Under the pieces are notes generated by a model, which saw only the letters and a program-made list of their open reading frames with translations, searched no databases and had not been told where the DNA came from. From an uncultured Candidatus Saccharibacteria bacterium (lineage in GTDB: Bacteria; Patescibacteriota; Saccharimonadia; Saccharimonadales; Saccharimonadaceae): a DNA stretch of 64,000 bases. This document shows positions 1 through 64,000 of this stretch, piece after piece (within the stretch, counting starts at the first letter, position 1; each line of letters begins with the position of its first letter). The DNA lies in NCBI GenBank assembly GCA_947166125.1, contig CAMVCW010000001.1, positions 62,001-126,000 of the forward strand, given 5' to 3'. The position numbers and the translations under genes were made by a program.

Positions 1-203
1 ATGAGCACAAAAAGAAGATTTTTGTAGCTACCAACAAGAAAGATCATGGCGGCAAGGACGAGGTTGACGAGATTGAAGATAGTGAGCGTGTTTTTAAGAA
101 TGATTTTGCCGATGGAGTTAGACTGTTTCCTAGGGGCGCGATTGATGCGGCCTTGGCGAGTTTTCTCGGCAACTTCTTTGTCTGTGAGCCCAGTAAGTTT
201 CAT
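1..203 (-). CDS. P-type cation-transporting ATPase, N-terminal fragment (runs off window start)
   Basis: Reverse complement from ATG at 203: MKLTGLTDKEVAEKTRQGRINRAPRKQSNSIGKIILKNTLTIFNLVNLVLAAMIFLVGSYKNLLFVL; GLTxxEVxxxxxxGxxN N-terminus typical of P-type ATPases; TATAAT-like sequence just upstream. Confidence 0.7.
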   Translation of the reverse strand, partial: MKLTGLTDKEVAEKTRQGRINRAPRKQSNSIGKIILKNTLTIFNLVNLVLAAMIFLVGSYKNLLFVL

Positions 204-270
204 AAGGAAATTATAGCATAGTTAAAAATACCTGGCTTCGCTGTATAGCTTACTGTACCTCGGAAATTTA

Positions 271-1866
271 CTAGCGGGCGAGGCAGCGGACAGAAAAACC
301 AAATCCCCTATTGTTCCCGTCGTATTGGTCGTATATGTAATACCCAACTGGGTTCATATTATTATCAATGCGTAAATAGTACGCACTTTTGTCACCATTA
401 AGTGTGCTAGATTGGTAAAAACCTATTAATCCAAATTGTTTTGTATCCCCGCTCACTATTAAACCAGACTTATTGAACCATATTGGTGATGTTGGCGAAT
501 TACGATAATAGTACTTTAAATTGGCAAAATCATTATCGCCGGAATAGTAATTGGAATACTCTGTAACTATAGGTAATCTCCAACCTTTAGGGCAAATGGA
601 ATTGTGCGGGTTATTTGATACGTTGTTAAAAGTGCTTTCTATTAAATTAGTTGAATTGTTGGAGGCGATTGCCGCAGTCCAGTTGTAATAATTACCGATT
701 AGCCCATGGTTATTACTAATGTATGTAGCATATGACTCTCCAATATTTAGAGAATATGGTTTATTATTGTTGTTTTTCCAATTAGTCCTATTCGCATTAG
801 TAAGTGTAGAGCTAATCGGGGTCCACTTTATTACATTATTTTCTATATTGTACCCATCCTGATAAGCTGCACTGGTAGCGTCGTTTAAATCTGTATCCTC
901 AGATGTAAGAGCTACGCTACTGTCTAGGTCTAAATCTAAGTTTTGGGTCATCCAGCAATGTCCATCTAGGAGTTTGGTGACCCAGTAGGTTTTGTTGTCT
1001 CTAATGTCTACTAATTGCACTTGAGATGCTTCGCCAGTAATATTGGCGGCATTACAAATATTGGTAGTCATATCTTGCATTTTGTAGTAGCTATTAGTCT
1101 CTCCAGTAGTAGGGTCTACTATGTCTACTTTGGTTTTACCAGCTAAGAAGAAGGCTCTTTCTAATGTAGTAGGAGAGATGGAAGAAGATGGATGAAGCAA
1201 AGCAAACTTCACCTGTCCAGTATAAGTACCAGCTGGTTGAGTTCCTTTAGTGTATATAGCATAGGTAGTAGTAAAAGTAGAACCTTCTTGCATATCAAAA
1301 GTACCAGGATCTCTAGATGCTACATTGGTCCAAGTATTTGGTATTAAGCCATAGGTATTATTGTATTCTGCTGGGATAGTAGGAGTATAATTGCCGGCTA
1401 CTGGAGTTAATTTCATGGCCCAACTAGATGTATCCTCACCGGTAGAAGGTTTAGATGTGTTTAGTCCAGTAGGAATATCGTAGTCTTCACCTAGATCTAT
1501 GGAAGATAAGGTATTCTTACCATCTATATCGTTAGTAGAACCTATGGCGTAGATAACATAACCATCTTTATCGTTGCAGGTAGTCTTCATGGTGGTTTTA
1601 CCAATATTGTCTTTATAAGTTCCAGATATCATAGAAATGGTATGCTCACTATTGATGGTAGCATTAAGAGTGCAAGATACTGGTATTGATAATGTAACCT
1701 TATCTACACCAGAGCCATCTATAGCAGAAGAATGAGAAATCCTAAAACCAAGTACAAAAGCAGAAACAGCTAGAACAACAACAGAAACTAACAATACATT
1801 ACGGAAAGCATAGTAGAAGAAGTCTATTCTACTACTCATTAAAGATTGTTTTACTTTGTGGCCCAT
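271..1866 (-). CDS. FISUMP-type surface protein (Fibrobacter succinogenes major paralogous domain-like), N-terminal TM segment
   Basis: Motifs GHCWMTQNLDLDLD, NSICPKGWRLP and C-terminal FSVRCLAR; N-terminal hydrophobic segment; paralog of 25006-26601. Confidence 0.8.
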   Translation of the reverse strand: MGHKVKQSLMSSRIDFFYYAFRNVLLVSVVVLAVSAFVLGFRISHSSAIDGSGVDKVTLSIPVSCTLNATINSEHTISMISGTYKDNIGKTTMKTTCNDKDGYVIYAIGSTNDIDGKNTLSSIDLGEDYDIPTGLNTSKPSTGEDTSSWAMKLTPVAGNYTPTIPAEYNNTYGLIPNTWTNVASRDPGTFDMQEGSTFTTTYAIYTKGTQPAGTYTGQVKFALLHPSSSISPTTLERAFFLAGKTKVDIVDPTTGETNSYYKMQDMTTNICNAANITGEASQVQLVDIRDNKTYWVTKLLDGHCWMTQNLDLDLDSSVALTSEDTDLNDATSAAYQDGYNIENNVIKWTPISSTLTNANRTNWKNNNNKPYSLNIGESYATYISNNHGLIGNYYNWTAAIASNNSTNLIESTFNNVSNNPHNSICPKGWRLPIVTEYSNYYSGDNDFANLKYYYRNSPTSPIWFNKSGLIVSGDTKQFGLIGFYQSSTLNGDKSAYYLRIDNNMNPVGYYIYDQYDGNNRGFGFSVRCLAR

Positions 1867-1903
1867 CTTTTAACCTCACTTATATATATGATTACTACTA
1901 CTC

Positions 1904-2085
1904 CCCCATGTGGTGCCACTATATTAATGGGGATTAACAAAAATGGCACCGCAAGGGTGTTACAAGCTAATGATTTGCGCCAATTGAACTAACCCAAATC
2001 TAGGCTTCCTTGCGATGCCATTGATATTCAGGTTAGTCTGATATTAAAATATCAGCGCTTCAAAACCATTAACTTGTAACATCCT
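1904..2085 (-). ncRNA. Candidate structured 5' leader RNA, copy 1 (upstream of FISUMP gene)
   Basis: P1 GTTACAAGTTAATG (2080-2067) pairs with CATTAGCTTGTAAC (1972-1959); inner helix CTAACC/GGGTTAG encloses segment A AATGGCATCGCAAGG; segment B CCTTGCGGTGCCATTTTTGT lies just outside P1; downstream CCCCAT/ATGGGG hairpin encloses segment C; same architecture at 24793-24997. Confidence 0.6.
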
Positions 2086-2141
2086 AATTATAGCACACAG
2101 AAAAAAGTTAGCGCAAGCAAAAAAATCACCTCTAGGAGTGA

Positions 2142-3203
2142 TTAGCGGTGGCGGAGTTTGGCAAGAATAGAATGAAGGTAGTAGAAAAAGTTGAGTGGAA
2201 GCTCAAAAGAGCCAATTAGCTCGACAACTTGGCCACCAAAACCTTTTTTGAACCTGTAAATACCGTAATCTTTAGCCTTGGGATCTGGCAAACCTTGGAT
2301 ACCATAAAAATTGTATTTTTTGTAACCATGTTCGGCGGCATATTTGATCATGTGCCATTGGATGGCGTACTGAGCATTATACTCTTTCATATATTTTGCG
2401 TCGCTGCCAGAGAAAAGATAGATAACTTCATCGCCATAAGTCATGAACATGGCGGCAGATAATGGTGTAGTTTTGCCGTCTATATCTACCTCGGCTACTA
2501 TGAATTTCACTTCGCCTTTTTTATGGAATAAATCGTACATTTGCTGATAATATTCGAGTGAACGATCATTAAAATGACGACGTTCGGACGTAGCTTCGGT
2601 AATTTGTTTGAAAATATCTAGTTCTTTTCTGGTAAGCTCGCGGACTTTGATGCCGTTTCTGGCAGTACGACTGACAAGATTACGGGTATTTTGTTTAAAG
2701 CTGGCGAAGAGTTCATCTGGAGTGCGACCATTAATATCCATCACAAAGAGATACTTAGGCTGAGAAGTATGCCGCATAGGGCGAAAACCGAGGCTTTCTA
2801 GCGATTTTAGGGCTCGAGTGCGGTTGAACCCACCTTCTACAATATCTCCTTCCCTATCGCGTTCTATGAGCTCGTAATAAGGGTCTATCTGGAGAATGTA
2901 GCCATTATGAGATTTGGCGTATTTTTTGAGATTTTTGACGAAAAAATTGAGCAAGACGGTATTTTCATAATCTACTAGGGGTCCGCCAGGGGTGTAAAAT
3001 GTAGATTTACCAAGAAAAGTAGGCTTGGCCACGGCCATAGTGGCAGCGAGGATTTGATCACCTTCTTTGACGGCGAAATAGTAAACCGTCCAGCCAGATT
3101 TTTCTCTCAATTTGGCGATTTCGGGAGTCTGCATGAAAGATTTATAGGGTGACTGATCGGCAAATTTGCGAAATTCTGGCTCGGTGATAGTAGTAAAAAT
3201 CAT
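2142..3203 (-). CDS. FemAB-family peptidoglycan bridge aminoacyltransferase
   Basis: ORF; FemAB/FemX-like sequence (TPGGPLVDYEN, LIERDREGDIV, YNFYGIQGLPDPKAKDYGIYRFKKGFGG). Confidence 0.85.
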   Translation of the reverse strand: MIFTTITEPEFRKFADQSPYKSFMQTPEIAKLREKSGWTVYYFAVKEGDQILAATMAVAKPTFLGKSTFYTPGGPLVDYENTVLLNFFVKNLKKYAKSHNGYILQIDPYYELIERDREGDIVEGGFNRTRALKSLESLGFRPMRHTSQPKYLFVMDINGRTPDELFASFKQNTRNLVSRTARNGIKVRELTRKELDIFKQITEATSERRHFNDRSLEYYQQMYDLFHKKGEVKFIVAEVDIDGKTTPLSAAMFMTYGDEVIYLFSGSDAKYMKEYNAQYAIQWHMIKYAAEHGYKKYNFYGIQGLPDPKAKDYGIYRFKKGFGGQVVELIGSFELPLNFFYYLHSILAKLRHR

Positions 3204-3218
3204 AAGACTATTATAACA

Positions 3219-4184
3219 CTAATGCCTGCGGATAAAGCGGTTGAGCCGACGAGTTAGTTGGTAAAAATGATATTTGATTGGTTTTAAGACAATATCGTAC
3301 GTGCCGGCGTATTCTACTGGGGCGCCGCCAAAGGATTGTTTGAACTTAGTGAACCCTTTCCAGGGGTGGCTATCCGGTGCGCCTTCGGGAGCGATACCCC
3401 AGAAATCGAAAAACTTAATTCCCTGCTCTTTGGCGTCGAAAAGTGCAGTAGTGAGGAGTGCTACGGTGGCGGGGAGTTTTTTGTAATCGATATCGGCGGC
3501 AGACTGCATATAATAGCGCGTGTCTTGATAATCGAAAAAGAGGCTAGCGGCGAGAATTTGGCCATCCTTGGGAGTGTTTTCTTCCCTTTCCTGCCCCACT
3601 GGTAGATGATATTTTACCAAATATAGGGTAGCAAAAGGCTGGGCAAGCTCAGTTTTAAGATAATGCTCGCTAAAAGAATTGAGGTTTTTGGTCTTGAAGA
3701 GCTTGTTTTGCAATTCTACTAAGTGCTTAATCTGAGCCGGATCTTTGGTGGACTCCACTGTAAGGCCTTTTTTTGCAAAGGTATTATAACGAGTACGGGT
3801 GCCCTGGGAAAAATTGGTAAGAATTGTGGCCTTATCTGGGGTAATATCTAGTACCCAGGTGTCTTTAGGGTTTAGATCTTTGGTTTTTTTGGTATTTGCC
3901 GGCAGATATTTAGCGAAATCAGGGTTTTGTGGCTCGATGCGAATAAAGATAGCCTGATGTTTTTTGGCTAGGGTACTTAAGGATTTTAGTGCAGTCTGAA
4001 ACGCTTTTTTATCTTTGGCTATTGGGCCATAAGGCAGATATAAGTAATTCCCTACTGGAGTTTTTTTGAGGATGGCTAAATATTGATAGTCAGTTCCCTG
4101 TTCTAGAAAGCTAGTTTCACCCAGATCTTCTTGAAATTTTTGCCAAGCTTTAGATTGCGTAATCGGATTTTGCATATTTTTCAT
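3219..4184 (-). CDS. FemAB-family peptidoglycan bridge aminoacyltransferase, second copy
   Basis: ORF; YLYLPYGPIAKDKKAF and FDFWGIAPEGAPDSHPWKGFTKFKQSFGG typical of FemAB; adjacent to first copy. Confidence 0.85.
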   Translation of the reverse strand: MKNMQNPITQSKAWQKFQEDLGETSFLEQGTDYQYLAILKKTPVGNYLYLPYGPIAKDKKAFQTALKSLSTLAKKHQAIFIRIEPQNPDFAKYLPANTKKTKDLNPKDTWVLDITPDKATILTNFSQGTRTRYNTFAKKGLTVESTKDPAQIKHLVELQNKLFKTKNLNSFSEHYLKTELAQPFATLYLVKYHLPVGQEREENTPKDGQILAASLFFDYQDTRYYMQSAADIDYKKLPATVALLTTALFDAKEQGIKFFDFWGIAPEGAPDSHPWKGFTKFKQSFGGAPVEYAGTYDIVLKPIKYHFYQLTRRLNRFIRRH

Positions 4185-4479
4185 TATATCATCAAAATTT
4201 ATTTCACACCTCTTGGAACACGTGAATTTTTTTGACAGCTTAAGCTTATTATTTTATTGCATAAGCATAATTGCCGGCCAGATACATGTGTTCTGTCGGT
4301 GGAAAATTAATCGAATTCTCCCAACTGTGTGTGAGGTTGCCAGTTGTTGGTTTAATTTTAGCGGAAGCGGAATGGTTTGTCAAGTTGGGTTGCTAGGCGC
4401 GGTGGTTGCTAGGCATAAGGGGAATAGTCCGCAAAAGTTCTTGTGGTTTGGTGGAAAAAGGTGAGGAATTGCTGTGTAT

Positions 4480-4594
4480 ATCTTAATTTAAGCCTCTCTC
4501 GGGGCGCGTCCGCCCGGCCCGTCGCCACGGGCGGGCGGCGCTACTTCTCGCCTTGCCAGGCTCCGAACCCCCTTCGAGGGGCTTAAATTAAAAT
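4480..4594. repeat. Palindromic element, intergenic copy (family copy C)
   Basis: Outer arms ATCTTAATTTAAGCCTCTC / GAGGGGCTTAAATTAAAAT; internal GCCCGT-CGCC-ACGGGC hairpin equivalent to those at 7493-7505 and 21365-21380; about 115 bp. Confidence 0.6.
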
Positions 4595-4610
4595 ATGATA
4601 CAATCAACTT

Positions 4611-4817
4611 ATGGCCTATATAAGGAAATTTAAAACGACTTCGGGGGCGACGGGGGTGCAAGTATGCTACAAGGAGCAGGGAAAGGTGGTACGAACTGTA
4701 CACGTGGGCTCGGCCTCATCAGATGCAGCCCTGGAACGGCTGATGCGTGAGGCGCAGGGAATTATAGATGGCGATAAAAAACCGCTGTTTAATCTAAATA
4801 AGTTTAACAGAAAATAA
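4611..4817 (+). pseudogene. IS1634-like transposase N-terminal fragment
   Basis: MAYIRKFKTTSGATGVQVCYKEQGKVVRTVHVGSASSDAALERLMREAQ resembles the N-terminus of IS1634-type transposases (MAYIRKVKTxSGAxAVQ...HIGSAHTDxEL); stops at 68 aa with no catalytic part. Confidence 0.5.
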
Positions 4818-4904
4818 AATTCTTATGGTTCTATAGTTGCATAAAGGCATAAATTATGCTAAAATGGCGAAATTGCACTTTATTATGATAGGGGGTGAAA
4901 AAGT

Positions 4905-5174
4905 ATGCCTACAGGGATGAACGGAATTAGTCTGGCAGGAAATAACCAGATGTGCGAAATTCGTTTCGATACGACTCAGTATTCATCTAATAAGCGGTTA
5001 ATCCGCAAGGCCAAACGCAAGATACATAAAAAGGGAATCAATGTAAAACTGGATACCAAGGCGTTTGCCGATGGATTGCTGATATTAATTATCGGTACGG
5101 TGGTGGATACTACCTATGCTATACGAGATTTTATATTATACGTTCTTGAGCTAATCGCGAGGTCTAAACTGTAG
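4905..5174 (+). CDS. Small hypothetical protein with hydrophobic segment
   Basis: ORF with RBS (aggggg) upstream and GC-rich terminator hairpin downstream. Confidence 0.55.
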   Translation: MPTGMNGISLAGNNQMCEIRFDTTQYSSNKRLIRKAKRKIHKKGINVKLDTKAFADGLLILIIGTVVDTTYAIRDFILYVLELIARSKL

Positions 5175-5181
5175 AATACGC

Positions 5182-5208
5182 GCGCCGCTTATACTAGGCG
5201 GCGCTTTT
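5182..5208 (+). terminator. Rho-independent terminator
   Basis: GCGCCG-CTTATACTAGG-CGGCGC followed by TTTT. Confidence 0.6.
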
Positions 5209-5244
5209 GCCATCTAAAAAATTTTAGCAGAAAAATTTAGCAAG

Positions 5245-5269
5245 AAAATGCCCAGGCGGATGCCTGGGC
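5245..5269 (-). terminator. Rho-independent terminator of the 5283-5657 gene
   Basis: GCCCAGGC-GGAT-GCCTGGGC, U-run on minus strand. Confidence 0.6.
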
Positions 5270-5282
5270 GGATGGGATGGGA

Positions 5283-5657
5283 TTACTGATGAAAGATCAC
5301 GAGGTGACCGATGCGGAGTTGGGCGTTGTAATAGCCTGTAAACTTCAGGTTGTGGAATGGAATTTTCGTATTGCCCGCCGAGGCGTCCTCAATTGCCCCT
5401 TTCATATTGAACGAGTGTCCGGAACCGTCTTCGTGCTCCAAGGACTGGATGCGAAGACTACAATCCATGATATCGTTCTCGGTTTTTAATTCATTGGCAC
5501 CTTTGCCGGTGATGGTGAATTTTGCCCTGACATGGTTCTCACCGTATGCATACTTAAATGCATCGATAATTCTGTCTGCGCTGGGGCCGCCCATGATATT
5601 GAGGCATAATGTGCCGACGGTTGCAGGGTTTACATTTTTCGTGAAATTGATGCTCAT
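5283..5657 (-). CDS. Hypothetical protein
   Basis: 124-aa ORF with strong RBS (AAAGGAGGTGCTCGT-ATG) and own terminator. Confidence 0.65.
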   Translation of the reverse strand: MSINFTKNVNPATVGTLCLNIMGGPSADRIIDAFKYAYGENHVRAKFTITGKGANELKTENDIMDCSLRIQSLEHEDGSGHSFNMKGAIEDASAGNTKIPFHNLKFTGYYNAQLRIGHLVIFHQ

Positions 5658-5818
5658 ACGAGCACCTCCTTTGTAAATATTCTCAAACGCATACGCGAGT
5701 GAGTGCGAGCTAGCCTCCCATTTTGACTAACTTGTCTTGATTATAGCACATATGGTTACTTTTGTCAATATTTTCTCCATATTTTAGACCTTTAGACATA
5801 AATGGTATAATACAATAA

Positions 5819-6580
5819 ATGGCGGGTAAATTATTCGATTTTAAGAAAAGCAAAGTCGTATCTTTGGTGAGAAAAATAATAAAAGAGAAAGACACCAGGG
5901 AAAAAGCAATATTATACGCAAGCACAGCGGTGAATTATTTCTTTGTGGCTTTTCAATTATACGGTGGGATACGCTATGAGTCCGTGTGGTTTACGTCACT
6001 AGGAGTGTACTATGCCGTGTTAATATCTGTGAATTTATATGTCGGGTTATCACATGAAAAACAGGGGCGAGAAGCCTGGAAGATATTCCGGATATCAGGA
6101 TGAGCATTAACTCTGGCTAATTTGGCATTAATTGCAATAATATCTATCATGATAGCAACACCTGGGGTTGCCGTACGAAATTATAGCCCAATAATAGCAG
6201 CAGGCGTGACGTTTTGGACTTTTTATTTATTGATTTCAGCGGCAATAGGAATAGTAAAACAGTGGCGAAAGAAAAACGTCATAGCGATGGCGGAAAATAA
6301 TATACAGCTGATAGGGGCGACGGTATCTGTATTGATGCTACAGACAGCCATGATAGCAAGCTATGGAGCGCAAGCAATTGAGGAGGCCAGAAAAGCTTTA
6401 GAGGGGGTGAGCGGGATAGCGAGCGCATCGGCAGAGATGGAAAAAGCAATTGATGATTTAATCCAGATCTTTATAACCTCTAATAGGATAACTGGGGTAT
6501 TGGTGATAGTTGTGGTGTTAGCTATTACAGTATACATGATTGTGAAGGGGAGTAGGGAATACAGAAAGTTCCGCGGGTAA
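5819..6580 (+). pseudogene. Conserved multi-TM membrane protein interrupted by one in-frame TGA (6101-6103)
   Basis: ORFs 5819-6103 and 6122-6580 are in the same frame, separated by one TGA: ...KIFRISG-TGA-ALTLANLALIAI...; coding-like on both sides, reading continues through to QTAMIASYG and VYMIVKG. Confidence 0.6.
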
Positions 6581-6612
6581 TTAATTTAGGGGTAATGACG
6601 TGTAGTAGTGAT

Positions 6613-6660
6613 TCACCAATATAAATATAGCCCCTGAGGGGGGCTATATTGGTGATTTTT
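6613..6660. terminator. Bidirectional terminator between convergent genes
   Basis: TCACCAATATA..TATAGCCCC-TGAG-GGGGGCTATA..TTGGTGA + TTTTT. Confidence 0.7.
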
Positions 6661-6675
6661 GTTTTTGCTTTTCGT

Positions 6676-9402
6676 TTAGATTAACTCGAGCTGAGATTTG
6701 AGGCGAGAGATAAGGGATTCTTTCTCTTTGATTTGATCTTTTGTCTCTTTAACGAGGTGTTCTGGGGCTTTTTCTACATAATTAGGGTTGGCCATGCGAG
6801 CATTTAATGCGTCCAGCTCACGGCCGACAGAGAGAATTTTTTCAGTAAGAGCATCTTTATACTCTGTAACAACCTTTTCGGGAACGTCTAAATAAAGCTC
6901 GTGATTTGCGAGTGCAAGCCTTAGGCCCCGTGGATGACCGTCTAAGGCGTTGATGGCTGGAACCTTGGTAAGAGTGCGGATGAGCAGTAAATTATCCTCT
7001 ACGAGGCTATCATTGCCATATAATAGGCTGTATTTTTTAGCATTATTGGTGCCTGGAAGGGCCTGCAAAGTGCCTCTAACCTCGGACACGACCGAGATTA
7101 GGCTTTCGAACTCGGCGGCGCTGATAGGGTCAAATTTAAGCTTATTTGGCCATTTTGCGGTAGCGATAAAGCCGTCTGTCCAGGAAAGATTTTGCCAAAT
7201 GGCCTCAGTAACAAATGGAGCAAACGGATGTAGAGCAATAAGGATCGTCTCTAAAGTCTGTTTTAAGAGACTAGTATTTTTGAAGATTTTTTGACTCTCT
7301 AGGAACCAGTCGGCATATTTATCCCAGATAGTCTGATATAAGGCCTCTACAGCTTCAGCAAAACGGTAGTTTTTCATTGAACTCTCTACTTGATTGAGGC
7401 AATCGTTGATTTCGCGGCAAATCCAGTCTTCGCCCATGTGGTCAGTGGCGTAAGATGACGAGATGCGTTCTTCTCGGAACGCTTCGTCGCGCCCGTCGTT
7501 ACGGGGCTCCTCGCTCCGTACGCTCCCGTCGTCGCGTATGCTCCTCGAAGAAGCATTCTTGTCATCATCTACTATCGATTGAATTAATCGGGAGATGTTC
7601 CAGAGTTTGTTGCAGAGATTGCGGCCGGCAATGACACTGTTTTCGCTGAAAGCCTGATTCATGCCGGCGGAACGACCTCTTAAGATACCAAGACGAAAAG
7701 CATCTGAGCCATATTTGGCGACAAGATCCATAGGATTAATGACATTGCCTTTGGATTTGCTCATTTTTTGGCCATGAGCATCCAATACGAGACCATGGAG
7801 GTAAACTTCTTTAAACGGTACTTCGCCAGTGACATAGAGCCCCATCATGATCATGCGGGCAACCCAGGCGAATAATATGTCGGCGCCAGTCTCCATGACG
7901 TTTAGCGGGTAATAGGGGTTGAAGTTATCTTTTGACCAATTAGTACAAACAATTGGCCAATGGCTAGAAGAGAACCAGGTATCAAAAGTGTCTTCATCGC
8001 GGACATATTTTACGCCGGCAACTTCAATCTCTTTTAGGTGAGTACGACGATCAAAGATCCAATCTGGTTCATCGGTGGCAGCGTCGGTAACGCGGCGGAA
8101 CATCGGAATAGCAATGCCCCAAGGGATTTGGCGAGAAATGTTCCAATCTCTGAGGTTCTTGAGATAATTAATAAGAACTTTTTGCTTGTTTGCCGGATGG
8201 AACTTGATTTCGTTTTTCTCTAGATGCTTGATGGCGACACTGGCTAGTTTTTCAACGTCTACAAACCATTGTTCTTTGAGCATAGGCTCGAGTACGGTGC
8301 CACATTTGTAGCAGTGTGCCACGGAGTGAACGAGCTGTTTTTCGCCCCTGAAGAGATCAGCAGCTTTGAGATCTTTTAAGACTTGCTTGCGACATTCAGC
8401 AGTGGTGAGACCATAGTATTTTTCTGGGACGTTAACCATGGTGCCATTCTCGGCAATTACCTTGATGCGTTCAAGATTATGGCGCTCGCCCACCTCAAAG
8501 TCATCAAAGTCGTGAGCCGGGGTGATTTTTACGGCGCCGGTGCCATATTCTGGATCGGCATGTTCGTCGGCAATAATGGGGATTTCTTTATTAGTGAGTG
8601 GAAGATGGACGGTTTTGCCGATTAGATCTTTGTAACGCTTATCTTCGGGGTTAACAGCCACAGCAGCATCACCAAAAAGGGTTTCAGGACGAGTGGTAGA
8701 AACAATAATTTCGCCACCATCGTAAGTGTAAGCGATATCCCAAAGAGTACCTTTTTCGTCTTTGTGTTCTACCTCAATATCGGCGAAGGCGGTCTGGTGC
8801 TTCGGACAGAAATTAACGAGTTTTTCACCCCGGTAAATCATGCCATCATTCCACATTTTTTCAAAGGTGGTGTAGACGCGATCTATGACGTTTTCATCCA
8901 AGGTGAAAGTGAGGTCATTCCAGGAACAAGAGGCGCCAAGAGCACGGAGCTGCAACTCCATGTTGCCACGCTGCTCAGCGACAAAATCCCATACACGAGC
9001 ATAAAGCTCGTTGCGATCGTATTCGAAACGAGTGTGGCCTTGTTTTTCTAGATTGCGCTCATAGACGACCCAGGTTTCAAAGCCAGCATGATCTGCACCG
9101 GGGATATACCAAGTAGATTTGCCTTTTAGGCGGTAGTAGCGAGTAAGAGAATCTTCTAGCGCAATAGTAAGACCGTGGCCTATATGAAGGTTGCCGTTGG
9201 CGTTGGGCGGGGGCATGACGATGCTATAAGTATTTTTATTGTCGCGATCATCTTTGCCGTCACCGTTATTATCTACCGGCACGGTAGGGGTAGACGGGGC
9301 GAAAATATCGCTGGCCTCCCAAGCACCGTAAATATCACTTTCATATTCTCCTGGTTCGTAACTCGATGCAAATTTCATTTTGTTTTCCTCTTGCTGTTTC
9401 AT
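6676..9402 (-). CDS. valS: Valyl-tRNA synthetase with internal palindromic-element-encoded insert
   Basis: PPPNANGNLHIGHG, GADHAGFETWVVYE, KMSKSKGNVINP; C-terminal coiled coil. Confidence 0.93.
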   Translation of the reverse strand: MKQQEENKMKFASSYEPGEYESDIYGAWEASDIFAPSTPTVPVDNNGDGKDDRDNKNTYSIVMPPPNANGNLHIGHGLTIALEDSLTRYYRLKGKSTWYIPGADHAGFETWVVYERNLEKQGHTRFEYDRNELYARVWDFVAEQRGNMELQLRALGASCSWNDLTFTLDENVIDRVYTTFEKMWNDGMIYRGEKLVNFCPKHQTAFADIEVEHKDEKGTLWDIAYTYDGGEIIVSTTRPETLFGDAAVAVNPEDKRYKDLIGKTVHLPLTNKEIPIIADEHADPEYGTGAVKITPAHDFDDFEVGERHNLERIKVIAENGTMVNVPEKYYGLTTAECRKQVLKDLKAADLFRGEKQLVHSVAHCYKCGTVLEPMLKEQWFVDVEKLASVAIKHLEKNEIKFHPANKQKVLINYLKNLRDWNISRQIPWGIAIPMFRRVTDAATDEPDWIFDRRTHLKEIEVAGVKYVRDEDTFDTWFSSSHWPIVCTNWSKDNFNPYYPLNVMETGADILFAWVARMIMMGLYVTGEVPFKEVYLHGLVLDAHGQKMSKSKGNVINPMDLVAKYGSDAFRLGILRGRSAGMNQAFSENSVIAGRNLCNKLWNISRLIQSIVDDDKNASSRSIRDDGSVRSEEPRNDGRDEAFREERISSSYATDHMGEDWICREINDCLNQVESSMKNYRFAEAVEALYQTIWDKYADWFLESQKIFKNTSLLKQTLETILIALHPFAPFVTEAIWQNLSWTDGFIATAKWPNKLKFDPISAAEFESLISVVSEVRGTLQALPGTNNAKKYSLLYGNDSLVEDNLLLIRTLTKVPAINALDGHPRGLRLALANHELYLDVPEKVVTEYKDALTEKILSVGRELDALNARMANPNYVEKAPEHLVKETKDQIKEKESLISRLKSQLELI
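7454..7566. repeat. Palindromic element inserted in frame inside valS (family copy A)
   Basis: Arms GATGACGAGATGCGTTCTTC / GAAGAAGCATTCTTGTCATC; core CTCGGAACGCTTCG...CCCGTCGTTACGGGG...TATGCTCCTCGA homologous to 21328-21442; encodes GSVRSEEPRNDGRDEAFREE. Confidence 0.75.
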
Positions 9403-9484
9403 TGATTATAATTATAACATATATTGACTAAGAATTTTGCCTTTAGCATAGAGTTATTATTAAGGTAAGAGATTAGACTAGCTA

Positions 9485-9513
9485 TTGCATTTTTTACATT
9501 TTTATGTTATAAT
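9485..9513 (+). promoter_or_regulatory. Sigma70-type promoter
   Basis: TTGCAT-17 bp-TATAAT upstream of 9569 ORF. Confidence 0.55.
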
Positions 9514-9568
9514 GTACTTACAGATGCAATTTATTGCATTAGTATCATTAAAAATAGGGGGGAGACAG

Positions 9569-10282
9569 ATGAAAAATACTGTCATTATAGTGCCTGGCCT
9601 CTTCGGAGGAATAGCAAGTAAATATTACGAACCTTTAGCAAAGATGCTTGGCTCGGATGATTTTCTGCTGTTTCGAGCGGGAGCGGACTGGGAACCGGAT
9701 GAAATTGCTGATGAAATCAGGCAGATAGAAGGCGCGAAGAAAGTTGTCTGTTTGTCTTGTGGTGCAATGGTAGGTAACCTTCTTGCCGGAGAGAAGAATA
9801 CAATGGTTTTTTATATTTGTCCTTACATTGGGGCAGATTTTATAAACCGGAATAGAACAGCCTATGCTTTACAGCGCTTTTATAGGATCTTGGCGTCTGT
9901 AGCAATGGCAGTTTCTAAACCGTTTATGCGACATCGTTGGTATCCGTTGTTTGGCGGCACAAGAATGGATGGGTGGTTCCTATCTACATATGCTATTTGT
10001 AAGCAATTAAAGTACGCCTTCAGCAAGACACCTAGTATAAGTCGCGTGGATGGAGTAGTGTATTCGTACGGAGACAAATTCGTTGAGCCCACCGTGGCAT
10101 CAGCGATGTCACTGAATGCCGTAGTGGCACGAACGGCAAGCGGAGAAGGGCCAGCCCACATTAATCTTCGCCATAAAGGTGAGGAATTTGGCTCTACCGC
10201 CAGAGCCGATAGTGCCGAATTGAGCGACGATGCAGTCGCTTATATTGCGGCATTTTCACAAATGCTAAAAAGGTTGCGTTAA
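9569..10282 (+). CDS. Alpha/beta-hydrolase-like hypothetical protein
   Basis: ORF with RBS ggggggaga before ATG 9569; MKNTVIIVPGLFGGIASKYYEPLA; nucleophile-elbow-like LSCGAMVG. Confidence 0.5.
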   Translation: MKNTVIIVPGLFGGIASKYYEPLAKMLGSDDFLLFRAGADWEPDEIADEIRQIEGAKKVVCLSCGAMVGNLLAGEKNTMVFYICPYIGADFINRNRTAYALQRFYRILASVAMAVSKPFMRHRWYPLFGGTRMDGWFLSTYAICKQLKYAFSKTPSISRVDGVVYSYGDKFVEPTVASAMSLNAVVARTASGEGPAHINLRHKGEEFGSTARADSAELSDDAVAYIAAFSQMLKRLR

Positions 10283-10294
10283 GCAGCCTTTTTT
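10270..10294 (+). terminator. Rho-independent terminator overlapping stop codon
   Basis: AAGGTTGC-GTTAA-GCAGCC-TTTTTT. Confidence 0.65.
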
Positions 10295-10426
10295 CATGAT
10301 AGGTTAAAAGCTAGAGTAACTGCTCTTTGTTATAGCTGAGTGACGACAAAGGAGGGATTATGTGATAAAATTGAAGCGGAGATTTGATTTTGAGGCTCTA
10401 AAAAATTATTAGGAGGTGCAATCTAA

Positions 10427-10678
10427 ATGGTGGAGCGTTATATTTCACATGAACAATTTGGGAAAGAGGGTGCCAAGAAAAAGGCACTGATGTTGAGGGA
10501 CGAGATGGGCTACAAAATAAAAGGCATCGAACATACCCAGGTGCCAATGAGTGGCTCGACGTCGACCCCGTACTCGTCAACCTGGGGAAAAACTGAACCC
10601 GGGTATAGCATTATTGTAGATACGGAAGGATATGCCGAAGGCGAAGATACATCAATCCCCGAGATTGTTAATTGCTAA
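10427..10678 (+). CDS. Small hypothetical protein
   Basis: 83-aa ORF with RBS AGGAGGTG and terminator downstream. Confidence 0.6.
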   Translation: MVERYISHEQFGKEGAKKKALMLRDEMGYKIKGIEHTQVPMSGSTSTPYSSTWGKTEPGYSIIVDTEGYAEGEDTSIPEIVNC

Positions 10679-10683
10679 ACCTT

Positions 10684-10709
10684 GCCCCGCTAGTATAGCG
10701 GGGCTTTTA
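10684..10709 (+). terminator. Rho-independent terminator
   Basis: GCCCCGCTA-GTA-TAGCGGGGC-TTTT. Confidence 0.75.
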
Positions 10710-11090
10710 CTATTCGTGATATTCTAATTTAGCGCGGATTTGCTCAAATTCTTCTGGTGCGAGTTCGAGGGTGTGGCCATATTGCCAAGACTCATCTAGT
10801 GGCATGAGGTGAACGTGAGCGTGAGGGACGTCGGTGCCAACGACTTTCCAAAGAGTGCGCTGGCCCAAAACTTTTTCCATATGTTGGCTAAGTTTTTTAA
10901 CGGTAGCCATGAGGGCCTGATAATCTTCATCCGGAAGATTGTAGATTTTGTCGACTTCGTTTTTAGGGATGACCAAGACATGACCTTTAGATTCTGGGTG
11001 GATATCGAGAAAAGCGAAAGTTTTATCGTCTTCGTAGATTTTGTAGCAGGGAATTTCACCCTGGATGATTTTGGTAAAAATACTAGGCAT
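10710..11090 (-). CDS. HIT-family protein
   Basis: IFTKIIQGEIPCYKIYEDDKTFAFLDIHPESKGHVLVIPK and HAHVHLMP histidine triad. Confidence 0.93.
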   Translation of the reverse strand: MPSIFTKIIQGEIPCYKIYEDDKTFAFLDIHPESKGHVLVIPKNEVDKIYNLPDEDYQALMATVKKLSQHMEKVLGQRTLWKVVGTDVPHAHVHLMPLDESWQYGHTLELAPEEFEQIRAKLEYHE

Positions 11091-11577
11091 GTTTGGCTCT
11101 CCTTAAAATTAAATAATAAATGACTGCGAAGATTGCGGCAAAAATTAGGCCACCGACGACATCGGAAACCCAGTGCATATTGGCAAGAACGCGGCCGACG
11201 GAAACGAGAATGATAAAAAGTAGCATGACGATATCCATGATGACGCGGGCAGTTTTGGATTTGATGTAGTTGGGAAGAATGATAGCGGTGAGCAGGAAAA
11301 TGGTGGCAACAACCATGGCGTGAGTGGAAGGGAAGGATGGCTCGCCAGAGCCGTTGGGGCGAGTGTTAAGGATGATAAATTTTTCAAAAACAATAAAAGT
11401 GATAGCCATAAGAGAGAGAGGAATTAAAGAAAGAAGTAGAGGCTTGTCGACTTTTTTAAGGGATTTGCGCTTAAACCACTGGCATAGACCGAGGATAGCA
11501 AAAACCGCAAAGACGGCAAGGGCTGCGATGAGGATAATATCGGTGATTTTGGACCACTGCATAGGATAATTATACAA
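11083..11577 (-). CDS. PAP2-family phosphatase
   Basis: PSFPSTHAMV, SVGRVLANMHWVSDVVGG motifs. Confidence 0.88.
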   Translation of the reverse strand: MYNYPMQWSKITDIILIAALAVFAVFAILGLCQWFKRKSLKKVDKPLLLSLIPLSLMAITFIVFEKFIILNTRPNGSGEPSFPSTHAMVVATIFLLTAIILPNYIKSKTARVIMDIVMLLFIILVSVGRVLANMHWVSDVVGGLIFAAIFAVIYYLILRRAKHA

Positions 11578-11582
11578 TAAAA

Positions 11583-11607
11583 TAAGACTCTTGCGGGAGT
11601 CTTTCTT
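11583..11607 (-). terminator. Terminator downstream of tRNA-Arg
   Basis: AAGACTC-CCGCAA-GAGTCTT-ATTTT on minus strand. Confidence 0.6.
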
Positions 11608-11613
11608 GAATTG

Positions 11614-11690
11614 TGGTATGCCCGACAGGATTCGAACCTACGACCTTTTGCTCCGCAAGCAAACGCTCTATCCAGCTGAGCTACGGGCAC
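11614..11690 (-). tRNA. tRNA-Arg (anticodon GCG), CCA encoded
   Basis: GTGCCCGTAGCTCAGCTGGATAGAGCGTTTGCTTGCGGAGCAAAAGGTCGTAGGTTCGAATCCTGTCGGGCATACCA; cloverleaf with loop TTGCGGA. Confidence 0.9.
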
Positions 11691-11865
11691 ACACTTGATA
11701 TATGGTGTATTGTATGTCCTTTAGGGATAAACAACACATATGTGGATGTTTTTACGCATCCACCTAGAAATTAAATGAGCATCACCATAGAGGTGACGTT
11801 TTTATTATAACATATTTTTGGGATTTGTGTGGCATTTTGCAGAAAATCGTGTTAAAATTGGAAAC

Positions 11866-11955
11866 GGAAGCGTGGCCGAGTGGTTGAAGGCGCACGACTC
11901 GAAATCGTGTGGGCGCGCAAGCGTCTCGGAGGTTCGAATCCTCTCGCTTCCGCCA
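11866..11955 (+). tRNA. tRNA-Ser (anticodon CGA), CCA encoded
   Basis: GGAAGCGTGGCCGAGTGG...CACGACTCGAAATCGTG...long variable arm...TTCGAATCCTCTCGCTTCCGCCA. Confidence 0.93.
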
Positions 11956-11965
11956 GAAGCGAAAG

Positions 11966-11990
11966 AAGAGAGCTTGCTCTCTTGTTTTGT
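11966..11990 (+). terminator. Terminator downstream of tRNA-Ser(CGA)
   Basis: AAGAGAGC-TT-GCTCTCTT-GTTTTGTTT. Confidence 0.65.
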
Positions 11991-11997
11991 TTCTGAA

Positions 11998-12036
11998 GGA
12001 AGCACTGAGGATAATATATCCTCTCGCTTCCGCCAG
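11998..12036 (+). repeat. tRNA-Ser-derived minihelix / 19-bp direct repeat of the tRNA-Ser 3' end
   Basis: ATCCTCTCGCTTCCGCCAG at 11938-11956 repeated exactly at 12018-12036; folds as GGAAGC-ACT-GAGGATA..TATCCTC-TC-GCTTCC-GCCA. Confidence 0.75.
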
Positions 12037-12131
12037 GATAAGGCCGATTAGGTCTTTTTTGATTAAAACTTGTTAGGCTTTATAGTTTAAAATCAGGCAT
12101 TAGTTCTTATATAGGAATATTGAATGGATAA

Positions 12132-15100
12132 TTATTTAATATTTCTTTTACCAAGTTCTTCTACTGCAGCTTGCCTGTTTGGATCGTTATCCGATATATT
12201 CGGGCTCGTAGCTATATCCAGAAGCGTATCGCTGTCTAGAGAGTGCACGTCAAAGGCCTGACCCTCTTGCGCTGCACCGGGTACGGTTATCGGTTTTGGC
12301 GTACCGGTGTTATTGGTCCCCTGTACATCTGGAGCATCGTACCCCGATGATTCCACAATCTTTTTAAGTTTAGCCATTCTGTCACTCTTTATATTGGCGT
12401 TCTGCGTACTCATGGCTTTGTATGCAATTTCTCCAATTGCGGCTGAATTAGCTCCAGCTGGGATCTCGCCGTTACCAAATATTTCATTGAAAGCGCTGTC
12501 ATCCATAGTACCGATCGTTGAAGCGGTTACTTTTCCGGCTAAATCAGCTCTATGTCCCCCAGCATAATTTGATACGGTATCAATGGGTCCGCCTTCGCCG
12601 CTATTAATACTTTGAGCTACATTAAACATTGCTCTATTATTGTTTTTATAATCTGCGGCGTGGTTTGCCATAATATTATTAGCAAGAGTTTTGGCCGCGG
12701 TACCACTCATGCCTGCACCTACAGCCTTATCATAGGCTGATCTTACAGCATCCCTACCGTTTTCACCCTTCGCTGACAAAGCATCTGAATATGCATTAAT
12801 TTTGGCGCGATCACCAGACATCAATGCTTTATATAAGCCATCCGTTAGGCCGCCGGCACCAATTTTTCCTATTGTGTTAATTTCACCACTAGACACAATA
12901 CGTTTGGCCTCATTGGCTGTCTCGGTGGCCAGCATGTAATCGGGGCCATTAGTTGCCGCCAGAGACCCTTTTTCGGCTTGTAGTTTCTGATAGGCCTGCG
13001 CGTTTCTTTCAATGTTTCTGCTACCACCACGGATAAATTTTTGAAAACCACTTGGGCCGTTTTCTCCCCATCTCCTATTACCATTTTTATCGTAGCCCGC
13101 CCTTCTTCTGATGCCAGTTTCTCTACCTCTTTCTTGCATATTTTTATATATGTCAGAATTACGTGCGCCACTAGTAACTCTGCTTCTGGCACGATCGCCA
13201 AAACCGGTAATTTTCGAGCCGATTGTCCCCATGGCCGCAAATGCCCCCTTCAAAACCGTCGGTATCATAAAGACTGGGATAATTCCGACTATCATAGCCG
13301 TAAATGCACCCAAGAAGCCATCTCCTCCAGACAGGGTGACTAGTAGTAATCTAGATACGAAATCACCTCCACCTATCAAAAGTCCGCAGATTGGATATAC
13401 CAACAATAATCCCTCCCAGAACTTCAGCCATTTGTCGAAGAATTGTCTTTTAAGATTCGGCAACGCATAACTGACGAAAGCTAGTGGCGATATAACTGTA
13501 AGCACTACTATTGCGGCTTTTCGCCCCGCTAAGAGAATAAATAGGAAAAATACAGCAATAAGAACACCTAGCGCCGAGACTAATAAAGTTAGCAATATTG
13601 CTGGGTTCTGCCAAACGGTTTTTCCCACAAGAAATAGCGCAGAGACTAATGCTACTGCAGTAATAACCGTAGCTCCAGCGCCGGATCCTTCAAATGTTTT
13701 TTCACCTACCGTAGCAGAGCCGCCAACACTCAGCCCTTCAAATAAAGCCTGGAAAGCATTGCCTAGAATATTGGATAAGTCCACACATAATATACAAATC
13801 AAATAAGATAAGTTAACCAATATTGCGACTATTATCATTTTTGGCAAAATTTTCTTAATACCGTAATTATCGATTCCTACACCAGTAAGTTGTGAGAATA
13901 TTACCACCAGGAATAAGATTATAAAACATACGTTTGCAAAACCCTGAAATATTCCCCAAGCACTACGCGTTTCGTCACCTTCTCCTTGAAACAATGTTGG
14001 TTGTACCATTAAATTGGGCTTGACATAGTTATTATAAGCATCTGTTGAAGCTTCCTGCATCCAGTCTAAGATTGGACACACTATCCAACCTAGCGATGCC
14101 GCTCCACCGGAATTTGCACAGGTGGGTTCCGTTTCGCCATCTCCATTACTAACATCTTCTGTAGCACCCGTAAAATCGTCGATGTCCTCCTCTAATTTCT
14201 CGAGGTTCATCTTATTAACGGCCGCAGCAATATCCGCTAGCGACATATTTCTTCTATTAAAGAGGTATGCGCCGTTGGTAAGCGTGTTCGTTGCCGGATC
14301 GTATGTTCCTTGAAGATATTGCCCACCAGTATATAATTCCTTAGATATTTCTCTAACATGGCACGTGTTATCGACCTTACCATTTCTTTTTAGCTGGACT
14401 GGGATCCATTCGTATGTATTATCCCCATCATAATCATACGATCCATCGCAAGATAACTTAACCTTATTACTGTTCGTCAAATATTTTGCATATATGTTGT
14501 ACACTTCAGCTTCGCTCAAGAGTACATCGCCAGAATAACTAATAACTTTTTGGCTTGAATTTCTTGTAAAACTAGTGCTGTTCGTTATTTCACTAGATAC
14601 ATCTCCAGCATTAGTGGTCGTACTAACTAAGCTAAGGTTGCTCGTTATGCCGCTAGCGGTCCTGTTATGTTCGGCTAGTTTAGACTTGAGTTCACTTTCA
14701 AAATCTGTCCATTTTTTTCCTTTATTGTTTTCCTCCACCACTACCTGGAATTGAGGGTTGTAGTTTGCTCCCGAGTCCAGATATACATACCAAGTGTATG
14801 AAGAGAATGCTCCTCCACTTAAATCTCTTTGTAGCGAATACTGTCTTGATGGATCTGGGGATGGTTTTTTAGAATCTTCTCCGTAATCCAACCAAGCACC
14901 CCACATATATCCGTCATCATCTAATTTCGCGCAAAGCGTGTTAGATTCAAAATTTCCAGCACTACCAGAATCGGAAGTCTGATTTGGGTCAGTCCATGCA
15001 ACTTTAAAGCATTTTTCGCCGCCGGCAAGAGAATCAACTGCATCCTGGGTGTATCCAAGCTGCTTAAGATAGCTGACAGCATCATTAATGCTTGGGTCAT

Positions 15101-15482
15101 TATTACTTTTTTCGCCTTTGATTAGCGCATTCCAATTGCTATTCCCATACCAAAAATCCCAACAGGATAAAGTAGGGCTCGCACTATCCGAACCAGACAT
15201 TACTGTATTTGGCACCGGTACACTATTGCAATTGTCTTTATCGTAAAAACCATTGTTTAAACCATAATGCAAGAAATCTTGGACCGCCAATACGTTAGTA
15301 TGATCATTAAAAAGTCCTATTGCCTGAGTAGCATTATATTTAGTTATCTTATCCATTGTTGCATCTGAACCGCTCTTGTAGCTATAGGCGGCTTGCACTT
15401 TTTGGACATTAAAGATGAATGGAACAAAAGCACATATTAAGAGAATGATTGCGATGTATTTTTTATTGATTCTCATGTTCAT
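12132..15482 (-). CDS. VirB6/TrbL-like type IV secretion/conjugation membrane protein with long C-terminal cytoplasmic extension
   Basis: Signal peptide, multiple TM segments, NVCFIILFLVVIFSQLTGVGIDNYGIKKILPKMIIVAILVNLSYLIC; paralogous to the ORF at 62607. Confidence 0.7.
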   Translation of the reverse strand: MNMRINKKYIAIILLICAFVPFIFNVQKVQAAYSYKSGSDATMDKITKYNATQAIGLFNDHTNVLAVQDFLHYGLNNGFYDKDNCNSVPVPNTVMSGSDSASPTLSCWDFWYGNSNWNALIKGEKSNNDPSINDAVSYLKQLGYTQDAVDSLAGGEKCFKVAWTDPNQTSDSGSAGNFESNTLCAKLDDDGYMWGAWLDYGEDSKKPSPDPSRQYSLQRDLSGGAFSSYTWYVYLDSGANYNPQFQVVVEENNKGKKWTDFESELKSKLAEHNRTASGITSNLSLVSTTTNAGDVSSEITNSTSFTRNSSQKVISYSGDVLLSEAEVYNIYAKYLTNSNKVKLSCDGSYDYDGDNTYEWIPVQLKRNGKVDNTCHVREISKELYTGGQYLQGTYDPATNTLTNGAYLFNRRNMSLADIAAAVNKMNLEKLEEDIDDFTGATEDVSNGDGETEPTCANSGGAASLGWIVCPILDWMQEASTDAYNNYVKPNLMVQPTLFQGEGDETRSAWGIFQGFANVCFIILFLVVIFSQLTGVGIDNYGIKKILPKMIIVAILVNLSYLICILCVDLSNILGNAFQALFEGLSVGGSATVGEKTFEGSGAGATVITAVALVSALFLVGKTVWQNPAILLTLLVSALGVLIAVFFLFILLAGRKAAIVVLTVISPLAFVSYALPNLKRQFFDKWLKFWEGLLLVYPICGLLIGGGDFVSRLLLVTLSGGDGFLGAFTAMIVGIIPVFMIPTVLKGAFAAMGTIGSKITGFGDRARSRVTSGARNSDIYKNMQERGRETGIRRRAGYDKNGNRRWGENGPSGFQKFIRGGSRNIERNAQAYQKLQAEKGSLAATNGPDYMLATETANEAKRIVSSGEINTIGKIGAGGLTDGLYKALMSGDRAKINAYSDALSAKGENGRDAVRSAYDKAVGAGMSGTAAKTLANNIMANHAADYKNNNRAMFNVAQSINSGEGGPIDTVSNYAGGHRADLAGKVTASTIGTMDDSAFNEIFGNGEIPAGANSAAIGEIAYKAMSTQNANIKSDRMAKLKKIVESSGYDAPDVQGTNNTGTPKPITVPGAAQEGQAFDVHSLDSDTLLDIATSPNISDNDPNRQAAVEELGKRNIK

Positions 15483-16569
15483 CCCTTTTCATTATCAAAG
15501 AGTTTAGTTCAATGACGTCGTTTATTAATTCGTTCTCTATGTTTGATATGTATTGAGCAGTTTTTCTATTTACATCAATGACGCCGGCATAATATTCATT
15601 ATTCGTTAATTGCTTTTCTTCTATACACTTTAGATCTTCTTTAGCATCAACTATACAACCTTCTTGATTGTATAGTTTAAGAAGTTGAATAATATTGCTT
15701 ATATACGTATCCTGTATCATCATAAAATCACGAAATACGTCAGAATCTTGCCTAAAATCAGAGTAGTATTTTGCGTATTCATTTGTTAGCTCATCTTCGC
15801 CGCCACGATAATATATTTCTAGCGCTTTAGCGCCAGACATCAATTCTGTATTCGTAACCTTGTCTAGGAAGCTTAATTCGCTATTTATCTCCGTCATTTT
15901 GCTAGTAATGTTTTCATCTTGTTTGGGATAGGTGTTATTGAATGCATTCCAATAATCCATTGCGAGCGGATAAAATTCTTTAGCCTTGTCATTCTCATAA
16001 AATGCTAGACTTTTTAATGCATATGGATTTGCACTTTCGGTTTCTAAATTCTGGGAGTCGTCAGTTCTTCCATATAGTATGTAGTTGGCGAAAATATTAA
16101 AATTACGTTCGCCATTTTTTTTGTTTACACTAGTTGTGTTGCCGACGATAAGTATTATCAGAATACCAAAAAGAATCACTATTACCAATATGACAATCAG
16201 GATTGCTCCCTTTTTATTTTTTTTTGGCGAATTACCATCAAGTGCTATATCCCCAGTACCGGAAGAGACAAAGTCTAATTGATTAGAGAATTGCGTTTGC
16301 GGCTGTCGTGGAGTGAATTGTGGTTGAGATGTTAAGCTGCGTCCAATTCCTAAATTATCGTTTTGTATGGGGGCCGAGGGAGTAGATTGTATATTCTGCG
16401 TATTTTGTAGGCTTTCGAAGCTTGCTGGTCGTGCAGCGGGAGGTGTAGGTTGGGGATTTTGCGGAGCGGCAGAAGCTACCGGCTGGGGGCCGGGAGTGGG
16501 TGTGGGTGGATTTACGTTGTTTCCGTGAGGAATTTGCAGCCCACCAAGCTCTGTATCACCTTCCTGCAT
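15463..16569 (-). CDS. Hypothetical single-TM protein with Pro/Gln-rich N-terminus, probably co-transcribed with the VirB6-like gene
   Basis: ORF overlapping the downstream gene by 20 bp; KKGAILIVILVIVILFGILIILIVG TM segment. Confidence 0.7.
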   Translation of the reverse strand: MQEGDTELGGLQIPHGNNVNPPTPTPGPQPVASAAPQNPQPTPPAARPASFESLQNTQNIQSTPSAPIQNDNLGIGRSLTSQPQFTPRQPQTQFSNQLDFVSSGTGDIALDGNSPKKNKKGAILIVILVIVILFGILIILIVGNTTSVNKKNGERNFNIFANYILYGRTDDSQNLETESANPYALKSLAFYENDKAKEFYPLAMDYWNAFNNTYPKQDENITSKMTEINSELSFLDKVTNTELMSGAKALEIYYRGGEDELTNEYAKYYSDFRQDSDVFRDFMMIQDTYISNIIQLLKLYNQEGCIVDAKEDLKCIEEKQLTNNEYYAGVIDVNRKTAQYISNIENELINDVIELNSLIMKRDEHENQ

Positions 16570-16659
16570 ATATATTTATATTATCATAAACGGTTTGAAA
16601 ATAGCAAGAAAAATTCGGCAGAATTTGCGGGGATGCTGGAAAAGTGATAGTATAAAGAT

Positions 16660-17406
16660 ATGAAAGAGCGCGAGAGAAGTAAATCTGGGAAAAATAAAAA
16701 TGGTGGCGTAAGGGCGGGGGCTCAAAAAGTAAAAGCCAAACTTCTGAAATCTTATTATGGTAACCCGACGAAAGACATGAAACTAATCGCCATTACCGGC
16801 ACAACCGGCAAGGTAACGGTGGCGCATTATGTGCATGAAATTTTACGCGCGAGCGGGGAACAAGTGGCGGTACTGGCAAGCGACCAACCGTTTAAGATGG
16901 GTATGCTACATAAATTCTTGAGCGACGCATGGAAAGCGGGCGCAAACTACGTAATAGTAACGGTACCAGCAGAAGGACTACGCGATAATATATTTTATGG
17001 TTTACCAGTAAACGTGGCCGCGATGACGAATTTTGTGACGGCAGAACTACACGATATGGAACCGGAAGAATATTTAGAAAACGAAAAAACATTGTTTGAT
17101 ATGAAGCCAGAAATCGTGGTATTAAATGGTGATGATTTAAATTATGATACCTTTGCAGGATTTAAAGGTAGCAAGGAGACTGTGGTATTTGGGCAAAGCG
17201 GAACGGATATAAAAATTCTCAACTCTAAGCTTTATCCGAAGGGAACCGAAGCTACCTTATCACTGAAATCCGAAGTGATATCGGTGGCAACATTTATTAC
17301 CGGAGAAACTGCCGTGTCTTACATGGCCTGTGCAGCAGCAATTGCGAGCGGACTCGGAATTTCTACTGATAATATTATAGATGGAATCGCGGAGTATAAT
17401 CCTTAG
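16660..17406 (+). CDS. Truncated Mur-ligase-like protein (N-terminal/central domains only)
   Basis: YYGNPTKDMKLIAITGTTGKVTVAHYVHEILRASGEQVAVLAS; ends after central domain at 248 aa. Confidence 0.7.
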   Translation: MKERERSKSGKNKNGGVRAGAQKVKAKLLKSYYGNPTKDMKLIAITGTTGKVTVAHYVHEILRASGEQVAVLASDQPFKMGMLHKFLSDAWKAGANYVIVTVPAEGLRDNIFYGLPVNVAAMTNFVTAELHDMEPEEYLENEKTLFDMKPEIVVLNGDDLNYDTFAGFKGSKETVVFGQSGTDIKILNSKLYPKGTEATLSLKSEVISVATFITGETAVSYMACAAAIASGLGISTDNIIDGIAEYNP

Positions 17407-17416
17407 ATATATAATA

Positions 17417-17587
17417 TAAATAACTTAGTTTTATGAGTGCTTCGCTACACGCTGGGAAGATCTTTTCTAAATTTTTATACGAAAAATCGCGCGTCTCACG
17501 CCGGATGTGGGTCTCGCGCGTCGATTTTTCTAAAATTCAGAAAAGATTTCTCAGGTTTGCTCAATACTCATAAAACTAAGTTATTTA
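17417..17587. repeat. Long near-perfect inverted repeat between convergent genes
   Basis: 22-nt perfect arms TAAATAACTTAGTTTTATGAGT / ACTCATAAAACTAAGTTATTTA plus nested AGAAAAGAT and GAAAAATCGCGCG/CGCGCGTCGATTTTTC arms. Confidence 0.8.
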
Positions 17588-17602
17588 TAGCGAATAGTTT
17601 AG

Positions 17603-18850
17603 CTACAAATAGATATTCTTCAAGATTTTACGTACAACCTTAATATCCTCAAAATCATGAGGGCCGTCGGCTCTTAAAATAGTTTTTTCGTGGCCTTTGC
17701 CAAGAATTAAAACTAGATCGCCTTTTTTGGCTTTCTTGATAGCGAGCTCAATAGCCTTGGCACGATCTAGCTCTTTGAATAAATCTTTATTTAAAATTTT
17801 ACCTTGTTTTTCGGCGCCCTTTATGAAGCCCACGGCGATTTTTTCAGGGTCCTCATCACGCGAATCGTCTTCTGTAATAATGACGATATCGGAATTTTTG
17901 GCGAGAATTTCGCCGCGGATAGGACGGGTGGAAGGATCGCGACGACCTGCGCCACCATGCACAGAAATGATTTTGCCTTTGTGGCCTTTAATGGAAGCAA
18001 AAACTTTTTCTAAAGCATCTGGCGCATGAGCGTAGTCCACGATTACAGTAAAAGGTTGACCCTCGTCTATGATATTCATGCGGCCTTCTACCGAGGTGAG
18101 CGATTTAATCCCATCTACAATTTGAATATTAGTAAGACCAAGTTTTTTACCAACCAATGCGGCGGCCATGGAATTATAAACATTAAATTCTCCGGGAATT
18201 TGAGTAGAGATTTGAAGATTATCTAAGGAATAACTGACGCCAGAAACGTTTAGCTTGATATTAGTAGCGCGATGATCGCCCTTCTTGATGCCATAGGTGG
18301 TAAATGATTTGGCTAGTTTTTTATAATAAGTAGTGGCGGAATCATCAGCATTAAGAATACTAAATTTAGCTTTTTTAAATAATTTACCTTTGGCGGCGCG
18401 ATAGTTGGCGATAGTTTTATGGTAGTCTAGATGATCGTGCGTGAGATTAGTGAATACAGCAATCTCAATGGGTATGCCTAAAGTACGGAATTGCGCGAGA
18501 GCGTGAGAAGTAACTTCGAGCACTAAAAATTCAGCGCCTTGTTTTTTAATATCAGCGATACGACCGTTTAGGGTAAAAGCGTCGACAGTAGTCATATGGT
18601 TGAGCTCGGGTTGTAATTTTTTGACACCCCAAGCAACGGTAGTCATGAGGCCGGTTTTATAGCCGGCATGGTTTAGTATTTGCCAAATCATAAAAGAAGT
18701 AGTTGTTTTGCCATTGGTACCTGTGACGCCAATGACGCGTAGCTTTTTGCCGGGAAAATTATATTTAATGCCAGCGACCAAAGATTGAACATAGTGGTAT
18801 GGTAAAACAGCCTGATTATAAAATGGGAGTTTTTCTAACAATTCTTTCAT
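17603..18850 (-). CDS. murE: UDP-N-acetylmuramyl-tripeptide synthetase (MurE)
   Basis: GVTGTNGKTTTSFMIWQIL, LEVTSHAL, FTNLTHDHLDYH, DYAHAPDALEKV, GAGRRDPSTRP, ILGKGHE. Confidence 0.93.
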   Translation of the reverse strand: MKELLEKLPFYNQAVLPYHYVQSLVAGIKYNFPGKKLRVIGVTGTNGKTTTSFMIWQILNHAGYKTGLMTTVAWGVKKLQPELNHMTTVDAFTLNGRIADIKKQGAEFLVLEVTSHALAQFRTLGIPIEIAVFTNLTHDHLDYHKTIANYRAAKGKLFKKAKFSILNADDSATTYYKKLAKSFTTYGIKKGDHRATNIKLNVSGVSYSLDNLQISTQIPGEFNVYNSMAAALVGKKLGLTNIQIVDGIKSLTSVEGRMNIIDEGQPFTVIVDYAHAPDALEKVFASIKGHKGKIISVHGGAGRRDPSTRPIRGEILAKNSDIVIITEDDSRDEDPEKIAVGFIKGAEKQGKILNKDLFKELDRAKAIELAIKKAKKGDLVLILGKGHEKTILRADGPHDFEDIKVVRKILKNIYL

Positions 18851-18852
18851 AA

Positions 18853-20085
18853 CTACCTATAATGTTTGAGAGATTCGATTGGGTTTTTTGAGGCGGCTTT
18901 AAGGGCTGGGTAAATACCGAAGATAATGCCGATAGCAAGAGTAGTAAGTAATGTAAGTGCGAGAATTTCCCAACTAATATATGGTGCAAATGGGGTAACA
19001 ATAGAAACCAAGAAGGCAAAGACATAGCCCAGAATTAAACCAAAGATACCGCCAAAGATAGAAAGAATAAGAGCTTCGAAGAGGAACTGCATTAAAATAT
19101 TACGCGAAGAAGCACCGACAGCTTTGCGGATGCCGATTTCGTGCGTACGTTCGGCGACAGATACTAACATAATATTCATTACACCTATACCGCCAACAAT
19201 AAGGGAGATAGTAGCCACTAGAGCCAGCATACCGGAGACAATAGTAAAGAGAGAGCTAGCCGGATGAGAAATTCCATCACCGTAAGCGACAGAGAAGTTT
19301 TCATCACCAGATTTACTATTTTTTAATTTATCATGAATACTGCCTGAAATAGCGGCTAGACTATCCGTATTGGCAGCCTTGATATTAATTTGTTGAATCT
19401 GGGTGGAACCAAGTAGCTTATCTAGGGTATGAACATCCATAATAAGTGCATTATCAAAATCTACATTATCAAAATTAATGGATTTTTCTATTTCGTCTAA
19501 AACACCTACTACCATAAATTTTTCACCAAGGATGGAGACGGTTTTACCCACGGTACTGTTGATAGTATTAAATAGCGCCAAGGAAAGCGTATGACCAAGA
19601 ACTACACCGTTTTCTTTATTATTATCTGTAAAGAATGTGCCGTAGCGGAGAGCGAGTGGCTCAATTTTAACAAAATCTGGTGTAGTGCCAAGAATTGGTA
19701 CAGAAGTGAAAGTGTTTTTCTCGGACTCTAAGGTATTTACGGAAGTAGATATAGGAGCCACCGCCGCTACATTATCTAAACCGGAGATAGTATCAATATC
19801 GGAAAGGGAAAGACTAGACTGCTGAAAAGTATTAGAAGAAGTTAATTCCTCAATAATATTATTAATGGAACTTTTAGTAGAATTTGGGCGAACCACAATA
19901 AGATCTGAACCAATTTCATTAACTTCATTTTTAACAAGATTAGAAATGCTACCCATTAGGGAAAGAATAAGAATAATACTGGCTACACCAATGGCAATAC
20001 CAAGGCAGGTAAGGAAAGAGCGTGTACGATTTTCTTTGATGGAGGTCCTGGCGAGCTTGAAATGAGTTTTGAAGAGTAGGGCCAT
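18853..20085 (-). CDS. ABC transporter permease, MacB/FtsX type
   Basis: N-terminal SFLTCLGIAIGVASIILILSL; C-terminal VAERTHEIGIRKAVGASSRNILMQFLFEALILS. Confidence 0.93.
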   Translation of the reverse strand: MALLFKTHFKLARTSIKENRTRSFLTCLGIAIGVASIILILSLMGSISNLVKNEVNEIGSDLIVVRPNSTKSSINNIIEELTSSNTFQQSSLSLSDIDTISGLDNVAAVAPISTSVNTLESEKNTFTSVPILGTTPDFVKIEPLALRYGTFFTDNNKENGVVLGHTLSLALFNTINSTVGKTVSILGEKFMVVGVLDEIEKSINFDNVDFDNALIMDVHTLDKLLGSTQIQQINIKAANTDSLAAISGSIHDKLKNSKSGDENFSVAYGDGISHPASSLFTIVSGMLALVATISLIVGGIGVMNIMLVSVAERTHEIGIRKAVGASSRNILMQFLFEALILSIFGGIFGLILGYVFAFLVSIVTPFAPYISWEILALTLLTTLAIGIIFGIYPALKAASKNPIESLKHYR

Positions 20086-20918
20086 TATTTTTTCCTCCGT
20101 GATTTTTTACGTCTGCGTTTTTTGGTTGGTTCTATTTTGCCAAGAATTACTTCTGGTTTTTCTTTTCGCTTTTTAATTTTGACATCTATCGGCTGCGGGA
20201 GATTGTGGTCTTCTACGGTTTTGACATCGGTATCGATTTGACCATCTAGCATATTAATTACCCGCGTGGCATAACTAGTAAGAGCTGGGTTGTGGGTAAC
20301 CATAATAATAGTGTTACCTTCTTCATGGATAGCTTTCAACTCTTCCATCACTGAGTGAGAAGCACGAGAATCTAAATTACCAGTGGGTTCATCAGCTAGG
20401 ATGATTTCTGGATTACCAACAATGGCGCGAGCAATAGCTACACGCTGCTGTTGGCCACCAGAAAGCTGGTAGGGGAAATAATATTCGCGCTCTTGTAAAT
20501 GAAAGCGTTTAAGAGCCGAAGATGCATTTTTAAGGCGTGCAGTTTTTGGATAGCCGGCGTAAATTAAGGGAAGAGCAACATTTTCTAGTATTGGCAAATC
20601 TTCAATGAGATTAAAATTCTGAAAAATGAAACCGATTTTTTTAGCACGGAGACGCGCCTGACGACGGGCAGAAATACTGGCAACATTTTCGCCATTAAGG
20701 ACATATTCGCCATTGGTGGCACGATCTAGCAAACCAATGATATTAAGTAACGTGGTTTTACCGCAACCACTAGGGCCCATAATCATAATGAATTCGCCCC
20801 GTTTAATAGTAAGATCAAAATCTTTTAAAGCAAATGATTCAGTATCACCATAACCATAACGCTTGGTTAGGCCTTTTAATTCAATAACAATATTATTTTC
20901 GCTCACCTTTGTCTCCAT
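20085..20918 (-). CDS. ABC transporter ATP-binding protein, MacB/LolD type
   Basis: [34 protein letters not shown]; start METKVSENN at 20918 (longer ORF would overlap tRNA). Confidence 0.93.
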
Positions 20919-20928
20919 GTTTTGGTTT

Positions 20929-21018
20929 TGGCGGAAAGGACAAGATTCGAACTTGCGGAGCCCTTGCGAGCTCACACGCTTTCCAAGCGTGCGCCTTAAA
21001 CCACTCGGCCACCTTTCC
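20929..21018 (-). tRNA. tRNA-Ser (anticodon GGA), CCA encoded
   Basis: GGAAAGGTGGCCGAGTGGTTTAAGGCGCACGCTTGGAAAGCGTG...TTCGAATCTTGTCCTTTCCGCCA. Confidence 0.93.
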
Positions 21019-21047
21019 GTCTAGAACTAGTTTAGCATATTCTGGGG

Positions 21048-22325
21048 CTATTTTGAAGAGAGAATTACAAGATTTTCGATATGTGGAGTACGAGGGAAGA
21101 AATTGAAAGTTTTAATTTCTTCTATCTCGTATTTATCTAACAACATTTTAACATCGCGGGCCTGGGTGGCGGGATTACAAGAAAGATAAATAATTTTTTG
21201 CGGTGTGGTTTCTAATAATTTATCTATTAGTTTGGCGTCGCAGCCGGCACGTGGAGGATCAAGGATGACAGTCTGGTTGAAGTTGACAAAATTTAATGCG
21301 TCTTCAGATTTGGCTAGGATTGGTTTAGGTAAGGCGACATCACTTCTTCGGAACGCTCCCTCTCGCCCGCCGTTGCGGGGTTCGGTCGCTCCGTAATCAC
21401 CCCGTCGGTGATTATGCTCCTCAGAAGTGGTATCGCCTTGCCCTGTGAAGCAATTCCTCTCCAATTCCTTATAAGCACTTTTGTCAACTTCAACCAGAGT
21501 GAGTTGCCGGTCCCGGGCGATGGAAAGACCGATGGTGCCGACGCCGGCGTAGAGGTCTAAAACATTATCTGTGTTAATGTGCTTTTTTATTTCTTTGAGA
21601 GCTAGTTCGTAAACAGGTAAATTGATCTGAAAAAAGCCATTAGGCGAGTAAGAATAGGTTTGCCCCAAAATATCATCGGTGAGATTTTTAAAAACTGGGT
21701 GGGGTTTGTGGTTTTCGTAAAGACCGCCGGAGACTTCGCCGTTTTGATTACAACGAAGTAGGATTGACTGATACTTACGAGCCTCTTCATGTCTACTATT
21801 TAAATCATTAATAATTCGTTGGGCGGCGGCGAATATTTCAGGACACTCAATAGAAGAAGTATTAATAGGTATTTTGCGATGTGAGCCACGAAGATGAAAA
21901 GCAAGCTCAATAAGCTCTTTTTTATTATTCCAATATAGAGCATACTCCATTTTGTTGCGGTAATAATATGGGTTGTTGTCAGTAAAAATATGCGTCCTAG
22001 TTATATCTATTTGATGCTCGCGGAAAATTTCTACCACAAGTTCGGTTTTAAGCTGATTTTCATAGTCCCAGTCAATAATTTGCCAAGGTGAAGTAGATAA
22101 AAAACAAGGATCTTTGGGATTGGTGCGAAATTCTGACGGATTTTCTATTTTAGTAGCAATAGCTTCATAGTAATGAGATTTTTTCTTGACAATCTCATAT
22201 TCAGAAACATCTTCGCCAGGAAGAGCATTCCAGAAAAAGATTTTACGACCATCTTCTAGAGTACCTAAAGCTTGACCGCCAGGAATAACTTTATCTACAT
22301 GAACCATTTTATCATTATAACACAA
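21048..22325 (-). CDS. TrmA/RlmD-type 23S rRNA or tRNA (uracil-5-)-methyltransferase with palindromic-element insert
   Basis: NGFFQINLPVYELAL, LDLYAGVGTIGLSIAR, VILDPPRAGCD, IIYLSCNPATQARD. Confidence 0.88.
   Translation of the reverse strand: MCYNDKMVHVDKVIPGGQALGTLEDGRKIFFWNALPGEDVSEYEIVKKKSHYYEAIATKIENPSEFRTNPKDPCFLSTSPWQIIDWDYENQLKTELVVEIFREHQIDITRTHIFTDNNPYYYRNKMEYALYWNNKKELIELAFHLRGSHRKIPINTSSIECPEIFAAAQRIINDLNSRHEEARKYQSILLRCNQNGEVSGGLYENHKPHPVFKNLTDDILGQTYSYSPNGFFQINLPVYELALKEIKKHINTDNVLDLYAGVGTIGLSIARDRQLTLVEVDKSAYKELERNCFTGQGDTTSEEHNHRRGDYGATEPRNGGREGAFRRSDVALPKPILAKSEDALNFVNFNQTVILDPPRAGCDAKLIDKLLETTPQKIIYLSCNPATQARDVKMLLDKYEIEEIKTFNFFPRTPHIENLVILSSK
21328..21442. repeat. Palindromic element inserted in frame inside methyltransferase gene (family copy B)
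   Basis: Arms GGTAAGGCGACATCACTTCT / AGAAGTGGTATCGCCTTGCC; core TTCGGAACGCT...CCCGCCGTTGCGGGG...TAATCACC-CCGTC-GGTGATTA...TATGCTCCTC; encodes GDYGATEPRNGGREGAFRRS. Confidence 0.75.
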
Positions 22326-22366
22326 AACTTTACTTTTTCCATAAGTATGTTATAATTATATTAGTT

Positions 22367-24592
22367 ATGTCGGCTGATGAATTATTAAAGTCGAGCGAAA
22401 GGTCTGCACTGAATAATAATCAGTTTGTTTCGCGTGTAAGCGGAAAAAAATCTAATACTAAATCCGCAAAGAAACTTAAGTCTTTAGGCGCGGTGGGATT
22501 TATTGTAGCTATGGCTATAATAGCGTTGGTGCTTTTAGGCTCGGGGAATATTTTGCCAGCGGCAGTACAAGAGCGCATGATTGAAGCTACAGATGTACAG
22601 TGTGCAGATATGGTAATGAGTAAAAATATTGCCATACAACAAGCCCTGACGGAGGGGGAATTACCCGACGATACTACAAAGATACTTAATGAAAAGGGTA
22701 TCCAAGTAGGATACGTTAATGAGGGTGGGGAATTCGTAGAAAACAACAAGGCTAGTGTAAGCTTAGTGCTCAAGAAAGGTAATGAAATTATTGAGGTAAA
22801 AGATTACGTAGATAAAGTTACCAACGATGCATCGCTATATAATAATATAAATGACGCCACTTATGGTTGTGCGGCATACTACTACGATGAATCCGCCAAT
22901 GAAGTTTTTGAAAACCTAGGAACCAAGCGAAACAATTTTACTAGTGATTCAGATTTTGATGAAGTGGTAGACTCGCTAATGGGTGAAGGTAGTAACATAG
23001 ACGTAAACACAGTTTCTTTAGTGGAAAAAGAACAAACAAACCAAGAAACTGGCGCAACGGAAACGTACTACGAGTATGAGAAAAACGGAGCAGCTGCAAA
23101 ATCTGGATCTGAAGCGGCAGATTTCATTAATACAGTTGGTGCTAAAAACTACGCAGCAAACGCCAATGCTGCAACCCTAAATTCAGCCGACAGTTTAAAG
23201 GCGGCAGATACAGTATCTAAAGAACAGCGAGATGGGCTACTTTTTTCATTATTTATGGAAAATGTGAGCAAAATGAAAGCGGGCGACGGTAATGAAGCCA
23301 AAGTTAATGAAATGATGAATTTCCTATACGATAAATCTGAAACCGAAGTGGTAGATGTGAAAACTGGCGAGGTGGTAAAGGTGACGGGTTCAGCTATGGA
23401 AGCGCCTAGTTTATATGCGATGCTTTCTGGCGAGAAAGTTAATTTGAATGAAGCGGGGAACTATTCTGCGGACAGAATTCTGAAAACTGTAGAAAATCGC
23501 CTAGGTGATAACAATGCCACGATTAATGAAACCGTAACATCATCTACTAATCAAGCTAAAGGCTCTATAGGTAGATTAATTAGTGATGGGGTAGAGGCGG
23601 CATCCAACGCAATACTTTCAATAGTTGAACCTACGGTTTCTAGATCTTTGGTAGATAATTCGTTCGACAACACCAAGGGTGTTGCTGCAGGTGAAGCACT
23701 GGCAAACGGGGCGGTGGTAGTAGAAAGAGAATTAGCTAAGGGTAGTGGCGCAACAACTGGAGACGGCGAAGCTGTAAAACAATTTGGGCGACTATACTCT
23801 AAAATTGCGGCATTAAATGCGGAAGCGGATAGACTTAGTCGTAGTCCATTTGATATCACGTCCAAGAATACGTTTTTAGGATCTATTGTATATAATTTTG
23901 CAATGGCAGGCGCGAAATTTTCTGGCGTGTTTTCTGGAATAAAAACTTTTTCCAGCGCGGCGAGTTCAGCGGTGATGGCGATTTTGCCAACCTCGTTTGC
24001 GGATGATACGGATGGATACTTGGCAACCTTTGGAGATTGTGAAACTTTGGCCACAATCGGGGCGGTAGGAACAGCACAATGTTCTGCAATTGCTACATTT
24101 GATACTTCTACGCTAAATGATCCTTTTAATGATGCTGGGTTTGTTGATTTCATAAATAATAATACCACACTGGATTCTAGTGGGGTGAGAAAAATCAATG
24201 AAGGATCTGACCTGGCGGATTTTATACTGTATAATAACAAACGCGAAACACCGGCTGGGCTGATGGATGGCGGAATACTAGATTCTATAAGTAATGAGTC
24301 TAGCTCTATACCTTTTGTGTCTGATATTGCAGCAATGATAGAAATGTTTGTGGGGGCTTCCGAGCAAGATAAAAGATTTGCCAGTGGGGAAGCATTTGTA
24401 AACTCTAGCGACAACCCAGATTGGCAAACTTATAAGTATGCGCAAAGGTATGTGTCACTAGCGCGAGCTACGGCGGCATTAAAACAATATTCTAGCGATG
24501 AAACTGCATATAATAATATAAAGTTCTTTGAGGGAAGCGAAAATCCGGTGGTGGCGTTTATTGAGGGCCATAATACTGTAGCGAATAAATAA
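22367..24592 (+). CDS. Large hypothetical single-TM (N-terminal) protein, likely surface/exported
   Basis: 741-aa ORF; N-terminal KKLKSLGAVGFIVAMAIIALVLLGSG hydrophobic segment. Confidence 0.75.
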   Translation: MSADELLKSSERSALNNNQFVSRVSGKKSNTKSAKKLKSLGAVGFIVAMAIIALVLLGSGNILPAAVQERMIEATDVQCADMVMSKNIAIQQALTEGELPDDTTKILNEKGIQVGYVNEGGEFVENNKASVSLVLKKGNEIIEVKDYVDKVTNDASLYNNINDATYGCAAYYYDESANEVFENLGTKRNNFTSDSDFDEVVDSLMGEGSNIDVNTVSLVEKEQTNQETGATETYYEYEKNGAAAKSGSEAADFINTVGAKNYAANANAATLNSADSLKAADTVSKEQRDGLLFSLFMENVSKMKAGDGNEAKVNEMMNFLYDKSETEVVDVKTGEVVKVTGSAMEAPSLYAMLSGEKVNLNEAGNYSADRILKTVENRLGDNNATINETVTSSTNQAKGSIGRLISDGVEAASNAILSIVEPTVSRSLVDNSFDNTKGVAAGEALANGAVVVERELAKGSGATTGDGEAVKQFGRLYSKIAALNAEADRLSRSPFDITSKNTFLGSIVYNFAMAGAKFSGVFSGIKTFSSAASSAVMAILPTSFADDTDGYLATFGDCETLATIGAVGTAQCSAIATFDTSTLNDPFNDAGFVDFINNNTTLDSSGVRKINEGSDLADFILYNNKRETPAGLMDGGILDSISNESSSIPFVSDIAAMIEMFVGASEQDKRFASGEAFVNSSDNPDWQTYKYAQRYVSLARATAALKQYSSDETAYNNIKFFEGSENPVVAFIEGHNTVANK

Positions 24593-24608
24593 ATTCATAT
24601 TGTAGCTT

Positions 24609-24741
24609 TTATAATTCATTAATATCTCGGAAGCTTCGCAATGTGATAATAGATTTTATCACATTGCTTCGCCCCTTCGGCGGCAAGAATCTGCCTTTGG
24701 CGGATTTTGCCTTTATGTTCCTCGATATTAATGAATTATAA
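24609..24741. repeat. Palindromic element, intergenic copy (family copy E, divergent)
   Basis: 18-nt perfect arms TTATAATTCATTAATATC / GATATTAATGAATTATAA; junctions CTCGGAAGCTTCG and TATGTTCCTCGA match copy A (CTCGGAACGCTTCG, TATGCTCCTCGA); two inner hairpins. Confidence 0.6.
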
Positions 24742-24792
24742 ATATTCAATATTAAGGTGGTTTTGTTTTTGGTGAAATAATGATACAATTAA

Positions 24793-24997
24793 GGTGCAGT
24801 ATTTCAATTGTTTTATAACAAAGCAATTTTTAATTTAAGTTTAGTTACGTGATAACAATGGCGCCGTAAGGTTTCAAAGTCGCGTAACTTGCTTTGGTTA
24901 AACGATTGAGATACTGCACCCCTTGCGGTGCCATTTTTGTATAACTACCCCGTTTACATAAAATGGCATCACAAAGACCAGACAACTAAACAGGGTA
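24793..24997 (+). ncRNA. Candidate structured 5' leader RNA, copy 2 (upstream of second FISUMP gene)
   Basis: P1 GGTGCAGTATTTCAATTG (24793-24810) / CGATTGAGATACTGCACC (24903-24920); P2 AGTTACGTGA / TCGCGTAACT; segments A 24857-24871, B 24921-24935, C 24962-24976; P4 TACCCCGTTTA / TAAACAGGGTA. Confidence 0.6.
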
Positions 24998-25005
24998 ATA
25001 CATAT

Positions 25006-26601
25006 ATGATCCATAGTGATAAAACAAATAATTACGCGGAATTCTTTTATAAAACTTTCCGCAACATTCTTCTAGTTTCGGCCCCACTCACTATCATTTC
25101 CGCCTTAATCTTATCATTACCCCACAGCTCTGCCTACAGCTCCAGCACAGACAGCGTAGCCTTGACTCTGCCATCTGCTTGTAGCATTAGCGCTAGTGTA
25201 GTCACACCACATACCATTACTCTAGTTAATGGGCAAAAACAAGATGACATAGGTAATACCAAGATTAATGCTTATTGTAATGATAATAATGGTTATTTTA
25301 TCTATGCTATAGGTAGTAGTAATGATATAGCTGGTAATACAGACTTAATTAGTAGCGTTAATGACAATTATAATATCCATACTGGTATTTATCCTACTAC
25401 ACTTACTACTTCCACTCCTTCTTCTTGGGCTATGAAGTTAAGTAGTAATAATGGTACTTATGCTCCTACTATAACTCCAAGCTACGCCAACTATACTACA
25501 ATTCCTAGTGCCGATACCATAGTAGCCTATAGAACATCTGGTACTGGCATGGATATTAATACAGATTTAACCGGTTCCTACTTTAATACTACTTACCAAA
25601 TCTATGCTAACCCTATCCAGCCAGCAGGAACCTATCTAGGTAAAGTTAAATATACTATGACGCATCCGTATGATGCAACACAGCTGACTACCATAGAAGA
25701 AGCTTATGATATTGCCGGGAAAGATAAAGTAACCATTACAGACCCCACTACTGGAGAAACTATTGGTAGCTATTATTCAATGCAAGATATGAGCGATAGA
25801 ATATGCAATCTAGTTAACTATTACGAAACAGAAGAACAATTAGTGGATGTTAGAGACGACAAAATTTACTACGTCTCTAAGCTAACTGATGGACATTGTT
25901 GGATGACGCAGAACCTGGACTTAGACCTAGACCCAGCTAAACCATTAACTTCAAATGATACGGACCTTACAGACCATTCACTTACTGGAGCCTATGTAGA
26001 TGATTATAGCTATGATATGAATACTGGCATTACCACCTGGACACCAGAAAGAAAAACTATAGACTTTCAAAATACTGCAGTAAATGGCTGGGCTAGCGAT
26101 AATAACAATCCATATTCTGCCAGTAAAACCGATAATACTAAAACTGGCCATACGTCGCTTGGCAATTATTATAACTGGCCTGTGGCCATAGCTAGTAATA
26201 ATTCTTCTTCGCTGATACAAGATACATTAAATAATACAGCAAATAACCCTAAGAACTCTATTTGTCCTAAAGGTTGGAGATTACCTATCATATCTAGTGA
26301 GCCCGAAACATTATCTGGCTCCACTAATGAATTTGCGAGATTAAACTACTTATACAATAACAATTCAGGTGTCTCTGATGCAAATTTAATTATTGCTCCA
26401 TTGTGGTTTACGCGCTCAGGCTCAATAGATGGTAACGGGAATTTAGTTAACTATAATACCAATAGTAACTGTTGGTCTAGTACTGTTGTTAGGGATACTT
26501 CTGCCTATTACGCACTATTTAGTGAGTATTATGTTAATATGATTGGAGGAAAGAACATTTCAAGGTATTATGGTAGATCAGTGCGGTGTGTGGCGAGGTA
26601 G
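25006..26601 (+). CDS. FISUMP-type surface protein, second paralog
   Basis: GHCWMTQNLDLDLD, NSICPKGWRLP, CWSSTVVRDTSAYY, RSVRCVAR; start MIHSDKTNN at 25006. Confidence 0.8.
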   Translation: MIHSDKTNNYAEFFYKTFRNILLVSAPLTIISALILSLPHSSAYSSSTDSVALTLPSACSISASVVTPHTITLVNGQKQDDIGNTKINAYCNDNNGYFIYAIGSSNDIAGNTDLISSVNDNYNIHTGIYPTTLTTSTPSSWAMKLSSNNGTYAPTITPSYANYTTIPSADTIVAYRTSGTGMDINTDLTGSYFNTTYQIYANPIQPAGTYLGKVKYTMTHPYDATQLTTIEEAYDIAGKDKVTITDPTTGETIGSYYSMQDMSDRICNLVNYYETEEQLVDVRDDKIYYVSKLTDGHCWMTQNLDLDLDPAKPLTSNDTDLTDHSLTGAYVDDYSYDMNTGITTWTPERKTIDFQNTAVNGWASDNNNPYSASKTDNTKTGHTSLGNYYNWPVAIASNNSSSLIQDTLNNTANNPKNSICPKGWRLPIISSEPETLSGSTNEFARLNYLYNNNSGVSDANLIIAPLWFTRSGSIDGNGNLVNYNTNSNCWSSTVVRDTSAYYALFSEYYVNMIGGKNISRYYGRSVRCVAR

Positions 26602-26612
26602 AATATCAAAAG

Positions 26613-27617
26613 TTATTTACCTTTAATATCTTCCACACTAGTGATGATTACTTGATTGTGTTTGAAATTTTTGACGAGACATTTGCGGCGGGATTCGTCG
26701 AGTTCGGAAAAAACATCGTCTAGTAAAATGATAGGTTTTTTGGAAAGTTTTTGATAAACCAAGTCTGCTTCTATGAATTTAAGAGCTAAAATAATAGAAC
26801 GAGATTCACCACGCGAGGCGGAGCCATCAGCAGGCTTGCTGTTGAATTTAAAAATATAATCGTCACGGTGGACACCAAAGCTAGTGTGACCAAGGTAGAG
26901 GTCTTTTTGATAATTACTTTCTAAAATATTAAGGTATTGATTATCATTACTACTAGAAACATCGGATTTATAAATAATTTCTATTTCATCATCGTTTTCG
27001 GCGATAGAGCGATAAATGTCAGTAAGGTGAGAATTAATTTCTTGAATAAATTTTTGACGATAAGTGAATAAATCTGTGCCATATTTGGCAAGTAAGATAT
27101 TCCAGGAAAAAATAGCTTCTTTGGTAATATTGTCCGATTTTAGTAATTCATTACGTTGTTTTAAGGATTTTTCGTATTTTAGTAAACTTTCGTTATACTT
27201 TTCGTCGAATTGACTAAAGATACGATCAAAATAATCACGACGGCGACTGGGGGAATGACTAATGAGATTAAGGTCTGACGGTTGAAAGAGAACTACAGGG
27301 TATTTATTCTTTTTGGGTAAGCGGCGGGATTTTTTATCCATAATAAGAAAAGTTTTAGTGGTGCCGTCGTAGGTAGCGGTATAGGTTTCACCATTAGTGT
27401 ATTCTAGTTCAATACGATAATACTCAGTGCCGCGCTTGATGATTTCTGAATCAGTAGCACGAAAACTTTTACCACGAGTAAGGATATAGATAGCTTCGAG
27501 CACGGATGTCTTGCCACTACCGTTTTCGCCAAGAATAAGTGAAGTCTCATCTTGGCAGTCTAGAGAATATTCGGTGTGGTTGCGAAAATTAAATAGTTTA
27601 ATAGATTTGATAATCAT
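26613..27617 (-). CDS. recF: DNA replication and repair protein RecF
   Basis: IKLFNFRNHTEYSL, ILGENGSGKTSVLEAIYIL, DEIEIIYKS, SRGESRSIILALK, ILLDDVFSELDESRR. Confidence 0.95.
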   Translation of the reverse strand: MIIKSIKLFNFRNHTEYSLDCQDETSLILGENGSGKTSVLEAIYILTRGKSFRATDSEIIKRGTEYYRIELEYTNGETYTATYDGTTKTFLIMDKKSRRLPKKNKYPVVLFQPSDLNLISHSPSRRRDYFDRIFSQFDEKYNESLLKYEKSLKQRNELLKSDNITKEAIFSWNILLAKYGTDLFTYRQKFIQEINSHLTDIYRSIAENDDEIEIIYKSDVSSSNDNQYLNILESNYQKDLYLGHTSFGVHRDDYIFKFNSKPADGSASRGESRSIILALKFIEADLVYQKLSKKPIILLDDVFSELDESRRKCLVKNFKHNQVIITSVEDIKGK

Positions 27618-27623
27618 TGTTAA

Positions 27624-28724
27624 TTATGAGTTGAGTGGCATAATAATGTGAGTATAATTATTGCTCTTTTTATTTTTAAGAATAATGGGTGCGATGTGGT
27701 CGGAAAATTCAAAATCGATTTCTTTCTCCTCTAAGGCATTGAGGGCATCGATAAGAAAACGAGAATTGAGATTTACTCTACCTTCTACTTCTACCTTGGT
27801 TTCTATTTCGGAATCGTTTTCACCGAATTCGTTGGCGATGGATTTTACTGAGAAAATATTTGGAGACTTGGTTTCACAGATAATAGAGCCTCCTACTGAG
27901 CGAGCAAAGAGAGCGGCAAGTTTAGTAACACGAACTAATTCATCGCGACCTAGGGTAACTTTGATATTATTATCTTTAGGGATAAGTTTTTGGTAATCTG
28001 GGAAGCTAGCGTCTATAAGTTTAGAGATAACTTCCACTTCACCAAAACGGAAGCGTACGAGATCTTCGTTGAAGGAGATTTCTACTTCTTCTACTTCATC
28101 ATTGATAGACCTTAAGACTTCCTGAAGGGAAGTAGCAGGAACGATAGCTTTAACTTCGCTTTCTACTTTATCTATTAGTTTTTTCTCCGCTAGACGGTAA
28201 CCATCGGTAGAGGCGATGGCTAGGATATTGTCGTAAGTATTAAAATATACACCAGTGAGAGCTGGGCGGGTAAGATCGTTTGACGCAGCGATAGTGACCT
28301 GACCAACACTATTTTTAAATTCATCTACGCCGATTTTGTATACTACAGCGGAATCTTCGTTGATTTCTGGAAGTTCTGGAAAATCATCCGCCAAAGCACC
28401 ATTAATAGTGGAAGAATATTTACCAGCAGTAATGGTAACCTTGGTGTCTTCGGAAGAAATTTCAATAGTTTCGCCTTTGGGGAGATTAGAAACGAATTCG
28501 GCTAAGAGTTTTGCTGGTACAGTAACCACACCATCTTCAGAACTAGAGACTGGTAAGAAATCTACTACTGCCATATCTAGGTTAGTAGTAACTAAGGATA
28601 CTTTTTTATTATCTACACGGATTAAGACATTATTTAATATAGGTAAAGTAACACGACCAATAGCAATGCGACTTACATTATTCAAAGCTTTACTTAATTT
28701 TTCTTGTGTAACTTTAATTTTCAT
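27624..28724 (-). CDS. dnaN: DNA polymerase III subunit beta
   Basis: MKIKVTQEKLSKALNNVSRIA..., STDGYRLAEK, C-terminal HIIMPLNS. Confidence 0.95.
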   Translation of the reverse strand: MKIKVTQEKLSKALNNVSRIAIGRVTLPILNNVLIRVDNKKVSLVTTNLDMAVVDFLPVSSSEDGVVTVPAKLLAEFVSNLPKGETIEISSEDTKVTITAGKYSSTINGALADDFPELPEINEDSAVVYKIGVDEFKNSVGQVTIAASNDLTRPALTGVYFNTYDNILAIASTDGYRLAEKKLIDKVESEVKAIVPATSLQEVLRSINDEVEEVEISFNEDLVRFRFGEVEVISKLIDASFPDYQKLIPKDNNIKVTLGRDELVRVTKLAALFARSVGGSIICETKSPNIFSVKSIANEFGENDSEIETKVEVEGRVNLNSRFLIDALNALEEKEIDFEFSDHIAPIILKNKKSNNYTHIIMPLNS

Positions 28725-28748
28725 ACAGTCCTTTCTTATGAGTTCTTA

Positions 28749-28988
28749 ACTAATAAAATATTTTGTAGTTGTAATAGTAGGGGTTGTGGAATAGTGGAAA
28801 AGTTGGTTTGGCTTATCTGTTGAATGCTTGTGAAAAAGGTGGTGGGAAAGGTGGGAAAAGTAGGTGTATAAATTTGTTTATCCACTAAAAAATATTGAAT
28901 AAAAAGTTTTACACGAAAATTTGCACGATTTATACACGGAGATTTCCAGATAGTTTTGCACAGGATTTCCACATTTTGAATAAAATTA
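28749..28988. promoter_or_regulatory. dnaA-dnaN intergenic AT-rich region, possible oriC component
   Basis: Position; AT-rich; TTATCCACT and TTCCACATT DnaA-box-like sequences. Confidence 0.45.
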
Positions 28989-30347
28989 TTAACCATAAAT
29001 CTTCTCCTTGATTTCTTCGATTTGATCGCGGAGGGTGAAATTGAGTTTGAGATCTTTTTCTATCTTTTTGACGCCGTGCATAACGGTGGTGTGATCTTTG
29101 ACACCAACTTCGGCAGCGATTTTATTAGTACTAAGGCTTAATTCTTTAGATAATAAAAACATGGCAACTTGGCGGGCGGTCTTAATGTGGGCAACGCGAG
29201 ATTTACCGCACATTTCTTTAACTGGGAGTTCGTAGTATTTGGCAACCTTTTCTACGATTTGCTTGGCGGAGACGGGGCGAAGTTTGGAAGTTTTATTAAC
29301 ACTAACGGCGCCGTTTTCTATGAGCTCTAGTGGGGTAAGACCACGGACCTCCGACATTAATAATATGGTGGAAAATTCACCTTCGAGATCACGAATATTA
29401 GTATTGACGTTTTCGGCGATATATTCAATGGCTTCGGGTTCGATTTCGGCGCCCATAAGTTCGGCTTTGGCGCGAAGGATGGCGCATTTATCTTCAAATT
29501 TAGGAAGCTGAAGATCGAAAGCGCCAGCCCAAGTGAGGCGAGAAGCTAAGCGCTCATCTACGGATTTAATCTGAGATGGGAGACGATCTGAAGTAACGAT
29601 GATTTGTTTATTAAGCTGGTAGAGGTCATTAAATATATTAAAGAATTCTTCTTGGGATTTTTCCTTGCCGACGATGAATTGGAAATCATCAATAATAAGA
29701 ACATCCAATTTGCGGAACTTGAGATTAAATTCTTTGCCCTTACCTAATTTAACAGCGTCGATAAAATCGGAATAGAAGTGAGAAATGGGGGTGTAGAAGA
29801 TTTTGAGATCTGGGTTTTTCTTGAGGAGCTCGTTACCGATGGCTTGAACAAGGTGGGTTTTGCCGAGACCTGGGCCACCGTAAAGAAAGAAAGGATTGTA
29901 GCGGTCGCCTGGGGAATCGATAATACTGCGCGCTGCAGAAACGGCGAGATCGTTATTGGAGCCAACGACAAAATTATCTAAAGTATATTTATTATTGAGG
30001 CCTGTATTGGTAGGCTGATTTGTGAGTTCGGTTTTAACTTTTTTGATGCGGGATTTTACTACGGTATCTGTAGGTGTGATTTCGCGAGGACGAACTTTAG
30101 GCTTGGTACCAGACTGGACTTCAAAATCTATATTATTAACTGTAATATTGTTATTCTCCAAAGCGGTTTTGATAAGATCTAGATAACGATTACGGAGTTG
30201 TTTGACGTAAAAGGAATTCTTAACGCCAATTTTAATTTCACCATCTTCGGTAGAGAGAAGGGAAGTATCTTGAAACCAGGTCGAGAAATTAGCGGTAGAA
30301 ATTTGTTGTTCAATCTCGGCAAGTGCGTTTTTCCAAACGTCATACAT
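28989..30347 (-). CDS. dnaA: Chromosomal replication initiator DnaA
   Basis: NPFFLYGGPGLGKTHLVQAIGNE, DVLIIDDFQFIVGKEKSQEEFFNIFN, VGVKDHTTVMHGVKKIE. Confidence 0.97.
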   Translation of the reverse strand: MYDVWKNALAEIEQQISTANFSTWFQDTSLLSTEDGEIKIGVKNSFYVKQLRNRYLDLIKTALENNNITVNNIDFEVQSGTKPKVRPREITPTDTVVKSRIKKVKTELTNQPTNTGLNNKYTLDNFVVGSNNDLAVSAARSIIDSPGDRYNPFFLYGGPGLGKTHLVQAIGNELLKKNPDLKIFYTPISHFYSDFIDAVKLGKGKEFNLKFRKLDVLIIDDFQFIVGKEKSQEEFFNIFNDLYQLNKQIIVTSDRLPSQIKSVDERLASRLTWAGAFDLQLPKFEDKCAILRAKAELMGAEIEPEAIEYIAENVNTNIRDLEGEFSTILLMSEVRGLTPLELIENGAVSVNKTSKLRPVSAKQIVEKVAKYYELPVKEMCGKSRVAHIKTARQVAMFLLSKELSLSTNKIAAEVGVKDHTTVMHGVKKIEKDLKLNFTLRDQIEEIKEKIYG

Positions 30348-30394
30348 GTTAGTGGGTGACCTCCTTTTGAGATATTATATCACGAGAAGTGGAG

Positions 30395-30524
30395 TTTTCC
30401 ACAGGTTTTTAGGGTAGAAAAAATGTGGTGTAATATAATTTTGGTGTAATAGGGGTGGATTTTTCCACAGAGTCTAAATATACTCTAGAGAAGCTGTGGA
30501 AAACTACTTGAAAATTGTGGAAAA
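30395..30524. promoter_or_regulatory. oriC: oriC DnaA-box cluster
   Basis: TTTTCCACA at 30395-30403 and 30462-30470; TGTGGAAAA at 30495-30503 and 30516-30524, between dnaA and rpmH. Confidence 0.75.
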
Positions 30525-30576
30525 ATGCGGTATACTATGTAAAGAATTTGAAATAAATTAAAGTTTAAGGAATAAT

Positions 30577-30714
30577 ATGCCAAAACGAACATATCAGCCA
30601 CACAAAAGGCAGCGCAAGGTAGAACACGGTTTTATGAAGCGTAACGCAACTAAAAATGGTCGCAAGGTGTTGGCGCGCAGGAGACTAAAAGGTCGCGCAC
30701 GGTTAGCTGCTTAA
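30577..30714 (+). CDS. rpmH: 50S ribosomal protein L34
   Basis: [45 protein letters not shown]. Confidence 0.96.
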
Positions 30715-30757
30715 AAATAAGCCCTAAGGGGCTTATTTAATATATAATATTTATATT

Positions 30758-31108
30758 ATGTTGAATAGAAAATATCGGTTTCACTCGCGGGGTGGAGTGA
30801 GGTATGTTTATCAAAAAGGAAAGACGATTCGTAAACCGAAAATGTCTTTGGTTTTTGTGGAGAATACACGGGGTTTTACTAGGATGGGGGTGGTGGTATC
30901 AAAAAAGGTAGAGAAAACAGCAGTAGGGAGAAATAGGATACGACGACGAATCTATGAAGCTTTGAGGCTTAATATGGAAGATATACCTAAAAAAACCGAT
31001 TATATTTTCGTGGTGTATTCAAAAGATTTTCTTAAGATGTCATTTAAAGAAATAGAGAAGATACTGGGAGAGCTAGTAGCGGAAGCTAAGGTGTGCTATA
31101 ATAAATAG
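30758..31108 (+). CDS. rnpA: Ribonuclease P protein component
   Basis: Position after rpmH; GVVVSKKVEKTAVGRNRIRRRIYEALR. Confidence 0.92.
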   Translation: MLNRKYRFHSRGGVRYVYQKGKTIRKPKMSLVFVENTRGFTRMGVVVSKKVEKTAVGRNRIRRRIYEALRLNMEDIPKKTDYIFVVYSKDFLKMSFKEIEKILGELVAEAKVCYNK

Positions 31109-31109
31109 A

Positions 31110-32219
31110 ATGGATAAAAAGAGTGTGAAGAAATATATCTATTGGGGGTTATTTATTGTTTTTGTGGCGGGGTCAATTGCGACTGGTAGCCCGTTTAATT
31201 TTATAGATATGATTGTGGTGCGGCCAATCGTAAATATTTTGTTTGTAATATTTAATTTAGTACATGATTTTGGGTTAGCGATTATTATCTTTACGGTGCT
31301 AGTAAAATTATTAATGCTACCACTTACTAAGAGGCAGCTTAATCAAACTAAATTAATCCGAAAAATTCAGCCAGAGTTGACACAGATTAAGAAGAACTGT
31401 AAAGGAAATAAACAGCTAGAGTCTTTACAGACAATGGATTTATATAAGCGATATAATGTAAAACCATTTGCGTCGATTTTGACTTTGATTATACAGTTAC
31501 CGATTTTTATTGCGATTTTTTCAGCAATACGAGTGATTGCTACACCGTTACCACAAGACAATTTAAATAACCGAGCATATGATATTGTGGCATATGAAGG
31601 TTCGGAGATTAAGGAATTAGAAGAAAAGCAAAAGATATATTTAGGGGATTTACAGAATAAAGATATACCGGCAGAAGAAAAAGCGTCTTATGATTTTCAG
31701 CCACAGCTGTTTGGAGTAATTAATTTAGATGTAAAAGCTAGCGATGTGTTGATGGGGAAGTTTAGTTGGTCGGCGCTCTTTATATTGGTTTGTGCAATAA
31801 TGGCTTCGGTGGTGCAATATTTTGCGACTAAACAACAAATGCCGTCCGGAAAGAGTGAGAAGAAAAAGAAATTCCGCGATATCTTAAAAGAGGCAAAAGA
31901 TGGTAAGGAAATTGATGAAGCGGATATTAGTAGTATGACTACTGGGCAAATGTCGGCAATGATGCCAATAATGATGTTTGTTATTATGTTTAACCTAAAT
32001 GGTGCACTAGCGTTTTATTATTTCCTGAGTAATATAATCACAATAATACAGCAAAGAATAGTACTAAAGAAAGTGGATGCAGAAATTGATGTAGCTACGG
32101 ATAAGGCCGTACTAAAGGAATTAAGAAAAATAAAAGAAGCCGAAGTGGTTGAAAATAAAAAAACAGGAACAAAAATAACTAGAATCTCCGCAAAGGATAC
32201 TAAAAAGAAAAGGAGATAA
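31110..32219 (+). CDS. yidC: Membrane protein insertase YidC/Oxa1
   Basis: FGLAIIIFTVLVKLLMLPLTKRQLNQTKLIRKIQPEL; NGALAFYYFLSNIITIIQQ; gene order. Confidence 0.93.
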   Translation: MDKKSVKKYIYWGLFIVFVAGSIATGSPFNFIDMIVVRPIVNILFVIFNLVHDFGLAIIIFTVLVKLLMLPLTKRQLNQTKLIRKIQPELTQIKKNCKGNKQLESLQTMDLYKRYNVKPFASILTLIIQLPIFIAIFSAIRVIATPLPQDNLNNRAYDIVAYEGSEIKELEEKQKIYLGDLQNKDIPAEEKASYDFQPQLFGVINLDVKASDVLMGKFSWSALFILVCAIMASVVQYFATKQQMPSGKSEKKKKFRDILKEAKDGKEIDEADISSMTTGQMSAMMPIMMFVIMFNLNGALAFYYFLSNIITIIQQRIVLKKVDAEIDVATDKAVLKELRKIKEAEVVENKKTGTKITRISAKDTKKKRR

Positions 32220-32221
32220 TA

Positions 32222-32683
32222 ATGAACAAAGATGAATCTATAAGGTTTGCGGCAAGATATTTGGAGGATTTGCTGAGCTTTTTTGGAATTAATGTGGCAG
32301 TGACTTCCACGATTGACGACGAGGTGATACAGCTTTCCGTACCATCTACTTCGCTTAATTCGCTTTTGATTGGGCGAAATGCGGATAATTTGCGGGCATT
32401 GCAGCACGTGGTGTCTATGGCGTTAGTGTCTAACGGTGCGGAAATTACGCGAGTGAACGTGGATGTGGCAAGTTATAAGCAGCATCGCGCAGAGAGAATT
32501 GCCGAAAAAGCTGAGGGATGGATTAAAAAAGTGCGTGAAACTGGGCAACCGATGACGATAGATCTAAATGCGGCGGATAGGAGAGTGGTGCACAAGGTGG
32601 CAGGAGATTATTCTGACATAGAAACACATTCGGAGGGGGAAGGACGCGAAAGAAAGTTAATTATTTCTAAAATTGCAGAGTAA
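32222..32683 (+). CDS. jag: Jag/SpoIIIJ-associated R3H/KH RNA-binding protein
   Basis: SLLIGRNADNLRALQHVVS KH motif; AADRRVVHKVAGDYSDIETHSEGEGRERKLII R3H. Confidence 0.92.
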   Translation: MNKDESIRFAARYLEDLLSFFGINVAVTSTIDDEVIQLSVPSTSLNSLLIGRNADNLRALQHVVSMALVSNGAEITRVNVDVASYKQHRAERIAEKAEGWIKKVRETGQPMTIDLNAADRRVVHKVAGDYSDIETHSEGEGRERKLIISKIAE

Positions 32684-32715
32684 AATAAATACCCCCAGAG
32701 CGGGGGTATTTATTT
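32684..32715. terminator. Bidirectional terminator between convergent genes
   Basis: AAATAAATACCCCC-AGAG-CGGGGGTATTTATTT. Confidence 0.85.
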
Positions 32716-33750
32716 GCGACCAAACATAAGTTGATAGGATTTTGGTAATTTTTGATGCCAAAATCTAGCTAAGACTATTATTATAATAATGGTCAATGTG
32801 GGGCTAATTAATTCGTTAATTAAAAGCATTAATGATGTTTTGGGAGTAAATAAATAGATAAGTTTAATAATAGTGGCGAGAAAATAGGTATGAAGGGCGT
32901 AGATTGGGAAGAATTCATTAGTGAATTTGTGTTGCTTGAGGCTAGGAATAAATAAATCGGTGGAGAACCAAGCGCTGATCAACATAATAATTAGAACAAT
33001 TAAAGAGGGTATGGTGTCCAATTGGAGTATGTTGTAAACAGAAAGGAGCTTAATGATGACGGTGAGAATGAGGCATACGGTAGCAATAAGAGCGGTTTTG
33101 CGAGTTACTGGTGAAGTAAATAGTTTGAGATAGTGTTTGCCCATAAAACAACCTAAAAAGTAGAAGATAATAAAATAAAGATTGACATTAAGAAAAGAAT
33201 TAAAGAAATTCGGCAAGATTAAAAAGATGACGCCAAAGATTATGCCGAGCCATTTTTTAGAAATCATAATATTGAATATGGGAGCAAGTATAACAAATAT
33301 GATTAAATCATATAAAAACCAAAACTGAAAATTGTATTTGTAAAGAAAAATACCCTCCAGGATATTCTTAATTGTGGGTTCAAAAAATTCGCGGCCAGAG
33401 ATTATGCTTGATAGTGGAGTGTAGGTGTAGAGGATGGCAAGCAATAAACCGACAATATTCCAAATGAGGTATGGGATGAGTAGGGTTTTAATACGGGATT
33501 TGAGTTTTTGTGGATATAGATTAGGGCGATAGTTTCTAAACATAGAGATTCCGGAAATGAAGAAAAAGATTGGTACGGCGATAGCGCTAATTCCATAAGC
33601 GAAAAAGTTATGGATAAAAGTGGTGAGGTTGGTGAAAAAATCCGGGCTAATATTGTATTGGTTGATTGCGGAATTATGGATAATGACTACCAAAATAATA
33701 GCCACAAAAGAGAGAATTGTTTTCTTTTTCCAGTAATAAGTTAGTTGCAT
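32710..33750 (-). CDS. Acyltransferase family 3 membrane protein
   Basis: Multi-TM; FFFISGISMFRNYRP, KSRIKTLLIPYLIWN. Confidence 0.85.
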   Translation of the reverse strand: MQLTYYWKKKTILSFVAIILVVIIHNSAINQYNISPDFFTNLTTFIHNFFAYGISAIAVPIFFFISGISMFRNYRPNLYPQKLKSRIKTLLIPYLIWNIVGLLLAILYTYTPLSSIISGREFFEPTIKNILEGIFLYKYNFQFWFLYDLIIFVILAPIFNIMISKKWLGIIFGVIFLILPNFFNSFLNVNLYFIIFYFLGCFMGKHYLKLFTSPVTRKTALIATVCLILTVIIKLLSVYNILQLDTIPSLIVLIIMLISAWFSTDLFIPSLKQHKFTNEFFPIYALHTYFLATIIKLIYLFTPKTSLMLLINELISPTLTIIIIIVLARFWHQKLPKSYQLMFGRK

Positions 33751-33753
33751 AGA

Positions 33754-35421
33754 TTAATTTGAGTTATCAGAATTGACGATAATGACGAAATTATAATCTG
33801 TAGGAATACCGGCTGGGAGTTCTGTAGCGGATTTGGCGGTTGTTTGGTATTTTTCTTCTAATAATTTTTTGGTGCCAGGTGCGGCATCGGTGAGAGAATA
33901 GACTGTGTAGCCTTCGGAGTATTCGCCTACTGGAGCATCGTCTACATAAATATTATCGTAGCCAGCTTCTTCGAGGGTGGATTTTTCGGTAGAAGCGAGA
34001 CCAGGAGTTTCGGTGGCATTGAGGACTAGGATAGTGTAATCTTCGTAGGAACGCGGATCACTGCTAAACATTTTGGTAATGTATTTTTGAATGGCATTGT
34101 AATTACCAACGCCGGCAGACGGCAATACGTAAGAAATACCGTTTATTGTGCCAGTAGTCATAAGTGGGTCTGGCTCAATAAGAGAAATTTGGCGCATATT
34201 ATTAAAATCAAAACTGGAGGCGAGATGTGCGAGGGTTTTCATCTCATCGACAGAGAAATTGGTGCGGAGATTATCGCCTAGGGTAGAGGCAAGCCCCAAA
34301 AGATCTGTAATGGAAAGCCCTTTTTCAAGAACCTTGTCTTTGATGCCGATGAGGATTTTTTGCTGAGAAGCACCACGGGAAAAATCGCCGCTAGTGGTGC
34401 CATGGCGAGCACGGGAAAGTGCTACTGCCTGGATGCCGTTAATAGTATACTCTGTGCCAGCTTCATAGACTGAACCAGTATAATAATAGTCATTGATATC
34501 TTCATCCAATATAATATTGATACCACCGATAGTATCAACTATGGATTCGAGTGAGCCCCAGTTGAGGTGGGCATAATATTGAAAATCTATGCCTAAGATA
34601 TCACCGACTTCGGTCATGAGAGCTTCAGCGCCAGCTTGTTCGTTTTCGCCATCCATATTATTACACCAATAGACTTCGTTGATTTTGCCGGTAGCTGTAC
34701 AGGTGGGGGAAGCTTTGAGATCTCGCGGAAGGGAAAGCATAGCAACGTCGCCAGTTGCTTGATCTAAACTAATAACCATGATGGAATCTGTGAGTTGAGC
34801 GCCGTCATGTACACCACCATATTCTTCGCCGCTCATATCAAAGCCACTAGTACCGAAGGCGAGAATATTAGTGCGACCGTTTTCGTCGGTTTTGAGGGGT
34901 TCATATGTTTCTACAAATAAATCAAAAACAGTGCCTTGGCCGCCAGTGATTTTGGCAATAATATCGTTGCCCCAAAGGATGAGCCAGATAGCGCCACCGA
35001 TGAGTAGTAAAACAATAATAAGTGCCACCCAAGTGATAATTTTACGTTTTTTGGACATAGGTTTTTTCTGCTTTTTAGATTTTTTAGTAGGTTTTGATTC
35101 TGTAGGATCTTGAGCGGCTTTTAATTCTCCGCTTTGTTCGTCAAAATCAAAAACCTGTGTGGGTTTAAGAAAATCTTCGGTAATATTAGTGGCTGGTTCG
35201 AACTTTTCCGGTGCAATTGGCGTAGGTTTTTCTTCTTTTAGTTGAACTGATTTTTCTTGAACTGGGATTTTGACTGGTTTAGTAACTTTGATGGTTTTCT
35301 TTTGAGTGATTGACTTAGCGGTGGATTTTTTGGCGACTGGTTTTTTGGTGGCCGCAGTAGAATTGGTCGGTTTTTTAGCGCGACGCGGAGCTAACCCATC
35401 AATTGATTTATTTTTTTCCAT
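33754..35421 (-). CDS. LytR-CpsA-Psr (LCP) family protein with LytR C-terminal domain
   Basis: TNILAFGTSGFD, GAQLTDSIMVISLDQATGDVAMLSLPRDLK, GGINIILDEDI, ALSRARHGTTSGDFSRGASQQKIL; C-terminal LVLNATETPGLASTEKSTLEEAGY. Confidence 0.92.
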   Translation of the reverse strand: MEKNKSIDGLAPRRAKKPTNSTAATKKPVAKKSTAKSITQKKTIKVTKPVKIPVQEKSVQLKEEKPTPIAPEKFEPATNITEDFLKPTQVFDFDEQSGELKAAQDPTESKPTKKSKKQKKPMSKKRKIITWVALIIVLLLIGGAIWLILWGNDIIAKITGGQGTVFDLFVETYEPLKTDENGRTNILAFGTSGFDMSGEEYGGVHDGAQLTDSIMVISLDQATGDVAMLSLPRDLKASPTCTATGKINEVYWCNNMDGENEQAGAEALMTEVGDILGIDFQYYAHLNWGSLESIVDTIGGINIILDEDINDYYYTGSVYEAGTEYTINGIQAVALSRARHGTTSGDFSRGASQQKILIGIKDKVLEKGLSITDLLGLASTLGDNLRTNFSVDEMKTLAHLASSFDFNNMRQISLIEPDPLMTTGTINGISYVLPSAGVGNYNAIQKYITKMFSSDPRSYEDYTILVLNATETPGLASTEKSTLEEAGYDNIYVDDAPVGEYSEGYTVYSLTDAAPGTKKLLEEKYQTTAKSATELPAGIPTDYNFVIIVNSDNSN

Positions 35422-35440
35422 TGTTTATAATTATAACATA

Positions 35441-35767
35441 ATGACGGTTAAGCTGACAAAAAAACAATTAGCGGTTTTGAATTATTTGCAAGATTTTACA
35501 GAGGAAAAGGGGTATTCTCCGTCTTATCGGGAAATGATGGCAGGACTTGGGCTCTCTAGTGTATCAGCGGTAGCTGAGCATGTGGAAAACCTTGTGGAAA
35601 AAGGTGTATTAAAAAAGGTGCCTGGCGCGGCGAGATCACTAGAAATATTGGATTATAAACATGAAGAGACGGTGGAATTATTTAAAGTGCGAATGATGGA
35701 CTGTACAGAAGAAGAAAAAAAGATTTTGAAGGAAGCGGCGACTATACTAGGAATAGATATAGGTTAG
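35441..35767 (+). CDS. LexA-like DNA-binding domain protein lacking S24 peptidase domain
   Basis: MTVKLTKKQLAVLNYLQDFTEEKGYSPSYREMMAGLGLSSVSAVAEHVENLVEKGVLKK; ends at 108 aa. Confidence 0.8.
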   Translation: MTVKLTKKQLAVLNYLQDFTEEKGYSPSYREMMAGLGLSSVSAVAEHVENLVEKGVLKKVPGAARSLEILDYKHEETVELFKVRMMDCTEEEKKILKEAATILGIDIG

Positions 35768-35821
35768 GGGTTTACAGGATTAGTTAAAGTGCTTATAATT
35801 ATAGTAGGAGAATTGTAATTT

Positions 35822-36358
35822 ATGGCACAAAAACAGAAAAAGAACAAAAAATGGTTATTTTGGGTGATAATAATGTTACTTTTTGTGGTAGCTGCGGTAG
35901 TTTGTTATTTTGTGTGGGATGGATACTTTAAAAAGAAGGAAGAGGTTAAACCGGTAGAAGAGCAAAGCTTAGTGGAAAATAAGAAGGAAAGTGAAGCGGA
36001 AAAAGCTCCGGAAGTGGTGGAAAAAGAAAAGGAAAAAGTGGTTCAGTATGAGGGTGAAGATCCGAATGAGAGAGAAGATTTGACTGGGGTAGTGACTTAT
36101 GCTGGTGTAAATGGTAATAATTTAATAATTAGGGTAAATATAGACCAATATTTGAATAGTGGAAGTTGCGAATTGAATTTAGTGCAAGATAGTGTGGCAT
36201 ATAGTGATACGGCGAATATTGTGAGTTCGGCGGCTACTGCTACTTGTGAAGGTTTTAATGTGCCTATTAATGGGCTGGAAAAAGGAAATTATGAAATTGT
36301 AATAAAAGTAAGTTCTGGCGATAAGGCTGGAACAATAAATGGGGAGGTAGATATATGA
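35822..36358 (+). CDS. Hypothetical single-TM protein
   Basis: N-terminal TM; Glu/Lys-rich linker; ATGA overlap with next gene. Confidence 0.7.
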   Translation: MAQKQKKNKKWLFWVIIMLLFVVAAVVCYFVWDGYFKKKEEVKPVEEQSLVENKKESEAEKAPEVVEKEKEKVVQYEGEDPNEREDLTGVVTYAGVNGNNLIIRVNIDQYLNSGSCELNLVQDSVAYSDTANIVSSAATATCEGFNVPINGLEKGNYEIVIKVSSGDKAGTINGEVDI

Positions 36359-38307
36359 GAGTAATGGGTGGTAGAAGAAAATGGTTAGTGGCATTGACGG
36401 TGTTTATGGCGGTGTTTCTATTTACGTTTTTGACGGCGAAATTTAAGAATAACATAGATGTGGAAGCGGCGAATTTGGCGAATTTTGATCCGGGGTATAT
36501 TATCTCAGATTACCAGATGGGGAATTATAATTCGATGAGCGAGGCGGAGATTTGGAACTTTTTGAAACAAAAAGGAAATTGTAATGATACGAGAATATGG
36601 CAAACTGGAAATAATTTAGGGTATTTATCGGAGTCTGCACCTTATTCTTGGCATGTATCTGATGGGCATTATGTTTGTTTGGCGGATGAAAACTTTAGCG
36701 GTGAGAGCGCGGCGCATATTATTTGGCAGGCAGCGCAAGATTATAGGATAAATCCGCAAGTGTTGATCGTATTATTACAAAAGGAACAGGGATTAATAAC
36801 TGATTCTTTCCCAAATAGCGTGCAGTATCGGTCGGCGACTGGGTACGGATGTCCGGATACGGCGGCATGTTCTTCTAGGTATTACGGATTTAAAAATCAG
36901 GTGAGAAATGCGGCGGCACTGTTTAGGACGGTGCTAGATGGCGGTTGGACGAATTATCCTTTAGGGAATAATTATATACAATATAATCCTAATTCTGGGT
37001 GTGGGGGAAGTTGGGTAAATATACGGTCACTAGCGACATCGGCCTTGTATAGATATACACCATATCAGCCGAACGCTTCGGCGCTAGCGGCTGGATACGG
37101 CGCAGGGGATTCTTGTGGTGCGTATGGAAATAGGAATTTTTATAGTTATTTTGAGGATTGGTTTGGGAATTCGTTTGGTGGGGGAGTGTATGAACCTTTT
37201 GCGACGCCTAGATATCTAAGGTTAAAACGGAATACTGATCGGATTAATCCATTCGCTGGTAGTTATTATGACACACTGGAAAGTGGAACAATATTAAAAT
37301 ATACATCGAAAGTCTATATTGATGGTAAAGGCTACTATAGAACAGAATGGGCGACAAACAATAATGTGGATGCGGCTGTGCCTAGTGATGCCGTGGAAGA
37401 GGTTGATGAAAAATATATAGCTTTTGATGAACCGAGATATCTAAGATTGTCTCGAGATGTTGAAAGGGTTAATCCTTACACTGGCTGCTACTATGATACC
37501 CTTAAAGCGGGAGTGATTTTGAAGTTCACTTCAAAGATTTACATTCATAATAAATGGTATTTTCGTACAGAGTGGGCGACGGATGGTGATATTGACGCAG
37601 CCATAATGGAAGGTGCGACTGTGGAAGTTAATGAGGAATATGAGAAAATTCAGCCGAAATATATGATTTTAACAAGAGATATTGATAGGGTTAATCCGTA
37701 TACTGAAGTGAGTTTTGATAAGTTGGGAGCAGGAATGATTCGGGAGTATACATCGAGGATATTTATACATGGTAAATGGTATTATCGTACGGCTTGGGCA
37801 ACAGATAATGATATTAATGCAGCGATACCGGAGAGTGTGTTGATGAAGATGGAAGAAAAATATGAACCATTTATTAATCCGCGATATTTAAGGCTGAAAT
37901 ATGACGTTAATCGAGTAAATCCGTATACTGGTGAGTACTATGACTCTTTAAGAAAAGGGACGATCTTGATGTTTACCTCAAAGATTTATGTTTGGGGTAA
38001 TGGATATTATAGGACAGAATGGATGACGGATAGAAATATTGATGCGGGAGTACCTTCGTGGTTAGTTGAGGAGGTGTGGGAAAAGTTTGAACCGTTTATT
38101 ACTCCGAGAAAATTAAGGATAAAGTATAAAATAGATAAAATTAATCCGTACACGAAGGTTCATTATGATATGGTGAGTGCTGGTGATATATTGAATTTTT
38201 CTACGAAGATATTTATCGATGGAAAAGCATATTATAGAACTACTGAAGATACTATACATAACAGAGACATAGCTGTGCCAGCAGAAGTGACCGAAGAGGT
38301 GCGGTAA
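36355..38307 (+). CDS. Exported hemagglutinin/cell-wall-hydrolase-like protein with five C-terminal repeats
   Basis: MSEAEIWNFLKQKGNC, AHIIWQAAQDYRINPQVLIVLLQKEQGLITDSFPNSVQYRSATGYGCPDTAACSS; five PRYLRLxxDxxRVNPYTGxYYDxLxxGTILxFTSKIYIxGKxYYRTEWAT repeats. Confidence 0.8.
   Translation: MRVMGGRRKWLVALTVFMAVFLFTFLTAKFKNNIDVEAANLANFDPGYIISDYQMGNYNSMSEAEIWNFLKQKGNCNDTRIWQTGNNLGYLSESAPYSWHVSDGHYVCLADENFSGESAAHIIWQAAQDYRINPQVLIVLLQKEQGLITDSFPNSVQYRSATGYGCPDTAACSSRYYGFKNQVRNAAALFRTVLDGGWTNYPLGNNYIQYNPNSGCGGSWVNIRSLATSALYRYTPYQPNASALAAGYGAGDSCGAYGNRNFYSYFEDWFGNSFGGGVYEPFATPRYLRLKRNTDRINPFAGSYYDTLESGTILKYTSKVYIDGKGYYRTEWATNNNVDAAVPSDAVEEVDEKYIAFDEPRYLRLSRDVERVNPYTGCYYDTLKAGVILKFTSKIYIHNKWYFRTEWATDGDIDAAIMEGATVEVNEEYEKIQPKYMILTRDIDRVNPYTEVSFDKLGAGMIREYTSRIFIHGKWYYRTAWATDNDINAAIPESVLMKMEEKYEPFINPRYLRLKYDVNRVNPYTGEYYDSLRKGTILMFTSKIYVWGNGYYRTEWMTDRNIDAGVPSWLVEEVWEKFEPFITPRKLRIKYKIDKINPYTKVHYDMVSAGDILNFSTKIFIDGKAYYRTTEDTIHNRDIAVPAEVTEEVR
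37204..38304 (+). repeat. Five tandem ~73-aa (about 220 bp) protein repeats
   Basis: RINPFAGSYYDTL / RVNPYTGCYYDTL / RVNPYTEVSFDKL / RVNPYTGEYYDSL / KINPYTKVHYDMV in register. Confidence 0.85.
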
Positions 38308-38327
38308 ATTATGATATAATATTTGGT

Positions 38328-39665
38328 ATGAATATAATAAAATCTTCCAAAGGGTTGAGAGATATAATTGTTAATTTGGCAAAACAAAATGAACAATTAG
38401 AGGAGATGATTAATCAACTGAGTCGAAAAGTAGATATTGTTGCAACGGAAATGGTTGAATTAAAAAATCAGGTTGATAATGTTTGTGAGAAGAAGTACTT
38501 ATCTACGGAGTATTTGGCTTTAAATATGCATCAGACTAAAAAGAAGAAGGTGTTGATAAGTGGTTATTATGGGGCACAAAATTATGGTGATGAACTGATG
38601 TTGCAAATGGCATTACAATATATAGATGCTAATAAATTTGAAATTACGATTTTGTTGTCAGAAAACTATATGTTGGATTCGTCCTATTATGCTCCTTTTA
38701 AGGTAATTCATTATCCGAAAGGAGTTGAAGATTGTCAATTTTTAGCCGACTATTTTGATGCAATTATTTGGTGTGGTGGCGCGGTTCTAGATGATTTATA
38801 TTATGAATACAGAGATAAACATACAAATTTAGCTTATATTGCTATGTCTATTAGTAAGCAGATGATAAAACAAGGTAAGAAGGTATTTGTTTTGGGTGTG
38901 GGTACGAATGACGAATTGAAAAATGTGGATTTTATTAAAGATTTAAATTATATCATTAATAATGCTTCGTTGTTTTTGCTCCGAGACAGCAATAGTTTGA
39001 AAACTATGGAAATGGCAAAGATCGATACTTCTAAAATTGGAATTATTGATGATTTAGCTTTGGGACATGATTACGGAAGTGGTAGAACTTCCCCAGATTA
39101 TTATACGGTGGGCGTGATTTTGCTTATAGACGATGAGAATATTGAATATTTAACTAGGTTCATGTTCTACTTGGATAGTATATTTGATTCTCAATTAACT
39201 GGAAAACCAGTGAGATATCATTTTATACCATTTTTTAATTTGTATAATCATGATGTAAAGTATTTTCAAAGAATTAGGGAAAGTATAGGTAAAGAAACGA
39301 TTGAAATAACAGATATTCAACCTGACGCAAATGATATTGGGCGGGCTTTGAGTGCTTGTGATTTAGTAGTTTCAATGAGGTATCATGCTACTTTGATTGC
39401 AGGGGCGGTACTTGGAAGAAGTGTTTTGTGTATCGATTATGGTGATACGCATCAGCATTATCATAATAAAATAAAATATATAAAAGATAATTATTGTAAG
39501 AATTTAGTGAGTATTGACTATAAGAAAATTTGTAGGGAGGATGAATTGAAGGTTGCTATAAAAAAGGCAGTAAAAATAAAAAACGAGGCTTTAACTGTGA
39601 GGGATAAAAAAAGAATTAAAAGTGATATAGAAAAGATATTTAGTAGGATAAATAGAGAATTGTAG
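38328..39665 (+). CDS. Polysaccharide pyruvyl transferase family protein
   Basis: VLISGYYGAQNYGDELMLQMAL; ACDLVVSMRYHATLIAGAVLGRSVLCIDYGDTHQHY. Confidence 0.88.
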   Translation: MNIIKSSKGLRDIIVNLAKQNEQLEEMINQLSRKVDIVATEMVELKNQVDNVCEKKYLSTEYLALNMHQTKKKKVLISGYYGAQNYGDELMLQMALQYIDANKFEITILLSENYMLDSSYYAPFKVIHYPKGVEDCQFLADYFDAIIWCGGAVLDDLYYEYRDKHTNLAYIAMSISKQMIKQGKKVFVLGVGTNDELKNVDFIKDLNYIINNASLFLLRDSNSLKTMEMAKIDTSKIGIIDDLALGHDYGSGRTSPDYYTVGVILLIDDENIEYLTRFMFYLDSIFDSQLTGKPVRYHFIPFFNLYNHDVKYFQRIRESIGKETIEITDIQPDANDIGRALSACDLVVSMRYHATLIAGAVLGRSVLCIDYGDTHQHYHNKIKYIKDNYCKNLVSIDYKKICREDELKVAIKKAVKIKNEALTVRDKKRIKSDIEKIFSRINREL

Positions 39666-39694
39666 GTGTTGAGGCCGAAATTGTTTGAGTGAAA

Positions 39695-41203
39695 TTATTT
39701 ATTGGATAAATATTGATAGAAAAAGTTATTTTCTAGATCGTAGGCGTAGTAATTGTATTTTAAATCATCGGCGCAATCTAAGCCTTCATTGGCATATTTT
39801 TCTAATGTCTTGAAGTTGTCTTCTCTTTGATGCGTGCCAAATTCATTACTGTTAATGTTTTGAATGATTTCCCCTAGAGGATAGATTGCGCCGATAAATA
39901 GAAGTGTAACAAGAACGCCGCCAGAGAACGATGAAAAATTTTTAGATATAAATAAAAATTTTAGGCAGTAGGTGAAGAATATAAATAACGGAATGATGCT
40001 GGCACGCATAACGAAGTCGTTGTTTAAGCCGAGTTTAAAAAACGGAATAATAATTAACAACAGAATTGTAAAAATAAAAATTGGATCTTTTTTGTAATTT
40101 TTGTGAATAAGTAGAGCCTGGATACCAAACATTGAGAGGCAGAAGATAAGGTAAAAACCAAATTCGTTGCCATATTCAATAAGTCCGAAGGAGATTGTAT
40201 CTGGTTTTTTGCCTAGAAGATTTCCAATTAGATACAAAACAACTATTGCTCCTAGGGAAATGATGGATAGTATATTGTCGATACTAAATATTTGTTTGAG
40301 GACGGTAGTTTTTTGACGAAATAAAGCATAAATGGCATAGCTGGCAAAAATAATGACAAGACCAATAAAGGAGAATGAACTGTACAAGAGAATAGGTAAA
40401 ATAATTGGGGCATATAAGTCAATTCTTTTTTTATTCATTAGAAGAAGCATAGCGGCTAGGCAGGGAGTAATTATTTGAGGGAAGACCCAACGTAACATGG
40501 CTTCGAACGATGAATATTGAAGAAGGATTGAAAAGTTTGAGTTTTTGAGATAATGTAGATCTCCAAGGGAATCAAAATTCTCATAAAAAATGTGACATAG
40601 TGACTGGGCAAGAATAAGCGTACCTGAGAAAAATATGAAACTAAAAATAACAGCAAAGAATTTTTTATATGTGCTTGCCGAAAAGAAGAGTAATAAGAAT
40701 AGTAAAAGAAGAATTAAACCAATAACATTCCATATATATAATGATAGTTCTGCGACATGAAAAGAAGAGGTGATTTTGCCGGCTATTGCTGGCACTAAGT
40801 AGGCTGCAATATAGTAACTGAGCATAGATTTTTGGTCACTGTTCTCGTAGACTACGGGCCAGTCTCGTTCGGATAAATCATGCAGAACTGCATTGTGTTT
40901 GTTCCAATCGCTATTCTGCTTGGTCCACCCCCCCCAACCGATTAAATATCCTAATAAAAGAATAATGAGGAATAGTAGAAAAATACTAGGTAGGGGAATT
41001 TTGATTGTTTTTGGGGTTCTTTTGAATAGTTTCTTGACTAATCTGTATAGGATATAGCTGGTAATTATGGCAACGGGAATAGAAATATAGGGTTTAAGGT
41101 AGCCGAAGAAGAAAATAAAAATTGACGAATAAATATAAATGACCGCTAAGATCATTAGAATATTTTCGTTTAAAGTGATGGTTTTTTTGATTAAATTATT
41201 CAT
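39695..41203 (-). CDS. Polytopic membrane protein, probable GT-C glycosyltransferase-like
   Basis: ~12 hydrophobic segments; position in polysaccharide cluster; start MNNLIKK. Confidence 0.65.
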   Translation of the reverse strand: MNNLIKKTITLNENILMILAVIYIYSSIFIFFFGYLKPYISIPVAIITSYILYRLVKKLFKRTPKTIKIPLPSIFLLFLIILLLGYLIGWGGWTKQNSDWNKHNAVLHDLSERDWPVVYENSDQKSMLSYYIAAYLVPAIAGKITSSFHVAELSLYIWNVIGLILLLLFLLLFFSASTYKKFFAVIFSFIFFSGTLILAQSLCHIFYENFDSLGDLHYLKNSNFSILLQYSSFEAMLRWVFPQIITPCLAAMLLLMNKKRIDLYAPIILPILLYSSFSFIGLVIIFASYAIYALFRQKTTVLKQIFSIDNILSIISLGAIVVLYLIGNLLGKKPDTISFGLIEYGNEFGFYLIFCLSMFGIQALLIHKNYKKDPIFIFTILLLIIIPFFKLGLNNDFVMRASIIPLFIFFTYCLKFLFISKNFSSFSGGVLVTLLFIGAIYPLGEIIQNINSNEFGTHQREDNFKTLEKYANEGLDCADDLKYNYYAYDLENNFFYQYLSNK

Positions 41204-41915
41204 TAATATGATTGCGCAAGAATTTAAAATCAGTAAGGGATTGCTTGCCAATTTTAAAGATTTTTTTGATATTGATGGTATTTATGCCGGCTTGTCTAGA
41301 CTTGAATGAGACTTTGATGAATTTGGTATTTTCATGAAAATAAGCAAAATATGTAGTAAGCATAACGTTAGGTAGATTGTAGTTTTTAGGCATTTTATTG
41401 ATATATTTTGCAACTAATTTGGTTTTCATGAGACGAAATGGGGCATTAGTATCTGGAACGGAAACGTTAAAATAATGTTTGATAATATGGCGAAGGACAT
41501 TCTCTACAAATTTTCGCGAGATACCGTCTTCGCGGTTAGATTGGCGGTCGCCAATGATGGCGTCATATTTATTTTTTAGTTTCCAGAATTGATGAAATTC
41601 GTCTGGATTGGTTTGTCCGTCGGAGTCGGTTTGAAAAATCCAGGTAGCTTTGTTTTTAATAGCATAACGATATCCGAAAAGAACTGATGAGCCATGGCCG
41701 CCGTTTTTTTTGTCAAGGGGAGTTAAAAGAGGTTTATTTTTGGCGATTTTTTTAAGTTTTTTAAGGGTGTCGTCTTTACTTCCGTCGTTGATAATAACGA
41801 GTCTGGAGTTGTTATTGCAATTATATTTTTCAATTATTGGATACCATTGATTAACTACTGAGTCAATATTTTCTGACTCGTTGTATGCGGGAATGACAAT
41901 GTATAGTTTTTCCAT
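41196..41915 (-). CDS. Glycosyltransferase family 2
   Basis: LYIVIPAYNESENIDSVV, LVIINDGSKDDTLK, WIFQTDSDGQT. Confidence 0.9.
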   Translation of the reverse strand: MEKLYIVIPAYNESENIDSVVNQWYPIIEKYNCNNNSRLVIINDGSKDDTLKKLKKIAKNKPLLTPLDKKNGGHGSSVLFGYRYAIKNKATWIFQTDSDGQTNPDEFHQFWKLKNKYDAIIGDRQSNREDGISRKFVENVLRHIIKHYFNVSVPDTNAPFRLMKTKLVAKYINKMPKNYNLPNVMLTTYFAYFHENTKFIKVSFKSRQAGINTINIKKIFKIGKQSLTDFKFLRNHINE

Positions 41916-43501
41916 TATTTTATCTTTCCTTGTAGCTTAGATGCTTCTAGTCTACCATTTTTTTTATTATGATGCAATGTGGATGCTTTTTTGATTTGGT
42001 TAAAGAAGAAAAGACAGGCGATAAGGGACATAGGGACGAGAAGAATGGAAATGTACCGATTCATAACTTCTACGAGTAATAGACTAGTAGTGAGCCCTAA
42101 GAAACAGAGAGAAATGAAAAGTTCTTCGTGGCTAAAAGTATAATGTTTTTTGATTTTACGAACAAAGAATAGAAAACAAATAGCAATAAGACAAAAACAG
42201 TAGATGGCGATACCATTTTTAATTATTTTATATGTAGTATTGTCTTCGGAATAGCCGAATACGTTTTTAAGATCATAAGCGGAAGAGCCTTGACTTGCGA
42301 AAATGACGCCTGTCTTGTTGGTGAAATGTCTAATGGCGCCAACTGGTCCCATTTGTACATAGCGACTTAGCCCTTCTTGGAATAATGAACTATGCCAATT
42401 CGATCTAGATTTAGTTTGGTCTAGAAACTCTTTGGAGAATGCATAATCGCGGTCGTCGGGGCTCCATCTACCAGATGTTTGGTAATTGGATCCGATAAAG
42501 AAGGACCAACCACCGCTATGAGATGTAATATTTTCGCCTGCCCAGGAATTTAAAAGGTGGTTGTGAAGAGTTGATAATATACCAAAACTGCAAATGATGA
42601 TAATGAAAGATAATATGGGAATCGATAACTTATTGAAACTTTTTCTACCCAGGAATAGTAAGATGATGATCTCGGCAATAATCAGGACAAGGAAGATTGG
42701 ACGGAGGGCGTTGCCTATGAAAACCATTATTCCACAGAAGAGTGATAATAGCATGAGATGACAGATATTCTTTTTGGAGGTGGGATGTTTGAGGCTAAGT
42801 AGGTATTGGTTGAGTGTAATGAAAACGAGAATTGCGCTAAAGAGAATCATATTAACGCAAGCTATATTCAAAGGCAGCCAGCACATAACAATTGAAAAAG
42901 GGCTGAGTATCCAAATAGTGGCCCCTAATTTAGGACGAGATTTTAGTTTTTTAAGGATAAAGAAGAAGCAGATTATACTGATTATGTCGAAAAATAGATT
43001 AGAGATGACTATGGAAATTGAAATATTGTGAAAGATACTTTGAAAGAATGCTAAGATAAAAGTATAAGTGGGCAAGTAGGGGAAGTTTTTATCATAGTTA
43101 GTTATTTCTGGCCCAAGATTTCCATCAACGATTTCTTGGGCTCCGTAATAATGAACACCGGTGTCGGATAAGAGTGATTCACAGGAAAATTGCATATTGG
43201 TCAGTAGTGGTAATAATCTGAGAATAATACCAATAATGCAGATAATTGAAAAAAATATTTTAGTAGTTACTGGTTTTTGAAAAAGCAATTTTAAGAACGG
43301 CAATTTTGGATAGAGAATGATTAATAAACAAAAACAAAAAACGACGGATAAGAGTGATAAGGTGGTAAGATTAAGGCCGTTTGATAAATTAAAGAAAAGT
43401 GCTAGTGAGGTGAGAAAGAGCCCACTAACACCGACGATTACGGAAATAATTTTGGTGAGTTTTGAGTTTGGGGATGTGTTAGATAAAGAGGACTTTTTCA
43501 T
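41915..43501 (-). CDS. Polytopic membrane protein, GT39-like
   Basis: Many TM segments; DTGVHYYGAQEIVDG; ATG/stop overlap with GT2. Confidence 0.7.
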   Translation of the reverse strand: MKKSSLSNTSPNSKLTKIISVIVGVSGLFLTSLALFFNLSNGLNLTTLSLLSVVFCFCLLIILYPKLPFLKLLFQKPVTTKIFFSIICIIGIILRLLPLLTNMQFSCESLLSDTGVHYYGAQEIVDGNLGPEITNYDKNFPYLPTYTFILAFFQSIFHNISISIVISNLFFDIISIICFFFILKKLKSRPKLGATIWILSPFSIVMCWLPLNIACVNMILFSAILVFITLNQYLLSLKHPTSKKNICHLMLLSLFCGIMVFIGNALRPIFLVLIIAEIIILLFLGRKSFNKLSIPILSFIIIICSFGILSTLHNHLLNSWAGENITSHSGGWSFFIGSNYQTSGRWSPDDRDYAFSKEFLDQTKSRSNWHSSLFQEGLSRYVQMGPVGAIRHFTNKTGVIFASQGSSAYDLKNVFGYSEDNTTYKIIKNGIAIYCFCLIAICFLFFVRKIKKHYTFSHEELFISLCFLGLTTSLLLVEVMNRYISILLVPMSLIACLFFFNQIKKASTLHHNKKNGRLEASKLQGKIK

Positions 43502-43625
43502 AATGAATTGTAAGCGATGCTTATTTTGAGATTTATTTTATTATTATAACACAAACAATGAAGATTTTGGGTAACGTAACGAAAAGTTTTTCCGGTTAGA
43601 GTGAGAACTATGATATAATGGAAAT

Positions 43626-44786
43626 ATGGGCGGTAAAGTAAAAATTTCTGTTTTGGTGCCGATTTATAACGTAGAGGAGTTTTTGTCGGAGTGTTTGGAT
43701 AGTTTGGTTAATCAAACTTTAAAAGATATTGAAATTATATGTATCAATGATGGTTCGACGGACGGTTCTTTGGAAATTGTAAAAAAATATGCGCGCAAGG
43801 ATAAGCGTATTATAATTATCGATAAGAACAACTCGGGATATGGCGATTCGATGAATCAAGGGCTTGCTAAAGCGACTGGGGAATATGTGGGAATTGTAGA
43901 ACCAGATGATTTTATTGATTTGGATGCGTATGAGACAATGTATAATCTTGCTAAGAAGAATGATGTAGAAGTAGTAAAAGGTAATTTTTATGAATATTAT
44001 GGGGATAAAAAGATCGATAAAGGAATAAGCGACCTTTTCTTAATTGAAAATATTGGTAAGGTGGTGGATCCAAGAATGCAGAGAGAAATATTTTATCAGC
44101 CGCCATGTATTTGGGCTGGAATCTATAAAAATGAATTTTTACGAAAGAATAAAATTGACTTTTTGCCAACTCCAGGTGCGGCTTATCAAGATGCTGGCTT
44201 TAATTTTAAAGTATGGGCAATGGCACGGAGGGTATATTTTGTGAGACGCGCATTTCTACATTATCGCCAAGATAATGCCAATTCATCGGTAAAAGATGTG
44301 GGGAAAGTTTATTGTGTTAAAGATGAGCATGATTCAATAGAAGAGTTTCTGAAGAAAAATGATTTATTGGGCGAATTAGGATCAGTAGCGTTTACGTGTC
44401 GATTTGGTGGGTATGTATGGAATTTGCATAGATTAAAGTTCCGGCCAGCGATGGAATTTGCGAAGACGGTTAGACGTGATTATAAGAGGGCAAAAAATGC
44501 TGGCTATTTGGATATAAAAAAATTAGACGATACCGGACGACATAATGTGCGGATAATGGCGGTGAAACATCCTCGATTGTATGTATGTCTTCGACCATTT
44601 CACGATTTGAAGAATTCGATGAAGCCGACATTGTCAAAGATAATGAAAATGGTTTTACCACGATATCGACAGAGATTGAGAACAATCGATGCACTGTTAC
44701 GATTGAAGGATGCCCAAGATGAGCTATCTGTGAAAATATCGAAGCTTGAATCGAAAATAGAGGGAGAGGAAAAGGATGGTTGCTAA
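43626..44786 (+). CDS. Glycosyltransferase family 2
   Basis: ISVLVPIYNVEEFLSECLDSLVNQTLKDIEIICINDGSTDGS. Confidence 0.93.
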   Translation: MGGKVKISVLVPIYNVEEFLSECLDSLVNQTLKDIEIICINDGSTDGSLEIVKKYARKDKRIIIIDKNNSGYGDSMNQGLAKATGEYVGIVEPDDFIDLDAYETMYNLAKKNDVEVVKGNFYEYYGDKKIDKGISDLFLIENIGKVVDPRMQREIFYQPPCIWAGIYKNEFLRKNKIDFLPTPGAAYQDAGFNFKVWAMARRVYFVRRAFLHYRQDNANSSVKDVGKVYCVKDEHDSIEEFLKKNDLLGELGSVAFTCRFGGYVWNLHRLKFRPAMEFAKTVRRDYKRAKNAGYLDIKKLDDTGRHNVRIMAVKHPRLYVCLRPFHDLKNSMKPTLSKIMKMVLPRYRQRLRTIDALLRLKDAQDELSVKISKLESKIEGEEKDGC

Positions 44787-45885
44787 AGTAACAGTAATAG
44801 TACCAGTGTATAATGGGGCTGAATCGGTTGGAAGTTGCCTTGATAATCTAATAAAACAGACCTTAAAAGAAATTGAAATTGTGTGCGTGAATGATGGTTC
44901 GACCGATAATTCGTTGGACGTAATTGGGGATTATATCGAAAAAGATAAAAGGATAAAGGTAGTATCGCAAAAGAATGGAGGATTGTCGGCGGCGCGAAAT
45001 ACAGGTATTGAGAATACGAAAACACCATTTGTGATGTTTTGCGATTGTGATGATATATTCGCATTAGATATGTGCGAGAAGATGGTAGAAGCGATAGAAC
45101 AAAATGAGACAGATGTGGCAGCATGTGGAACTGAGGTGGAATATGAGGCACATGTGGAAATTTCGGATAGTGATACAAATTATTATAGATTGAAATTTGC
45201 AGGAAAAAATTATATTAACGATGAAGTAACAGCAAAAACTGATGTTTCGGTGTGTGATAAGATTTTTCGGATGGATCTGATAAAAAAATATGGGATTAGG
45301 TTTCCGAAAAAATTAAATAATGAAGATTACTATTTTTATAATGCATATATGAGTGTTGCGCAAACGATTTTCTTTGTGAACAGGAAGATGTATAAATATA
45401 TTCGGCGTGAGGGATCGATTATGTCGGAGAACTTTGAAGCGAATAAATATTCACCAGATCATTTGTTAGTGGCGAAGAAATTGTTTGCGTTTTATAAGAA
45501 AAATGGATTTTTAAAAATGCATACGGATTTATTTTGGAATCAATTTTCTGAGAGTTTTTGGTTTTCGTATGAACATTCGGCGAAAAAATATCGTAAAGAT
45601 ATAGAAAAGTTAGCAAAGAGGTTTATTGAAGTCAACTACGATAAATATGAACCGATGACACCAAGAGTGAAACGACTTGTATATATGATAAGATATAGTG
45701 ACTTACTTCATAAGATATGGAGAGCGTTAAAAGGGAAAATAGCTAGAGTTTATAGAAAAGTAAATATAGCCTATAAGCAACAGGATTATATTAATAGGAA
45801 TATTGATAAAATAGAGCAGGAAACATATGTATTAACGGAAAAATTAGAAAATTTAATTGGAAGGATTAAAGATGAAGATAAATGA
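44776..45885 (+). CDS. Glycosyltransferase family 2
   Basis: VTVIVPVYNGAESVGSCLDNLIKQTLKEIEIVCVNDGSTDNS. Confidence 0.93.
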   Translation: MVAKVTVIVPVYNGAESVGSCLDNLIKQTLKEIEIVCVNDGSTDNSLDVIGDYIEKDKRIKVVSQKNGGLSAARNTGIENTKTPFVMFCDCDDIFALDMCEKMVEAIEQNETDVAACGTEVEYEAHVEISDSDTNYYRLKFAGKNYINDEVTAKTDVSVCDKIFRMDLIKKYGIRFPKKLNNEDYYFYNAYMSVAQTIFFVNRKMYKYIRREGSIMSENFEANKYSPDHLLVAKKLFAFYKKNGFLKMHTDLFWNQFSESFWFSYEHSAKKYRKDIEKLAKRFIEVNYDKYEPMTPRVKRLVYMIRYSDLLHKIWRALKGKIARVYRKVNIAYKQQDYINRNIDKIEQETYVLTEKLENLIGRIKDEDK

Positions 45886-47020
45886 TCTTGACTATTTAAT
45901 AGTTGGAGCAGGAGTGTTTGGTGCGACGGTGGCAGAACGGTTGGCGGATATTGGAAAAAAGGTTCTAGTGATTGATAGGCGTAAACATCTGGCGGGGAAT
46001 ATTTATTCTTATACTGACAAAGAGACTGGAATTGAAGTACATAAATATGGTTCGCATATTTTTCATACAGAAATGAAAGAGGTTTGGGATTACATCACAA
46101 AATTTACTGGTTTTAATGATTATGTGCATACCGTTAACACAAGACATGATGGGAAATTATATCCAATGCCGATTAACCTTGATACGGTGAATTTGTTGTA
46201 TGATACTAATATGACAGCTGGAGAAGCGGAAAAATTTGTAGCAAGAGAGGCTAAGAGAGATAGTGAAAAATACGGTATTAAGGAGCCAAAAAACTTTGAA
46301 GAAAAAGGAATTAGTTTAGTAGGAGAAAAACTTTATACGGCATTTTTGAAGAACTATACGGAAAAGCAGTGGAATACTTCGGCAAAAAATCTTTCAGCGG
46401 AAATACTTAGCAGGATCCCTGTACGGTTTTCGCACGACAATCGTTACTTTATGACAGCAAAATACCAGGGTATACCTTGTGAGGGGTATACGAGGATGAT
46501 AGAAAAAATGTTAGATTCAGATAATGTCAAAGTTAGGTTGGGAGTAGATTTTAGGGATATAAAAAATGAGATTAGTAGAGATACGAAAATTGTCTATTGT
46601 GGGCAGGTAGATCAGTTGTTAGACTATGAGCTAGGAGTGTTGCCGTGGCGATCTTTGAAATTTGAGATGGAGAAGACTGAGAATAGTTTAGGCGAGGCGG
46701 TGATAAACGAAGCAGACGCGGGTGTGCCGTATACAAGAGCCCATGATTATAAATATTATCAAATTCATCAACCGGATGTGATAGAACAGAAGTTGTCGAT
46801 TGTGGCTAAAGAATATCCAGCTGATTTTAAAAAAGATGAAGAAGCGTATTATCCGGTAAATAATGTAGAGTCGGCGAGATTATATAATAGATATGTCGAT
46901 TTAGCTAAGGAGAGGTACCCTAATTTAATTTTAGGAGGAAGACTTGGGGCTTATCAGTATTGGGATATGGATAAGGCAGTAAAAAATGCATTAGAGTTAG
47001 CTAAGGGCTTAGTCGGGTAA
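45872..47020 (+). CDS. glf: UDP-galactopyranose mutase
   Basis: YLIVGAGVFGATVAERLADIGKKVLVIDRRKHLAGNIYSY; KYGSHIFHT; TEKQWNTSAKNL. Confidence 0.95.
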   Translation: MKINDLDYLIVGAGVFGATVAERLADIGKKVLVIDRRKHLAGNIYSYTDKETGIEVHKYGSHIFHTEMKEVWDYITKFTGFNDYVHTVNTRHDGKLYPMPINLDTVNLLYDTNMTAGEAEKFVAREAKRDSEKYGIKEPKNFEEKGISLVGEKLYTAFLKNYTEKQWNTSAKNLSAEILSRIPVRFSHDNRYFMTAKYQGIPCEGYTRMIEKMLDSDNVKVRLGVDFRDIKNEISRDTKIVYCGQVDQLLDYELGVLPWRSLKFEMEKTENSLGEAVINEADAGVPYTRAHDYKYYQIHQPDVIEQKLSIVAKEYPADFKKDEEAYYPVNNVESARLYNRYVDLAKERYPNLILGGRLGAYQYWDMDKAVKNALELAKGLVG

Positions 47021-47182
47021 GAGTTTTTGGTAAGCCTTGATTCCTGTTTTTTGCCTATATGTGGTAGGTGTGCCATTTGCGTGTTATAGAAAGAGAATTA
47101 TTAACTTTTGAGAAATAGAATAATATTAACTTATAATTTTTATTGTTTCTGAAGGCCTGTCGTGATCTATGGGGTTGTCATA

Positions 47183-47959
47183 TCAATTCCATAGCTTTCT
47201 GTATGCTTCAGCAATTTTTTTCGGGTTTCCATCATGTTTAATTTTCCCATCTTCAATTAGGATGGCCCGATTGCAAAATTTTACAACATTTTCCATGGAG
47301 TGAGTGACCAGTATGACGGTTTGTTTACCTTTTAGCGAAGCAAAATAATCGTTGCACTTTTGTTGAAAGGCGGCGTCGCCGACGGCAAGAACCTCATCAA
47401 GGAGCAGGATATCACCACGAGCACGAATGGCAATGGAGAATGCTAAACGAACCTGCATACCACTTGAATAGTTTTTGAGTTTTTGGTCTTGAAAATCTTT
47501 AAGTTCGGCAAAATCCCAGATTTTTTCATACATATCATTAATTTCTTTATTTGAAAAACCCAACATTGCGCCATTAAGGTAAACGTTTTCGCGGCCAGTG
47601 AGTTCCGGATTGAAGCCTACGCCAAGTTCTATAAAGGGTATAAGATTGCCATCTATAATAATTTCGCCTTTCTGTGGGTAATAAATGCCAGCAAGCGTTT
47701 TTAGTAGTGTAGATTTACCAGACCCATTGCGGCCAACGATTCCAATAAATTCGCCCTTTTTTATATCAAAATTAAGACCGTTGAGAACTTTTTGTTCTTT
47801 GAAGCCCTTAATTCCGCGAAGACGGTTAAAGAAAGCCTGTTTAAGGCCGAAAGCTTTTTCGGTGGGGAGTTTGAAACTTTTGTGCAAGTCTGAAACATGG
47901 ATGGCAATGTCGCCGTTAGTAACAATTTCTTTTCTTGTGCCAATTTTGTGTTTGAGCAT
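47183..47959 (-). CDS. Polysaccharide/teichoic-acid-type ABC exporter, ATP-binding protein
   Basis: GIVGRNGSGKSTLLKTLAGIY, ELTGRENVYLNG, YSSGMQVRLAFSIA, LLLDEVLAVGD. Confidence 0.92.
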   Translation of the reverse strand: MLKHKIGTRKEIVTNGDIAIHVSDLHKSFKLPTEKAFGLKQAFFNRLRGIKGFKEQKVLNGLNFDIKKGEFIGIVGRNGSGKSTLLKTLAGIYYPQKGEIIIDGNLIPFIELGVGFNPELTGRENVYLNGAMLGFSNKEINDMYEKIWDFAELKDFQDQKLKNYSSGMQVRLAFSIAIRARGDILLLDEVLAVGDAAFQQKCNDYFASLKGKQTVILVTHSMENVVKFCNRAILIEDGKIKHDGNPKKIAEAYRKLWN

Positions 47960-47960
47960 A

Positions 47961-48773
47961 TTAGATTTCCTCTGCAAAAAATTTAGATTTTTTTCTGAAA
48001 TACAACGCGGCGAGTATCATGACTATAATAATTAGGATTATTGGTAAAATTTGGAGAAAAGAATTATCAACGTAATTCCATGTTGTGATAGTCTCTGGCG
48101 TAATAAGATTATGGCGAATATCTTGGATAGCCTGTGCAATTGGATTCAGTAAAAGAACCTTTGCTGCGACAATACTAGAAGAAGCAACCATGGAGATAGG
48201 ATATATAATTGGTACTGCATAAAATAGGGCTTGGATTATTACATCCCAAATAGATGTAATATCGCGATATCTTACATTGATAGCTCCAAGTAAAAATGAA
48301 ATGCCTAGGGAAAGAATGTATAACTCTAGTAGGGATAAAGGAACAAGGAGCCATGTCCAACTAGGCTCTACACCATTGATTAGCGCAAAAATAATGACGA
48401 CAACTAGGTTGATAAGCATATTGATGACTGCGGTGAGAGTAGCTGAGACTACTACGATGTATTTAGGGAAGCTAATTTTACGGATAAGATCTCCACGAAC
48501 AACTATTGCTTGAATTCCTTGGGATGTACATTCTGTAAAAAAACTCCACATGGTAGTGCCACATAATAGATACACTGGATAATGTGGGATATCATTGCCA
48601 AATTTTAAGAGTTTAGCAAAGACCATGTAGAGTATGGCAAACATCATAAGAGGACGGAGTAGTGCCCATAGGTACCCTAATACAGAGCCTTGATAACGTA
48701 ATTTAAAATCAGTTTTAGTAAGTTCTGCCAAGAGAATACGGTTCTTTTTATTGAAAACTTTAGGAATGTCCAT
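47961..48773 (-). CDS. ABC-2 type polysaccharide exporter permease
   Basis: LTKTDFKLRYQGSVLGYLWALLRPLMMFAILYMVF. Confidence 0.92.
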   Translation of the reverse strand: MDIPKVFNKKNRILLAELTKTDFKLRYQGSVLGYLWALLRPLMMFAILYMVFAKLLKFGNDIPHYPVYLLCGTTMWSFFTECTSQGIQAIVVRGDLIRKISFPKYIVVVSATLTAVINMLINLVVVIIFALINGVEPSWTWLLVPLSLLELYILSLGISFLLGAINVRYRDITSIWDVIIQALFYAVPIIYPISMVASSSIVAAKVLLLNPIAQAIQDIRHNLITPETITTWNYVDNSFLQILPIILIIIVMILAALYFRKKSKFFAEEI

Positions 48774-48808
48774 TGTTCAATTTTATCATATGATGATATA
48801 ATTGTCAT

Positions 48809-49807
48809 ATGGGAAGAATATTAGTTACAGGGGGAACTGGGTACATCGGCTCACATACTATTATTGAGCTCTTTAATAATGGCTATGAAATTGATGTCCT
48901 AGATAATCTTTTTAATTCAAAAGAGACGGTGCTTGATAAGATTGAAAAGATTGTGGGTAAGAGGCCGATTTTTCATAAAATTGATCTTTGTGATTATGAT
49001 AAATTGGAAAAGTTATTTAAAAATAATCAATATGATCTGGTGATGCATTTTGCTGGTTTAAAGGCAGTAGGTGAATCTGTAGAGAAGCCTCTTAAATATT
49101 ATGAAAATAATGTAGGCGGTACGGTGAATTTATTGAAATGTATGCAAAAGTATGGTGTGAATAAGATCATCTTTTCATCTTCAGCGACGGTGTATGGGGA
49201 GCAGCCGATAGCGAAACTTGATGAAACTATGCAGACTGGTGTGGGAATTACAAATCCTTATGGCGAGACAAAACATGTAATTGAAGAGATGTTAAAGGAT
49301 ATGGCGGATTCAAATTCGGAGTTTGAGGCAGTGATTTTGAGGTACTTCAACCCGGTTGGTAATCATCCTTCAGGCTTAATTGGTGAAGACCCAAATGACA
49401 TTCCAAACAATTTAATGCCGATTATTATGAAGGTTTCACGTGGAGAAATAAAAGAACTTAGTGTTTATGGGGATGATTATCCCACGCCGGACGGGAGTGG
49501 AGTTAGGGATTATATTCATGTAGTGGATTTGGCTAAGGGTCATGTGGCAGCAATTAAGGCAATGGAACCCGGAATATTGATCTACAACCTTGGTAGCGGA
49601 AAAGGAACATCTGTATTTGAAATGATAAAGGCTTTCGAAAGCGCTAGCGGAAAGAAGTTGCCATATAAGATTACCGGCAGACGTGCTGGTGATTTGCCTG
49701 AGATATACGCTGATCCAAGAAAAGCAGAAAAAGAGTTAGGTTGGAAGACTGAGTTGACCGTAGAAGACGCTATGCGAGATACGATGTCTTATTTGAATAG
49801 TTTATAG
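48809..49807 (+). CDS. galE: UDP-glucose 4-epimerase
   Basis: ILVTGGTGYIGSHTIIEL, SSSATVYGE, NPYGETKHVIEEML, RYFNPVGNHPSGLIGEDP. Confidence 0.96.
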   Translation: MGRILVTGGTGYIGSHTIIELFNNGYEIDVLDNLFNSKETVLDKIEKIVGKRPIFHKIDLCDYDKLEKLFKNNQYDLVMHFAGLKAVGESVEKPLKYYENNVGGTVNLLKCMQKYGVNKIIFSSSATVYGEQPIAKLDETMQTGVGITNPYGETKHVIEEMLKDMADSNSEFEAVILRYFNPVGNHPSGLIGEDPNDIPNNLMPIIMKVSRGEIKELSVYGDDYPTPDGSGVRDYIHVVDLAKGHVAAIKAMEPGILIYNLGSGKGTSVFEMIKAFESASGKKLPYKITGRRAGDLPEIYADPRKAEKELGWKTELTVEDAMRDTMSYLNSL

Positions 49808-50763
49808 GCGAGCTGAAATAGTTTTGGATTGAATAGTGCGAGGGCGAGGGCGAATTTATCTGTTTTGGTGGCCTCGGGATTTTTTGTAATGTATGATTTA
49901 TGGGTTCTTAGATATTGGAGGATTATTTTGGTTTCGGGATTGTTGGTTGGGATTTGGCGAAGAACGGAGAACCTGGCACGCATGCGGCGCTCATTGGTAA
50001 TGTTTTTTAACGTAGGATATTTAGCATCAATGTCTTTGCACATTTGATCAGTTAGGGCTATAATGTCTAATTTTCGCTCGTCGAATTTTTTAGAAGTGAT
50101 AGATTCTCCGTGATGGTGGTAAAAGTATAATTCTTCTGGAACAAAAGTTACTCGGTGAGCCCTCATGATGAGTTTGTAAGTAGTGCCAATGTCTTCGTGA
50201 AGTTTACCTATAGGAAATTGAATATTTTTAAAGTATGTTGTGAGGAACAATTTCATGGTGGCGGAGAGCATAAAGCCTTGTTCTTGCAACATGGCTTTTA
50301 GGGATTGCTCTGTAGTGTAGGTTTGAGCGGAAGAAACTTTATTGAAATGGGTGATTTTGCCATCGGGGTATATTTCTTTGAACGAACAGACGGAGATATC
50401 TGCATCGTTTTTTTGGAGAGAGACAAGAAGTTTTTCCAGCATATTATGTGAGATTTCATCATCCGAATCTACGAAAGTAATATATTTGCCGGTGGATTTT
50501 GTGATACCGGTGTTGCGGGCGGCTGAAAGGCCGGCGTTTTTTTGAGTAGTGATTTTAATACGAGAATCTTTTTGTGCATAATTTTGGAGAATGGAGAGAG
50601 AGCTATCGGTGGAGCCGTCGTTGATGCATATTATTTCTAGATTTTTATAGGTTTGATTAATAATGGAGTTTAGGCAACGTGGGAGATACTTGCTAGTATT
50701 GTATATTGGGACAACAACAGAAATGAGGGGATTATTTTTCATTGGAGACTTTCTTTTTGCCAA
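49789..50763 (-). CDS. Glycosyltransferase family 2
   Basis: ISVVVPIYNTSKYLPRCLNSIINQTYKNLEIICINDGSTDSS. Confidence 0.93.
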   Translation of the reverse strand: MAKRKSPMKNNPLISVVVPIYNTSKYLPRCLNSIINQTYKNLEIICINDGSTDSSLSILQNYAQKDSRIKITTQKNAGLSAARNTGITKSTGKYITFVDSDDEISHNMLEKLLVSLQKNDADISVCSFKEIYPDGKITHFNKVSSAQTYTTEQSLKAMLQEQGFMLSATMKLFLTTYFKNIQFPIGKLHEDIGTTYKLIMRAHRVTFVPEELYFYHHHGESITSKKFDERKLDIIALTDQMCKDIDAKYPTLKNITNERRMRARFSVLRQIPTNNPETKIILQYLRTHKSYITKNPEATKTDKFALALALFNPKLFQLAYKLFK

Positions 50764-51250
50764 AAACGAATTTATCGTAAAAGAGGAAATTGAGAATCAT
50801 GATGACTATAGATGTGAGGGCAAAGGATCCAGTAGTAAGGACAAATTCATAAGTAAAGGGTAGATTAATGGCTGAGGTTATATTGAAGGCGAATTCGTAA
50901 AGTGGGGTGATAAGACTAAAAAGTTGAGTAAGTGCTGGACTGATAACGATGGCAAGTAATGCATTCCAAATAAAAAAACGTATAATTGAATGCTTGGTAA
51001 CAATGCGTTCTTTCCAAGTGATTTTTGAATGAGCGATATAGGCTACAATAGTGGTGATGACGGTAGCAATTAGGGAAGAAAGCCAGAGCAAATCATTATT
51101 TTGGATAATGAGGTTCGATAAAATTGCAAAAAGTACGTAATTGAAAATAGTAACACAGATACCTACGATTAGATAGCGTGCGGCGTGTTTGGAAGTTTTG
51201 ACGTCTTTGATGTCCGTGGTTTCTTTGGTGCTGGTTTCCTCGCTACTCAT
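50732..51250 (-). CDS. GtrA-family membrane protein
   Basis: ARYLIVGICVTIFNYVLFAILSNL; four TM segments; C-terminal NFLFYDKFVF. Confidence 0.88.
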   Translation of the reverse strand: MSSEETSTKETTDIKDVKTSKHAARYLIVGICVTIFNYVLFAILSNLIIQNNDLLWLSSLIATVITTIVAYIAHSKITWKERIVTKHSIIRFFIWNALLAIVISPALTQLFSLITPLYEFAFNITSAINLPFTYEFVLTTGSFALTSIVIMILNFLFYDKFVFGKKKVSNEK

Positions 51251-51325
51251 GATTTGATTATATCATAGGCTGGACTTTTTCTGGATTTTGGGTTATAATA
51301 TATGCGTTTATAAGAGAGATTTTAG

Positions 51326-54250
51326 ATGAGCGAAGATGAAAAAATACAGAAGATTGAGGGGGAAATTTTTGGAAACGATAATGTAATAAAAATCCGTGGA
51401 GCGAGACAAAATAATCTAAAAGATATAGATGTGGATATTCCGCGAGATAAATTAGTAATTATTACTGGGCTTTCTGGGTCTGGTAAATCTTCGCTTGCTT
51501 TTGACACGATTTATGCGGAAGGGCAGAGAAGGTATGTAGAATCGCTATCGTCGTATGCGCGGATGTTTCTTGGAATTATGGATAAACCGGACGTAGATTC
51601 TATTACTGGGCTTTCGCCGGCGATATCGATTGATCAGAAATCTACTTCCAGGAATCCGCGTTCCACAGTGGCAACGGTAACTGAGGTGTATGATTATTTA
51701 AGACTTTTGTTTGCGCGGGTAGGAGTGCCACATTGTCCGATTTGTCATAAGCCGGTATCGCGGCGTTCGGTGGAAGATATTGTGAATGAAGTGATGAAGT
51801 TGCCATTAGGGTCTAAATTGATGCTACTAGCGCCGATTGTGAGTGCGAAAAAAGGTGAATTTTTGCATATTTCAGAACAATATTCGGCAAAAGGGTTTTC
51901 GCGGGTGAGGGTGGATGGAATAATTTATGCGCTAGATGAATTTCCGGAACTCAACAAAAATGAACGGCATAATATAGAAATAGTAGTGGATAGATTTGTG
52001 TTAAATCCGGAATTAAAAACGAGAATTAGTAGTTCCATAGAACAGGCATTGGAGATGGGGCAGGGTATTATCCAACTTTTGAAGATAAATGATCGGACGA
52101 CTGCGGTGGGAGAAAATAAGATTACGGCTGAAAATACAGAAATACTGACTTATTCACAACGTTATGCTTGTCCGGATCACCCAGATGAATTGATTCCGGA
52201 ACTTACGCCACGGTTATTTAGTTTTAATGCACCGGATGGGGCTTGTCCGACTTGTACAGGATTGGGATCTAGGATGGAAATAGATCCTGGATTAGTGTTT
52301 AATAATAATTTGACGATTGCAGAAGGTGGGATAAGGCCATTTAATCGTGTAGGGCAGGATTCTTGGTGGTTAAAAAGGCTGATGCAGGTGGGTGTGAAAC
52401 ATGGATTTAATGTATATACGCCAATTGGTGAACTATCTGATGAAATAAAAAATATTATATTGTATGGCACAGGGGACGAAAAATATGAAATGAAAGTGTC
52501 TGGTAGTGGTAGATTTGCAGAAGGGACCGTGTACCAGACTACTTATGAAGGTGTTATTCCGACATTAGAAAGAAGATATAATGATCCGAAAATTTCGGAA
52601 TTTATGAAACATGATATTGAACGTTTTATGCGGGTGCGAGAGTGTCAGACTTGTCATGGGGCGCGGTTAAAACCGGCAGTGTTAGCAGTAACGATTCATG
52701 ATTTAAATATTGTGGATATGTGTAATTTGGATGTAGATGCAACGTTAGAAGTACTAAATCAAGATTTAGGTTTTAGTGAAGATGAAGAATTGATTGCGAA
52801 GCCGATTTTGAAGGAAATTCGTGAGCGAGTGAAATTTATGCAAGACGTGGGGTTGGGATATTTGGAACTAGGGCGAGCAGCCAATACTCTTTCTGGTGGT
52901 GAGGCGCAAAGAATTAGATTGGCAACTCAGATTGGATCTGGGTTACAGGGCGTGCTGTATGTTTTGGATGAGCCGTCTATTGGATTACATCAGCGAGATA
53001 ATGATAAATTGATTTCGACTTTGAAGCATTTGCGTGATTTAAAGAATACGGTGCTGGTGGTGGAGCATGATGAGGATACTATGTTGGCATCGGATTATAT
53101 TGTGGATATTGGGCCGGGGGCAGGAGCAAAGGGTGGTTTACTAGTAGCGGCGGGGACGCCGGAAGAGATCATGCGAAACCCAAATTCAATTACTGGAAAA
53201 TACCTTTCTGGTGAAATGAAAATTGATACGCCTAAAAAACGCCGGAAAATCAAAAAAGGAAATGAATTAGTAGTAGTGGGAGCACGTGAGAATAATTTAA
53301 AAAATATAGATGTACATTTTCCGCTAGGCGTAATGACGGTAGTGTCTGGGGTGTCCGGAAGTGGCAAATCTACATTAGTGAATGGTATTTTGGCAAACGA
53401 GCTTTTGGCGAGACTACATCGGGCACAAACCGTAAGTGGTACGCATGAGAAAATTGAGGGGATTGAAAAAATTAATAAGGTGATCGTGATTGATCAAAGT
53501 CCGATTGGACGAACACCAAGAAGTAATCCTGCTACATATACCGGGGTGTTTACGGCGATACGGGAGCTTTTTGCGGCGCAGCCGGAAGCAGAAGTGCGAG
53601 GCTATAAGGCGGGTAGATTTAGCTTTAATGTGAAAGGTGGGCGGTGCGAGAATTGCCAGGGTGATGGTGTGAATAAAATTGAAATGCACTTTTTGCCGGA
53701 TGTATACGTGACGTGCCCGAAGTGTCACGGTAGGCGGTATAATGCGGAGGCATTGGAAATTAAATATAAAGGCAAAGATATTTCGCAAGTATTAGATATG
53801 ACGATTGATGAAGCGGTGGAGTTTTTCGCGAATATTCCGTCTATTGCGCCAAAATTAAAAACAATACAAGAAGTAGGGTTGGGCTATATTAGATTGGGAC
53901 AGCCGGCGACGACATTTAGTGGTGGTGAAGCGCAAAGGATTAAACTGGCAACGGAATTGGCGCGGCGTTCTACGGGTAAGACTTTGTATATTTTGGACGA
54001 GCCAACAACTGGACTACATACGGACGACGTAAAAAGATTGTTGGCGATATTGAACAGATTAGTGGATGGCGGTAATTCGATGGTGATTATTGAGCATAAT
54101 TTGCATATGATAAAATCAGCAGACTGGGTGATAGACATGGGACCAGAAGGCGGCTTAAAGGGTGGTATGGTATGTGCAGAGGGCACTCCGGAGGATTTGG
54201 CGAAGAAGGCTAACACGCCAACTGGGGAATATTTAAGAAAGATGTTATAG
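51326..54250 (+). CDS. uvrA: Excinuclease ABC subunit A
   Basis: [61 protein letters not shown]; two ABC halves; CxxC zinc motifs. Confidence 0.98.
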
Positions 54251-54321
54251 TTTTTGTGTGATTTGTTTGAGAGATAATAAAGATGATTATGTATGGGTAG
54301 TAAAATAAAGGATAAATAGTA

Positions 54322-54933
54322 ATGGTTTGGAAAAATGATCAAGTTTCCGAAAGGGAGACGGAGGAGATTTTGAAAGTCGCTAGAGGATGTCTTGCGGTAG
54401 AGGGGGACTTTGTGGAACTAGGGTGTTATAAAGGCGATACATCACTGCTTTTGGCAGAAGTTCTACGGGATTTTAATACTAAACTTGTGGAAAAACCTGT
54501 GGAAAACTCTGTGAAAAAGTTATGGATTTATGATTCTTTTGAGGGGTTACCAGAGAAAAGTGTGGCGGACGAGTCGGCACTTGGACAAGATTTTAAAGAC
54601 GGAGAGTTATTAGTGACGAAAAGGGAGGTCAAGGAGAGATTTTTGCGGGCGGGATTACCGGTACCAGTTATTAAAAAAGCGTGGTTTAAGGATTTGGATG
54701 AAGCGGATCTTCCGGATAAGATTGCTTTTGCATTTTTAGATGGCGATTTTTACGAATCCATTAAAGATTCTTTAAAATTGATTGAAGGTGAAATAATGCA
54801 AGGTGGAGTGATTTTGGTGCATGACTATTATAATCCAGCCTTGCCGGGGGTAATGAAGGCGGTAGATGAGTGGCTAGAGGACAAAAAATATAAATTAGAA
54901 CAATATGAGAGTTTAATAATAATACGTCAGTAG
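54322..54933 (+). CDS. TylF/macrocin-O-methyltransferase-like SAM methyltransferase
   Basis: GDFVELGCYKGDTSLLLAEVL, WIYDSFEGLPEK, FAFLDGDFYESIKDSLKLI, VILVHDYYNPALPGVMKAVDEW. Confidence 0.8.
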   Translation: MVWKNDQVSERETEEILKVARGCLAVEGDFVELGCYKGDTSLLLAEVLRDFNTKLVEKPVENSVKKLWIYDSFEGLPEKSVADESALGQDFKDGELLVTKREVKERFLRAGLPVPVIKKAWFKDLDEADLPDKIAFAFLDGDFYESIKDSLKLIEGEIMQGGVILVHDYYNPALPGVMKAVDEWLEDKKYKLEQYESLIIIRQ

Positions 54934-54946
54934 TATAATAAAAGTT

Positions 54947-55516
54947 ATGAGTACTCGGCTGACAAAAAGGAAGCTGGAGGATGCTCGTTTCCGAAAAAAT
55001 GAAGAGGCCATATTAAAGGTCTTTTTTGATTGTGGGCGGGATAGATTAAGTGTAACGGAGTTGGCGAGAAAGGCCGATGTGGATAAGGCGACTTTTTACC
55101 GTCATCATAAAACAATATATGGAATCGTGACCGATTATGAAGAATATATTCTGATAGAATATGAGAGTTTTATGTGTGAAATGTTGAACAAAAATAACGT
55201 ATCTATAAGGGTAATTTATTATAGATTGTTAATTTTTATTCTAAAAAATCAAGAAGCTTTTGCAATTTTTCTAGAAAATCAGAGGATGACGATAATTATG
55301 AAAATGGTTGGAGTTTTGGTGCCGAAACTGAAAGAAGAATATAAATTGTATGGTAATTTGGAGAGGGTATTTAGGGTGTATATAGGTGAAATTGTGGGAT
55401 TGATCGAAGAATGGATCGAAAGAGGTTTTAGAGAAGATGAGATGATGGAGTTACTTGATAATATAATGTATTTAACTAAAACGATAAGATTGAGGTTATT
55501 ACCACTCATAAATTAG
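54947..55516 (+). CDS. TetR/AcrR-like transcriptional regulator
   Basis: RLSVTELARKADVDKATFYRHHKTIYGIVTDYEEYI HTH. Confidence 0.8.
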   Translation: MSTRLTKRKLEDARFRKNEEAILKVFFDCGRDRLSVTELARKADVDKATFYRHHKTIYGIVTDYEEYILIEYESFMCEMLNKNNVSIRVIYYRLLIFILKNQEAFAIFLENQRMTIIMKMVGVLVPKLKEEYKLYGNLERVFRVYIGEIVGLIEEWIERGFREDEMMELLDNIMYLTKTIRLRLLPLIN

Positions 55517-55539
55517 CACTCGGGGGTTGTAAGTGCTAA
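55513..55539. promoter_or_regulatory. CIRCE element (HrcA operator)
   Basis: TTAGCACTC-N9-AAGTGCTAA immediately upstream of groES. Confidence 0.9.
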
Positions 55540-55576
55540 TTTTTGTGCTATAATAGGGGTAGAAAAGGAGAAAAAT

Positions 55577-55831
55577 ATGGCATTAAAACCGTTGAAAGAC
55601 AGAGTAGTGGCAAAAGTGGAAAAGCCATTAGAAAAAACAAAATCTGGAATATTATTGGGTGAAGCGAAGGAAAAACCGGCTTACGCAGTGGTAGAGTCGG
55701 TGGGGCCAGAAGTGAAGTCTGTAAAAAAGGATGACAAGATCGTCTACAAGGAGTATTCTACAACGGAAATAAAGATTGACGATGTAGACTACATTATCCT
55801 AAAAGAGGAAGACGTTTTGGCGACTTTATAG
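55577..55831 (+). CDS. groES: Co-chaperonin GroES
   Basis: MALKPLKDRVVAKVEKPLEKTKSGILLGEAKEKP; ~84 aa; precedes groEL. Confidence 0.95.
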   Translation: MALKPLKDRVVAKVEKPLEKTKSGILLGEAKEKPAYAVVESVGPEVKSVKKDDKIVYKEYSTTEIKIDDVDYIILKEEDVLATL

Positions 55832-55880
55832 GGATAAGTTGGTGGAAAAACCTGTGGAAAACTTTTAGAAGGAGAAAAAT

Positions 55881-57500
55881 ATGGCAAAGAAAATATATTA
55901 TGAAGCAGAAGCGCGCGAGAAAGTGCTGTCTGGCGCAAAACAATTGTATGATGCTGTAAAAGTGACATTTGGGCCAAAAGGCAAGAACGTGATAATCGAG
56001 AAAGAATATGGAGCGCCAGTGATTACACATGACGGGGTAACGGTGGCAGAGGCGGTGGAGCTTCCTAACAAGGACGAGGCTTTAGGTGAAGCGGTAGGTG
56101 CAAAATTGATTAAAACGGCAGCACAGAAATTAAACAAAGTTGCTGGTGATGGTACCACTACGGTGACGGTGCTAACATACAATATTTTAAACGAAGCAAA
56201 TAAACTAATCGCAGCTGGCGTGAACCCAATGGAGCTCAGGCGAGGAATTGAGAAAGCTGGCGCTGAAATTATTGCCGAAATTGATAAAATGGCTGAAAAG
56301 ATTGAAGGTGATGACAAAAAAGTGGCAGAAGTAGCGACGATTTCAGCGGGGGATGAGAAAATTGGTGAATTGATTGCTGAAGTAATTTCGAAGATTGGTA
56401 AAGACGGTGTAGTGACGGTGGAAGCTGGACAAGGTCTGGAAATGGAAGAAGAAATTGTAGAAGGATTTTCTTATGATAAGGGCTATTCCTCACCTTTCTT
56501 TGTGACCGATGTAAACCGGCAAGAGGCGATTTTTGAGAAGCCACTAGTGCTAATTACTGATAAAAAACTTTCGGCGGCAAGTGACATTTTGCCTATGTTG
56601 GAAAAAGTAGCGCAGACCGGCAAGAAGGATTTAGTGATTATTGCTGAAGAAGTGGAGGGTGAGGCTTTGTCGCTATTAGTACTAAATAAACTTAAAGGCG
56701 TATTCAATTCATTGGTGTTAAAAGCTCCGTCATTTGGGGATCGCCGCAAAGAAATTATGGAGGATATTGCGATTTTGACGGATGCGACGGTAGTTTCAGC
56801 TGATAAGGGATTGAAACTAGAAGAGGTGGGTCTGGAAGTATTAGGCTCTGTAGCTAAAGTGATCGCTACAAAAGACGAGACGACGATTATTAAGGGGGCC
56901 GGTGATGCTAAAGCTGTAGTAGCGAGGATTGAATTAATCCATGCGCAGGCTGAGATGGCAAAGTCTGATTATGAGAGAGAAGAATTTGAAAAGCGCGCAG
57001 CAGCATTGTCTGGTAAAGTAGCAGTGATTAAGGTAGGAGGCGCTACTGAAACGGAAATTGATGAGAAGAAATTCCGAGTGGACGATGCGGTAGCGGCTAC
57101 CAAGGCGGCGCTAGCTGAAGGTATTGTGGCTGGTGGTGGTGTGACGCTGGCGAACTTGGCTGGTAAATTAAAAGAAGAAGATAGTGGTACGAAGATTGTG
57201 AAAAATGCTCTAAGGGCACCGTTTATCCACATTATGGAAAATGCTGGGCTTAATGCACAAGCGTTGCTAGCTGAAGTAGAAAAATCTGGTAAGGCAGGAT
57301 TTGGTATAAATGTGATGGCACCGGAAAAAGGTTTGGTGGACCTTAAGAAGACTGGTGTAATTGATCCTGCAAAGGTGACGAAGGAAGCGGTGAAAAACGC
57401 AACTTCAATAGCGGCGACGGCGATTACGATGGGTGCATTGATATGTGAAATCCCGGAGGAGAAGCCGGCTGTTCCTGATATGGGTGGAATGGGGTATTAG
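55881..57500 (+). CDS. groEL: Chaperonin GroEL
   Basis: GPKGKNVIIEKEYGAPVITHDGVTVAEAVEL, VAGDGTTTVTVL, C-terminal PDMGGMGY. Confidence 0.98.
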   Translation: MAKKIYYEAEAREKVLSGAKQLYDAVKVTFGPKGKNVIIEKEYGAPVITHDGVTVAEAVELPNKDEALGEAVGAKLIKTAAQKLNKVAGDGTTTVTVLTYNILNEANKLIAAGVNPMELRRGIEKAGAEIIAEIDKMAEKIEGDDKKVAEVATISAGDEKIGELIAEVISKIGKDGVVTVEAGQGLEMEEEIVEGFSYDKGYSSPFFVTDVNRQEAIFEKPLVLITDKKLSAASDILPMLEKVAQTGKKDLVIIAEEVEGEALSLLVLNKLKGVFNSLVLKAPSFGDRRKEIMEDIAILTDATVVSADKGLKLEEVGLEVLGSVAKVIATKDETTIIKGAGDAKAVVARIELIHAQAEMAKSDYEREEFEKRAAALSGKVAVIKVGGATETEIDEKKFRVDDAVAATKAALAEGIVAGGGVTLANLAGKLKEEDSGTKIVKNALRAPFIHIMENAGLNAQALLAEVEKSGKAGFGINVMAPEKGLVDLKKTGVIDPAKVTKEAVKNATSIAATAITMGALICEIPEEKPAVPDMGGMGY

Positions 57501-57545
57501 GCTTTTTATTCGGGGAAGAGAAGTCTAATAAAAGAGGCTAGCTAA

Positions 57546-57580
57546 AAAATTGAGTTGGAAGTGGATTCCAACTCAATTTT
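57546..57580 (+). terminator. Terminator hairpin downstream of groEL
   Basis: AAAATTGAGTTGGAA-GTGGA-TTCCAACTCAATTTT. Confidence 0.7.
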
Positions 57581-57590
57581 GGGTTAAAAC

Positions 57591-57615
57591 AAAATAATCC
57601 CAATGGGATTATTTT
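57591..57615. terminator. Second (bidirectional) terminator hairpin
   Basis: AAAATAATCCC-AAT-GGGATTATTTT. Confidence 0.65.
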
Positions 57616-57629
57616 GCGGAGGTGAAAAT

Positions 57630-58244
57630 TTACATTTTATCGATGGACTCTACCAAGTAGAGGAGGGCTTCGGCGCGTTCGGTTTCGTTAGTGATTTCCG
57701 TAGCGGCACGGTAGGCTTGCTCTAGTACTGTGTAATCGCGTAAATCCTCAAAGATATTGCGACAGATATTAAACTTTTGTGAAGGTGTCATATTGAGGCG
57801 ATCTAATAGTGGAATTAAATCGCGCAAGGCGGCTTCTTTAACTTGACGAGTGTTTAAATTGGAAGAATTGAATATTGACTGAACGGGGGCTGGAGCTGGT
57901 TCTGGAACGACCGGGGCTGGCTCTGGAATGACTGGGGCTGGGGCGACCGGTTCTGGGGCTGATTGTGGCATGGGCGGCATAGTTGCTGGTTCTGGAGCTG
58001 GAACATTTAGTTCTGGAATATCGATAGGCTCAAATGGAGCGATAGGCTCTGGAGCTGGAGCGACCATTTCTACTTTTGGTTCCGGAAAAGGCCCAACTGG
58101 CTCGCCCAATTCACCGGTGTCACCTTCTGGTACTGAAGATGGCGCGGCGACAGGATCGGAAAAAACAGGGTCAGTATTAGTAGTATTAGTGATGTCGTCA
58201 ATAGCTTTTTGTAGATCGTTGTCTACGGTTTGATTTTGGTCCAT
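57630..58244 (-). CDS. Hypothetical acidic, Pro/Ala/Glu-rich protein
   Basis: ORF; low-complexity APEPVAPAPVIPEPAPVVPEPAPAP; ordered C-terminal LDRLNMTPSQKFNICRNIFEDL. Confidence 0.7.
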   Translation of the reverse strand: MDQNQTVDNDLQKAIDDITNTTNTDPVFSDPVAAPSSVPEGDTGELGEPVGPFPEPKVEMVAPAPEPIAPFEPIDIPELNVPAPEPATMPPMPQSAPEPVAPAPVIPEPAPVVPEPAPAPVQSIFNSSNLNTRQVKEAALRDLIPLLDRLNMTPSQKFNICRNIFEDLRDYTVLEQAYRAATEITNETERAEALLYLVESIDKM

Positions 58245-58292
58245 TTGCCCACCTTTTTATATTAAACTTATGTTTATATTAGCATAGATTTA

Positions 58293-58760
58293 TTAAATAC
58301 GCAAGAAATTGACGATCTTATCCAGGAAATCAAGTTTTACTTCTTCCATGGGGAGACGTGCACCTAGTGCATCGACGATGGCTTCACCGCTGCCGCCAGG
58401 GAAATAAACTTTAACCTGCAAGGCAAAACGTTTTTTAGGAATTAACACGGCCGAAAAATGCGAACCTTCTTTAAGGATGCCGAAGGCACGGAATTCATCA
58501 TATTTATGGAGCTTACCGCCTTCGGTGAGGCCGTCTTTATCTAAAGTATAGTTAATTTTACGTGGCGGGCGAGCAGAGCTTACTAAAATCGCGATTATGC
58601 AAACTACGATTAACGCGATGAATGACCACCAGCGTAGGAAAAATGACAGTACGCATAAGCCAATACCTATGGCGAAAAGGCCTACATACCACCATATATT
58701 ACGATCGCGTTCTATGTATTCTTCTGCTTGCCAAGAGACAGTTTGAATAGCTTTTGCCAT
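58293..58760 (-). CDS. Hypothetical two-TM membrane protein
   Basis: ORF; WWYVGLFAIGIGLCVLSFFLRWWSFIALIVVCIIAILV. Confidence 0.75.
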   Translation of the reverse strand: MAKAIQTVSWQAEEYIERDRNIWWYVGLFAIGIGLCVLSFFLRWWSFIALIVVCIIAILVSSARPPRKINYTLDKDGLTEGGKLHKYDEFRAFGILKEGSHFSAVLIPKKRFALQVKVYFPGGSGEAIVDALGARLPMEEVKLDFLDKIVNFLRI

Positions 58761-58831
58761 AATAACTTTATTTTAACATAAAAAAATGGATGTGGGAAAA
58801 AATTGAGAAATGTGGTAAAATGAAAAGAGCT

Positions 58832-58924
58832 GGAGGGTTACCCAAGTGGTCGAAGGGGACTCATTGCTAACGAGTTAGTCTGGGGCAACCTGGAGCGAGG
58901 GTTCAAATCCCTCACCCTCCGCCA
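58832..58924 (+). tRNA. tRNA-Ser (anticodon GCU), CCA encoded
   Basis: GGAGGGTTACCCAAGTGGTCGAAGGGGACTCATTGCTAACGAGT...long variable arm...GGTTCAAATCCCTCACCCTCCGCCA. Confidence 0.92.
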
Positions 58925-59054
58925 TTACCTTGAACTTTTTCGGAAGAAAGTTTAGTAAAGAAGACGTTCTTAAAAATGTTTTGGAGATTAACCCAAAACG
59001 TTTTTTTTGATATTTGAAAATTGAATATCTTGGGATATGTGGTATAATTGCAGT

Positions 59055-59474
59055 ATGAAAAAGATTTTAAAAATTGTATTACCGATGTTGATAATGGTGG
59101 TAGCTGTGGTAGCTGTGGCCTCTAACAGTGTATCAGCACTAACTTTGCGAGAGGGTGCAGAAGCAGCACGATGCGATGAGTGCCCGAAAGATTTGTTTGG
59201 CGATAATGGCGTATTCAAACAAGTGACAAATACAATTCTTTATATTGTAGGTATTATTGCGGTGATTATGTTAATTATCGGTGGTATTCGCTATGTAACA
59301 TCGGGAGGCGATGCGAAGAAAGTAACGGATGCCAAAAATACGGTGCTCTATGCGATCATTGGTTTAGTGATAGCATTTTTGGCGTTTGCGATTGTGAACT
59401 TTGTAATTTCGGCCTTGCCGAGTTCCACCGATAAAAAGGAAACAGCTTTACTGGTTGATGTCACTCACGGCTAG
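59055..59474 (+). CDS. VirB2/TrbC-like pilin
   Basis: Signal peptide; GGIRYVTSGGDAKKVTDAKNTVLYAIIGLVIAFLAFAIVNFVI. Confidence 0.7.
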   Translation: MKKILKIVLPMLIMVVAVVAVASNSVSALTLREGAEAARCDECPKDLFGDNGVFKQVTNTILYIVGIIAVIMLIIGGIRYVTSGGDAKKVTDAKNTVLYAIIGLVIAFLAFAIVNFVISALPSSTDKKETALLVDVTHG

Positions 59475-60107
59475 GATTGCTACAATGATTTTCTTGGCTC
59501 CGGCTTGCCGGAGCTTTTTGACGGCAGCTTTCATACTGGCGCCGGTAGTCCAAACGTCATCAAAAAGTATATAGGTGGTATTTGGATTGACTTTGATGGA
59601 AAGATTGATTGAGTAGGCTTTGGTTGCTTGTTTGATGCGTGTCTGGCGGTCTGTGCCAACTTGCACGGTGTTTTGGTTACGAATTAAGAGTTTTTCTACT
59701 CTGAAGTGACGTATTTTGGCGAAATGTTTGGAGATTAATAGGGTATGATCTAGGCCGCGGCTACGAATATGTTTGCTAATAGTGGGGAGCGGAACGATTG
59801 TTGTTGATGACTCAAAGCGTGGGAGGGTTTGGTGGAGAAGAATTGCTAAAGTTTTAGCGACGGCGCGGACGGAATGATATTTTAAATCTTGAATTAGATT
59901 ATCTAGAAGACCAATTCGTTGACCGGCGACAAAGATTGGCGGAAAAGATTTGGGAGTTTTAATTTTGATGTCGGAATTTTCTAAAATGATGTTATTTTTA
60001 CAACGATCGCATAAGACGTTACCGATATGGCCACAACCTCTACAAGAGTGAGGCGCGAGGATGTCTAGTAGGCTAGGGAGTGTTGTATTTTTTACAATAT
60101 TTGGCAT
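59448..60107 (-). CDS. ComF-family phosphoribosyltransferase-like protein
   Basis: CRGCGHIGNVLCDRC zinc motif; YILFDDVWTTGASMKAAVKKLRQAGA PRPP motif. Confidence 0.9.
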   Translation of the reverse strand: MPNIVKNTTLPSLLDILAPHSCRGCGHIGNVLCDRCKNNIILENSDIKIKTPKSFPPIFVAGQRIGLLDNLIQDLKYHSVRAVAKTLAILLHQTLPRFESSTTIVPLPTISKHIRSRGLDHTLLISKHFAKIRHFRVEKLLIRNQNTVQVGTDRQTRIKQATKAYSINLSIKVNPNTTYILFDDVWTTGASMKAAVKKLRQAGAKKIIVAILAVSDINQ

Positions 60108-60171
60108 ATTTCTCTTGATTTTACTATAGAAGTAAGCTATAATAAAGCATAACAATATAAGTGGAGGAAAT

Positions 60172-60678
60172 ATGGCTCGTACAAACAGTGACGATTTGCT
60201 GATGGAAGATGATCTCGCTGCTGCATTCTTGGGCGGGGATGAGGAACTTGTTGCTCCGGTGGAAACGGAAGAAACAGTTGTAGCGGAAGAAGAGGTCCAA
60301 GCTCCAAGCGAACCGGTCGAAGATGAGTGGGAAAATACCGACGACTTTCCAGGACAGCTTGCTGTAGATGTCTACGAAACCGCCGATAAATTAGTAGTTA
60401 AAGCCCGCACGGCTGGAATTTCGAAATCTGATCTTGATGTCAGTATTTCCGATAATATTTTGACGATTTCTGGTGTGCTTTCTGGTGGTGAAGATGAACA
60501 GACTACTAGATGGCATATTCAAGAATGTTATTGGGGCGAATTTTCGCGAACAATTGCGCTTCCTGTGCAGGTACGCGAAGATGAAAATAGCGTAAAAGCA
60601 GAGCTTAAAGATGGTGTATTGACAATTACTTTTGAAAAGGAAAAGACTGAGGCGCCAAAGAAAATTGCGATTCAATAA
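60172..60678 (+). CDS. Hsp20/alpha-crystallin family small heat-shock protein
   Basis: LAVDVYETADKLVVKARTAGISKSDLDVSISDNILTISG ... LPVQVREDENSVKAELKDGVLTITFEK. Confidence 0.92.
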   Translation: MARTNSDDLLMEDDLAAAFLGGDEELVAPVETEETVVAEEEVQAPSEPVEDEWENTDDFPGQLAVDVYETADKLVVKARTAGISKSDLDVSISDNILTISGVLSGGEDEQTTRWHIQECYWGEFSRTIALPVQVREDENSVKAELKDGVLTITFEKEKTEAPKKIAIQ

Positions 60679-60701
60679 GTAGAGCAGTACTTAAAAGCTT
60701 T

Positions 60702-60727
60702 AAAAAACACCCGATGGGGTGTTTTTT
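60702..60727 (+). terminator. Rho-independent terminator
   Basis: AAAAAACACCC-GATG-GGGTGTTTTTT. Confidence 0.85.
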
Positions 60728-60746
60728 AAATGGGGGCTTAAATAAC

Positions 60747-60776
60747 AAAAATACTCCCGGAAGGGAGTATTTTTTT
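60747..60776. terminator. Terminator, likely for the minus-strand pilin gene and/or bidirectional
   Basis: AAAAATACTCCC-GGAA-GGGAGTATTTTTTT. Confidence 0.8.
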
Positions 60777-60785
60777 GACCTGTTA

Positions 60786-61088
60786 CTAATTTGAACCAAT
60801 GATTTGGCTAATAACGAAGTTAACGATGGCAAATGCTAATACACAAACTACTAGACCGATTAAGCCATAAAGGATAGTATCTTTGGCTTTTTTAACCTTA
60901 CCTGCGTCGCCAGAAGAAGTCATGTAGCTAACGCCGCCGACAATCATAACTACTACAGCTACGAGTGCCAATACACCAATAACGGCATTTAAGATACCCT
61001 GGAAGGAAGAGGAGAAGGTGTCGCCCGTATCATATTGTAACTCAGTGACTTTGGTATCTAGGGCGAATTGAGTGAGAATATTTTTCAT
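60786..61088 (-). CDS. VirB2/TrbC-like pilin
   Basis: GGVSYMTSSGDAGKVKKAKDTILYGLIGLVVCVLAFAIVNFVIS. Confidence 0.7.
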   Translation of the reverse strand: MKNILTQFALDTKVTELQYDTGDTFSSSFQGILNAVIGVLALVAVVVMIVGGVSYMTSSGDAGKVKKAKDTILYGLIGLVVCVLAFAIVNFVISQIIGSN

Positions 61089-61152
61089 TGTTTATCCTTT
61101 AATTACTTGATTGTATTTTATAACTTTTTTTAAAAAAGTGCAATAGGGGAGG

Positions 61153-61617
61153 TTATTGATAGTTGTTGGAAATCCAGGTACTACTAGTATTTTCGTATGC
61201 GGATTCATCATTATCGGAGGAGGAATTGTTATTGTATATTATCCTGCTGATGGCGAAGTTGACAATTGCGAAAGATAGTGCACATACGACAAGCCCAATT
61301 AAAGCGTAGAGAATAGTTTTCTTGGCTTTCTCGGTTTTGCTAGAATCGCCGGATGACGTCATGTATTGTATGCCTCCGACGATAATATAGGCTACAGAAA
61401 CAAGGCCAGCTACACCTATGATGGCGCTAAGAATATTGGTGATTGCTGATTGTAAGCTATCCGTGTTGCTATTGCAGCCGGCAGCTTCTTTGACTGAATC
61501 TGGCACATTGGTACTACAAACATCAGCATCGGCGGCAAGGGTGGGCGATGATATAATAGTGGTGGTTCCTAGAATACTGAAAACAGCGATGACTATGATT
61601 TTAAGATATTTTTTCAT
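61153..61617 (-). CDS. VirB2/TrbC-like pilin
   Basis: Signal peptide; GGIQYMTSSGDSSKTEKAKKTILYALIGLVVCALSFAIVNFAIS. Confidence 0.7.
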   Translation of the reverse strand: MKKYLKIIVIAVFSILGTTTIISSPTLAADADVCSTNVPDSVKEAAGCNSNTDSLQSAITNILSAIIGVAGLVSVAYIIVGGIQYMTSSGDSSKTEKAKKTILYALIGLVVCALSFAIVNFAISRIIYNNNSSSDNDESAYENTSSTWISNNYQ

Positions 61618-62428
61618 TAGTAGCCTCCTTTAATATGGTATTTTTAGTTTCGATGAATAAAGTGCCTGTTTCAGAATCAGTAGATGTGGCATTACTTGCA
61701 TCTTTTATGATATTGGTAACGAATGCGGTGATTATTTCGGCAAGAGCAACGATGGCTAACCCTATGAGTGCATATATTATCATGTTTTTGGCTTTTTGGA
61801 GTTTACCTGGGTCGCCAGCTGATGTAGTGTAAGATATTCCACCATAAACAACGAAAATTGCTGAAACAATACCAGCGATAGCGACAAACCATTGAATGGT
61901 CCCACCAATAACGTCTGTGGCGGAGACGCAATTACCAGAGACGGTGGTTTTGCCATTTGCAGTAGTAATGGTCATGCAGTTGCCTAGATCGCCGCTGGAT
62001 CCTAGTAGGGCAAAACGAATAGAGCTCATAATGATATAAGCTAGCATGACGATAGCAAGTCCGATAAATGCTTGAGAGAGTGTTTTTTTGCCAGTAGCGA
62101 TTTTTCCTGGATCTCCGCTGGAAAAAGTATAAAGGTAGCCACCGTAGATGACGTAACCTAATACCAAATAAGCGGCAAGAACTGTAATGTCGGCAGCAAT
62201 GTTGGCAGCGATTTTCCAAGTTTCTGATTTTAAATCATTTTCATTGTTGATGTTATTTTTAATGCCGCAATCCCAAGAAACGAAGCCGAGAAATCCGCCG
62301 CAGCTGTTGCCACTGCGGGCATCTATAGTAACTGCTGATGTTTGATGTGGATTTAGGGTAATTAGACTGGCCGAGATGATGCCGATTAAGCTAAAGAATG
62401 TCAATATTTTTTTAAGTGAGTTTTTCAT
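61601..62428 (-). CDS. Double-domain pilin-like membrane protein
   Basis: Two internal copies: YGGYLYTFSSGDPGKIATGKKTLSQAFIGLAIVMLAY and YGGISYTTSAGDPGKLQKAKNMIIYALIGLAIVALAE. Confidence 0.7.
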   Translation of the reverse strand: MKNSLKKILTFFSLIGIISASLITLNPHQTSAVTIDARSGNSCGGFLGFVSWDCGIKNNINNENDLKSETWKIAANIAADITVLAAYLVLGYVIYGGYLYTFSSGDPGKIATGKKTLSQAFIGLAIVMLAYIIMSSIRFALLGSSGDLGNCMTITTANGKTTVSGNCVSATDVIGGTIQWFVAIAGIVSAIFVVYGGISYTTSAGDPGKLQKAKNMIIYALIGLAIVALAEIITAFVTNIIKDASNATSTDSETGTLFIETKNTILKEATNEKIS

Positions 62429-62543
62429 ATTGGTCCGTTTATTTTGTTTTTATATTACCATAAAAATTGAAAAAGCCCAAATGTAAATAGCATAAGAGTC
62501 ATAAAATATAATTGACATTTGTGTGAAATATCTGTAATGTATA

Positions 62544-62572
62544 TTGACAAAAAAGCTTATGCGTGCTATAAT
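62544..62572 (+). promoter_or_regulatory. Consensus sigma70 promoter
   Basis: TTGACA-17 bp-TATAAT upstream of 62607 ORF. Confidence 0.85.
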
Positions 62573-62606
62573 AAGCCTACGCCTTGAAAGGGAGGCGGGT
62601 TTGTCT

Positions 62607-64000
62607 ATGATAACGAAAAAAAGATCAAAAAAAGATGTTTTTAAGACCATTTTTGGTGTTTTTTTGGTTATGATAAGTATGGTGGTGGGGGTATTTGGAA
62701 CGGTACTGACGTCGGATACGGTTTATGCGGATCCGGAAACTAGCGAGACGAATACGGGTAATAGTAACGATGGTGAAGCTACGAATGGGGATGCAGACGC
62801 GAATGGTGAGGAAAATGGAGAAAATGAGGCCAAGACTGAGGGCGAAGGGGCTTTTGCGACTCTTAATAACATGACGGCCGATACATGTAAAGATAGCTTG
62901 GGGGAAATTGGTTGGTTAGTGTGTCCAACGACTGGCAAGATTGCTGAAGCGGTGGATTGGTTGTACGATAAGATAGAGGGTATATTGAAGATTGATCCGG
63001 TATCAACTGAAGACGGCTCGCCAATTTATGAAATTTGGAAATACTGTTTGAGTTTGACAAATATAGTATTTGTTATATTTTTACTCGTCGTGATTTATTC
63101 GCAAATTACTGGTGTGGGGATTTCTAATTATGGTATTAAAAAAGTGCTGCCAAAATTGATAGTAACGGCGCTGTTGGTAAATTTGAGCTTTTTGATTTGT
63201 TCGCTAGCTGTGGATGTGTCCAACATAGTAGGAAACGGTTTGAGGGGAGTATTTACTTCGGTAGAAGAATCGGTAATAGCAAGTAGTGCGGCTGCACCCG
63301 TGGCTGGCGATGCGGCAGTTGAGGCAAAAATTACGTATGCGAAGGTATATTCTTCTATGGCAGGCGGTGCGGCATTGACGGTGTTAGGTGGCGCAATAGC
63401 CGTGGAGACTGGTGTGATTTGGATGCTTATACCGGTATTATTGGGCGCGATTGTGGCGGTAGTTACAGGGTTGATTACTATTGCTTTGCGACAGGCAGTG
63501 GTTGCATTACTAATTATGATATCGCCATTGGCAATTGTGGCGTATATTTTGCCCAATACAGAGCAATGGTTTAAGAAATGGAAGAATTTGTTAGTGAAAA
63601 TGTTGGTATTTTACCCAATGTTTTCATTGCTGTTTGGGGCGTCCAGTTTGGCGGGGTTTGCGATTGTTGCAAGCGCAAAAGATGGTTTTGGAGTGTTGCT
63701 TGGTACTGCAGTGCAAATTTTTCCACTTTTCTTCTCTTGGAAATTAATGCAAATGTCTGGAACGTTTCTGGGGACAATCAATGCTAGGATGCACGCATTG
63801 GCAGCAAAACCTTTGGCTACAAACCGGGCGTGGGCAGATTCGCATAGATTGAACACGAAACAAAAGTATTTATCATCAGGACGAGCGGTCACGCCGTCAT
63901 TGAGATTGATGCAATTTGTGTCTAACCGGAAAATTGCACGAGATGCTGAAACCGATGAACGGGCTGCGGAAGTGAAAGAAAGAGGTTTAGCATACAAGGC
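62607..64000 (+). CDS. VirB6/TrbL-like membrane protein, partial (runs off window end)
   Basis: Open frame from ATG 62607 to window end; FVIFLLVVIYSQITGVGISNYGIKKVLPKLIVTALLVNLSFLICSLAVDVSNIVGN is paralogous to 12132-15482. Confidence 0.75.
   Translation, partial: MITKKRSKKDVFKTIFGVFLVMISMVVGVFGTVLTSDTVYADPETSETNTGNSNDGEATNGDADANGEENGENEAKTEGEGAFATLNNMTADTCKDSLGEIGWLVCPTTGKIAEAVDWLYDKIEGILKIDPVSTEDGSPIYEIWKYCLSLTNIVFVIFLLVVIYSQITGVGISNYGIKKVLPKLIVTALLVNLSFLICSLAVDVSNIVGNGLRGVFTSVEESVIASSAAAPVAGDAAVEAKITYAKVYSSMAGGAALTVLGGAIAVETGVIWMLIPVLLGAIVAVVTGLITIALRQAVVALLIMISPLAIVAYILPNTEQWFKKWKNLLVKMLVFYPMFSLLFGASSLAGFAIVASAKDGFGVLLGTAVQIFPLFFSWKLMQMSGTFLGTINARMHALAAKPLATNRAWADSHRLNTKQKYLSSGRAVTPSLRLMQFVSNRKIARDAETDERAAEVKERGLAYK

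Follow-up and report, generated by a model that had tools for sequence, protein, structure and literature searches.

Saccharibacteria have very small genomes and live on other bacteria, and little is known of how their genes are controlled. A 64,000-nt stretch of DNA from an uncultured Candidatus Saccharibacteria bacterium (the window, from whose first base positions are counted here) raises this question at a single locus. In a preliminary description of the window, a candidate structured RNA leader was placed on the minus strand upstream of a FISUMP gene, with a loop segment (A) and a downstream segment (C) that could each pair with the same intervening segment (B). Is this leader an RNA element in its own right, is it new, and what might its alternative pairings do?

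Copies of the leader in the home genome

Every segment that had been named in the leader (copy 1) was found exactly where it had been placed (Table 1), and the gene behind it was confirmed as FISUMP by a TIGR02145 match of its 531-aa product (52.3 bits against a cut-off of 41.65), a Pfam model match falling below its own cut-off. The limits of two features had to be redrawn: the proposed interval of 1904-2085 is in the right place, but the element begins at the -10 box and its conserved part reaches the Shine-Dalgarno sequence and start codon, past both proposed ends, and P1, described as 14 bp, is a real helix but has 19 pairs, of which the 14 are the lower part. The 5' strand of P1 begins at the expected transcription start, an inference from spacing, as the start site was not measured. 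No -35 match accompanies the -10 box of copy 1, and a promoter scan returned no minus-strand two-hexamer promoter here. The folding energy of the copy 1 region is -76.1 kcal/mol (z = -8.2), and none of 200 shuffles was as good.

Table 1. Coordinates in the window of the parts of leader copy 1, of the gene behind it and of leader copy 2.
Feature	Position	Strand	Remarks
Leader copy 1, whole element	2092-1866	minus	-10 box through Shine-Dalgarno sequence and start codon
Extended -10 promoter box TGCTATAAT	2087..2094; TATAAT 2092-2087	minus	
P1, 5' strand	2063..2081	minus	about 6 nt after -10 box; 2081-2063 pairs with 1976-1958
P2, 5' strand GCGCT	2054..2058	minus	
Small hairpin GATAT-TTTA-ATATC	2040..2053	minus	U-rich J2/3 strand
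P3, 5' strand (approximate)	2026..2038	minus	from constrained folds of all copies
Segment A AATGGCATCGCAAGG	2008..2022	minus	P3 apical loop; partner of B
P3, 3' strand (approximate)	1986..1998	minus	
P2, 3' strand GGCGC	1977..1981	minus	
P1, 3' strand	1958..1976	minus	last bases and next two form 5' strand of hairpin T
Hairpin T, 5' strand CACC	1959-1956	minus	
Segment B CCTTGCGGTGCCATT	1942..1956	minus	also 3' strand of hairpin T
Hairpin T, 3' strand GGTG	1950-1947	minus	
U-run TTTTT	1939..1943	minus	after hairpin T
Segment C AGTGGCACCAC	1910..1920	minus	partner of B
Hairpin around C, CCCCAT/ATGGGG	1932-1927/1909-1904	minus	
Shine-Dalgarno-like GTGAGG	1874..1879	minus	
FISUMP domain protein gene	271..1866	minus	531 aa; N-terminal membrane/secretion segment; ATG start
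Leader copy 2	24784..24942	plus	type 2 3' leader; covariance model 112 bits at G000:C1:86784-86942

When the home genome was searched with the copy 1 leader, many matches covered the region between B and the start codon, or B alone. The stretches around the matches were taken and a covariance model was then applied, giving 39 full copies in this 816-kb genome with scores of 91-141 bits. All 39 have a common layout, in which an extended -10 box is followed about 6 nt later by P1 and then by P2 and P3, with A kept in the P3 loop and B directly after P1; TG-n-TATAAT is conserved in nearly all of them, and only some copies have a small hairpin in J2/3. The sequences of P1, P2 and P3 are unlike in every copy, yet the helices form each time. 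Among 20 copies, 92.7% of P1/P2 cells were paired, compared with 69.6% after shuffling and 30-42% in slid controls, and double changes occurred in 19 of 21 pairs (home-genome copies); for P2 by itself, 80% of cells were paired and all five pairs had double changes. Between B and the N-terminus the copies can be grouped into a few types, each 90-100% identical internally, and the 3' leader types of the home genus retain C.

A FISUMP-type or related secreted protein is encoded downstream of nearly all copies whose contig continues, so that the homologues expected at other FISUMP genes do exist, preceding some 35 further genes of this type in the home genome. They include the second copy that had been postulated within the window (Table 1), which is followed by a FISUMP-type ORF starting near 25006 (FISUMP match at C1:88128-88595). 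The element does not simply travel along with the gene family, since it is absent from three complete FISUMP genes, whose leaders are short and ordinary.

Inserts are present between C and the gene at G000:C1:135037 (minus strand), C2:119980 (plus strand), C1:232506 and C5:5097, which place the leader more than 150 nt away from its gene; two of them have a common repeat (TGCATAATTCATTATGTTTCGGGAGC...). Contigs of this assembly end within or just behind the repetitive part of a leader at G000 C1:1, at C4:1 and at the ends of C2, C3 and C5, and these repeats appear to break the assembly. A weak match at G000:C3:118971-119117 (L165:688-798), with parts resembling P1 and A, is not followed by a gene in order and is possibly a decayed copy.

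Distribution, novelty and downstream genes

A first model found matches in 53 of 295 genomes of the family, representing 18 of 61 genera. When a second model was made from 28 diverse sequences, matches came from 119 of 393 genomes in the class, spread over 38 of 153 genera and several families, with two of them lying outside the order. Because strict filters were used in these searches, the counts are minimum values. The 287 genomes sampled across the phylum contributed no match beyond the class Saccharimonadia, and the family is confined to this class as far as it has been sampled. Among named records, those with the 3' leader of the home genus are Saccharibacteria MAGs, including one from dairy cattle duodenum.

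The expectation that no Rfam family would match was borne out: when the window and 14 divergent loci were compared with the 4227 families of Rfam 15, only tRNAs reached the gathering score, and the best match below threshold was rncO, at 19.1 bits against a cut-off of 43. Rfam matches were considered at the gathering and E-value thresholds and rejected as nothing but chance. A literature search, outside whose scope most subscription journals lay, found no earlier description of the leader. It is near certain that the leader represents an RNA family. In kind it is a candidate leader RNA attenuator or orphan riboswitch; what appears to be new is the family, its architecture and its copy number. 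The compensatory changes and the same-strand position between promoter and start codon satisfy the criteria for a structured cis-regulatory leader.

The proposed link to FISUMP genes is a feature of the home genus, where the first downstream genes encode FISUMP and related secreted proteins; it does not extend to other genera, in which restriction-modification and other accessory genes follow. These encode N6/N4, EcoRI-type, type III and C5 DNA methyltransferases, a type II restriction enzyme, secreted lipoproteins belonging to the Ltp and DUF4352 families, a T4SS pilin, a resolvase, an NHL protein, an OmpA-like protein and many small membrane proteins without a family. These presumed targets of the leader are accessory genes and face other cells or foreign DNA. 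In four genomes of one genus (L076-L079 in G068, G238, G011 and G189), leaders that are 90-96% identical are located 3' of alaS with different genes or operons behind them. The -10 box on one side and the Shine-Dalgarno sequence and start codon on the other mark the exact limits of this identity, with unrelated flanks beyond, and these limits are as expected for a function as promoter and 5' UTR. The arrangement suggests that the region 3' of alaS is an exchange hot spot.

Elsewhere, in a sequence of about 11.3 kb (L207, IMGVR_UViG_3300029305_004784), the leader and a gene for a small secreted protein adjoin a tyrosine-recombinase gene, and neighboring genes resemble those for phage terminase, portal and capsid; this is probably the boundary of a Saccharibacteria prophage. 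At L083 and L148, two tandem leaders within 200-500 nt stand ahead of the same small genes.

Strands predicted to compete for segment B

Covariation in the larger alignment proved massive. Across genera, 97.1% of cells in P1 and A:B were paired, compared with 77.2% after shuffling and 28-51% in slid controls, and 17 of 25 pairs had double changes (28 sequences). For P1 these figures were 97.6% of cells and 11 of 12 pairs. A:B, with 96.7% of cells paired and double changes in 6 of 13 pairs in the 28 sequences, was upheld as a pseudoknot. In copy 1 the complementarity of A and B extends over 15 nt with one G-U. Matched A and B strands scored 26.0 and permuted partners 19.3 +/- 0.4, and in L090 the two segments were rewritten together (AAAAAAGGTGACCATGTGT with GCACGTGGTCGCCTTTTTT). 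The home-genome and cross-genus sequences are related, and the permutation and shuffle counts therefore overstate independence. At the level of sequence comparison, the family and its P1, P2, P3 and A:B pairings can be regarded as demonstrated.

The tail of P1 is always complementary to B as well, which gives a putative hairpin, T, of 4-7 bp with the U-run directly after it. The stem score of T was 13.96 for matched strands and 11.90 +/- 0.20 for permuted strands, a difference of about ten standard deviations, and none of 2000 permutations reached 13.96. T was rewritten in step in L124, L128 (GACAACC/GGTTGTC-C-T8), L154 (GACGACC/GGTCGTC-C-T6), L152 (GACAGTC/GGCTGTC-C-T5), L091 (GCAGCC/GGCTGC-C-T6) and L090 (GGCGAC/GTCGCC-T6). 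Furthermore, alignment column 179 in B tracks column 163 in the P1 tail and not column 101 in A (A4), which shows that T is more than a by-product of A:B. In genera other than the home genus, the 3' half of A is complementary to the strand that precedes P3, with a score of 15.86 compared with 13.54 +/- 0.34 for permuted partners, and 21 of 54 elements reached p<=0.05. A search of the home genome for a J2/3 strand that could pair with A gave none.

The alternative A:B and B:C pairings that had been envisaged are both real in the home genus, while C is patchy in other genera, where C-like complements to B are nevertheless enriched (12 of 44 elements at p<=0.05). The B:C duplex of copy 1 has an energy of -20.6 kcal/mol, and the mean for the home genus is -21.3 kcal/mol, compared with about -27 for A:B. 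Elsewhere A:B averages about -23 kcal/mol, the cost of the pseudoknot being excluded in both cases, and T has a mean of -6.5 kcal/mol among home-genome copies and of -7.3 in the other genomes. The same comparative evidence lends good support to T, to pairing of the pre-P3 strand with A outside the home genus and to C within it, all of them as predicted pairings.

Proposed attenuation and the readings set against it

The leader is probably, though far from securely, a cis-acting 5' transcription attenuator with a pseudoknot antiterminator; the mechanism is inferred, in the absence of RNA data. Transcription would start at the first base of P1, and P1, P2 and P3 would fold so as to display A in the P3 loop, leaving B as the strand for which all partners would compete. 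Emerging B could pair with the P1 tail, forming the short hairpin T followed by U5-6 and leading to termination, or could enter the A:B pseudoknot, in which the A-tract of the loop, an A-rich stretch 5' of A, would take up the U-run and permit readthrough into the gene. In many genera the strand just 5' of P3 may occupy A, making four competing strands, and in the home genus downstream C would also compete for B. The start site, termination at T, the direction of control, the existence of a ligand and the signal that decides the outcome, for which a metabolite, a protein, temperature or the rate of folding may be considered, are all inferences.

Two criteria for an attenuator are met, in that a hairpin followed by U4-8 lies between promoter and gene in most elements, and A:B takes the 3' strand of T and is thus an alternative that excludes the terminator hairpin. 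The suggestion that A:B might itself be the terminator was set aside: T is nearer to the U-run, is local and covaries with the P1 tail where A is constant, which makes T the likelier terminator and A:B its competitor. T is generally short (5-7 bp), and because copy 1 has only the 4-bp CACC/GGTG stem, termination would be weak there and the case for attenuation draws more on the family than on copy 1, at which a terminator scan found none. The predicted energies favor A:B, so that T could act only if A were somehow restrained, and the home genus yielded no strand pairing with A. Because C lies 3' of the U-run and is made later, it cannot act on termination there; it may act on translation or on refolding.

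Control could instead be translational, as the preliminary description implied, with the choice between A:B and B:C deciding whether a downstream helix hides the Shine-Dalgarno sequence. The strong B:C duplexes of the home genus and the enrichment of C-like complements elsewhere speak for such a switch, as do type 2 leaders, in which this sequence was predicted to be open with B free (0.65-0.76) and closed with B blocked (0.17-0.34) in 3 of 4 copies computed. Over all home-genome copies, however, the unpaired probability was 0.44 with B free and 0.39 with B blocked, without consistent effect; elsewhere the values were 0.44 and 0.52, and several leaders (L132, L138) leave almost no room for C. 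Predicted accessibility thus has no consistent direction and gives no general support to a translational switch, which we consider unlikely. It is quite unlikely that the leader is a passive stabilizer, in which a long helix from the first base, together with the pseudoknot, blocks 5' end-dependent decay without any switching. P1 does start where transcription should begin, the helices are conserved in shape and not in sequence, and many unrelated genes lie downstream, but a stabilizer has no need for T and its U-run, for the pre-P3 strand or for C, all of which show matched complementarity.

The sharp boundaries, the unrelated genes downstream in different genomes, the many copies, the resolvase and restriction genes among the cargo and the one copy beside a phage integrase gene might point to a function in DNA, as a recombination or single-stranded hairpin site of a mobile cassette. 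Such a role is very unlikely: the boundaries are a -10 box and a Shine-Dalgarno sequence with start codon, which are irrelevant to a recombinase, all checked copies are sense-oriented upstream of an ORF where the contig allows, and the structure carries the logic of a terminator. Integron- or transposon-like cassette sites were likewise judged less likely, given that conservation breaks off precisely at the promoter and the start codon. The near identity of the 3' part among many copies would be compatible with a duplicated gene family that repeats its folding by chance, but this explanation is refuted by the structured 5' part, which differs in sequence between copies and still pairs, and by the recurrence of the RNA in 38 genera with other genes.

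As a probable attenuator with a pseudoknot antiterminator, the leader resembles four-strand attenuators of the trp type in that the 3' strand of the terminator (B) is captured by an upstream strand (A), which outside the home genus can itself be occupied by a still earlier strand. It differs in that the antiterminating pairing is a pseudoknot across the long P1, the downstream genes are not biosynthetic, and the leaders that were read, without a systematic search, showed no leader ORF. In preQ1-I, SAM-II and fluoride riboswitches, bases in a 5'-domain loop pair with sequence beyond the closing helix that is part of the expression platform, much as loop A pairs with B 3' of P1. Unlike these pseudoknotted riboswitches, the leader has no Rfam match, far longer stems, only limited conserved unpaired sequence, no known ligand and no common pathway among its genes. 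Like the orphan cis-regulatory candidates from comparative RNA surveys (PMC2864571, PMC8632094, PMC11109978), it is defined by covariation upstream of genes and its ligand is unknown; unlike them, it is restricted to Saccharimonadia and reaches 39 copies in a small genome. The 50-genome survey among these studies makes no mention of Saccharimonadia.

One RNA device common to about 39 surface-protein genes in an 816-kb genome, and to restriction and secreted-protein genes in relatives, provides a testable handle on a whole regulon and possibly on what these epibionts sense. It also offers native expression control for Saccharibacteria, for which inducible expression systems are lacking (PMC11665869). 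The layout of pseudoknot versus terminator, with private stems in each copy, constitutes an unusually rich covariation set from a single genome. More tentatively, the leaders may form a riboswitch-like class through which a single signal, originating perhaps in the host cell or the phage environment, jointly sets dozens of surface proteins in some species and restriction-modification and accessory genes in others. As to the mostly unpaired core that a riboswitch would conserve, 43 of 56 elements from other genera have an AUAA(A/G)C-like string behind A and 20 of 56 contain UGUGAA/GUGAAU, but these strings are rare in the home genus, at 3 and 1 of 39, respectively.

Follow-up and report, generated by a model that had tools for sequence, protein, structure and literature searches.

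How does a palindrome of roughly 120 bases come to lie in frame inside a conserved RNA methyltransferase gene, and what keeps it there? The question is raised by the window, a stretch of 64,000 nucleotides from the genome of an uncultured Candidatus Saccharibacteria bacterium, in which a similar insert is also found in the gene for valine--tRNA ligase. Rickettsia and Wolbachia have hitherto been the main source of knowledge on protein-coding palindromic elements, and to our knowledge the way in which these move has never been settled. Here we surveyed the copies of this element, their structure, their host genes and their arms. The copy in the methyltransferase gene is probably a family-restricted, non-autonomous selfish palindromic element which is read through as a part of the host protein and whose arms are derived from the locus.

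The element and its host genes

The features of the window on which the analysis is based are all on the minus strand and are as follows.
21048..22325, host gene, RlmD/TrmA-type 23S rRNA/tRNA (uracil-C5) methyltransferase of 425 aa, reading frame unbroken across the insert
21326-21444, whole element in the methyltransferase gene, in frame
21348..21422, element core of 75 nt, GAGGAGC..GTTCCGA, from the covariance model match and covariation
21423..21444, 5′ arm (gene sense), locus-specific, from sequence and arm statistics
21326..21347, 3′ arm (gene sense), inverted complement of the 5′ arm, from sequence and arm statistics
6676..9402, host gene, valine--tRNA ligase (valS) of 908 aa, from NCBIfam
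7452..7568, second element copy, in frame in valS (core about 7474-7546), from covariance models
4486..4587, third element copy, intergenic and of a different subfamily, from covariance models

The methyltransferase reading frame runs through the insert as VEVDKSAYKELERNCF-TGQGDTTSEEHNHRRGDYGATEPRNGGREGAFRRSDVALPKP-ILAKSED in translation. It matches NCBIfam TIGR00479 (E 9.6e-49) and has SP_1029 RlmCD, RumA and TrmA as relatives in the PDB, and by these matches its predicted product is placed in the RlmD/RlmCD/TrmA group. The initial annotation had put the insert at 21328-21442, which is right to within a few bases of the core and arms listed above; the DNA and translation are as it described, and the valS insert does have the same orientation and frame as the methyltransferase insert. 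The covariance model R1, which was built in part from this copy itself, scores it at 109.8 bits (E 2.8e-28), and DNA searches independent of R1 found relatives elsewhere in the genome at 77-89% identity. In the AlphaFold model of the host the insert has a pLDDT of 31-38 and no secondary structure, in a model whose stretch 255-334 is left poor by a shallow alignment. The insert may be tolerated in the host protein because it falls in a loop which is variable and probably exposed at the surface.

No open reading frame of more than 34 codons spans the intergenic copy at 4486-4587 (GAAGGGGGTTCGGAGCCTGGCAAGGC..), and its arms are near-perfect over 15 bp or more. Two other observations were made in the window. 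A cluster of the repeat TGTGGAAAA, possibly DnaA-box-like, occupies 54480-55870, upstream of the open reading frame at 55881. The adjacent reading frames 43626-44786 and 44776-45885 look like tandem duplicated genes, possibly for glycosyltransferases, and two stretches of 77 nt in them, within 43698-44918, are similar to each other (75%).

Structure and covariation of the core

The core forms a three-way junction with strong covariation; it has a hypervariable stem P2, a conserved P3 (CCCGY-AACG-RCGGG) and three GA/GA internal loops. In gene sense the layout is arm - GA - GGAGC - stem P2 - ACGGAGC - GA - CC - GA - GCCCCGU AACG ACGGG CGC - GA - GG - GA - GCGUUCC - GA - arm′, and a filled site is about 115-123 nt long. 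The covariance model was started from five copies of family A and then extended. Across 118 distinct copies, 93.6% of the cells were paired against 63.8% in shuffled controls, cells with double changes numbered 1162 against 321, and pairing dropped to 36-48% in slid controls. In some copies second-level structured inserts (GCTCGCCCCTTGGGACGCGAATTGCCGAAGGCAAACGGGC; GGAACAACGAAGCGAGAGAGAACCAAGC..) are nested in the P3 loop (L140:1460-1593, L046, L087, L041; L028, L203, L204), and these likewise preserve the reading frame.

An ordinary hypervariable protein loop with chance palindromes would explain the differing loop length among orthologues, but the same covarying core is present in more than 100 places in unrelated genes and loops, so this explanation is already refuted by the repeat family and we give it practically no weight.

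A more serious alternative is a functional RNA element, for example an mRNA processing or regulatory site kept by pairing selection, for which the fit to the reading frame would be incidental. The strong covariation and the conserved GA/GA loops speak for it, as do the excess of sense-strand copies inside genes (96:22) and the far greater number of GU than AC cells in the core stems (P1b 62:3, P2 38:12), which suggests an RNA-level or fixed-wobble constraint beyond a pure DNA model. However, mismatches in the arms are nearly DNA-symmetric (GU:AC 83:63), which is unlike the expectation for RNA-selected helices, and maintenance of the arms by RNA pairing alone is unsupported. Antisense copies also occur, the core can lie either way round at one and the same site, the same loop lacks the element in many congeners, and no Rfam covariance model matches it; the sense excess, moreover, is explained at least partly by the hydrophilic sense frames described below. 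We consider a functional RNA unlikely.

Distribution in Saccharibacteria

The sequences used were public genomes, mostly metagenome-assembled, and several of the following counts depend on the model thresholds. In the own genome, which is 0.82 Mb in 8 contigs, the covariance model finds 15 copies. With R1, 34 of the 36 genomes of the genus were positive, the own genome counted, and none of 24 genomes from other families of the order matched. With the broader model R2, 86 of the 294 genomes searched in the class were positive. All of them lie in the family of the own genome, 70 within the genus and the other 16 spread over six further genera. Copies are especially numerous in G003, G005, G006 and G007. 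The relatives carry the label Candidatus Saccharibacteria and for the most part derive from metagenomes of the ruminant gut. Collections of phages, plasmids and viral contigs gave no match to the element, and carriage by such vehicles was rejected.

Further hairpin or insert types which neither R1 nor R2 matches were seen in the trmA loop (L066, L067, L070, L072, L075) and in the ValS loop (L104, L089, L085), and these are probably additional subfamilies.

Empty and filled sites

The element is multi-copy, interspersed and polymorphic between genomes that are about 95% identical. Depending on the orthologue of the methyltransferase, the loop contains this element, a member of another subfamily or an inverted remnant in decay, or has no insert; it is empty in L068, L069, L074, L172, L177 and L179, and in other congeners it is filled by family A, family B or several other hairpins. 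The earlier proposal of a multi-copy palindromic element, in frame in conserved genes, is borne out, and methyltransferase orthologues that lack it do exist. The valS insertion loop is likewise empty in congeners or occupied by other subfamilies, and ValS has at least three insertion sites. In ArgS, about half of 32 loci have a short loop of 27-30 residues between fixed motifs, and in most of the remaining ones many subfamilies fill it to 48-80 residues; it is empty in G090, which is 91% identical to the own genome over ArgS.

At sites in ValS, IleS and ArgS, the close relatives G084 and G085 (about 95% identical to the own genome) have elements that differ from those of the own genome. The Obg site is empty in the own genome and has 114 additional nt in G085, and the site in a TlyA-like gene is empty in the own genome and has 105 additional nt in G084. 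Net insertion size varies by site from 63 to 126 nt. On the question of which arm is native to the site, protein alignments to empty orthologues gave scattered gap placement in variable loops. Two loci show later stages: in L250 the in-frame copy has decayed, and L073 is a short hairpin consisting of arms only. A separate difference is a stretch of 332 bp with a small open reading frame (MKILQTPLSKQELIKESTNF..), which G085 has and the own genome lacks (L218:7229-7567 against L215 about 18146).

Reading frames and translation

Most of the copies examined (118 of 135) sit in uninterrupted open reading frames of at least 200 codons. In the own genome the hosts include RlmD/TrmA, ValS, IleS, ArgS, GyrA, PolA, UvrB, Obg, TatD and a cation ATPase, of which RlmD and ValS were named from NCBIfam and most others read off the translations. 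All 118 copies inside reading frames preserve the frame and have no stops. Copies in genes exceed intergenic ones beyond what random insertion with purging of out-of-frame cases would give, and this surplus may reflect easier deletion outside genes.

The frame of each copy inside a gene was counted relative to the P3 loop. In sense orientation frame 0 was used by 58 copies, frame 2 by 28 and frame 1 by a single copy, since a TAA or TGA in the P3 loop closes frame 1; in antisense orientation all three frames were used (14, 4 and 4 copies). The idea of one orientation and frame for the whole element, raised by the agreement of valS and the methyltransferase gene, is therefore not borne out, and a single common reading frame as a signature of the element is ruled out by these counts. 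Of the 118 copies, 72 use the open frame with the most hydrophilic reading, where 30 were expected, and the mean GRAVY of the used frames was -1.32, whereas open frames drawn at random give -0.74 (sd 0.07). Sense-strand copies numbered 96 where 49 were expected, a bias due at least in part to the hydrophilic sense frames. The cores have 4.07 open frames of six against 3.68 in shuffled cores, which is a modest excess.

Judged from the sequences, this reads as purifying selection on the translated product which filters the inserts for stop-free and hydrophilic frames. The agreement of valS and the methyltransferase gene may then come from such filtering after insertion, which favours stop-free, hydrophilic readings, and is no proof of a dedicated frame. 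The suggestion in the initial annotation that a selfish element is selected for a translatable frame stands as regards translation, which appears to be under selection.

Frame retention and the hydrophilicity filter argue for translation and against splicing or skipping. A sequence removed before or during translation, either intron-like or a byp-like insert skipped by the ribosome, is suggested by the likeness of a long hairpin in essential genes to the mitochondrial byp elements, and the arms would bring the flanks together. Yet all 118 copies in genes are free of stops, in frame and filtered for hydrophilicity, which would be needless if they were removed, and we hold this explanation to be very improbable.

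Locus-specific arms and inversion of the core

The arms have a median length of 23-24 pairs, with about 95% Watson-Crick pairing out to about 20 nt and less beyond. Swapping arms between copies destroys the pairing (mean score from 13.2 to 2.4). Between copies of the same genome with core identity of at least 0.9, outer-arm identity is 0.33, equal to that of unrelated copies and against a random value of 0.29. The outer arms are hence a property of the locus and not of the mobile core. The initial annotation had recognised neither this nor the use of the methyltransferase loop by several subfamilies. The inner portion of about 12 nt is weakly shared, with identity of 0.57 between near-identical cores. 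Pairs of 98% identity showed no compensated arm pairs, being too close to reveal arm correction, which on this evidence is slow or rare.

Between conserved arms the core is found in both orientations. The TatD copies in the own genome and in G003 are orthologous, with arms 81-83% identical in register, and their cores have an identity of 0.86 after reverse-complementing one of them and of 0.55 otherwise. In the G001 trmA gene the arms are retained and the loop contains the reverse complement of the 3′ end of the core, an inverted remnant. Template switching between inverted repeats is described as yielding homogenised arms and inverted spacers (PMC8604942; also PMC8794818); matched arms and flipped cores fit these known outcomes, from which we infer an origin by template switching.

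For the mobilising enzyme, searches were made for PF01797 (Y1) and PF00078 (reverse transcriptase), and neither provided a candidate. The Y1/RAYT transposase PF01797 is essentially absent (1 of 36 genomes, and not the own genome), which rejects RAYT as the driver. PF00078 occurs in 24 of the 36 genomes, but its presence does not follow the number of copies, and G003 with its 19 copies lacks it, so a reverse transcriptase was also rejected as the driver.

A classical MITE would carry the arms as terminal inverted repeats, with its transposase encoded elsewhere, and the arms would have diverged later under selection for pairing. The weak common pattern of the inner arms fits such a unit, as do the additional 111 to 126 nt at ValS site 1 and Obg, which would correspond to a unit carrying both arms, and the similar arms of Obg copy 2 of the own genome and the Obg copy of G084/G085. 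But the outer arms next to near-identical cores in one genome are unrelated, no conserved terminal inverted repeats that travel along with the element were found, no direct target duplication is evident, and the distribution of PF01797 and PF00078 given above offers no matching enzyme. A MITE is accordingly a rather doubtful explanation.

In the preferred reading, with arms derived from the locus, the core would arrive at a new site by a route which the model leaves unspecified. As a further step, about 20 nt of local sequence may be copied in inverted form by a fold-back template switch at insertion. Repeated template switching between the arms would then keep them matched and flip the core, and copies in genes would endure, since an imprecise deletion would disrupt the reading frame. 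Going further, it is possible, though we put it forward tentatively, that this is a new class of selfish element, consisting of the structured core alone, with arms built from the target by fold-back template switching and without a dedicated transposase. With arms built from the target, the hairpin of such a core-only element would be made by the locus and self-repairing, and within essential genes the core could invert and be swapped from arms to arms.

Significance

Saccharibacteria, with their reduced genomes, provide a system which is independent of these, abundant and polymorphic at present. With dozens of species, empty and filled sites, several subfamilies per loop and core inversions, the insertion, the formation or correction of arms and the filtering by translation can each be tested by comparison. 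Unrecognised inserts of 20-40 residues in essential enzymes of a widely studied group also bear on annotation and structure prediction. Because every copy is bounded by a matched pair of arms of its own, the element is a natural experiment on the addition of new pieces to essential proteins by selfish DNA and replication errors.

Comparison with known systems

A search of mainly openly accessible literature on Saccharibacteria and other candidate phyla radiation bacteria gave no account of such elements. The REP/RAYT and MITE families (Correia, ERIC, RUP) are likewise small non-autonomous hairpin repeats, but Correia, ERIC, RUP and REP are mostly intergenic and have fixed terminal repeats, with target duplications in RUP and Correia (PMC2229807), and the own Saccharibacteria genome has no RAYT-type transposase. 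The palindromic repeats with coding potential of Methanocaldococcus jannaschii and the PARCELs (cited in PMC2996958) are also protein-coding palindromes in housekeeping genes and differ in lineage and architecture.

The coding palindromes of Nematomorpha mitochondria (PMC6649704) are near-perfect inverted repeats in translated genes with arms kept identical, for which template switching or repeat conversion has been proposed (PMC6649704). No repeated core or interspersed family is described there, whereas the Saccharibacteria element is a mobile structured core between arms.

The closest likeness by description is to the palindromic elements of Rickettsia (RPE; Ogata et al. 2000, reviewed in PMC2229807) and Wolbachia (WPE), which are interspersed palindromes of 100-150 bp, in frame in conserved genes, solvent-exposed and with different groups at the same loci (PMC3767692). 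The Saccharibacteria element resembles them in palindromy, in size (a 75-nt core with two arms of about 20 nt), in dispersal and in-frame insertion in conserved genes (118 of 135 copies in uninterrupted reading frames, with empty orthologues) and in different groups at the same loci, and by analogy it would work like them. It differs in belonging to another phylum, in its three-way-junction core, in its locus-specific arms of about 20 bp and in core inversion; and while RPE palindromes are reported to lose repeat identity over time (PMC6649704), the Saccharibacteria arms stay matched.
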